34,494 bases of DNA from Planktothrix paucivesiculata PCC 9631 (lineage in GTDB: Bacteria > Cyanobacteriota > Cyanobacteriia > Cyanobacteriales > Microcoleaceae). The notes beneath the pieces are model-generated. The model ran no database searches, was not told the DNA's origin, and worked only from the letters and a program-made list of their open reading frames with translations. A program made the position numbers and the translations under genes. Below, piece by piece: positions 1 through 34,494 of the stretch. The first letter of the stretch is position 1. Every line of letters begins with the position of its first letter. The DNA lies in NCBI RefSeq assembly GCF_900009265.2, contig NZ_LR735022.1, positions 39,628-74,121 of the forward strand, in the 5' to 3' direction.

Positions 1-48
1 GCTCCCCCTGCCTCCCCTGCCTCCCCTGCTCCCTATTCCCTGTTCCCT
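1..48. repeat. C-rich short tandem repeat (left edge)
   Basis: A degenerate 7-8 nt repeat built on CCCCTGCCT, then CCCTATT and CCCTGTT variants, fills the first 48 bases and may extend beyond the window. It is of the same kind, on the opposite strand, as the G-rich tract after nusA at 7461-7500. Such short tandemly repeated sequences are common between cyanobacterial genes. No coding function is visible. Confidence 0.7.
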
Positions 49-118
49 CAGAAATTGATAAACTATTTCCATCAATTCAACGTCTATATTAAAAGCTGTC
101 CTATTTTTGCGGTTGACC

Positions 119-2776
119 ATGCCATTGTCCGACACTCCAGAGAAAACTGTCCTTGATTTACACGCAGAAGCAAATCACCATATTGCCCAACAGCAGTTTG
201 ATGAAGCGATCGCCGTGTGTCAACAGGCGTTAAAGTTGCAACCTCGTTTTCTCCCGACTTACAGTACCCTGGGGTTAGCGAAACAATTGCAAGGGAAACT
301 GGATGAAGCCAAATTCTGGTATACCAAAGCCCTCGACTTCAAACCCGATTGGGCAGAAGTTCATGCCAATTTAGGCGCGGTCTATGTTCAACAACAACAA
401 TGGCGGGACGCCCTGCAATCCTATCAAACCGCCCTACACTTTAAACCGAATCAAGCTGGAATTTATCACAGTTTATATACGGTTTTGATCAATCTGAATC
501 AACCAGAAGAAGCCACAAATGCTTGGTATCAAGCCTTAATTTTAGAACCCCAGTGTGTCACACCTCAAGAATATATAGACTTTGGAAAAACCTTAATTGA
601 AAAAGGCAAATTAGATCAAGCCATTGAATTATATAAAAAGGGCGTAGAAACCTATCCGAGTTTGCCTCAATCCCATTATGGATTAGCAGAGGCATTCAGT
701 CGGAAACAACAATGGGAAGATGCGATCGCAGCCTATAATCAAGCCATTATTCTTAATCCGAATAGTAACCTATTTTATCAAGGGTTAGCCGATGCTTTAG
801 TTCAACAAAAGAATTATGAGCAAGCGATCGCTAATTATCAAAAAGCCATTGAACTCAGCCCGGATTTTTCTTGGACATATCATCAACTGGGAAATGCTTT
901 ATCTGAACAAGAAAGATGGGAAGAAGCCACCGTTGCTTATTATCAAGGAATCGCCTTAAATTCTAAGTTTTTTGGTTCCTATTATAAGTTAGGAGAAATT
1001 TTTTCTAAGACTGGAAAACCCGCAGAAGCAATTAATTGGTATCGTCAAGCCCTGGAGATTAATCCCGATAGTTTTTGGTTACATTTTACCTTAGCAAATG
1101 CTCTGTGTGAAACTCAGGAATTTGAGCAGGCTTTAATAGAATATTATCAAGCGATTGAATTTGAACCGAATACGGATTGGTTATATCCCCCCCTGGGAAA
1201 AGTATTGATTGCTCAACAACGCTGGGATCAAGCTATTAAAGTTTATTGTAAAGCAGTTGAACTGAATTGTAATAATCTTTGGCTTTTAGATCAATTAGCA
1301 GAAACCTTAATTGAACAGCAGGAAATTGAAACCGCTATTTCCGTTTATCAGGAATGTCTCAAAACCGATCCTAAAGCTGATCTTTTACATTACAAGTTAG
1401 GGAATCTCTATCAATCTCAAAGTCAATGGGAAGAAGCGATCGCATCCTATCAAACTGCTATTAATATTAACCCTAAAATTGCTGAATATTATGCTGGATT
1501 AGGAGAAATTTGGTTAAAAAAACAAGACTTAGATCAAGCCCTGTCTTACTTAATGCAGGCTTTACAAATCAAGCCAGATTTAATTTCAGCTTATGAAAAT
1601 ATTGCTGAAATTTTACAACAGCAAGGACACACAGAAGCAGCGATTAACTGTTATAACCATAAGGATTTGCCTCTGTCACTTTTAGAACAATATTGTTTTG
1701 TTAATCCCGAAAAATTAATCACATCAGATTTTAGTTCTAATGTCACTTATATTCCCGTATATCCGGGGAGTGAAATTGCTCTCAATCCTTCTAAAACCGT
1801 TGCTCAATTTCATCCGGGTTTTATCTTCAGCCAAGCAGATACTCGGAATGGGTTTGTTGTCAAATTAGATCAAGGTAGGGTCTGGGGAGATTCGGCGACC
1901 AGTGCGGTGATCACGGCCCATAATGAATTACTAACGGATATTTCAACCGGGTGTGCTGAATTAGTTTTATCCTCCCGTAAATTACCCCCAATTCATCATA
2001 TTAATGGAACTGTTGCCTTCCTTTCCGTGCGTTGGGGAGAATCCTTTTATCATTGGATGTATGATGTTTTGCCCGGGATTCATTTACTTAAAAAGAGTGG
2101 TATGGATTTAGAGATTATTGACTATTTTGTGTTTAATAGTTGTCACTTACCTTACCAAAAACAAACCTTAGAAATCTTAGGAATTCCTGAACATAAAATC
2201 ATTCAAAGTGTTGATAAACCCTATATTCAAGCGAAAAAGCTGATTGTTCCTGCTCCTAACTTCTTTCAAAATAAGACAGCAACACCGGAATGGATTTGTA
2301 ATTTCTTAAAACAGCAGTTTGTCCCCGAAGCCGCTAAAACAATAACGGCAAATCGTCGCATTTATATTAGTCGAGAAAATGCAGTTTCTCGGAACGTGGT
2401 TAACCAAGATGAGTTGATGCAAAGTTTGGAATCTCTTAACTTTGAAACCGTTGTTTTAGAATCCTTAACGATTTCTGAACAGGCTGAATTAATGGCGAGT
2501 GCATCGGTGGTTTTAGCTCCCCATGGTGCGGGATTATCTAATATTGTTTTCTGTCAACCTGGAACCAAAATTATCGAATTATTTGCTCCCACCTATGTGC
2601 CGCCTTGCTATCGAATTATTAGCAATGTTTGTGGGCTGGAACATTACTATTTAATTGGGGAACTGGTTGCAGATAAAACCGAAGAAAATTTGACCCATTT
2701 GGGATTATTAGATATGCGAATTGATATCAATAATTTACTGAGTTTACTGGAATTAGCCGAAATTACAGCAATTTAA
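119..2776 (+). CDS. TPR-repeat protein with C-terminal GT61 (DUF563) glycosyltransferase
   Basis: The N-terminal ~520 residues are about fifteen tandem 34-residue TPRs of the O-GlcNAc-transferase type (recurring G-x-A-L, W-x-E-A-I, Y-x-x-A-I-x-L-x-P). A C-terminal region from about residue 625 matches GT61/DUF563: a W-G-E-S-F-Y-H-W segment, I-Y-I-S-R, and late A-P-H-G-A-G-L-S-N followed by P-G-T-K-I-I-E-L. GT61 enzymes transfer sugars to glycans or proteins; the TPRs probably bind a protein partner. I chose ATG at 119; an in-frame TTG at 107 would add four residues. No clear ribosome-binding site is seen. The 3' end overlaps the convergent GT2 gene by 14 nt. No signal peptide is visible, so it is probably cytoplasmic. 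The acceptor is unknown. Confidence 0.88.
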   Translation: MPLSDTPEKTVLDLHAEANHHIAQQQFDEAIAVCQQALKLQPRFLPTYSTLGLAKQLQGKLDEAKFWYTKALDFKPDWAEVHANLGAVYVQQQQWRDALQSYQTALHFKPNQAGIYHSLYTVLINLNQPEEATNAWYQALILEPQCVTPQEYIDFGKTLIEKGKLDQAIELYKKGVETYPSLPQSHYGLAEAFSRKQQWEDAIAAYNQAIILNPNSNLFYQGLADALVQQKNYEQAIANYQKAIELSPDFSWTYHQLGNALSEQERWEEATVAYYQGIALNSKFFGSYYKLGEIFSKTGKPAEAINWYRQALEINPDSFWLHFTLANALCETQEFEQALIEYYQAIEFEPNTDWLYPPLGKVLIAQQRWDQAIKVYCKAVELNCNNLWLLDQLAETLIEQQEIETAISVYQECLKTDPKADLLHYKLGNLYQSQSQWEEAIASYQTAININPKIAEYYAGLGEIWLKKQDLDQALSYLMQALQIKPDLISAYENIAEILQQQGHTEAAINCYNHKDLPLSLLEQYCFVNPEKLITSDFSSNVTYIPVYPGSEIALNPSKTVAQFHPGFIFSQADTRNGFVVKLDQGRVWGDSATSAVITAHNELLTDISTGCAELVLSSRKLPPIHHINGTVAFLSVRWGESFYHWMYDVLPGIHLLKKSGMDLEIIDYFVFNSCHLPYQKQTLEILGIPEHKIIQSVDKPYIQAKKLIVPAPNFFQNKTATPEWICNFLKQQFVPEAAKTITANRRIYISRENAVSRNVVNQDELMQSLESLNFETVVLESLTISEQAELMASASVVLAPHGAGLSNIVFCQPGTKIIELFAPTYVPPCYRIISNVCGLEHYYLIGELVADKTEENLTHLGLLDMRIDINNLLSLLELAEITAI

Positions 2777-3797
2777 TTTCCAGTTCCAAGGGTTGAGAAC
2801 GTTTTTCTATTGTTTGTTGTAAAACCCAAAGGGTTAAATTTTGCCATTCGGGTAAATTACAAAGCTGATTTACATTTAAAGCCTGTCCTAAACTATCAGA
2901 ATAATGCACAAAACTTTCTGTCCAATTTGTTAGGGTTTCTACTGCTAAAAATGGCGTATATTGCCAAGATTTTTGCAGATATTCTGTCATTTCCATCGGA
3001 AATCCGGTATAATATAAATACCAGGAACTCCAAACCAAGGTACTGTAACGTACCCAACTTTCAATTAACCGAATTTCCAGGGGAATATTAGGAAGATTAA
3101 AAAATTTGTCCAACACATAATTAATTGATTTCGCTTGAGAAATTCCATCCCGCATGGTGTTCCGGTCATGTTGACGGTAACAAACCGTTGATTGACGTAA
3201 CCAAGCGGATTCACACCCTAATAATGCCATTCTTAAGATTAAATCCACATCTTCCGCGTGGGCTAACCCGGGTTCAAATCCTTCTATTTTTAATAACCAT
3301 TCCCGACGAAACATTAAGGTTCCCATGGTTCCCAAGGGTTTCCAACGCAACCAATTTTCTAAATTCAATTCTGGAACATAATCCCAAGGTGTCGCATCCA
3401 TGAGGGTTTCGACCGTGTGCGTGACGCGACGCCATCCACTTTGAACCAGTCCTAGATGGGGTTGGGCTTGAAAAATGGTAATTTGGGCGGCTAATTTATC
3501 GGGAAGAAAGGTATCATCCGCATCCAGAAACACAATAAATTCTCCCCGCGCCAAATTTAACCCATGATTTCGGGCTACAGAAACCCCTTGATTTTCTTGA
3601 TAAACATAGCGAATATAGTCAGAATAGGGTTGTAAGACTTGACGGGTATTGTCTTGGGAACCGTCATCAATAATAATAATTTCGTCAGCAGGATAGGTTT
3701 GATTAAGAATACTTTCGACGGCTTGCCCAATATAGCGATCGCAGTTGTATGCTGGAATGATGACACTAATTTGGGGAGTTGCTAAAGTATGGGACAT
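2763..3797 (-). CDS. GT2 glycosyltransferase with C-terminal helical module
   Basis: A 344-residue GT-A fold transferase. The N-terminus has the GT2 nucleotide-sugar site (S-V-I-I-P-A-Y-N at 11-18, I-I-D-D-G-S at 42-47), the metal-binding D-A-D-D at 92-95 followed by F-L-P-D-K-L, and an E-D-V-D acidic motif at 182-185 with C-Y-R-Q-H-D near 206-211. After the catalytic part, residues ~248-320 form a helical module ending in L-P-E-W that recurs three times in the 1170-residue protein at 13917-17429. It is convergent with the TPR-GT61 gene. Likely cytoplasmic, elongating a surface polysaccharide. Donor and linkage cannot be read from the sequence. Confidence 0.92.
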   Translation of the reverse strand: MSHTLATPQISVIIPAYNCDRYIGQAVESILNQTYPADEIIIIDDGSQDNTRQVLQPYSDYIRYVYQENQGVSVARNHGLNLARGEFIVFLDADDTFLPDKLAAQITIFQAQPHLGLVQSGWRRVTHTVETLMDATPWDYVPELNLENWLRWKPLGTMGTLMFRREWLLKIEGFEPGLAHAEDVDLILRMALLGCESAWLRQSTVCYRQHDRNTMRDGISQAKSINYVLDKFFNLPNIPLEIRLIESWVRYSTLVWSSWYLYYTGFPMEMTEYLQKSWQYTPFLAVETLTNWTESFVHYSDSLGQALNVNQLCNLPEWQNLTLWVLQQTIEKRSQPLELEIKLL

Positions 3798-3898
3798 AGA
3801 TTAAATGGGTAAACTGTATTGAATGTGAAAGGTTAGGGTAGATTTTTCTACTTCATAATACCTACAAATGTAAGTATGTGGACATCATTAAAAAAATT

Positions 3899-3947
3899 CG
3901 TTGTTGGGCTTTAGCCCTCCTATCTTTAAGGTTAAAGTCTAACAACG
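3899..3947. repeat. Imperfect inverted repeat (GTTGGGCTTTAGCCC type), copy 1
   Basis: Arms of 15 nt at 3899-3913 (CGTTGTTGGGCTTTA) and 3933-3947, with two mismatches, enclose a 19-nt loop. A related copy in opposite orientation lies at 29734-29780. It sits in the gap upstream of the membrane-protein gene. Two copies in one window point to a dispersed palindromic element; it could also act as a transcript hairpin. Confidence 0.7.
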
Positions 3948-3996
3948 AGGAGATTTATTAATATTTTGTTGTTGTTTTATTTTTTAATATCTAATT

Positions 3997-5430
3997 GTGA
4001 AAAATACTGTTTCTGTTAAAAAAAATCAAAATATTCCCTGGTTTGAACAGTTGATGGCCATGGTCGCAACGCTTAACTATGGGTTGGTTTTATTCAACCT
4101 GAGTTATACGGATTTGCGAGATTACTATTTTAACTATATTCCAGTTTTGACTCAAGTTTATGATCCGATTAAAGGAATTGAACCCCATCAAACCACAGAA
4201 AAATATTTAGATACGATTGAACAATTAAAATCAACGGTAGCGGAAACTAGCTTATATTCGGCGGAAACCGAGGAAATATTAGGGAAATTGAGAAATCAAA
4301 GTGAGGAAATTATTAATGAAAATCCCTTTGCTATTGCCGAGAAAAGTGGGACTTTAGAACGGATAAAAAATCGGATGCGAGAGCAGATCAAAAATCCTAA
4401 TAATTCTGCAAAAGAAGCCTTTAATATATTGTGGTCTTCATCTTATCTTAGACAACAAGGATATGATCAACAAATTCAATGGTTTGAGAAGAATATTACA
4501 CCTTTAATAGCGACAAACTATTATCGAAGTATCTCGGAAACAGGAAAATTTACCCGCACGTTTTGGAAGGTTGATTTACCCTTTACTATTATTTTCATTT
4601 TAGAATTTTTAGCCCGAACTTATTTAATTAGTCGTCGTTATTCTAAGGTAACGTGGTTTGATGCGATGTTATGGCGGTGGTATGATGTGTTTTTGTTTTT
4701 ACCTATTTTTAGGTTATTACGAATTATTCCAGTAGCGATTCGTTTAAATCAGGTACATTTTATTACTTTGGAACCCATTAGAATCCAAATAACTAGGGGA
4801 TTTGTCGCCGCCATTGCTCGGGAATTAACGGAGTTTGTGGTGGTTGAAGTGATTCAACAGATTCAAGGTGAAATTAGGAGAGGTGATATTTTTAAACAAC
4901 TTTTTTTGAATCCAAATAAACCCTATTTAGATATTAATAATGTGAATGAGATAGAAGCGATAGCTAATCATTTAATTCAGATTGTTGTTTATAAAGTTAT
5001 TCCTAAATTGGAACTCGACATTGAATCATTATTGCGCTATAATATAGAACAGGTTATCGAACAATCTCCCGTAATTCAACAGTTTAAAACTATTCCCGGG
5101 TTACAACAAATTCCCCAACAGATTCAAGAAAGAATTATTACAGAACTTTCTAAATTAGCCACGGAAGGGCCCCAGGAAGCATATCAAACCGTGACCAAAG
5201 CCATGAATGATCCCGTGGGAACAAAATTATCAAATCAATTGGTTAAAAATTTTAATAAAATTTTAGGAGAAGAACTGCAAAAAGAACAAGGCTTAGAGGA
5301 AATCCAAACCCTGTTAGTTGACTTTTTAGAAGAATTCAAAATCAACTATATTCAACAAGTAGATGAATCTAACTTTGAACAAGTTCTTGCCCAATTACAG
5401 CAACAAAAACACCTCAAAGAAACCAAATAA
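3997..5430 (+). CDS. Membrane protein of unknown function with S4-like segment
   Basis: A 477-residue protein I cannot assign to a named family. A hydrophobic helix lies at ~20-38. A mostly hydrophilic region follows, with charged helices at ~65-130. Two further hydrophobic segments lie at ~194-211 and ~228-250. The last contains F-R-L-L-R-I-I-P-V-A-I-R, with arginines spaced as in the voltage-sensor S4 helix, and is preceded by L-E-F-L-A-R like the S3 region of ion transporters. The C-terminal ~225 residues are long amphipathic helices rich in Q, E and I, probably cytoplasmic. No pore-loop motif is visible. The start is GTG at 3997 without a convincing ribosome-binding site; ATG at 4051 is an alternative that keeps the first helix. 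Two hairpins follow the gene. Confidence 0.75.
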   Translation: MKNTVSVKKNQNIPWFEQLMAMVATLNYGLVLFNLSYTDLRDYYFNYIPVLTQVYDPIKGIEPHQTTEKYLDTIEQLKSTVAETSLYSAETEEILGKLRNQSEEIINENPFAIAEKSGTLERIKNRMREQIKNPNNSAKEAFNILWSSSYLRQQGYDQQIQWFEKNITPLIATNYYRSISETGKFTRTFWKVDLPFTIIFILEFLARTYLISRRYSKVTWFDAMLWRWYDVFLFLPIFRLLRIIPVAIRLNQVHFITLEPIRIQITRGFVAAIARELTEFVVVEVIQQIQGEIRRGDIFKQLFLNPNKPYLDINNVNEIEAIANHLIQIVVYKVIPKLELDIESLLRYNIEQVIEQSPVIQQFKTIPGLQQIPQQIQERIITELSKLATEGPQEAYQTVTKAMNDPVGTKLSNQLVKNFNKILGEELQKEQGLEEIQTLLVDFLEEFKINYIQQVDESNFEQVLAQLQQQKHLKETK

Positions 5431-5512
5431 ACAGAAATGATCCCAGATGCCAGAGCAAAACTCGAAACCCGATACCTGGCAATTGCTTTCCCTGTAAGCT
5501 AAACTAGAGAAA

Positions 5513-5537
5513 GAGGCGAACCCACAAGGTTCGTCTT
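5513..5537 (+). terminator. Stem-loop with short T-run downstream of the membrane-protein gene
   Basis: CGAACC at 5517-5522 pairs with GGTTCG at 5528-5533 around a 5-nt loop. The stem extends outward by about three more pairs, including one G-U, and is followed by CTTT. It resembles a weak intrinsic terminator, or the first of two leader hairpins before rimP. Confidence 0.5.
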
Positions 5538-5569
5538 TGGCTTGGTGAGAAGACACTGTTTCACGATCT

Positions 5570-5592
5570 AAGTGGGATTGACCCACTTTTTT
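5570..5592 (+). terminator. Intrinsic terminator between the membrane-protein gene and rimP
   Basis: A perfect 7-bp stem, AAGTGGG at 5570-5576 and CCCACTT at 5582-5588, with loop ATTGA and a run of six T in all. It lies 50 nt before the rimP ATG. It either ends the upstream transcript or serves as a leader attenuator for the rimP operon, depending on where the rimP promoter is. Confidence 0.75.
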
Positions 5593-5642
5593 AATGGCAG
5601 TTAAGCTCATAACCCCTGTAGACTCTAGTATTCACGTCAACT

Positions 5643-6110
5643 ATGGCTCATCCTCTAATCCCCCAAATTCTCGACATCGCCACCCCCATCGCCCAAACAT
5701 TGGGACTGGAAGTGGTCGGGGCAACCTTTTACACCAATCAGAAACCTCCTGTGCTGCGTGTAGATATCCGCAACCCCAGTCAGGATACCGGATTGGAAGA
5801 TTGTGAACGGATGAGTCGAGCCTTGGATGAGGAATTAGAGACCAGCAATATTATTCCCGATGCCTATGTGTTGGAGATTTCCAGCCCCGGAATTTCAGAA
5901 TCTTTAACCAGCGATCGCGAATTCATTTCATTCAAAGGATTTTCCATCATTGTTAAAACATCCGAACCCTACAAAGGTCATTCTCAACAACGGGGAAAAC
6001 TGGTGAGTCGGGATGAAACTACGGTTTATTTAAGCCAAAAAGGACGACAACTAGCCATTCCCCGGGAATTAATTACGGAAGTGTTATTCGATGAAACTGT
6101 TGAGGAGTAA
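5643..6110 (+). CDS. rimP: Ribosome maturation factor RimP
   Basis: A 155-residue protein matching RimP, which assists 30S subunit maturation in the cytoplasm. The N-terminal domain carries [13 protein letters not shown] and the C-E[10 protein letters not shown] segment. The [10 protein letters not shown] turn marks the domain boundary at about residue 80. The C-terminal part is the small SH3-like barrel. Length is normal for the family. It is the first gene of the conserved rimP-nusA-ylxR-infB block, which confirms the call. No strong ribosome-binding site precedes the ATG. A terminator hairpin lies 50 nt upstream. Confidence 0.96.
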
Positions 6111-6236
6111 AGTTTTTAACCCCTAAAGATTTTAACAAGATCGTGATTTAACCTTTCGGGTGATGTACTTCCCCAATTTTCTGTGAAAAATTCATCTGTG
6201 TGGTCAACAAAAAATAAAGTTTAGAGGATAAAAACT

Positions 6237-7460
6237 ATGTCAATGGTGAGTTTGCCCGGTTTGCAAGATATGATTAATGGCATTTCTCAAGAGCGGAATT
6301 TACCCAAACAGGCGGTAGAAGAAGCCCTGCGAGAAGCCCTATTAAAAGGGTATGAACGGTATCGTCGGACTATCGAAATTCAGACCCAATTTAGTGAAGA
6401 TTATTTTGATAATTTTGATGTAGAACTCGATGTCGATGAAGAAGGATTTCGAGTCTTAGCCAAAAATTTAACTATTGTTGAACAAGTTAGTAATCAAGAT
6501 CATCAAATCGCTTTAAAAGACGTGCGAGAAGTCGCTCCCGAAGCCCAATTAGGGGATACCGTCACCCTAGATGTCACCCCGGATCAAGGGGAATTTGGTC
6601 GGATGGCAGCGATCCAAACCAAACAGGTTTTAGCTCAAAAACTGCGGGATAAGCAGCGCAAAATGATTCAGGAGGAGTTCAAAGAACTCGAAGGCACTGT
6701 ACTGCAAGCCAAAGTCCTCCGGTTTGAACGCCAGTCGGTGATTCTGGAAGTGGCTAGTGGCTTTGGTCGAGCCGGGGTGGAAGCGGAACTTTCTAAACGG
6801 GAACAACTGCCCAATGATAACTACCGCGCCAATGCTACCTTCCGGGTCTATCTGAAAAAAGTATCCCAAGGTTCTCAACGGGGCCCACAGTTATTAGTAT
6901 CAAGGGCTGATGCCGGGTTGGTGGTTTATCTATTTGCTAATGAAGTCCCAGAAATTGAGGATGAAGTGGTGCGAATTGTGGCCGTAGCTCGGGAAGCCAA
7001 CCCCCCCTCCCGTCATGTTGGCCCCCGGACTAAAATTGCCGTCGATACCTTGGATCGGGATGTTGATCCCGTTGGGGCTTGTATTGGGGCTAGGGGGTCA
7101 AGAATTCAGGTGGTGGTCAACGAACTGCGGGGCGAGAAAATCGACGTGATTCGCTGGTCTCCTGACCCCGCCACCTATATTGCCAATGCTCTGAGTCCGG
7201 CCAGAGTTGATGAGGTGCGTTTAGTCAATCCCGAAGAACGTCGCGCCCATATTTTGGTTCCTGAAGATCAATTGAGTTTGGCCATTGGTAAGGAGGGGCA
7301 AAATGTTCGTCTCGCGGCTCGGTTGACGGGATGGAAAATCGATATTAAGGATACGGCTAAATATGATGCCGCGGCCGAGGATCAAAAAATTGCCGAAGAA
7401 TTTGAACGTCAAGAGGCGATCAACGATCGCAACTATGATCAGTTTGGGGAGGAGGAGTAG
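6237..7460 (+). CDS. nusA: Transcription termination/antitermination factor NusA
   Basis: A 407-residue NusA, which binds RNA polymerase and nascent RNA to control pausing, termination and antitermination. Domain order is the N-terminal RNAP-binding domain (~1-125), S1 (~135-205, starting at L-E-G-T-V-L-Q-A-K-V), then KH1 (with V-G-A-C-I-G-A-R-G-S-R-I) and KH2 (L-A-I-G-K-E-G-Q-N-V-R-L-A-A-R-L-T-G-W). The C-terminal acidic repeats of the E. coli protein are absent, as usual in cyanobacteria. The ATG at 6237 has a good AGAGGA ribosome-binding site about 8 nt upstream; ATG at 6243 is a less likely alternative. The 126-nt gap after rimP has no evident terminator, so co-transcription is likely. 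Confidence 0.97.
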   Translation: MSMVSLPGLQDMINGISQERNLPKQAVEEALREALLKGYERYRRTIEIQTQFSEDYFDNFDVELDVDEEGFRVLAKNLTIVEQVSNQDHQIALKDVREVAPEAQLGDTVTLDVTPDQGEFGRMAAIQTKQVLAQKLRDKQRKMIQEEFKELEGTVLQAKVLRFERQSVILEVASGFGRAGVEAELSKREQLPNDNYRANATFRVYLKKVSQGSQRGPQLLVSRADAGLVVYLFANEVPEIEDEVVRIVAVAREANPPSRHVGPRTKIAVDTLDRDVDPVGACIGARGSRIQVVVNELRGEKIDVIRWSPDPATYIANALSPARVDEVRLVNPEERRAHILVPEDQLSLAIGKEGQNVRLAARLTGWKIDIKDTAKYDAAAEDQKIAEEFERQEAINDRNYDQFGEEE

Positions 7461-7500
7461 GAGAGTAGGGGGAGTAGGGGGAGCAGGGGAGGTAGGGGAG
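7461..7500. repeat. G-rich short tandem repeat in the nusA-ylxR gap
   Basis: Variants of GAGTAGGGG repeat about five times right after the nusA stop codon. There are at least four runs of three to five G, so a G-quadruplex in the nascent transcript is conceivable. The complementary kind of repeat begins the window at 1-48. Confidence 0.75.
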
Positions 7501-7552
7501 CGTCCTGGTTTGCTTTGCTGGATATCAAGTGTGAACTGCTAAGTTTCAACCC

Positions 7553-7795
7553 ATGAAAAATCAACGTCGTTGTGTAGCTTGTCGCCGATTGGGTGCAAAG
7601 GAAAGCTTCTGGCGATTTGTCAGGCTCTATCCATCACATCAGGTACAATTGGATCATGGCATGGGTCGTTCAGCCTATCTTTGCCCTAACCCAGATTGTT
7701 TGAAACTAGCTCAGAAAAAAAATCGACTGGGACACGCACTCCGAACATCGGTGTCGGAGGAAGTGTACCAAAGTCTATGGGAACGTTTAGATTAA
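7553..7795 (+). CDS. ylxR: YlxR-family RNA-binding protein
   Basis: An 80-residue YlxR (DUF448) protein. It shows the family signature R-R-C-V-A-C-R near the start, the R-F-V-R strand, G-R-S-A-Y-L-C-P-N at ~46-54 and a basic C-terminal half with A-Q-K-K-N-R-L. YlxR proteins are small nucleoid- or RNA-associated proteins encoded between nusA and infB in many bacteria, exactly as here. Length is typical. The ATG at 7553 is the only plausible start. Ninety-two nt separate it from nusA, partly filled by a G-rich repeat. Confidence 0.94.
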   Translation: MKNQRRCVACRRLGAKESFWRFVRLYPSHQVQLDHGMGRSAYLCPNPDCLKLAQKKNRLGHALRTSVSEEVYQSLWERLD

Positions 7796-8233
7796 CCTGG
7801 AATTGATCCCCCCACGTCCTACTTGATAGGGAAGGGTGGGAACAATTACCGGGAATCTGAAGATCTGGAGTTGCTCAACAATATTGTTATATTGTTCTAT
7901 TCCGTCAGCAAACCTACTCCCCAGATAGAGGACTAAGAGGTTTAAGTTGAAGCAAAATGGAGTAAACTGAGTAACTAAATTGATTATCCTTCACCATAAG
8001 GTTAATATCTGCTAACTTGATAAAAGACAATCCTAAAGATTTGAGGAATTCAATTTCACCAAAAATTAAAATAACATTAAGAAATGTCAAAGCAGACCTT
8101 ACATCTGCATCCTTGACACTTAAATAACCAGAGTAGATGATATCGTTATTTAAAATGTGCGGGTTACTGTTGTAAGAGTAAATCGAACTATGTAAACATC
8201 AAACCATGGGTAGGTAAGAAGAGGGGTCAGTGG
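7796..8233. other. Long non-coding gap upstream of infB
   Basis: No reading frame with protein-like content is seen on either strand in these 438 nt. It holds an imperfect hairpin at 7811-7840 (CCCAC and CCTA pairing with TAGG and GTGGG, no T-run) just after ylxR, and a candidate promoter near 8113. Its length, unusual inside this operon, suggests infB has its own promoter and a leader of about 90 nt or more. Confidence 0.6.
8113..8141 (+). promoter_or_regulatory. Candidate infB promoter
   Basis: A perfect TTGACA at 8113-8118 is followed after 17 nt by GATGAT at 8136-8141, with TGATAT two bases further on as an alternative -10. It lies about 90 nt upstream of the infB ATG in the long gap. 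The -10 match is weak, so this is only a suggestion. Confidence 0.3.
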
Positions 8234-11200
8234 ATGAACAACGCCAAAGTCAGAATTTACGAACTATCACGGGAACTTAATTTGGATAACAAGGACATCT
8301 TAGCGGTGTGTGAACGGCTAAATATTTCGGTTAAAAGCCACAGTAGCACGATTTCAGAATCAGATAAAGAACGCATTGAAAAATACGTCGCAACTCATCC
8401 GAACCCGGGTCAGCTTGAAGGAAAAGCACCGGGATCGCAACCTAATGGGAAATTATCAGCGACCGCACCCAGCGACAAAAAACGGCAAGAAATTTTAGAG
8501 ATCCAGAAGCCCAAAATTCGGTCGAGCTTCGAGTCCTCCCCCCCCTACGATGAGGCCAGTTCCTCTGACTCAACTTCCGTTGCCACCCCACCTAAATCAC
8601 TTGTTTCTTCAAAAGCGCCTGTGAAACCCACGTTAAATCGACCTGTATTATCAAAACCCAATGCTTCGGCTCCAGCAGAAACGGAATCATCCCCGATAAC
8701 AGCCGAAAACGTTGCCTCAGCAACTGATGAGGAGATGGCTGGGTTAGCATCCGTAGGGGAAATAGAAACTTCCGAAGAGGATTTATCTCTTGAGGAAGCC
8801 GCACCCCTGTCGCCGCCGCCGGTTAGACCTGCCGGGCCAGTTCCAGTTACTGCCACTGTTAGCCCAGAGCCCGCAGCAATTTCTAAAAACAAGCCGGTTT
8901 TAAAGACGAATAAACCAACGCCTAAACCCGTTGAGTCCAGATCCAAAACGGAATCTCCCGAAAAACCCACGCCCAAGTCTCAACAGACGACCCCTGAGGG
9001 GAAAGAAAGGGACTCAGAAGCCAGAAGACCGCCGCGTAAAGAGATTGGCAGTCCCAGACCCCGATCTATCTCAGATTTGCAACCCCCGGCCGCGCGTAAA
9101 CCCGCTCAAGTTATTGATGAGGATGGAGAATCTCAAGAGAGCACCGAGGATGAACCCGCTTCTACTACCGATGATTTAGTCAAACGGCCAAAACGGGCTG
9201 TCACCTTAAATCGACCCAACCCCCCGCGCCCAGGAAAACGAACAGGAGCATGGGAGGAGGAAGAAGAAGAAGTTGTAGATCCAGCTAAAGCGAAGGCAGC
9301 TAAACTCAAAGCCAAGCGACGGGCAAAACCCTCCTTGGATGAAGACGATGACGATGAACTGAATGCGTTGTCTCTGCTGAATGCCAATAATGCCATGATC
9401 AGCGTATCCCTGGCACGTCCTCCCAAACCTAAAGCCAGCCCAGGGCAAAATGTGACGGCGACAACGGCTAGACCGAAAAAACCCGCCCCCAGTCGCGGTT
9501 CGGGTTCTTCTGGTGGAAGTTCGCGCCGGACGGAGGCCAAACCCAAGGCTGAACGCCCGGAGAAAGTGATCGTACCTGGGCCAATGACGGTTCAGGAACT
9601 GGCTTTAGCCTTAATCCTACCGGAAACGGAAATTATCAAACGCCTGTTTTCCCAAGGGATTGCCGTTAATATTACGGAAACCCTGGACTACAACACAATT
9701 CTGTTAATTTGTCAAGACCTTGGCGTTGAAGTTGAAAACGAAAAACTCAAATCCGGTGCAATCAAGCCCGACAATATGCTCAACGCCGACGATCTGGAGC
9801 ATCTGCAACGGCGTCCTCCGGTGGTGACGATCATGGGTCACGTGGATCACGGGAAAACTACCCTCCTGGATGCGATCCGCGAAACCAAAGTGGCTCAGGG
9901 CGAAGCCGGGGGCATTACCCAACACATCGGGGCCTATCATGTCGATATGGAACATGAGGGTCAAACCCAGCAAGTGGTGTTCCTGGATACTCCCGGTCAC
10001 GAAGCTTTTACCGCCATGCGAGCCCGGGGCGCGCGAGTTACGGACGTGGCAATTCTGGTGGTGGCCGCCGATGATGGTGTCCAACCCCAAACCATTGAAG
10101 CCATTAGCCACGCTAAGGCCGCGGGAGTCCCGATTATTATTGCTATCAACAAAATTGATAAGGAAGGCGCCCAGCCCGATCGGGTGAAACAGGAGTTAAC
10201 GGAATTTGCCCTGGTTCCCGAAGAATGGGGCGGCGACACGATTATGGTTCCGGTGAGTGCCATCAGGGGAGAAAACCTTGATACCCTCCTAGAAATGATT
10301 CTGTTAGTGGCGGAGGTTGAAGATCTCTATGCCAACCCCGACCGGGCAGCCAAAGGAACAATTATTGAAGCTCACCTCGACAAGTCCCGAGGCCCCGTGG
10401 CAACGCTGTTAGTACAAAATGGTACTCTGCGAGTTGGGGATATTGTGGTGGCCGGTTCAGTCCTGGGTAAAGTCCGGGCTATGGTGGATGACCGAGGCGA
10501 TCGCGTCGATAATGCCAGTCCTTCCTTTGCCGTTGAGGTCTTAGGTCTGCGGGATGTCCCGGCGGCTGGAGATGAATTCGAGGTCTTTGAAAGTGAAAAA
10601 GAAGCCTCGGCTTTGGCTACCCAACGGGCAGAAACCAAACGGGAAACCCGGTTAATCAAGGGTCGGATCAGTCTGAGTGAATTCTCCGCCCGCGCTCAAG
10701 AGGGTGAGTTGAAGGAACTGAACTTAATCCTCAAGGGGGATGTTCAAGGGTCTGTGGAAGCCATTGTCAGCGCCCTGAAGAAACTGCCTCAGAAAGAAGT
10801 GGAACTGCAATTGCTGTTAGCGGCTCCGGGTGAAATTACGGAAACGGATATTGACTTAGCCTCGGCCAGTAATGCGGTCTTACTAGGATTCAATACCACC
10901 TTAGCCCATGGTGCTCGCCAAGCAGCCGATCGCGCCGGAGTAGATATCCGTGATTACAACATCATTTACAACCTCTTAGATGACGTCCAGGCTGCCATGG
11001 AAGGGCTATTAGAGCCGGAACTGGTGGAAGAACATCTGGGTCAAGTGGAAGTTCGGGCGATTTTCCCCGTGGGACGCAATACCATTGCGGGTTGTTATGT
11101 GCTGTCGGGTAAAGTGGTTCGGAACTGTAAAATCCGAGTTCGTCGGAAAAATGAGGTGGTTCACGAAGGTGTCCTCGACTCCCTGAAACGGATGAAAGAG

Positions 11201-11329
11201 GATGCTAAGGAAGTTAACGCCGGTTACGAATGCGGTGTCGCCTTGGATAACTTCAATGACTGGGCAATGGGCGATATTATCGAAGCCTATCGGATGACCA
11301 CTAAACGCCGTACTTTGTCCTTATCTTAA
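8234..11329 (+). CDS. infB: Translation initiation factor IF-2
   Basis: A 1031-residue IF-2, the GTPase that delivers initiator tRNA to the 30S subunit. An IF2_N domain (~1-55) is followed by a ~380-residue low-complexity linker rich in P, K, S, E and A, long as in other cyanobacteria. A second IF2_N domain lies at ~447-505. The GTPase has G1 G-H-V-D-H-G-K-T-T at 535-543, then D-T-P-G-H and N-K-I-D. Domains II-IV close with the V-G-x-x-x-V-R-x-I-F and G-x-I-A-G-C-Y-V segments. The ATG at 8234 has an AGAGGGG ribosome-binding site upstream. A strong terminator follows the stop. GC content is visibly higher than in the flanking glycan genes. Confidence 0.98.
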
Positions 11330-11365
11330 AAGTACACCGCTTGCGGCCTTGATCCCTAATGTCAC

Positions 11366-11409
11366 AGCAGCCACCTGTTATTGAATAAATAGTAGGTGGC
11401 TGGTCTGTT
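11366..11409 (+). terminator. Intrinsic terminator after infB
   Basis: CAGCCACCT at 11368-11376 pairs perfectly with AGGTGGCTG at 11394-11402 around a 17-nt loop, followed by GTCTGTTTTT. It lies about 37 nt after the infB stop and just before the end of the convergent TspO-like gene, so it may serve both. Confidence 0.8.
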
Positions 11410-11411
11410 TT

Positions 11412-11888
11412 TCAAGCATCTGCGGGGTTGAGTGGGAGCATCGCCCAGGTGGTATAGGTTCCAATTGGACTCCACAGGACAAGGGGAAGGAGTAAATAGG
11501 CTGCGGTTTGAGACACTGGCCAAACACTGACCATTAACATCAAGCCTAAAATAAAACCTGTCCCCCCTAATATTGTTCCGATGCGTAAACTTTTGGCTTT
11601 ACACATTACCGGGGTATAGGACAAAATCACTAATTCTAATAATAGGTAAAATCCCATTAATACCCAGGTTTGGGATAGTTCGGGTTCGGTTTCCCAGACT
11701 AAAATTGCTGACCAAGCCCCCGCAATAAAAACGATTGTCCAAATTAAAGGAATTGCTTTTTCAAAGGTTAACCAACTGGGACGGGTTAAACGATTAAACC
11801 ATCGGATATCATCAGGGGTTAAAAGAATATTATTGGCTAAGGCGACTAAAAATGCCACTCCTCCAATTACCATCCAAGATTTAATCAT
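11412..11888 (-). CDS. TspO/MBR-like integral membrane protein
   Basis: A 158-residue protein with five predicted membrane helices (~5-22, 46-66, 74-93, 103-122, 128-148), as in the TspO/MBR family (tryptophan-rich sensory protein, peripheral benzodiazepine receptor homologue). Matching features are N-R-L-T-R-P-S-W in the first loop, P-L-I-W-T-I-V-F at the start of helix 2, and L-W-S-P-I-G-T-Y-T-T-W followed by L-N-P near the C-terminus. Family members bind porphyrins and related ligands and influence stress responses. This is a divergent member, so ligand and role are uncertain. It is monocistronic and convergent with infB. ATG at 11888 is the start. Confidence 0.78.
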   Translation of the reverse strand: MIKSWMVIGGVAFLVALANNILLTPDDIRWFNRLTRPSWLTFEKAIPLIWTIVFIAGAWSAILVWETEPELSQTWVLMGFYLLLELVILSYTPVMCKAKSLRIGTILGGTGFILGLMLMVSVWPVSQTAAYLLLPLVLWSPIGTYTTWAMLPLNPADA

Positions 11889-11987
11889 AATTTTTTACGG
11901 GTTTAACCTATTCAGGTTATTTTAGTGGGTGATTAGTGAAAATCAGGATTTAATTCCATAGCGTGATTATAGAAAGATAAACTCAAT

Positions 11988-13838
11988 CTAATGCCAGTTA
12001 AACCGCATTCCTAAACAATCTTCTAATTTCTGATTATAAGGCTGAAAATAATGATTGAGTAATCTCCGAGTTGATTCAGAGATGGGCGGATAGGGTCGGG
12101 TATTATATTGATGATAGTTTAAAAGATGATATTCGGGTAAACCCAAGAAATTAAGGACTTTTGTTGTTCCCTGGTCAGGGTTTGCATAAAATTCTTCACT
12201 GCTTAAAATTAAAAACTGTTCCCTAGGAAATACTTTTATCCATTTTTCTAAGAAATGAATATACAACCCTTTAGCTAAATAGCCTTGAAAGTTTGGGTCA
12301 TGGAGTCTTGTCCAAAAATCAGTTTTTTGATCCTCTAATTGGTGGATTTCTCGTTGAATTGCTTCTTCAAAAGAGGATAATTCCCATTTTAAACTTAACC
12401 AATGATAATAGTGAGAAACCGCTCGGTCAATGGGATTTCTTAATAATAAAATTAATTTGACATTCGGAAAAAATTTAACTAAATTTTCGGCTACTTCTGG
12501 AGAATTAAAGTTTATGGGTGTGGCTTCTCCTACTAAACAGTGATAGTTAGGAGGAATAGGGGGAAAATGAGAAAAATACCACTCTAAACCTCTATCAATT
12601 TGATTTGACCAAAAGGGCATTTCTTTAATCATTGAGGACATGATATTATGGTGTTCAGAGAGATAGTAATTTAAAGAAGTTGTTCCTCCTTTTTGGGTTC
12701 CAATAATTAAGTAATCTAGGTGATTAACCGGTTTTAAGGTTTCGGAAATATTTTGCCATTGTGGACGGAATTTAGGGATGATTTTTTGACCCGCAATATA
12801 ATTATATTTAATCGCAGATTGTAAATCTCCTTGAGCAGTATATAATACGGCTAAATTCAAATATAAAATAGAGGATTGTGGATGTTTTTCCAGGGCTTGA
12901 TCAAAAATATTAATGGCTTGACTCAGTTGGTTTTCTGCTTGAATAAAATCTACAATATTTTGATAATTCCAAAGATAGAGATCGGGTTTAAGTTCTAAAA
13001 ATTTGAGATAGCTAAAAACTGCTTCCTTTGGCTGTTGGTTGCGGGCTAACGCCATTCCTAAGTTATAATGAACTTGAGGATCATTAGGATTCAGTTCAAC
13101 AGCACTCTGACATTTTTCAACCTCTTGATCTAAAACCCTTTTTTCATCTAAAAGTGTTGCTATTTTTTGAGAAATATCTAAATTATTGGGTTGGATTTGC
13201 AGGGCAATATGATATGATATAAGGGCTGCAAACTCATATTTTTTTTGAATGAGGAGTTCTGCTAATTTGATACAGGGTGCAAAATCATCAGGTTGATTGA
13301 GGGCTAGACCATACTCATTAATTACAGTATCTAATCCTTTTTTAATTTGAGCTTGAAGAATGACTCCAATTTGATTGACACTTTCTAATAAATCAGGGTT
13401 TTGCTTCCAAGCCTTAAAATAAGCAATAACAGATTCTTGCCAATTTTGCTGCTGATAAAAAGCCTCTCCTAAATAATAATATGACCAACAAAAATTAGGG
13501 TTGATTTCAATGGCTTTAGAATAAGCATAAATCGCTTGATCCCATTGTTGTTGTTGAATTAACGCCATTCCTAGGTTATGATAAGACCAGGAGAAGTCAG
13601 GGTTAAGGGCGACCGCTTGATTATAAACAACAATTGCTTCCGTCCATTTGTTTTGCTGAGAAAAAATATCTCCTAACTGATGATAAGCCCAGGAAAAATT
13701 AGGATCAAGTTCGATAGTTTTTTGATAAAGTGCGATCGCATCTTCCAAATTTCCTTTACTTCTATAAAGTTCCGCCTGTTCGTATAAACTGGAAGCTGAA
13801 ATGGGGTTTTTGGGTAATAAATTAGAATCAAAACTCAT
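11988..13838 (-). CDS. TPR-repeat protein with C-terminal PAPS-dependent sulfotransferase
   Basis: A 616-residue fusion. Residues ~15-350 are TPRs, the first four near-regular (recurring N-P-x-F-S-W-x-Y-H-x-L-G) and closely resembling those of the TPR-GT61 protein. A sulfotransferase domain follows (~373-610). It has the 5'-phosphosulfate loop G-T-Q-K-G-G-T-T-S-L near 380 and the 3'-phosphate motif L-R-N-P-I-D-R-A-V-S-H-Y about 90 residues later. It would transfer sulfate from PAPS to a sugar hydroxyl in a polysaccharide, probably in the cytoplasm since no signal peptide is visible. It is divergent from the three-domain glycosyltransferase gene 78 nt away, suggesting shared control. The acceptor is unknown. 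Confidence 0.9.
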   Translation of the reverse strand: MSFDSNLLPKNPISASSLYEQAELYRSKGNLEDAIALYQKTIELDPNFSWAYHQLGDIFSQQNKWTEAIVVYNQAVALNPDFSWSYHNLGMALIQQQQWDQAIYAYSKAIEINPNFCWSYYYLGEAFYQQQNWQESVIAYFKAWKQNPDLLESVNQIGVILQAQIKKGLDTVINEYGLALNQPDDFAPCIKLAELLIQKKYEFAALISYHIALQIQPNNLDISQKIATLLDEKRVLDQEVEKCQSAVELNPNDPQVHYNLGMALARNQQPKEAVFSYLKFLELKPDLYLWNYQNIVDFIQAENQLSQAINIFDQALEKHPQSSILYLNLAVLYTAQGDLQSAIKYNYIAGQKIIPKFRPQWQNISETLKPVNHLDYLIIGTQKGGTTSLNYYLSEHHNIMSSMIKEMPFWSNQIDRGLEWYFSHFPPIPPNYHCLVGEATPINFNSPEVAENLVKFFPNVKLILLLRNPIDRAVSHYYHWLSLKWELSSFEEAIQREIHQLEDQKTDFWTRLHDPNFQGYLAKGLYIHFLEKWIKVFPREQFLILSSEEFYANPDQGTTKVLNFLGLPEYHLLNYHQYNTRPYPPISESTRRLLNHYFQPYNQKLEDCLGMRFNWH

Positions 13839-13916
13839 TAAAATTTATTCCTATAATTGATTATCGATCTCAATAAGACTTATAATAACAGGTTGATTAG
13901 CTAAAATGTTAAATTT

Positions 13917-16900
13917 ATGTTGAGTTCATCTCCTCGAGTTAGTGTTATTATTCCTACCTATAATGGCGATCACTACCTTAGCCAAGCCATCGATAGTGTT
14001 TTAAGTCAAACCTACTCAAACTATGAAATTGTTATCGTTGATGATGGTTCAACGGACAATACGCCCAATATTATACAACATTACATAGATACACATGGGA
14101 ACCCCTCTGTAATTCGTTATATTGTGCAATCTAATCAGGGAGTTGCAGCCGCTAGAAATCGAGGAATTCAGGAAGCCAAAGGAGAATTTATTGCGTTACT
14201 CGATCAAGATGATGTATTTTTACCCCAAAAATTAGAACATCAAGTTGCCTATTTTGATGCTAACCCCAATGTAGCTATTGTTAATAGTGGCTGGCGTTTA
14301 ATTGATCAAAATAATTATCATATTTCTGATATTGAACCTTGGCATAATTTACCCGATTTAACCCTAGAAACTTGGATAAAAAGAACTCCAATTTTACCTA
14401 GCTCTTTAATGTTTAGGCGAGAATCTTGGCAGCAAGTTGGAGGATTTAATTCTCAGTTTAATGGAGTCGATGATGTTGACTTTATTTGGCGTTTAGCATC
14501 ACACGGATATGCCGCCATTTGGCTTCCTGAAATTACTGTTAATTATCGGCAACATCAGCAAACAGTTTCTAATCAAAAAGCTAGAGAAAGAGCTAACTTA
14601 ATGTTAGCACTGCACGATTATTTTTTCAGTCAACCCAATTTATCCGATGAAATTCTTCAACTCGAAAAACCCGCTCGATATGAAACTTTAACCTGGATGG
14701 CATGGCATTTATATCATACCCATCATCCTCAAGCCATGGCTGAATTTCTCCAAAAATCTTTACTTTATACTCCTTATACCGTAGCAATTACTATTTCTGA
14801 CTGGGTAAATCGATTCATGGGTTATTGTCAGGGTTATGGTTATGAACTCGATTTAAAAAAATTCTATAACTTACCCGAATGGAAACAACTAATTACGGAA
14901 AATATTCCCCAAAATAAACCTAGAGTGAGTGTCATTATTCCAGCTTATAATTGTGACCAATATATTGAACAATGTGTTAAAAGTGTTCTCGAACAAACCT
15001 ATACTAATTATGAAGTTATTGTTATTGATGATGGCTCTCAAGATCAAACTCAACAAATTCTAAAACCTTTTTTTCCCGTAATTAAATATATTTATCAAGA
15101 CAATCAAGGAGCGGCAAAAGCCAGAAATCAGGGTTGTGAAATTGCTCAAGGAGAATTTTTAGCTTTTTTAGATGGAGATGACTTTTTCTTACCTCAAAAA
15201 CTAGCTGAACAGGTCGCTATTTTTGATGATAATCCAACTATTGATTTTATTCAAAGTGGCTGGTGTGTTGTTAATCAAAAAGGCATTGGAGTTAGTGTAA
15301 TTATGCCTTGGTTAAATGCACCAGAATTAAATTTGGAAACGTGGGTTTTACATAAATGTGTACGTCCGAGTGCTATGATTTTGCGCCGAGAATGGTGGGA
15401 AAAAGTGGGAGGATTTGACTATCGTTATCCCCCTACCGAAGACTTAGATTTTGTTTTACGTTTATCCTTAATGGGATGTAAAACCGTTTGGTTAAAAGAA
15501 ATTCATGCTTGTTACCGTCAACATGACAATAACTTAATGTCGGGGGGATTAAAAGTTATTAAAAATACTGGAATTATTATGGATCAATTTTTTGACCATC
15601 CCGATCTTCCCGCTAAAATTCGTCAGTTACGTCGAAAAGAAAGTTATGATCGCTGGGTGTGGTTAGCTTGGCGAATGTATCGAGATCATTATCCTCAATT
15701 AATGATATATTGTTTAGAGAAATCCATAGAATATACTTTTTTCCCTCTGACAGAAACTATTTCTCAATGGCTTGATGCCTTTCAAAATATAGCATCAGAT
15801 TATGGGGAAAAAATAGACACTTATGATTTAATTCAATCTCAGGAATGGCAATCTATTATCCATAAAATTATGAATCCAAAACTTACCCCCCAACCCCAAC
15901 CCAGCATAAATCCTCCCTTGAATAAACCCCATATTCTGTTAATAAATACTGATGATCCCGGTATTGGAGGTTTAGCACAATATGATCATTTAATTCTTTG
16001 TGAATTAGCAAAATTAGGCTATCGGGTAACGGCCGTTAGACCCAAACATGATAACCCCTTAGTTGAGGAGGAAAAAGAGTTAGGAATTCAGCAATATTGG
16101 TTAGACTATAGCACTAGCCAAGATTTACCTAGAATTCTCAGAAATACCCAAGATGCGGAAGCTCTTTATGATGAAATTAAACCCGATTTTATTATTTTTA
16201 GTGATGGCTGGCCCTACTCCCATTTTGCTGCTAAACAAATCGCAATTCAACGCCATATTCCCTATATGATTGCCCTGGGATTAGCCATGCCCGAACATAT
16301 CAATTTTACCATGGGAGATGGTGTTCCCTATGCCAAAGGCGTATTATATCAATATGGATTAGCCCGAACTTTTAATACCGCAGCTTACGAACATCTTCGG
16401 ATTTTACAAGACCAATTTTGCTTACCAAAAGAGAAAGGAAATGTAGTCTATTATGGGCGATCAGAAAAATATTTTGACTCGCCTAATTTAGCCACTCGTA
16501 AACGGTTGCGCCAAGAAATTGGTATTCCTGAAGATGGGATTATGTGCTTAACAACTGCCCGGTTAGCACCAATAAAAGGACATCGGTTTCAGTTAGATGC
16601 GATCGCCCAATTAAAACATACTTCTATCTGGGAAAAATTATACTTTGTTTGGGCAGGAACTGGACAGGGAAGTGATCATAATTTAGAACCCGAATTAAAA
16701 CAAAAAGTGCAAGAATTAGGCGTTAGCGATCGCGTCATCTTCTTAGGACAACGGTGGGATATTCCCGACTGGTTAGATGCCTGTGATATCTTTATTTTAA
16801 CCTCCCTAGCAGAAGCCGCTCCCTCCTTTGCGATTATGGAAGCCATGGCAAAAGGATTACCCATTATTGCCTCGGCGGCGGGTGGTATTCCCGAAGGTTT

Positions 16901-17429
16901 AGGAGATACCGGAAAACTCTTAACTGATCCTAATATTGATCCTGAAAAAACAGTCACTGATCTAGTTGAAACTTTGCAAAAATTGGCGGTTAATCCTCTG
17001 TTATTATCTAAAATGGGTGTAGCATCCAAACAACGAGCAGAAGAACTATTTAAAGAAGACCGGATGTTAAAACAAACCCTAGAAATCATCGAAATTGCTT
17101 TAACTTCCCCCGAAGAAAATGGCTTGAGTCATTTAGCTTTAACTAAAACTGAAGTAAAATATCTAAATCATCGTCTCAAATATTCGTCACTCCTTTGGAA
17201 TGCTTGGTATCATTATACCCAAGGGAATCTGTCTCAAATGGTTAACTTTCTGGAACAATCCTTAAAATACTCCCCCTTTGAATTTGTCACCGAAACCGTG
17301 TTAGAATGGGTGAGTGATTTTGTGCGCTTATCTAATTACAAAAACTATCCTTTGGATGCTTCTACCTTAAGTCAATCTCCTGAATGGAAATATGCAATGG
17401 AACGAATTTTAGGGATTGTTAGTCGTTGA
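13917..17429 (+). CDS. Three-catalytic-domain glycosyltransferase (GT2-GT2-GT4)
   Basis: A 1170-residue polypeptide with three transferase domains. GT2-A (~6-250) has D-Q-D-D at 96-99. GT2-B (~336-575) has D-G-D-D at 419-422. A GT-B fold GT4 domain (~672-1060) has a glycine-rich N-terminal G-I-G-G-L, R-L-A-P-I-K-G-H, and an E-A-A-P-S-F-A-I-M-E-A-M-A motif beginning at E966, one residue longer than the usual EX7E. After GT2-A (~254-326), GT2-B (~576-647) and GT4 (~1086-1160) comes the same helical module. Both GT2 domains look catalytically intact. One protein could thus add several sugars in succession. The gene is followed 40 nt later by gmd on the same strand, which may supply a GDP-deoxysugar donor. 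Confidence 0.93.
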   Translation: MLSSSPRVSVIIPTYNGDHYLSQAIDSVLSQTYSNYEIVIVDDGSTDNTPNIIQHYIDTHGNPSVIRYIVQSNQGVAAARNRGIQEAKGEFIALLDQDDVFLPQKLEHQVAYFDANPNVAIVNSGWRLIDQNNYHISDIEPWHNLPDLTLETWIKRTPILPSSLMFRRESWQQVGGFNSQFNGVDDVDFIWRLASHGYAAIWLPEITVNYRQHQQTVSNQKARERANLMLALHDYFFSQPNLSDEILQLEKPARYETLTWMAWHLYHTHHPQAMAEFLQKSLLYTPYTVAITISDWVNRFMGYCQGYGYELDLKKFYNLPEWKQLITENIPQNKPRVSVIIPAYNCDQYIEQCVKSVLEQTYTNYEVIVIDDGSQDQTQQILKPFFPVIKYIYQDNQGAAKARNQGCEIAQGEFLAFLDGDDFFLPQKLAEQVAIFDDNPTIDFIQSGWCVVNQKGIGVSVIMPWLNAPELNLETWVLHKCVRPSAMILRREWWEKVGGFDYRYPPTEDLDFVLRLSLMGCKTVWLKEIHACYRQHDNNLMSGGLKVIKNTGIIMDQFFDHPDLPAKIRQLRRKESYDRWVWLAWRMYRDHYPQLMIYCLEKSIEYTFFPLTETISQWLDAFQNIASDYGEKIDTYDLIQSQEWQSIIHKIMNPKLTPQPQPSINPPLNKPHILLINTDDPGIGGLAQYDHLILCELAKLGYRVTAVRPKHDNPLVEEEKELGIQQYWLDYSTSQDLPRILRNTQDAEALYDEIKPDFIIFSDGWPYSHFAAKQIAIQRHIPYMIALGLAMPEHINFTMGDGVPYAKGVLYQYGLARTFNTAAYEHLRILQDQFCLPKEKGNVVYYGRSEKYFDSPNLATRKRLRQEIGIPEDGIMCLTTARLAPIKGHRFQLDAIAQLKHTSIWEKLYFVWAGTGQGSDHNLEPELKQKVQELGVSDRVIFLGQRWDIPDWLDACDIFILTSLAEAAPSFAIMEAMAKGLPIIASAAGGIPEGLGDTGKLLTDPNIDPEKTVTDLVETLQKLAVNPLLLSKMGVASKQRAEELFKEDRMLKQTLEIIEIALTSPEENGLSHLALTKTEVKYLNHRLKYSSLLWNAWYHYTQGNLSQMVNFLEQSLKYSPFEFVTETVLEWVSDFVRLSNYKNYPLDASTLSQSPEWKYAMERILGIVSR

Positions 17430-17469
17430 TTCTATTGTTAAAAACTGAAATTAGGATTGTCAATTAAAG

Positions 17470-18423
17470 ATGAAAACTGCATTAATTTGTGGCGTATCAG
17501 GACAAGATGGAACCTATTTAGCTGACCTTTTATTAAAACAAGGTTATTCCGTTTATGGCACATCACGGGATGCTCAAATGTCTTCTTTTGGCAATTTATC
17601 TCGTCTAGGAATTCGAGAAAAAATCAAATTAGAATCCATGAGTCTCACGGACTTTAGAAGTGTATTGCAAATTTTGACGAAAGTTAAACCCGATGAAGTT
17701 TATAATTTAGCCGGTCAAAGTTCTGTGGGTTTATCCTTTGAACAGCCTGTAGAAACCTTAGAAAGCATGGCAATTGGTACATTAAATTTATTAGAAGCCA
17801 TCCGCTTTACAGGCGCAAAAATTAAACTTTATAATGCCAGTTCTAGTGAATGTTTTGGAGATACAAAAGGACTCCCTGCCGATGAAAATACTCCCTTTCA
17901 TCCTCGTAGTCCCTACGCTGTGGCTAAAGCAACAGCTTTTTGGGAAGTTGCTAACTATCGAGAAGCCTATGGTTTATTTGCCTGTTCTGGGATTCTATTT
18001 AACCATGAATCTCCTTTGCGTCCTGAACGATTTGTCACTCAAAAAATTGTGAAAGCAGCCATTGATATTGCAGCCGGAAAACAAGATAAACTTTATTTAG
18101 GAGATATTTCAATTCAACGAGATTGGGGTTGGGCACCCGAGTATGTAGAAGCCATGTATTTAATGTTGCAGCAGCAAGAACCCGATGATTATGTAATTGC
18201 CACAGGGGAAACCTATTTTTTAGCTGAATTCGTTGAATCTGCCTTTACCTGTGTGGGTTTAAATTGGAACAATTATGTAGAATCTGATAGTAATTTATTA
18301 CGACCTACGGATATTGCAGTGGGTCGAGGAAATCCCGGTAAAGCAGAACAAAAGTTAGGATGGAAGGCAAAATATAAAATGCCCGATGTTGTAAAAATGA
18401 TGATCGAAGCCAGACACTCGTAG
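17470..18423 (+). CDS. gmd: GDP-mannose 4,6-dehydratase
   Basis: A 317-residue extended SDR enzyme. It has the NAD(P)-binding G-V-S-G-Q-D-G-T at 8-15, an active-site serine stretch S-S-S-E, the Y149-x-x-x-K153 pair, N-L-A-G-Q-S-S-V, and the N-H-E-S-P-L-R-P segment characteristic of GMD. It converts GDP-D-mannose to GDP-4-dehydro-6-deoxy-D-mannose, precursor of GDP-fucose, GDP-rhamnose or GDP-perosamine. Length is slightly below the usual 330-370. It lies 40 nt after the large glycosyltransferase, probably in one transcript. No fcl/wcaG or rmd partner is in the window, so the final sugar is undetermined. Confidence 0.93.
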   Translation: MKTALICGVSGQDGTYLADLLLKQGYSVYGTSRDAQMSSFGNLSRLGIREKIKLESMSLTDFRSVLQILTKVKPDEVYNLAGQSSVGLSFEQPVETLESMAIGTLNLLEAIRFTGAKIKLYNASSSECFGDTKGLPADENTPFHPRSPYAVAKATAFWEVANYREAYGLFACSGILFNHESPLRPERFVTQKIVKAAIDIAAGKQDKLYLGDISIQRDWGWAPEYVEAMYLMLQQQEPDDYVIATGETYFLAEFVESAFTCVGLNWNNYVESDSNLLRPTDIAVGRGNPGKAEQKLGWKAKYKMPDVVKMMIEARHS

Positions 18424-18424
18424 T

Positions 18425-18440
18425 AAGCCCTTCAGGGCTT
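18425..18440 (+). terminator. Perfect hairpin just after gmd
   Basis: AAGCCCT at 18425-18431 and AGGGCTT at 18434-18440 form a perfect palindromic stem directly after the gmd stop, without a T-run. It could be a processing hairpin or a short dispersed palindrome rather than a classic terminator. Confidence 0.45.
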
Positions 18441-18475
18441 CAATATCAATTCAAAACAATTAAATCAATGAAATT

Positions 18476-18637
18476 ATGTCTAATTTTACACAATTAAAAA
18501 CAGCAATTCTTCCATTAGAAAATGGCGATTGTGTTAGGATAGTTAATTTTAAATCCATCTATAATGTTATTTTAGCGATCGCATTCGTCAACAAGGAATC
18601 CCATGGACAAAAACACTTTAGTTCTTTTAATTGTTGA
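18476..18637 (+). pseudogene. Possible N-terminal remnant of a Uma2-type nuclease gene
   Basis: A 53-codon open frame from ATG at 18476. Residues ~13-17 read P-L-E-N-G-D, which recalls the L-E-N-G-D-R-L-T-R start of Uma2-family (DUF820) putative endonucleases common in cyanobacteria. The rest of the domain is absent, and the frame ends amid palindromic repeats. The match rests on a short motif and could be chance; alternatively this is non-coding. Confidence 0.28.
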
Positions 18638-18668
18638 TTTACAAGCTCAAAAGGTGCAACGGCTGTAG

Positions 18669-18729
18669 GGGCGGGTTCGAGACAATTTTGAGCAGGTATC
18701 AACCATCTCCCTAAACCCGCCCGGTTTTT
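18669..18729 (+). repeat. GGGCGGGTT...AACCCGCCC inverted repeat with T-tail
   Basis: Nine-nt perfect arms at 18669-18677 and 18714-18722 flank a 36-nt spacer, followed by GGTTTTT. It resembles both a terminator and a dispersed palindromic element. It lies in the 488-nt debris zone between gmd and the DUF29 gene. Confidence 0.6.
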
Positions 18730-18769
18730 CAAGATTCCGACAGATTGAAATCTATCGCTACACAGACAA

Positions 18770-18787
18770 AACCCGCCTGCGCGGGTT
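18770..18787. repeat. AACCCGC-CTGC-GCGGGTT hairpin
   Basis: A perfect 7-bp stem with a tetraloop at 18770-18787, 50 nt after the previous inverted repeat and sharing the AACCCGC core. The two together look like parts of one repeat family. No T-run follows. Confidence 0.6.
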
Positions 18788-18911
18788 GTGAAATCTAGCC
18801 AATTATAGAAAACCCTAAGCGGTGGTTTAGTTTGTATAGCAACAGTTTTAAATGTTTGGGGATCATGGAAAATTAAACAGTCCTGGAGCTTAATTGGTCG
18901 GTTGACAGGGG

Positions 18912-19361
18912 CTAGGGTGAAAAATCAGAATCCAACAACTGATCAGCTTTAAAATGACAATGTTCAGGAAATATTGCAGCAGGAAGATCGGTTTTTTTAA
19001 TCACTTGCTTTCGGGCTTTGGGATAAATTTCTTCTATTTCCTGCAAAAAATAATTATACAAAGTTTTAGACTTTAATAATAGTTCCAGTTCAAACCGAAA
19101 ATTATCAATTTCAGTTTGCCAACCTTTACCACAATGCTCTCGTTCTGATTCCCAATATTGGTAAAGCAATAAATGAATTAGTAATTGTCTTAAATAACTA
19201 GAAATCTTGCGCTTTTGTTCATTCCCCAAAGCCAATATTTCCTCCATTAAATGTATTAAGTCAATTCCATCTATGTCTTTTTTTTCTAACTTTTGATAAG
19301 TGTCTTCTAACCAAAGATAATAATCTTGTTCATAAAGACTAGAACTCTCGATATTGTTCAT
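18912..19361 (-). CDS. DUF29 family protein (copy 1)
   Basis: A 149-residue DUF29 protein, a family largely restricted to cyanobacteria and often near mobile or toxin-like genes; no biochemical role is established. Features seen are the N-terminal Y-E-Q-D-Y-Y-L-W-L, the L-M-E-E-I-L-A-L-G-N-E-Q-K-R helix, L-L-I-H-L-L-L-Y-Q-Y-W and the C-terminal L-P-x-x-x-F-P-E-H-C. It has a good AAAGGTGA ribosome-binding site before the ATG at 19361. It shares architecture but low identity with the DUF29 gene at 31342-31806. It lies in a debris-rich region next to an interrupted gene. Confidence 0.87.
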   Translation of the reverse strand: MNNIESSSLYEQDYYLWLEDTYQKLEKKDIDGIDLIHLMEEILALGNEQKRKISSYLRQLLIHLLLYQYWESEREHCGKGWQTEIDNFRFELELLLKSKTLYNYFLQEIEEIYPKARKQVIKKTDLPAAIFPEHCHFKADQLLDSDFSP

Positions 19362-19394
19362 TGAATCACCTTTGTTTTTGGGATTATCAACTAC

Positions 19395-20012
19395 TTATGC
19401 TTGACCGCCACGCCATTTAAAAATGATCGTCTCATCAGCTTGCTTAAATTCTATATCAAATAAATCAAACACCACCTCCCTACCTAGAAGAATCTCCTCA
19501 CAAAAATCCGTTTGTGCCCAAGCTACAGGCGCGGTAAAAATATGACCATCCAACTGTATTTCTACCTATCGTAATAGATACTCAATACTGCCACCAACTC
19601 CTTCTGCTTTATTATTAATTTCTCCTTCCGCCTTAGCACAACCTAAATCCCTCCCTAATTTCTTGGTGATTAAACTGAGTTCAGCGCCAGAATCAACAAG
19701 TATTTTCACTTTCACTGCGTTCTGAGACTTCATTATTAACTCATACTTAGGTTGCCAATCGTGAGCTTTTAATGTTCTCATTCTCACAGGATAAAAGCGG
19801 ATAGGTTCTACAAACTCGCTTTCAAATATACGCTCAATTACATAATCTAGGCTTGATAAGCTTGGAGCGATGCCACTCTTCATTTTGTCATAATCGCGAT
19901 CATGACTAATCACGCCTTGATTAGTATAAGCTATCCATTGACCCCGATATATTTTTAATTTAGGGCGATTGGCTTTGTACCAATCATTAGTTGTGGCATA
20001 TTCTGGTTCCAT
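19395..20012 (-). pseudogene. Retropepsin-like aspartic protease gene interrupted by an in-frame amber codon
   Basis: ATG at 20012 opens a 148-codon frame ending in TAG at 19568-19566. The same frame then continues 56 more sense codons to TAA at 19397-19395. The N-terminal part has Y-R-G-Q-W-I-A-Y-T-N, like DUF5678-type cyanobacterial proteins. It is followed by the aspartic-protease motif I-L-V-D-S-G-A-E-L-S-L-I-T (the D-S/T-G active site). The segment past the stop reads as the missing C-terminal half: V-E-I-Q-L-D-G-H, then E-E-I-L-L-G-R-E, the usual I-L-L-G-R strand. One base change (for example CAG, TAT or TAC to TAG) would explain it. Either an inactivated gene or, less likely, readthrough. 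Confidence 0.78.
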
Positions 20013-20225
20013 TATTAGTGCTCTCCCTTGAAGAATACCCAGAAAAAATTGAATACATTAAGATGATAAGCTAAGATTAGCATATAATTACGGGGAACTC
20101 TTGCACAGATTAATCGTCCTTCTGCCAATCGTGCCTATCGATTTCTAGGTTGAAATTGTGATAGGATGCTTTATGTTGACTAAACCTCAGACCAGCAACC
20201 CTTATTTTTTGAGAGCGAAGAATTC

Positions 20226-22469
20226 ATGACGGTGACAGCCTTTCAGCAAGCCAACCAACTGTTAAGAGAAGGAAAGTTAGAAGAAGCAGTGGTCGCTTAT
20301 CAGCAAGCGATTGAGTATAATCCACAATTTTATGGTGCTTATCAAAATTTAGGGGAAGCTCTCTGGAAATTTGGATGCTTAGAGCAAGCAGCTACAGCCT
20401 TTCAGAAGGCTATTGAGTTAAAACCGTCCGCAGCTTGGTCTTATTTTAACTTGGCACAGGTGTTGGAGCAGTTAGGGAGGAAAGAGGAATCGATCGCATC
20501 TTACGAAAAGGCAAGTGAGTTAAATCCCCAACTGATCAGTCTTCGACAACAGTTAGAGGCTTCGCTGATTAACGATCAACCTGTAATACCTGATGAAGAT
20601 ATTGCCCTACTTTACCCCCGGGCTGAATATCAAAAATTAGAACTAACTCAATTAACAATTCAGCCGAGAAACAAGCCCAAACTTATCAATGATGTTCGTT
20701 TAATTGCTTATTATCTTCCACAATTTCACCCAATTCCAGAAAATGATTTATGGTGGGGTAAAGGTTTTACGGAATGGACAAATGTTAGCCGTGCAAAACC
20801 CTTATTTGAAGGTCATTATCAACCCCACATTCCTGCAGAATTGGGTTTTTATGATTTACGTCTTCCTGAAGTTCGAGAAGCTCAAGCTGAACTAGCCAAA
20901 AAATATGGAATTTATGGATTCTGTTATTATTATTATTGGTTTGCAGGAAAGCGCCTATTACATCGACCGATTGATGAAGTTGTTGCCAGTAAAAAACCTG
21001 ACTTTCCCTTTTGCATCTGCTGGGCTAATGAAAATTGGACAAGAAGATGGGATGGACTAGCCCATGAAGTCTTGATTGCACAAGATCACTCGTTAGAACA
21101 AAATCAAGTTTTTGCTGAAAGCATTGTTCATATTTTAAGAGATGAGCGATATATTCGCATCAATGGTGCTCCTTTACTGATTGTTTATCGAAGCGATATT
21201 TTACCAGATCCAATTCGCACAACAGAACTCTGGAGAAAGATATTTAAACAACAGGGAGTTGGAGAAGTTCATTTAGCGATTGCCATTACTTGTTTTTCAG
21301 GAGTAGTTGATCCAACTCAATTGGGCTTTGACTCTGCTGTACAATTTCCCCCTCATGGAATACCGGCAAAGGAATTGACACCACCTGAAACCATAGTTTC
21401 AGATTTTTCAGGTCATTTCTTCGATTACCCAGATGCAGCCATCAATGGCGTTGCAGATGCAATGCCTGATTTTAAATTTTTTCCAGGAGCAATGACATCT
21501 TGGGATAACACAGCCAGACGGAAAAGTGGAGCTCATGCTTTTTTGAATTTCCATCCGGATTGGTATGAATTATGGTTACGCGGTTCTATTGAAAAAGCCA
21601 AACATTGTTCTTCAGGTGATGAACAATTAGTATTTATTAATGCTTGGAATGAATGGGCAGAAGGAGCGCATCTTGAGCCTGATACGAAATTTGGACATGG
21701 CTATCTGATGGCAACCTCTAGGGCTTTAGAGGGGAACACGGGTTGGAAAACAATTCTGAATTTATTGAGGTATTTTCCCTATAAAACACCGGATTGGATA
21801 AATCAATATCTTGATCAATTAGAACAGAGAATTTTATCACAAGACAGGTCATTAAAAGCCCTTGCTAAAATTGTAGAAACAGTGGGTATACCTCAAGAAA
21901 TTATTTCTTTTTCAGTTCCTTCAGGACTGTATTGGAATATAGAATCATTTCCTCCTGATGCAGATGTTTATATGACTTCTATCGTTTTTAAAGGCTGGAT
22001 TTTGAATGAAAAGACTCCTATTAAGTCTGTTGAAATTTTATCAAAAGGTCGTTTGGTGCAAAGAACTCCCATTGATCAACAGCGCTTAGACGTAGCAAAC
22101 TTTCACTCAACCATTCCAGGAGCAGAAAATAGCGGTTTTCTCACCAAGGTTAACAACCCTGAATTGAAATCTAACACAGAGTTTAAATTACAGGCTGTTT
22201 TAGAAGATAATACTTGTATTCCTTTGGCACTGATTCCCTTTAAGTCCGGTTTCCAACTCCTAGGAATTGACAACTTTGAACAAACCTTGTTAGACTCCGA
22301 AGGTTGGCAAGTTATCTTAAATCCGCTGCGAGGGATAGCGATTGAAAGTGATGTTTATCGTTGGCATCTTTTAGAGAAGTTAGAAAAGAATATTCAAGCT
22401 AAGGAAGATTTAATTAAGGTAATGTCGGATTTTTTAGGAAAAATTTCTGCTGAATGTTTGTTTGATTGA
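20226..22469 (+). CDS. TPR-WbsX-type glycosyltransferase with C-terminal GW domain
   Basis: A 747-residue three-part protein. Three TPRs occupy ~1-110. A WbsX/GH99-like domain follows (~155-500), with A-Y-Y-L-P-Q-F-H, G-K-G-F-T-E-W-T-N-V, G-F-C-Y-Y-Y-Y-W-F, W-A-N-E-N-W-T-R-R-W and N-A-W-N-E-W-A-E-G, all typical of this family in O-antigen and rhamnan loci. The family is assumed to be glycosyltransferase or glycan-active; its reaction is not firmly known. Residues ~569-672 carry a F-K-G-W-I-L...R-L-D-V...S-G-F segment shared with three other proteins in the next 8 kb. It is the first gene of a four-gene plus-strand run. Confidence 0.88.
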   Translation: MTVTAFQQANQLLREGKLEEAVVAYQQAIEYNPQFYGAYQNLGEALWKFGCLEQAATAFQKAIELKPSAAWSYFNLAQVLEQLGRKEESIASYEKASELNPQLISLRQQLEASLINDQPVIPDEDIALLYPRAEYQKLELTQLTIQPRNKPKLINDVRLIAYYLPQFHPIPENDLWWGKGFTEWTNVSRAKPLFEGHYQPHIPAELGFYDLRLPEVREAQAELAKKYGIYGFCYYYYWFAGKRLLHRPIDEVVASKKPDFPFCICWANENWTRRWDGLAHEVLIAQDHSLEQNQVFAESIVHILRDERYIRINGAPLLIVYRSDILPDPIRTTELWRKIFKQQGVGEVHLAIAITCFSGVVDPTQLGFDSAVQFPPHGIPAKELTPPETIVSDFSGHFFDYPDAAINGVADAMPDFKFFPGAMTSWDNTARRKSGAHAFLNFHPDWYELWLRGSIEKAKHCSSGDEQLVFINAWNEWAEGAHLEPDTKFGHGYLMATSRALEGNTGWKTILNLLRYFPYKTPDWINQYLDQLEQRILSQDRSLKALAKIVETVGIPQEIISFSVPSGLYWNIESFPPDADVYMTSIVFKGWILNEKTPIKSVEILSKGRLVQRTPIDQQRLDVANFHSTIPGAENSGFLTKVNNPELKSNTEFKLQAVLEDNTCIPLALIPFKSGFQLLGIDNFEQTLLDSEGWQVILNPLRGIAIESDVYRWHLLEKLEKNIQAKEDLIKVMSDFLGKISAECLFD

Positions 22470-22519
22470 TGTATAAACTAAAACACCGGATACGATAAAA
22501 TGTTAATTGTAAATCTTCA

Positions 22520-23407
22520 ATGATAATTACCATGCAGAAAATTTCTCAAAATCCGCTGATTTCTGTTATTATTCCTTGCTACAAACATGAAAAGTTTGTT
22601 GAAAGGTGTCTTAACTCAGTTGCTGCTCAAACTTATGACAACATAGAGGTGATCATTGTTGATGACTGTTCTCCTGATGATTCTGTCAAAAAAATTGAGC
22701 AGGTTATTAACAGTAAAAGCTGGATTGCTAAGTTTGATAATCGCACAAAATTTTACCCATTTAATCAGAATCAAGGTGCTCATAATGCCATTAATCACGG
22801 GATCAAACAATCTACTGGTGAATTGATTGCACTTCTGAACTCAGATGATTTGTATCATCAGGACAGACTTTCACGCATTGTTGAGGTTATGCAAAATCAA
22901 AACCATCAATTTGTTTTTAGTCGGGTTCAATATATTGATGATAATGATACAACTATCACTGACTCTCATTACATGGCTCAATCTTACTTCGGATCACAAA
23001 AAAATATCAAGCTGAAGCAATTTCCTTCCTTGGGATTTGCTTGCTTATCATTTAACATCAGTATATCGACAGGAAACTTTGTTTTTAGTAAAGCCCTTTA
23101 TAATGCTTTGGGTGATTTTAAAGATTATCGATATTGCCATGATTGGGATTTTTTACTTCGGGCTTTAGTTCATACTGAACCATTCTTTTTAGAGGAAGAT
23201 CTATATTACTATCGGTTTCACGGCAAGAACACCTTTGAATCTTTGCAAGCCATTGGCCCGATAGAATCAGCCGAACTTCTCAGAAACTTTTTTTCCCAAG
23301 TCCAATTAAAACCTACTCCTAACCCCATTGCGCCGTCACCTTTAAATTGGCCGGGTTTCTTTGAACTTTTTGTTCGATGGCATGGTTTAGAGCGTTTTTT
23401 ACAGTAG
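22520..23407 (+). CDS. GT2 glycosyltransferase
   Basis: A 295-residue single-domain GT-A transferase. It has I-S-V-I-I-P-C-Y-K-H near the start, V-D-D-C-S-P-D-D, the N-Q-G-A-H-N-A-I-N strand, L-N-S-D-D as the DxD-type metal motif, and a C-H-D-W-D-F-L-L-R catalytic-acid region. It belongs to a different GT2 branch from the 13.9 kb and 2.8 kb proteins and lacks their C-terminal helical module. The start is ATG at 22520, with ATG at 22532 as an alternative. It lies 50 nt after the WbsX gene and 43 nt before the methyltransferase, so one transcript is likely. A 29-nt piece of its 3' region is duplicated at 24750-24778. Confidence 0.92.
   Translation: MIITMQKISQNPLISVIIPCYKHEKFVERCLNSVAAQTYDNIEVIIVDDCSPDDSVKKIEQVINSKSWIAKFDNRTKFYPFNQNQGAHNAINHGIKQSTGELIALLNSDDLYHQDRLSRIVEVMQNQNHQFVFSRVQYIDDNDTTITDSHYMAQSYFGSQKNIKLKQFPSLGFACLSFNISISTGNFVFSKALYNALGDFKDYRYCHDWDFLLRALVHTEPFFLEEDLYYYRFHGKNTFESLQAIGPIESAELLRNFFSQVQLKPTPNPIAPSPLNWPGFFELFVRWHGLERFLQ
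23188..23216 (+). repeat. 29-nt direct repeat, donor copy inside the GT2 gene
   Basis: This stretch of the GT2 coding sequence (TTTAGAGGAAGATC at its start) recurs without a mismatch at 24750-24778 in the spacer before the sulfotransferase fusion gene. The second copy is non-coding, which identifies this one as the source. Confidence 0.85.
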
Positions 23408-23450
23408 TTAACAGATTTTTATTGATTCAATCTAAAATGGAGGTATAGCA

Positions 23451-24689
23451 ATGTTTACGCTAATCAAGAAAATAATCAATTGCCCAAACAAATTTGAGAA
23501 AAAAATCATTGGATATAGTATTGACAGTCCCAATTTAGAATATTCTACCAATGTCACAGAAGTGTTCTTAACGGGCTGGGTATTACCAACAGAGGAGAAA
23601 GAAGCACAGATTGTGGTTGAAGGCAGTGGTGTTATGGAAACCTTCCCTTGCGATGTCCAGAGAGACGATGTTACAAAAACTATTCTAGGAGAAATACATC
23701 CAAATATAAAATGTGGTTTTCAGATCAAGTGGATTCACACAGGGATATTTAACATATCTTTTGTAATCGAAGGCGAAAAAATGTTGATGGCTGAGATTGA
23801 AATTAAGTCTGCGTTTATAGACATCGTAAATCAAGAGTTATATAAAATAGAAAATTCACTAAGGTATTCCACTTCACGGGATGAATTATTTCAGCAACTG
23901 CGCTACTGTCTTGGCTTAGATGATTTCGGTATGCTTCTTTGGTCTATGCCAAATATGGCCTACCCAAAAATGTCAAAGATTCTTCCCAAAATGGCGACGA
24001 ATGAAGTCCAGTTAAGCTGGACAGGGAGTTCGGGAATAGACTTGCTAACAAAGACCACAGCTTTTGTTCGCTCAGTCGCTCATAACTTTTGTAAATTTTC
24101 AGGTACTACCCTGGATAATAAATCAATCTTGGACTTTGGTTGCGGATATGGGCGGATTGCGCGTTTAATGTATTATTTCACCAATTCTGAAAACTTTTTT
24201 GGGGTTGATCCTTGGGACAGGTCGATAGAGATATGTCGCTCGGATGGACTTGAGAGAAATTTCTTGTTATCCGATTATCTTCCGGTGGATCTTCCAACGG
24301 GTTCGAGGAAATTTTCTCTTATTTACGCATTTTCTGTATTTACGCATCTTTCTGAGCGGGCAACTGTTAGATCAATTGAAACACTGCTTCAACATTTAGA
24401 ATCAAGCGGACTTTTGGTTATAACAATTAGGCCTGTTGAATACTGGAATATCGACCAAAATGCTCGAGGGCTTGGTGTGATTGACCAACTAATTTCCTCA
24501 CATAAACAAAATGGATTTTCTTTTTTACCTCATCCTAGGCCAGCAGTTGATGGCGACATTACCTATGGCGATACATCAATGAGCTTGAATTGGATCAAAG
24601 CAACATTCCCGAAAGCAGAGATTGTGGCGGTTGATCGTTCCCTTTATGACCCGTTCCAAGTCTATGTTTTTCTTCGGCGCTTGAGTTAG
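23451..24689 (+). CDS. GW-domain SAM-dependent methyltransferase
   Basis: A 412-residue protein. An N-terminal GW domain (~19-120) has L-T-G-W-V-L, then R-D-D-V and C-G-F. A class I methyltransferase follows, with SAM motif I L-D-F-G-C-G-Y-G-R at ~225-233, an acidic V-D-P-W strand after it, and F-S-V-F-T-H-L-S as motif IV. It may methylate a sugar of the local glycan; the substrate is not identifiable. A strong ribosome-binding site GGAGG lies 9 nt before the ATG. Its first 361 nt (23451-23811) are duplicated without gaps at 25510-25870 inside the fusion gene, and even the 34-nt leader is repeated at 24797-24830. Confidence 0.87.
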   Translation: MFTLIKKIINCPNKFEKKIIGYSIDSPNLEYSTNVTEVFLTGWVLPTEEKEAQIVVEGSGVMETFPCDVQRDDVTKTILGEIHPNIKCGFQIKWIHTGIFNISFVIEGEKMLMAEIEIKSAFIDIVNQELYKIENSLRYSTSRDELFQQLRYCLGLDDFGMLLWSMPNMAYPKMSKILPKMATNEVQLSWTGSSGIDLLTKTTAFVRSVAHNFCKFSGTTLDNKSILDFGCGYGRIARLMYYFTNSENFFGVDPWDRSIEICRSDGLERNFLLSDYLPVDLPTGSRKFSLIYAFSVFTHLSERATVRSIETLLQHLESSGLLVITIRPVEYWNIDQNARGLGVIDQLISSHKQNGFSFLPHPRPAVDGDITYGDTSMSLNWIKATFPKAEIVAVDRSLYDPFQVYVFLRRLS

Positions 24690-24698
24690 CGAAAAGTC

Positions 24699-24746
24699 AC
24701 TTAGGCTTTAAAATGCGTGATCTGAACACATCATTATCGCCTAAGT
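24699..24746. repeat. 8-bp inverted repeat in the 24.7 kb spacer
   Basis: ACTTAGGC at 24699-24706 and GCCTAAGT at 24739-24746 flank 32 nt, immediately before the duplicated 29-nt GT2 fragment. It may be a stem-loop ending the upstream message, or a trace of the insertion event that produced the duplication. Confidence 0.45.
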
Positions 24747-24749
24747 CGA

Positions 24750-24830
24750 TTTAGAGGAAGATCTATATTACTATCGGTCTGCTATAGTTGAGAGAGTTTT
24801 ATTAATTCAATCTAAAACTGAGGTGTAACT
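24750..24830 (+). repeat. Duplication scar: GT2 fragment plus methyltransferase leader
   Basis: Bases 24750-24778 are an exact copy of 23188-23216 inside the GT2 gene. Bases 24797-24830 are a slightly diverged copy of the leader at 23417-23450, including TTCAATCTAAAA and the ribosome-binding region. The roughly 200 nt that separate the two in the original are missing here. The spacer is therefore a deleted second copy of the GT2 end and its intergenic region. Confidence 0.85.
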
Positions 24831-24831
24831 A

Positions 24832-26622
24832 ATGGCAATTTTATGTAAAGAAATAAATTTACTGTTTATCTGTGTTCCAAAAACAGGAAGTTCATCCCTT
24901 GAAAATTTTTTAATTAGGAACTTTGGTGGGAAACAGCTTTTGACAGAGCATATTTGGGATGATGATCGTAAGACCGTTTTGGTGGACTATAGACATATTA
25001 GGATCAAAGAGATAATATCACATAGATTATTAACCTTAGCTCAACTTGAGCAAATGAAGATATTAGCAGTTACCAGAAATCCTTTTGATTGGGTTGTGTC
25101 ACATTATGTATTTATTGTGAACTCCTATCAGAGACTTAAACAAGAAGGAGAAAAAGCACCTGATTGGATTATTGCTAGAAAACATTGGCTAACCGAAATA
25201 GCTAGTATGAGTTTTGATGAATATGTTGCTGGGTTCAATAACCAAGATATATCAGTGTATAGTTCATTCATTGAAGGTATAGATGAAGGGAAAGTAGAAG
25301 TTGTCAAACTTGAGCAATTAGATAGTGAGGTTAAAAGGATTTTTCAAGAATTAGGAGTTGAATTATTGCAAAACATACCACACGAGAATAAGACAGCAGG
25401 CAAAAAAACGGATTTTAGATTATATTACAGCAATAAATCAAGGCAAATTATAGAACAATCTTTTGCTAGGGATTTTGATCGTCTCGGTTATTCTTTTGAT
25501 GATGTAGCAATGTTTACAGTAATCAAGAAAATAATCAATTTCCCAAACAAATTTGAGAGAAAAATCTTTGGATATAATATTGACAGTCCCAATCCAGAAT
25601 ATTCTACTAATGTCACAGAAGTGTTTTTAACGGGCTGGGTGTTACCCAGAGCGGAGGAAGAAGCACAGATTGTAGTTGAAGGCAGTGGTGTCATGGAAAC
25701 CTTCCCTTGCGATGTCCAGAGAGACGATGTTACAAAAACTATTCTAGGAAAAATACATCCAAATATAAAATGTGGTTTTCAGATCAAGTGGATTCACACA
25801 GGGATATTTAACATATTTTTTGTAATCGAAGGTGAAAAAATGTTGGTAGCTGAAATTCAGATCCAGTCTGAGATTGATTCAAGTGACTCGTCATTTGAAA
25901 AAAAAGATAATCAAGTGATGAAAAATCAAGGCTATTGTTACACCTGCGATCAAGAAGTAGAGTTTTCTTCTCACCAAGCTTGGTTGAGAGATTCTTATAA
26001 ATGTAACAATTGTGGATCAATCCCTCGAGAAAGAGCCTTAATGTACTGTATAGAAAAGTTTTACCCACACTGGAAACAACTTTCTATACACGAAACTTCA
26101 CCTGCAAGTAGAGGCGCTAGTCTTAAACTAAAAAATAATTGTCCCAACTATCAAACCAGTCAATACTTTCCAGAATTTCCTTTGGGTGAAACTCATAGTA
26201 GTGGATGGAGAAATGAAGACTTAGAAAATCAGACATTTGCTGATGAAACTTTTGATCTAGTGATTAGTCAAGATGTAATGGAGCATATTTTTAATCCTGA
26301 AAAAGCTTTTTCAGAAATTGCTAGAACTTTAAAACACGGAGGGGCGCATATATTTACAGTACCGATAGTAAATAAGCAAAAACCTTCTAGTGTTCGTGCT
26401 ACATTAGAGGCTAATGGTGAAATTAATTATTTAGAGGAAGCTCAGTATCATGGTAATCCAGTCAACCCTCAAGGATCATTAGTCACTAGGGACTGGGGTT
26501 ATGATATCTGCGATTTTATTTTGAAGCACAGTGGATTATATACAACTATTGTTTATATAGACGATATATCGTTGGGCATTAGAGCCGAATATATAGAGGT
26601 TTTGATTAGTAGAAAAATTTAA
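24832..26622 (+). CDS. Fusion: sulfotransferase - GW domain - zinc-ribbon methyltransferase
   Basis: A 596-residue fusion. Residues 1-226 form a small sulfotransferase with P-K-T-G-S-S-S-L-E (~16-24, PAPS 5'-phosphosulfate loop) and T-R-N-P-F-D-W-V-V-S-H-Y (3'-phosphate motif). Met227 starts a near-copy of the N-terminus of the 23451 gene, the GW domain (~245-346). Then comes a zinc ribbon with C369-x-x-C372 and C391-x-x-C394, and a class I methyltransferase with D-L-V-I-S-Q-D-V-M-E-H-I. The last part resembles the separate 251-residue protein at 28506-29261. The junction at Met227 coincides with the paralogue's start codon, so the fusion arose by joining a sulfotransferase to a duplicated gene. 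It likely sulfates and methylates the same glycan. Confidence 0.85.
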   Translation: MAILCKEINLLFICVPKTGSSSLENFLIRNFGGKQLLTEHIWDDDRKTVLVDYRHIRIKEIISHRLLTLAQLEQMKILAVTRNPFDWVVSHYVFIVNSYQRLKQEGEKAPDWIIARKHWLTEIASMSFDEYVAGFNNQDISVYSSFIEGIDEGKVEVVKLEQLDSEVKRIFQELGVELLQNIPHENKTAGKKTDFRLYYSNKSRQIIEQSFARDFDRLGYSFDDVAMFTVIKKIINFPNKFERKIFGYNIDSPNPEYSTNVTEVFLTGWVLPRAEEEAQIVVEGSGVMETFPCDVQRDDVTKTILGKIHPNIKCGFQIKWIHTGIFNIFFVIEGEKMLVAEIQIQSEIDSSDSSFEKKDNQVMKNQGYCYTCDQEVEFSSHQAWLRDSYKCNNCGSIPRERALMYCIEKFYPHWKQLSIHETSPASRGASLKLKNNCPNYQTSQYFPEFPLGETHSSGWRNEDLENQTFADETFDLVISQDVMEHIFNPEKAFSEIARTLKHGGAHIFTVPIVNKQKPSSVRATLEANGEINYLEEAQYHGNPVNPQGSLVTRDWGYDICDFILKHSGLYTTIVYIDDISLGIRAEYIEVLISRKI

Positions 26623-26696
26623 AAAATGGTAGCCCTGTATAAGTTATAATTCAAGTCGATCTAATCCCCTAGATATAAGGCTCGAAAAGGCAAAAA

Positions 26697-28466
26697 TCAC
26701 TGCTTCTCTGTCGCTACTACCTGAAACTGAACTTTTTTGAGTGGAATACAGCTTTTATTTGAACAAACAGCTTGTATTAGTAACTCTCCCTGCTCTACAA
26801 GTTCACCTATATCAACAATAGTTTCAAATCCGCTCATCCCAGCATCAGGTAAATGGGAATAAGCCTGAGCAACATCTGGACGGGGAAAATCAATCAAAAC
26901 TTGTTTAACTACTACATGATTATGGATAATTTGTATAGCCTCCACTGTTGATTTTTTTCCCAACACCCAACCTTTCAACATAAGTTCAACTGTGCTACTG
27001 GTGTTGACTTGTGTAGCTTGATCCACATTAAATCCCCAAAGTGCTTCTGGGTCATCTTGTGAACATGAAATTATTGTTGTATTTATCGTGTAGCTGCTAG
27101 TCTCTGATGATGCACGTTCTAAGCTGTCGTTTTTATCAAGATATACAGAATCTAAAGCATATTGGATTCTATTAAAATTATTTGAGCATAATGCTACAAA
27201 GTACACTGGATCATCTAATGAGCAATTTTTCCTCAAAACTTCTTGATCATTGCTAGTATAATGGGTTATATAGTATTTATCATTATCATTCAAGGAATAA
27301 ACAAAAGAACCCATACAAATTTTTTGTCCGTATAAGGTAAAATATAGAAAATATTTATTGAGTAAATCTACAAATTCCTCCCGATACAGTTCTTTAACAT
27401 GAAACGGATTATGGTAATTAGGCAAATCTGAATAAACCAGGCGATTTGGAGAAGAAATAACTAATATCCCATCCTTTTTGAGAACCCTTTGAATTTCTTG
27501 CATCATTTCCTCGTGTTGATCATGATGCTCTATAGTTTCAAATGAAACAACAATATCTATAGATTCACTAGGTAAGGGAATTGAATTACACTGACCAACC
27601 AAAAACTTTAAATTCGATTTGTCTTGATATTTATTTTCAGCAAATTTAACAGACTCTATATCAATATCAACACCTACCACTGAACTCGCTGTTTGCGACA
27701 ATATAGCCGAACCATAACCTTCTCCAGAGGCTATGTCTAAAACGGACTTACCGCGCACAATTTCCAGACATAGCCCATACCGATGTAAATGTTCGTACCT
27801 AATTTGACCTTTAACATTAGGGATATACCTTTCACCCGTAAATGCCATCTCAAGATTATCTTTTGGAGGTGAAACGATATTATTAGATTTTTTGCTATCG
27901 TTTGATAGTTGTGGATTCAGCCTAATCGCTTTCTGGTAATATGAACTAGCTAAAGATAACTTATCTTGTTTTGATAATACTTGACTTAAATTATAATAAC
28001 CCCAACAAGAATCTGGTTTTAATTCTATGGCTTTCTGAAAACAAGTAACAGCCAAGTCATATTGTTCTTTTTCCATCAAAGCTAAGCCCAGACTGTTATA
28101 ATATTTATGGCACTTAGGCTGAATCTCTATCGCTCGATCAAAATAAAAAATTGCTTCATCAAATAACTTTTGTTTGATCGCAACCTCTCCCAAGTAACCA
28201 TGAGACAATGCGGAACGAGGATTTAATTCAATAGCTTTTTTAAATTCCAAAACTGCTTCTTCCAGCAATCCTTTTTGCGCTAAAGCATCCCCTAAATTTT
28301 GATACAAAATGAACGAATTAGGACTGAGCTTTATTGCACGACGGTATTTAGTGATCGCTTCATTGAGTTTACCCTCTCGCTTTTGTTGATTAGCTTTTCT
28401 AATCAAATCTTCTGGGAGTATTAGTCTGTCTTTCTGTGTATGGGTTTTGGCTGATTTCAATTTCAT
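26697..28466 (-). CDS. TPR - SAM methyltransferase - GW domain protein
   Basis: A 589-residue protein. Five TPRs lie at ~20-190. A class I methyltransferase spans ~208-400, preceded by F-T-G-E-R-Y-I-P, a pre-domain often seen in polysaccharide-locus methyltransferases, with SAM motif I L-D-I-A-S-G-E-G at 243-250, V-D-I-D and F-E-T-I-E-H-H. A GW domain (~477-589) has L-K-G-W-V-L, R-P-D-V and S-G-F. The TPR and GW modules are those fused to other enzymes nearby, in a different order. It is convergent with the sulfotransferase fusion (74-nt gap). It lies 39 nt downstream of the 251-residue methyltransferase on the same strand, probably a two-gene operon. The substrate is unknown, presumably a surface sugar. 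Confidence 0.87.
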   Translation of the reverse strand: MKLKSAKTHTQKDRLILPEDLIRKANQQKREGKLNEAITKYRRAIKLSPNSFILYQNLGDALAQKGLLEEAVLEFKKAIELNPRSALSHGYLGEVAIKQKLFDEAIFYFDRAIEIQPKCHKYYNSLGLALMEKEQYDLAVTCFQKAIELKPDSCWGYYNLSQVLSKQDKLSLASSYYQKAIRLNPQLSNDSKKSNNIVSPPKDNLEMAFTGERYIPNVKGQIRYEHLHRYGLCLEIVRGKSVLDIASGEGYGSAILSQTASSVVGVDIDIESVKFAENKYQDKSNLKFLVGQCNSIPLPSESIDIVVSFETIEHHDQHEEMMQEIQRVLKKDGILVISSPNRLVYSDLPNYHNPFHVKELYREEFVDLLNKYFLYFTLYGQKICMGSFVYSLNDNDKYYITHYTSNDQEVLRKNCSLDDPVYFVALCSNNFNRIQYALDSVYLDKNDSLERASSETSSYTINTTIISCSQDDPEALWGFNVDQATQVNTSSTVELMLKGWVLGKKSTVEAIQIIHNHVVVKQVLIDFPRPDVAQAYSHLPDAGMSGFETIVDIGELVEQGELLIQAVCSNKSCIPLKKVQFQVVATEKQ

Positions 28467-28505
28467 ATTATTTGTTGATCTAATTTTTTATTTAGATTAT
28501 ATCAA

Positions 28506-29261
28506 TTAATTTCTAGCAATTTTATTCTTGCCACGATCTTTATTTGCTATTACTGCTATCGAAGCCGGATACATGATGCTATGGAGATGAACATCTTTAA
28601 ACCCGGCATCAAAAATTTCCCCAAAAAAGTCAGCACCGTATTCACGATAAACAAGGTGGTCTTCTAAATTTTTGCTTTCCCTGCCATGGTAACTAGGTTT
28701 TAAACCCTCACGACTTCTAGTGATTCGTTCAGGAATTATAGGGATTGTATAAGCTAAAAATCCTTTTGATGTTAGAACTCTTCGACACTCTTGCAAGGCT
28801 TTATTACCGTTGGGAATATGTTCGAGTGTATCCGAGTGGATAATAATATCAAAGCTTTCATTTTGGTAAGGAAGCTGCTGCATATCACATTCTGGATAAG
28901 AGGCAAAAAGATATTGGGGAAGTTGGGCAAGATAGGGAGTAAGGCTTCCTGCTCCATTGATTTCCAAAACACGAAGATTTTTAAAGATTTCATTGTTAGC
29001 ACAAAAATTTGTAAAAAATTCATTAGATGTTTCTAATCTAGCCATTATAGCGGAGGCTAACGTCATAGAACGAAGATTAGAGCCACATTGATTGCAAACA
29101 AGACCTTGTTGATCGTCAACGTAACTGCGTTGTTCGGGGGTAAGCTCCCAGTCTGTTGCAAGTTCGTCCCAAATAATAGTATTCTTTGTGAAGCTAGAAC
29201 CCCCACAAATACAACAGTAATCAGGAAAAATCAATCCGGTTTTTTTTGATGTTGTGTCCAT
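28506..29261 (-). CDS. Zinc-ribbon SAM-dependent methyltransferase
   Basis: A 251-residue protein. The N-terminus carries C-C-I-C-G-G (16-21) and C56-N-Q-C59-G-S, a four-cysteine zinc ribbon. It is followed by a class I methyltransferase with V-L-E-I-N-G-A-G-S in place of the canonical glycine loop and I-I-H-S-D-T-L-E-H-I as motif IV. The arrangement, including the C-terminal R-E-Y-G-A-D and Y-R or W-G-Y variants, parallels the last ~230 residues of the sulfotransferase fusion at 24832-26622. It is first of a two-gene minus-strand operon with the TPR-methyltransferase. The substrate is not known. Confidence 0.85.
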   Translation of the reverse strand: MDTTSKKTGLIFPDYCCICGGSSFTKNTIIWDELATDWELTPEQRSYVDDQQGLVCNQCGSNLRSMTLASAIMARLETSNEFFTNFCANNEIFKNLRVLEINGAGSLTPYLAQLPQYLFASYPECDMQQLPYQNESFDIIIHSDTLEHIPNGNKALQECRRVLTSKGFLAYTIPIIPERITRSREGLKPSYHGRESKNLEDHLVYREYGADFFGEIFDAGFKDVHLHSIMYPASIAVIANKDRGKNKIARN

Positions 29262-29356
29262 GGAAAAACAAAAATTATAAGTTTGAGGAGTTATTTAAGT
29301 GTTTATACAACTGCTTGTTTGCGAATCTTATCTTCTGGTTCATCATTAGGATTTGT

Positions 29357-29386
29357 GCCATTCAGATTTTAATTGAATGGCTTTTT
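29357..29386 (+). terminator. Orphan plus-strand intrinsic terminator
   Basis: GCCATTCA at 29357-29364 pairs perfectly with TGAATGGC at 29374-29381 around a 9-nt loop, followed by TTTTT. Both immediate upstream genes are on the minus strand, so no annotated plus-strand gene ends here. Confidence 0.7.
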
Positions 29387-29733
29387 CTAAAAAAATTATC
29401 TTGAAAAAGAAATAATTGATGATTTACCATTGTGACAAAACCCTCCTAAATCTACTTGAACATATTATCATATCCCTGTTTATAGTTGCAATAGGGCTAA
29501 AGGAATCAAGGGTGTAGCATTGGCAACAACTTTCATCTATCAGTTAGTTTCTGTGCAAATTGATGACTCGTTTGACAACTGCAAATTCAGCCTCTGTGTA
29601 ATCTATCACAGTAAATCTCTGTTGACTAATCAAGCGATAAAACTCCAAACGACTACATTCCAAAATACCCGCATCAATTTGATACTCCTAGTAATGGCCG
29701 TTATAGGTAGATAGTCATAATAAAAACAGGTTT
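29387..29733. other. Mostly non-coding stretch upstream of the FkbM gene
   Basis: I see no convincing intact gene in these ~350 nt. A plus-strand frame from TTG at 29520 (64 codons) has no recognisable content. The minus strand holds a 47-codon protein-like remnant, listed separately. Confidence 0.5.
29544..29687 (-). pseudogene. Unidentified 47-codon coding remnant
   Basis: Between a TAG and a TAA the minus strand reads 47 codons with no ATG. The composition is protein-like, including F-Y-R-L-I-S-Q-Q-R-F-T-V-I-D-Y-T-E-A-E-F and a C-terminal V-I-N-L-H-R-N. It could be the tail of a decayed gene such as a toxin-type small protein. I do not recognise the family, and chance is possible. Confidence 0.25.
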
Positions 29734-29780
29734 CGTTGTTGTGCTTAAGCGCAATAATAGAGGGCTAAAGCCCAACAACA
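29734..29780. repeat. Imperfect inverted repeat (GTTGGGCTTTAGCCC type), copy 2
   Basis: CGTTGTTGTGCTTA at 29734-29747 and TAAAGCCCAACAACA at 29766-29780 form an imperfect stem. The right arm with its flank (AGGGCTAAAGCCCAACAAC) is the complement of the left arm at 3899-3919. This is a second copy of the same element, inverted relative to the first. Confidence 0.7.
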
Positions 29781-29833
29781 AATTTCTTTGTGTGTGCGAG
29801 GTAATATGAACACCTACTTAAATTCAGTTATTA

Positions 29834-31252
29834 ATGGTTTCCTTTAATTCAATTCTACTACCTGATACAATGGAAACTCAAATCATTAGACCTCAAGCAA
29901 CCCTCTCCATGAAACTCAACTTTCCCGACCTCTGCCAACACCACAACATCACCCCACGCGGCATTATCTTAATTGGTGCTTACGATGGCAAAACCCTCAA
30001 ACGCCTCAACCTCCCCAATACAGTTAAAACCCTACTTATTGATGCCAACCCCAGCGCCGTCGGACGACTGCAACAGAATTTTGCCGATAGTCCTAATATT
30101 CAAGTCGTTCAGGCTGCTATTGCCAACCACAATGATACCGTTACCCTGCACCTAACTTCCCTGGAGTCTAGCAGTTCTATCTTGCCCTGGAAACAGTACG
30201 GCGAAATTTACCCCAATATTAAAGAAATTCAACAACTCACCCTTTCCTGTCGGACTCTCGATACTCTCCTGGAAGAATTGAACCTCTCTCCTATTGACTT
30301 TAATATTCTGATTCTCGATATCCAAGGTGCTGAACTTTTGGCCTTGGAAGGTGCTACCCAACTCCTGAATAACCTAGATGCTATTTACACCAATGTTCAT
30401 TATCAAGAACTATTTGAAGGAGGTGCATTAGCAGAAGAAGTTAATCAGTTTCTCACCGACTATCAATTTGACTGTGTGGCGGAGGAAAGTCCCTACCATC
30501 CCGCTTGGGGAGAAGCATTTTATGTGCGTCAAACTGTTAGGACTGAAGATGGAGTTCATCCGGTTAAACCTCTATCCCCGATTTCCCAACAACTTCAGGA
30601 AACCAAACAGGAGTTAGAAACTTTACAGTCCCAGTACCAAGAGGCTTTGGTAATACTGAAACAAAACCAAGTTCAACTGCGCACGGGTACAGAGGATTTA
30701 GCTGAGTTAGAATCTCAACGTAATCAAATATTGGAAGAATTAGAAGGATCTCAAACGGAATTAGAACAATCTCAATCTCAAAAAAAACAACTGCAAACCC
30801 AACTGGATCAATCTCAAACCGACCTTAAACAAACTCAAACCAAATTAGAACAATCTCAAACCGACCTTAAACAAACCAAAACAGAACTAGAACAATCTCA
30901 AACCGAATTAGAACAATCTCAAACCGAATTAGAACAATCTCAAATTAACCTTAAACAAACCCAAAAAGAATTTGACCAGTCTCGTTCAGAACTGCATGAA
31001 GTTCGAGAAGAATTAGAATTAACTCAATTTCAACTAGATGAAGTGCAAGTCGAGTTAGAACAATATGTTTCCCAGTTTCATCAACAGAAAGAAGAAATCA
31101 CCAAACTAAAAACGGAACTAGAACAAACTAAAACTCAATTAACTCAAGTTCAATATCAACCGGAAATCACCGTGAGTAAAAAATCCAAATCGGATAATGC
31201 AGCAATAGTTAAATTGTTAGCAAAAGTTCTAGCAGAAACCATTGAAGATTAG
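29834..31252 (+). CDS. FkbM-family methyltransferase with long C-terminal coiled coil
   Basis: A 472-residue protein. Residues ~25-235 form an FkbM methyltransferase: I-L-I-G-A-Y-D-G-K-T at ~45-54 as SAM motif I, L-I-D-A-N-P as motif II, and I-L-I-L-D-I-Q-G-A-E-L-L-A-L-E-G, the hallmark FkbM stretch. FkbM enzymes O-methylate sugars and other hydroxyls. Residues ~250-445 are an uninterrupted heptad coiled coil rich in L, E, Q and T, partly built from near-identical 21-nt DNA units. It may oligomerise the enzyme or measure chain length. The start is ATG at 29834; ATG at 29870 or 29909 would also keep the domain, and none has a clear ribosome-binding site. Confidence 0.87.
   Translation: MVSFNSILLPDTMETQIIRPQATLSMKLNFPDLCQHHNITPRGIILIGAYDGKTLKRLNLPNTVKTLLIDANPSAVGRLQQNFADSPNIQVVQAAIANHNDTVTLHLTSLESSSSILPWKQYGEIYPNIKEIQQLTLSCRTLDTLLEELNLSPIDFNILILDIQGAELLALEGATQLLNNLDAIYTNVHYQELFEGGALAEEVNQFLTDYQFDCVAEESPYHPAWGEAFYVRQTVRTEDGVHPVKPLSPISQQLQETKQELETLQSQYQEALVILKQNQVQLRTGTEDLAELESQRNQILEELEGSQTELEQSQSQKKQLQTQLDQSQTDLKQTQTKLEQSQTDLKQTKTELEQSQTELEQSQTELEQSQINLKQTQKEFDQSRSELHEVREELELTQFQLDEVQVELEQYVSQFHQQKEEITKLKTELEQTKTQLTQVQYQPEITVSKKSKSDNAAIVKLLAKVLAETIED
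30800..30946 (+). repeat. 21-nt and 42-nt tandem repeats encoding coiled-coil heptads
   Basis: Three consecutive 21-nt units (30884-30904, 30905-30925, 30926-30946) near GAATTAGAACAATCTCAAAC each encode L-E-Q-S-Q-T-E or a variant, exactly one heptad. Two preceding 42-nt units encode L-E-Q-S-Q-T-D-L-K-Q-T forms. Such units can expand or contract without breaking frame or heptad phase. Confidence 0.85.
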
Positions 31253-31276
31253 GGAGAATATATTGTGACAGCAACC
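31245..31276 (+). repeat. 32-nt direct repeat, left copy
   Basis: This matches 31907-31938 at 28 of 32 positions. It covers the end of the FkbM gene and a GTG ACA GCA ACC that mimics the start of the glycosyltransferase gene at 31927. The two copies flank the DUF29 gene. Confidence 0.8.
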
Positions 31277-31341
31277 GCCAAAGAGTTTGGTTTATGCCCT
31301 ATTTCTGAGGTGAAACTTAATTCTCAAGGAACTCTCTGTAT

Positions 31342-31806
31342 TCAATATTCCCAATCTTGGCTAGTATTGCAGATAAAACTATCTGCGATAACTTCCTCAA
31401 AATTATATGGACATTTTTCTGGAAAAGTTCTCAATGGCAAGTTTGTTTCTCGTAATGCCAAATCAACTCCGGCTTCAAAGCCATCTTCTAAAGCGTCAAT
31501 TATGCGAGACTTTAAGCTAGGATTACGATAAAAGTGGCGACTAATGGCACGGCGTTGTTCTCTGATGGTCAAAAACCAACTGCGAGAACGGTTTTCTGGT
31601 TGATATTGCCACTTGAGGAGATGCCCTAACAAGACACTAAGACGACTGACGAGTTCTCGGTATTCCTGTCTCCCCAATGCCTGTACCTCCTCTTGTAAGT
31701 TTTGCCAATCTAATTCTGATACTTGTCTGTTGGCTAGTACCTGTACTTGCCACTGTGTCCAGCCATAAAAATCTTGTTCGTATTGTGAAACTGTTTTAGA
31801 ATTCAT
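31342..31806 (-). CDS. DUF29 family protein (copy 2)
   Basis: A 154-residue DUF29 protein with Y-E-Q-D-F-Y-G-W-T, the L-Q-E-E-V-Q-A-L-G-R-Q-E helix, L-L-G-H-L-L-K-W-Q-Y-Q and a closing L-P-L-R-T-F-P-E-K-C-P-Y. Function is unestablished. It is transcribed against the surrounding glycan genes, between direct repeats at 31245-31276 and 31907-31938, which suggests it was inserted as a cassette. A plus-strand open frame beginning GTG at 31265 overlaps its C-terminus and is probably not a real gene. Confidence 0.88.
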   Translation of the reverse strand: MNSKTVSQYEQDFYGWTQWQVQVLANRQVSELDWQNLQEEVQALGRQEYRELVSRLSVLLGHLLKWQYQPENRSRSWFLTIREQRRAISRHFYRNPSLKSRIIDALEDGFEAGVDLALRETNLPLRTFPEKCPYNFEEVIADSFICNTSQDWEY

Positions 31807-31906
31807 GGTATTAATAGTTGGCTTTAACGCTAAGAATTTTTGCTATTCTCTATAATATCTAAAACTCTCATAAGATGTGGCAACAAAGTTCTAGTATAAA
31901 CGATTA

Positions 31907-31938
31907 AAGATTAGTGAGGATGTATTGTGACAGCGACC
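31907..31938 (+). repeat. 32-nt direct repeat, right copy, with start region of the glycosyltransferase
   Basis: It contains GAGGA at 31916-31920, a proper ribosome-binding site 6 nt before the GTG start at 31927, and the first four codons. This copy is therefore functional. The left copy at 31245-31276 has the same layout but leads only into a short frame. Confidence 0.8.
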
Positions 31939-33627
31939 CCTTTATCTATTTCTCCCAATATTCAACCCTCGTTAAACTTAACAATTTTTGCAGTTCCTAA
32001 ACCCTTTCGAGGTCATATTGGGATTATCCAGCGCAATGCTATTCAAAGTTGGTTACAATTGCAACCGCAGCCGGAAATCATCTTATTGGGAAACGATGCA
32101 GGCACTGAAGAAATAGCTAGGGAATTGGGTGTGCACCATATTCCTAATATCCAACTCAATGTTCAAGGGACTCCCCTGCTCAATGATATTTTTTTCCAGG
32201 CTTCCCAACAAGCCACCCACCGAATTTTGACTTATGTTAACTCGGATATTATTTTAACTCCTGATTTTCTGCCAACGGTTCAACAAGTTATTACCCAATA
32301 CCCGCAATTTTTAATATTAGGCAGACGCTGGAATTTAGATATTACTGATTCCATTAATTATAATAATCCTAATTGGGAAAAAAATCTACGCGATCGCCTT
32401 CTCCAAGCCGGAACTTTCAGTGGCGTTGGCGCTTTGGATTATTTCGTGTTTCCTAAACCCCTATTTTCCCAACTTCCAGAATTCGCTATTGGACGAGCAG
32501 GATGGGATAATTGGATGGTGGGAGAAGCTCTGAAACAAAATATTCCGGTGATTAATGCCAGTCAATTAATTACGGCTATTCACCAAAACCATGATTATAA
32601 CCATCTGTCAGGACGGCGTTTAGAAGCCTTTCAAGGAATAGAAGCCCAACAGAATCAAACCTTCCTCCAGGGTCATTGGGCCGGAAATAGTGCGGATGCA
32701 ACGGTCTACTTAACTCTTCTATCTCCTAACTATACCCCGAGAGTGAGTGTGATTATTTCTATGACCCCCGTAGAGACGTTGAATGCAACGTCTCTACCAC
32801 AGAATGAAGCCATTAATAGTGTTTATCAACAAAGTTTTACCGACTGTGAAATTATCGTTATTGATGATAGTTCTACAGGGGAAATGCGATCGCAACTCCC
32901 AGAAAAATACCCCTTAATTCAATATATCCATCAACCCAATCAAGGAATAGTAGCGGCTTGGAATAGAGGTCTGGAGGCAGCCCAAGGAGAATTTATCACG
33001 TTTTTGCACCCTGGGGACGTCTTTTTACCGGACAAACTTGCCCAGCAGGTCGCCTGCTTTGAACGGAAAGCGGGTTCTTTAGAAATCGTTTTTAGTCCTT
33101 GGCAAACTGCTTTAGGCTCCAGGGATAACGCTATTAATATTTCTGCGTTTCAGTCGGTTCTGCAAGGACGGGAAGGGTTGCATGGCGTTCATGCTTGGAT
33201 GCTCCCGACCCTGTGGCAATTTATCCGCACTAGCACTATTTTATTGCGGCGCAGTTGGTTACAGGGTTACGGTGGCTTTTATCCCCAACTCTCTCCACAA
33301 GCAGCCACCCTGGATTTATTATTGAATTTATCCTCACGGGGGGCGGCGGCGGTTTGTTTGGAACAGCCCACAGTTTGCGGTTTGGAAACCCAACCGTTAA
33401 CGCCCGAAACAATAAGTCAAATGGCATCTGAGTCAGAACAACTCCTACGCCGCTATTTTTCCCGTCCCACCATTAAATATTGGATGCGTCCGGTCGAGTC
33501 CCAAGCCTATACCCAAACTTTCCTGTGGTTATCGGGTTTAATATCCGATGAGCAAGAAAAGACAAAATTCATTAATTCCAATTATCGCTATTTTCAATTA
33601 GCCCAGCCCCTAACTACCCACCCATAA
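31927..33627 (+). CDS. Two-domain glycosyltransferase, second domain degenerate
   Basis: A 566-residue protein. The N-terminal domain (~15-245) is GT-A-like, with A-V-P-K-P-F and Y-V-N-S-D at 103-107 as a DxD-like motif, then G-x-D-N-W-M. The C-terminal domain (~272-510) belongs to the GT2 branch of the 13.9 kb protein (V-S-V-I-I-S, I-V-I-D-D-S-S, F-L-P-D-K-L-A-Q-Q-V). However, the metal motif is H-P-G-D (361-364) instead of D-x-D-D, and the usual P-x-Y-N loop is replaced by residues encoded by a palindrome at 32770-32797. The second domain may thus be inactive or structural. The start is GTG at 31927, supported by GAGGA 6 nt upstream. Confidence 0.88.
   Translation: MTATPLSISPNIQPSLNLTIFAVPKPFRGHIGIIQRNAIQSWLQLQPQPEIILLGNDAGTEEIARELGVHHIPNIQLNVQGTPLLNDIFFQASQQATHRILTYVNSDIILTPDFLPTVQQVITQYPQFLILGRRWNLDITDSINYNNPNWEKNLRDRLLQAGTFSGVGALDYFVFPKPLFSQLPEFAIGRAGWDNWMVGEALKQNIPVINASQLITAIHQNHDYNHLSGRRLEAFQGIEAQQNQTFLQGHWAGNSADATVYLTLLSPNYTPRVSVIISMTPVETLNATSLPQNEAINSVYQQSFTDCEIIVIDDSSTGEMRSQLPEKYPLIQYIHQPNQGIVAAWNRGLEAAQGEFITFLHPGDVFLPDKLAQQVACFERKAGSLEIVFSPWQTALGSRDNAINISAFQSVLQGREGLHGVHAWMLPTLWQFIRTSTILLRRSWLQGYGGFYPQLSPQAATLDLLLNLSSRGAAAVCLEQPTVCGLETQPLTPETISQMASESEQLLRRYFSRPTIKYWMRPVESQAYTQTFLWLSGLISDEQEKTKFINSNYRYFQLAQPLTTHP
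32770..32797. repeat. 28-nt palindrome embedded in frame in the glycosyltransferase
   Basis: Twelve-nt perfect arms GTAGAGACGTTG (32770-32781) and CAACGTCTCTAC (32786-32797) enclose AATG. I recall this GTAGAGACGTTGCATGC-type sequence as a recurrent interspersed palindrome of cyanobacteria. Here it is read as residues 282-290 (V-E-T-L-N-A-T-S-L) within a GT2 domain. Confidence 0.85.
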
Positions 33628-33837
33628 AATTCTACTTTTGTCAAGCTGATCAATTTTCCTTAATCTTTCGTTACAAAAACTTGTGCATCGGCCTGTCAGA
33701 ATTAAGTCTAAAAATCGTTAAATTTGCTTGACATTTAACCAAATTAGGCGGTTGCAGCCTTTGTTATTACAAATAGACACAACAAACCCTTGGGAGTGAT
33801 TTCCCTCACTCTACCACAACCCCGATGATTGCGTCAA
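33628..33837. other. Spacer between the glycosyltransferase and the transposase remnant
   Basis: About 210 nt with no convincing gene or terminator. The left end of the transposon should lie in or near this stretch, but I could not identify its terminal inverted repeat. Confidence 0.5.
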
Positions 33838-34455
33838 CTATTTGAGAAAGATGTTCAATAAAAAATCCGTCTGGAGTGCCTTTGTTTTAAATTTTAAAAC
33901 AACTAACCCTCTTTTGTCACTCTCCGAATTAGGTAAGTAGTAAATCAACCCCCATAGTAACAGAGGTTGGACAATTAAGCGCAGATTATTTAGAGCATTC
34001 TTCCATCCACTTTTCTGATTCCATTGTTGATGATTAGAAAACTTAACAGAATTACTTTCCTGTACATCAGTGTTCTTAATCCATATAGGTCACCCAAGGT
34101 TTTCTTTAATTTACCTGGGAGATTTGTCATGACAAAGGAAGTAGAATTTTTGGGCATTATTTCTGGGTCAGTCGTTATTTCCCAGTAAGTTATGTTCCTT
34201 TTCTTTCCATAAATTATTTCCCTAATATATCTGATTTCTGATTTTTGGTCACTAAATGTTCTCTCAAATTTACACCACTTATTCGCCCTAACCTTTGATC
34301 GGTGAAATTATTCCTAAGTGTAAATATTTGAAGCATTCATAGTTTCTGACTTCTTGAAATAAGTCTTTATACTCGGCACAATATTCATCTATGATGGCAA
34401 CTGTTGGCTGAGCCTCTCTTGCCAAATGCTTCAGGATTTGTATTTCTACATCCAT
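33838..34455 (-). pseudogene. Degenerate IS701-family transposase
   Basis: Three fragments of one transposase lie in order on the minus strand in two frames. The N-terminus, from ATG at 34455, reads I-I-D-E-Y-C-A-E-Y-K-D-L-F-Q-E-V-R and F-K-Y-L-H-L-G, ending at a TAG at 34288. The middle (~34068-34300) reads K-W-C-K-F-E-R-T-F-S-D then Y-W-E-I-T-T-D-P-E and N-S-T-S-F-V-M-T. The C-terminus (33838-~34070) reads G-W-K-N-A-L-N-N-L-R-L-I-V-Q-P. The order matches IS701-type DDE transposases. About 230 residues, including the first catalytic aspartates, are missing between fragments 1 and 2, and another stretch between 2 and 3. It is clearly non-functional. The reading frame also stays open upstream to the window edge. 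Confidence 0.85.
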
Positions 34456-34494
34456 TGCCACACCTACTTTGTAGAGTTTGATCTTTTGATTCTT

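Follow-up and report, generated by a model that had tools for sequence, protein, structure and literature searches.

The frame at 24832-26622 of the window (the whole stretch of 34,494 nucleotides from Planktothrix paucivesiculata PCC 9631 that was analysed) is best read as a mosaic fusion gene within an exchanged Planktothrix surface-glycan cluster, which would have been assembled stepwise and whose product would both sulfate and methylate one glycan. We give this reading, the functional part of which is deduced from the predicted domains, a probability of about two in three. Fusions are usually known as end products only; in this case the parts, a sister form, the fusion itself and a probable scar of loss can be compared to the base, which gives a detailed view of how reshuffling within surface-sugar clusters can produce new enzymes.

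Layout of the fusion gene

The gene is a single stop-free frame of 596 codons that contains a sulfotransferase (ST), a GW module of about 120 amino acids and a zinc-ribbon methyltransferase (ZnMT). The elements of the gene and of its immediate upstream region are the following:

23451..24689, plus strand: paralogue, GW module followed by a class I methyltransferase (GW-MT gene), with its own GGAGG leader
24750..24831, plus strand: two duplicated pieces ahead of ST, one of 29 nt from the family 2 glycosyltransferase (GT2) gene and one of 33 nt from the leader of GW-MT (100% matches)
24832..25509, plus strand: ST domain, residues 1-226 (Sulfotransfer_2, motifs, stand-alone 225-aa orthologue in genome G009)
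25510..25893, plus strand: GW module, residues 227 to about 354, a copy of the first 121 codons of the paralogue
25894..26622, plus strand: ZnMT (Methyltransf_11), which at the join lacks the start codon that stand-alone copies have

At the domain level, Sulfotransfer_2 (PF03567) is matched by residues 3-221 with 37.8 bits against a curated cut-off of 22 (Pfam, E 3.1e-9), and the PHROGs collection assigns the ST part to a galactose-3-O-sulfotransferase family (E 2.2e-8). The segments PKTGSSS at residues 16-22 and RNPFDWVVS at residues 82-90 carry the patterns PKxGSSS and RNPxxxxVS, which we take to be the PAPS-binding loop and the RNP motif of Sulfotransfer_2, and from these motifs the ST domain is likely to be active. 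Residues 459-508 match Methyltransf_11 with 46.9 bits against a cut-off of 21.2 (Pfam, E 4.6e-12), a match that covers positions 46-95 of the 95 in the profile and leaves positions 1-45, the first half of the SAM-binding fold, unmatched; the predicted model of ZnMT has a pLDDT of 66. Ahead of the methyltransferase domain, two CxxC pairs mark the putative zinc ribbon; the Pfam match to Zn_ribbon_19 is weak (E 0.064), and all four cysteines of the pairs are present in seven of eight aligned proteins, the fusion among the seven. Residues 227-360, the GW stretch, match no Pfam family at E values up to 1, save for a sub-threshold edge match to Lipoprotein_16 (residues 196-252, E 0.078), and their predicted structure, with a pLDDT of 88.8, consists of strands almost throughout. 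No NCBIfam family scored above its cut-off on the fusion. When solved structures were searched by sequence, the best hits of GW (E 0.32) and ST (E 0.13) were both unrelated molecules, and the methyltransferase part retrieved general methyltransferases only. A viral origin was considered and rejected: neither the query P0001 nor the methyltransferase alignment found a relative in viral contigs, and the ST alignment led to two contigs at 23% identity.

Origin of the GW module

The first-pass annotation had claimed that Met227 of the fusion lies at the start codon of the paralogue and that 361 nt align there without a gap at roughly 88% protein identity, and the comparison bears this out. Met227, encoded at 25510, occupies the position homologous to the paralogue start codon at 23451; the stretches 23451-23811 and 25510-25870 align ungapped with 334 of 361 nt identical (92.5%) and with 87.6% protein identity across 121 codons. 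Both edges of the match are sharp, the first lying a few bases at most from the start codon and the second being abrupt, and the repeat is far beyond chance. Its 27 differences are unevenly spread: a 124-nt window, whose length was picked post hoc, holds only one of them, which was equalled by 5 of 2000 random placements.

The proposal that a sulfotransferase was joined to the start of a duplicated GW gene also gains from what precedes the ST domain. The fused GW module duplicates the start of the paralogue, and the 29-nt GT2 piece and the 33-nt leader piece stand ahead of ST, which indicates that the duplicated segment took in the GT2 tail, the leader and the beginning of GW and that ST now lies inside it. 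The leader piece is identical to the leader of the GW-MT gene of Planktothrix rubescens; before ST, P. rubescens itself has the GT2 piece (28 of 29 nt) and not the leader piece. The opposite course, in which the GW-first paralogue arose from an ST-GW gene by loss of ST, is possible, if on balance somewhat improbable. Such a loss would fit both the leader of the paralogue, which resembles that of ST as far as the start codon, and the adjacency of ST and GW in G009; against it, G065 and G009 have GW-first genes that carry no fused ST. Individual sites support different gene trees for the GW copies, and therefore no branching order was read from them.

Separate parts and sister forms in Planktothrix

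When 148 genomes were searched with the whole protein, with no more than eight first-look candidates scored in each, one genome among the matches listed, the source genome itself, had a match that runs without a break across residues 1-596. The closest sister form is the 492-aa protein of P. rubescens PCC7821, which shares 86% identity with the fusion in ST and 88% and 91% in its two GW copies and has its neighbours in the same order; its architecture is ST-GW-GW, without ZnMT, whereas that of the fusion is ST-GW-ZnMT. It matches residues 1-355 and then continues in frame with the second GW. The repeat unit of this tandem (L034:10000-11478) starts inside the last ST codons. In G009, ST is a stand-alone gene of 225 aa with its own stop, followed after 107 nt by a 933-aa GW-TPR gene. 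The search of related genomes for separate parts, proposed with the first annotation, thus recovered ST and GW as separate genes, and the alternative contemplated there, that the fusion is the ancestral form in all relatives, is not what the sequences indicate, because its parts stand alone elsewhere.

Two further features bear on the fate of ZnMT:

25898..26660, plus strand: block with a homologue in Tychonema bourrellyi, comprising ZnMT and 38 nt past its stop codon (763 nt, 92.4% identity, 2 gaps)
26634..26660, plus strand: 27 nt of the 3' flank of ZnMT, retained in P. rubescens, probably as a scar (27-mer search)

Homology with P. rubescens stops at 25893 and restarts at 26633, and the intervening stretch falls within the Tychonema-like block at 25898-26660. 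The last 27-28 nt of the ZnMT flank are found in P. rubescens directly behind the second GW, with ZnMT missing. Allowing up to three mismatches, the flank 27-mer occurs as a single copy in each of G000, G001 and G051 and is absent from the other 287 of 290 genomes. Its being a dispersed repeat was ruled out by this distribution (one copy in each of 3 of 290 genomes). The 27-mer in P. rubescens is probably the scar of a lost ZnMT, and P. rubescens probably lost the gene, because the 3' flank is retained there. Two other genomes keep traces as well: G007 retains the last 23 ZnMT codons near a contig end, and G009 retains, as judged by eye, about 26 nt of the ZnMT end before the same TPR-GT2 gene. 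Taken together, three other Planktothrix genomes seem to have lost ZnMT or to carry it in broken form, and among the ten Planktothrix genomes searched, one of them 73% complete, it is whole only as the fusion in the matches listed. By eye, the remnant in G007 follows an 82-aa piece that resembles the end of a transposase gene of the IS630 type, in which Pfam found no family.

These sister forms also bear on whether the GW-ZnMT junction could be an artefact of assembly or binning, which we consider very improbable. The genome is a draft of 184 contigs, and a 92.5% repeat only 2 kb away could mislead an assembler; however, the contig is 201 kb long, the frame runs continuously through the junction, the GW copies differ at 27 of 361 sites and in the P. 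rubescens genome, assembled independently, GW and the ZnMT flank adjoin at the same position.

Stand-alone ZnMT and its proposed addition to the gene

Outside the fusion, ZnMT is a stand-alone gene of 238-258 aa in six other genomes listed with strong matches, namely G051 (Tychonema bourrellyi), G065, G086, G015, G048 and G078. The stand-alone zinc-ribbon class I methyltransferases of Tychonema and of Trichodesmium, Gomphosphaeria and Desulfobacula MAGs are of similar length to the fused domain and share 60-92% protein identity with it over nearly its whole extent; unlike the fusion, they have their own start codon and neither ST nor GW attached. The Gomphosphaeria match to residues 1-596 consists of separate frames about 1 kb apart, a 221-aa ST relative (23% identity) and a 238-aa ZnMT; in G086 a distant ST gene (23%) and the ZnMT gene lie close together in separate frames. 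The sequences thus place the stand-alone ZnMT as a part added to an ST-GW gene. On this point the earlier annotation finds no support, as it had held that the original methyltransferase of the duplicated gene was exchanged for a zinc-ribbon type. The P. rubescens copy has no methyltransferase and carries the 3' flank scar of ZnMT, ZnMT stands alone in the six genomes and was added downstream of GW, and there is no sign that the fused copy ever carried the methyltransferase of the paralogue.

The Tychonema gene shares 92% protein identity with the fused ZnMT, and the DNA identity of the homologous block (92.4%) is to be compared with 62.7% for the IF-2 genes of the source and Tychonema; synonymous divergence of ZnMT from Tychonema is 0.23. 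As read from these sequences, ZnMT too is a gene transferred between genera, Planktothrix and Tychonema. It might then be argued that ZnMT never occupied this site in P. rubescens, that it was inserted late in the lineage of the window and that Tychonema was the recipient of ZnMT with its flank. The exchange itself would agree with this, as identity alone fixes no direction, but the Tychonema start, MTKIIKNPG, resembles that of the other stand-alone forms while the fused ZnMT has no such start, and the remnants in G007 and G009 indicate that the gene is old in the genus, all of which makes a late insertion quite unlikely. The addition of an existing stand-alone ZnMT, followed by loss in P. rubescens, is accordingly kept as the preferred order of events.

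The cluster and its apparent exchange between species

The neighbours of the fusion and the extent of the shared block are as follows:

20221..28498, no strand assigned: block common to P. rubescens, ZnMT excepted (95% DNA identity, five genes)
20226..22469, plus strand: TPR-WbsX glycosyltransferase with a C-terminal GW module (WbsX E 2.1e-133)
22520..23407, plus strand: GT2 (Pfam)
26697..28466, minus strand: TPR-methyltransferase with a C-terminal GW module (Pfam and GW match)
28506..29261, minus strand: ZnMT2, a second methyltransferase of the zinc-ribbon kind, absent at the same place of P. rubescens

Farther out lie more glycosyltransferases, a GDP-mannose dehydratase-like gene and a TPR-sulfotransferase, interspersed with rimP, nusA and infB, and the locus as a whole looks like a surface-glycan cluster. 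The GW module is present in glycosyltransferase, methyltransferase and sulfotransferase proteins. No export family was matched in the 21 frames scanned (of 26 frames of at least 100 aa, the five others overlap longer ones). The second sulfotransferase of the window, at 11988-13838 on the minus strand, combines TPR with Sulfotransfer_1.

Against P. rubescens the block is 95% identical in DNA over 5.7 kb and 1.9 kb, a value that exceeds those of the two other loci used as the core comparison, the infB region (90% over 5.2 kb) and a second chromosomal stretch (three pieces, 88-91%), and for this reason the block appears to have been exchanged between species. Synonymous divergence from P. rubescens ranges from 0.06 to 0.12 for WbsX, GT2, the methyltransferase part of the paralogue and the TPR-methyltransferase, and is 0.36 for IF-2. 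Between P. rubescens and G009 it is 0.02 for IF-2 and 0.22 for the ST genes. The IF-2 gene of the source (8234-11326) is nearer to that of G007 than to that of P. rubescens, and among the ten genomes searched P. rubescens alone shares the whole glycan block. From these comparisons the locus seems to move independently of species.

Several smaller differences were recorded around the block. A segment of 957 nt (28499-29455) comprising ZnMT2 and its surroundings is missing at the same place of P. rubescens, where both zinc-ribbon methyltransferases of the block are thereby gone, and the TPR-methyltransferase frame next to the missing ZnMT2 has there an N-terminus longer by 122 aa. On the side where the window has other genes, P. 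rubescens carries near the block (L034:565-3144) a Glyco_tran_28_C/GNAT gene and a NeuB gene, presumably as in nonulosonic-acid pathways. Past the end of the exchanged block, at 29732-29790, about 50 nt match many scattered Planktothrix sites as a dispersed short repeat.

Selection and translation starts

ZnMT is under strong constraint, with a dN/dS of 0.15 (0.08-0.25) against Tychonema, and the neighbouring genes show values of 0.2-0.3. For ST, three species pairs gave 0.83 (0.44-1.91), 0.68 (0.40-1.15) and 0.68 (0.44-1.14), near neutral, as could come from decay or from diversifying selection. If decay were the cause, ST would be a passenger and the ZnMT half alone would work, GW-ZnMT being the useful part of the protein. 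These ratios speak for such a course; yet ST is free of stops in three species, retains the PAPS-loop and RNP motifs and has wide confidence limits reaching down to 0.40, and we regard a decaying passenger as unlikely in comparison with a protein in which both enzymes function.

As to the number of products, the SD-like duplex energies are -0.3 kcal/mol at Met227 and -1.1 at Met363, to be compared with -10.6 at the paralogue start (GGAGG). The lack of an SD-like signal at both internal positions favours a single chain and makes a second product starting at Met227 less likely, an argument weakened by the fact that some separate genes show little signal as well (none for G009 GW, none for G086 ZnMT and -1.1 for G065 ZnMT).

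Proposed assembly and function

We infer that ST and GW, which lie side by side but unfused in G009, were in a first step united in a single frame beside the duplicated GW start. A stand-alone ZnMT with its 3' flank would then have been attached in frame behind GW with loss of its own start codon; the junction is observed, and the direction of joining is suggested by the stand-alone forms found elsewhere. In a third step the block would have moved between species, with P. rubescens losing ZnMT and doubling GW, where the scar and the duplication are observed and their succession is proposed. The encoded protein would act in the cytoplasm, its ST domain transferring sulfate from PAPS, and ZnMT transferring methyl groups from SAM, to hydroxyls of the same growing surface glycan. 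GW may be a beta-sandwich that tethers the enzyme to the glycan or to a partner, a role it would also play in the neighbouring GW-bearing glycosyl- and methyltransferases, and both activities would thereby reach the same acceptor at a fixed ratio. In fold, GW would be a candidate for a carbohydrate-binding module of the CBM21 or CBM56 kind. If the protein works, a bloom-forming cyanobacterium has a single chain that adds both sulfate and methyl to one surface glycan, and exchange of the cluster between species would directly alter the cell coat met by phages and grazers. A broader and distinctly speculative idea, which we think rather unlikely to hold, is that GW constitutes a portable module for recombination and tethering, whose short, near-identical coding stretches allow surface-glycan clusters of cyanobacteria to trade entire glycosyl-, methyl- or sulfotransferase domains and to hand the resulting combinations on from species to species; a sulfated and methylated coat could then vary fast, like O-antigen switching, and the fusion would be a working bifunctional example.

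Comparison with other sulfotransferase proteins

Animal bifunctional sulfotransferases such as NDST also have a sulfotransferase fused to a second glycan-modifying activity, the partner being a deacetylase. In 292 genomes of the phylum, PF03567 gave 109 matches in 45 genomes. Fourteen of the matches belong to open frames 340 aa or longer (twelve scanned with Pfam, the fusion and the P. rubescens protein), of which two, the fusion and G262, contain a methyltransferase and four contain GW. Sulfotransfer_2 fell below the scan threshold in three of the twelve, with no sulfotransferase family in G028 and Sulfotransfer_3 in G328 and G481. A thirteenth protein scanned, that of G035, came from the whole-protein search and also combines ST and methyltransferase. 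The claim that both transfers on one polypeptide are an unusual combination holds in part, such chains being uncommon (2 of 14 long frames) and not unique. Like the fusion, the proteins of G262 (445 aa) and G035 (891 aa) carry Sulfotransfer_2 and a methyltransferase on one chain, the ST of G035 being 23% identical to that of the fusion (E 3e-10); they differ in the absence of GW and in methyltransferases without significant likeness to ZnMT, and G035 additionally carries TPR and a glycosyltransferase domain. A 457-aa frame of P. rubescens and a 399-aa frame of G118 join GW and Sulfotransfer_2 as the fusion does, but in reversed order, with GW first, and without a methyltransferase.

The sulfotransferase genes of cyanobacteria are described as lying mostly in extracellular-polysaccharide clusters (PMC8205485). 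The xss/synechan cluster treated in the same work has its sulfotransferases among glycosyltransferases, as in the Planktothrix locus, and comprises two sulfotransferase genes, eight glycosyltransferase genes and Wzx/Wzy genes, a methyltransferase going unmentioned in the main text (PMC8205485). The wps-1 polysaccharide cluster of Actinoplanes missouriensis resembles the present locus in that a SAM methyltransferase is encoded there together with two sulfotransferases, and differs from it in that WpsB, WpsH and WpsF are separate genes with no fusion (PMC13390465). Sulfotransferase and methyltransferase genes are separate in the relevant passages of PMC8205485, PMC11766843 and PMC13390465, and, judged by titles and the beginnings of abstracts, none of the papers listed names an ST-methyltransferase fusion. 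The papers listed for Planktothrix together with sulfotransferase concern, by their titles, peptides, toxins and other subjects. In a Clostridia MAG (L055:9980-12589), a ZnMT relative (39% identity) opens a frame of about 870 aa that reaches the end of the available stretch and is perhaps another fusion of a ZnMT-type methyltransferase.
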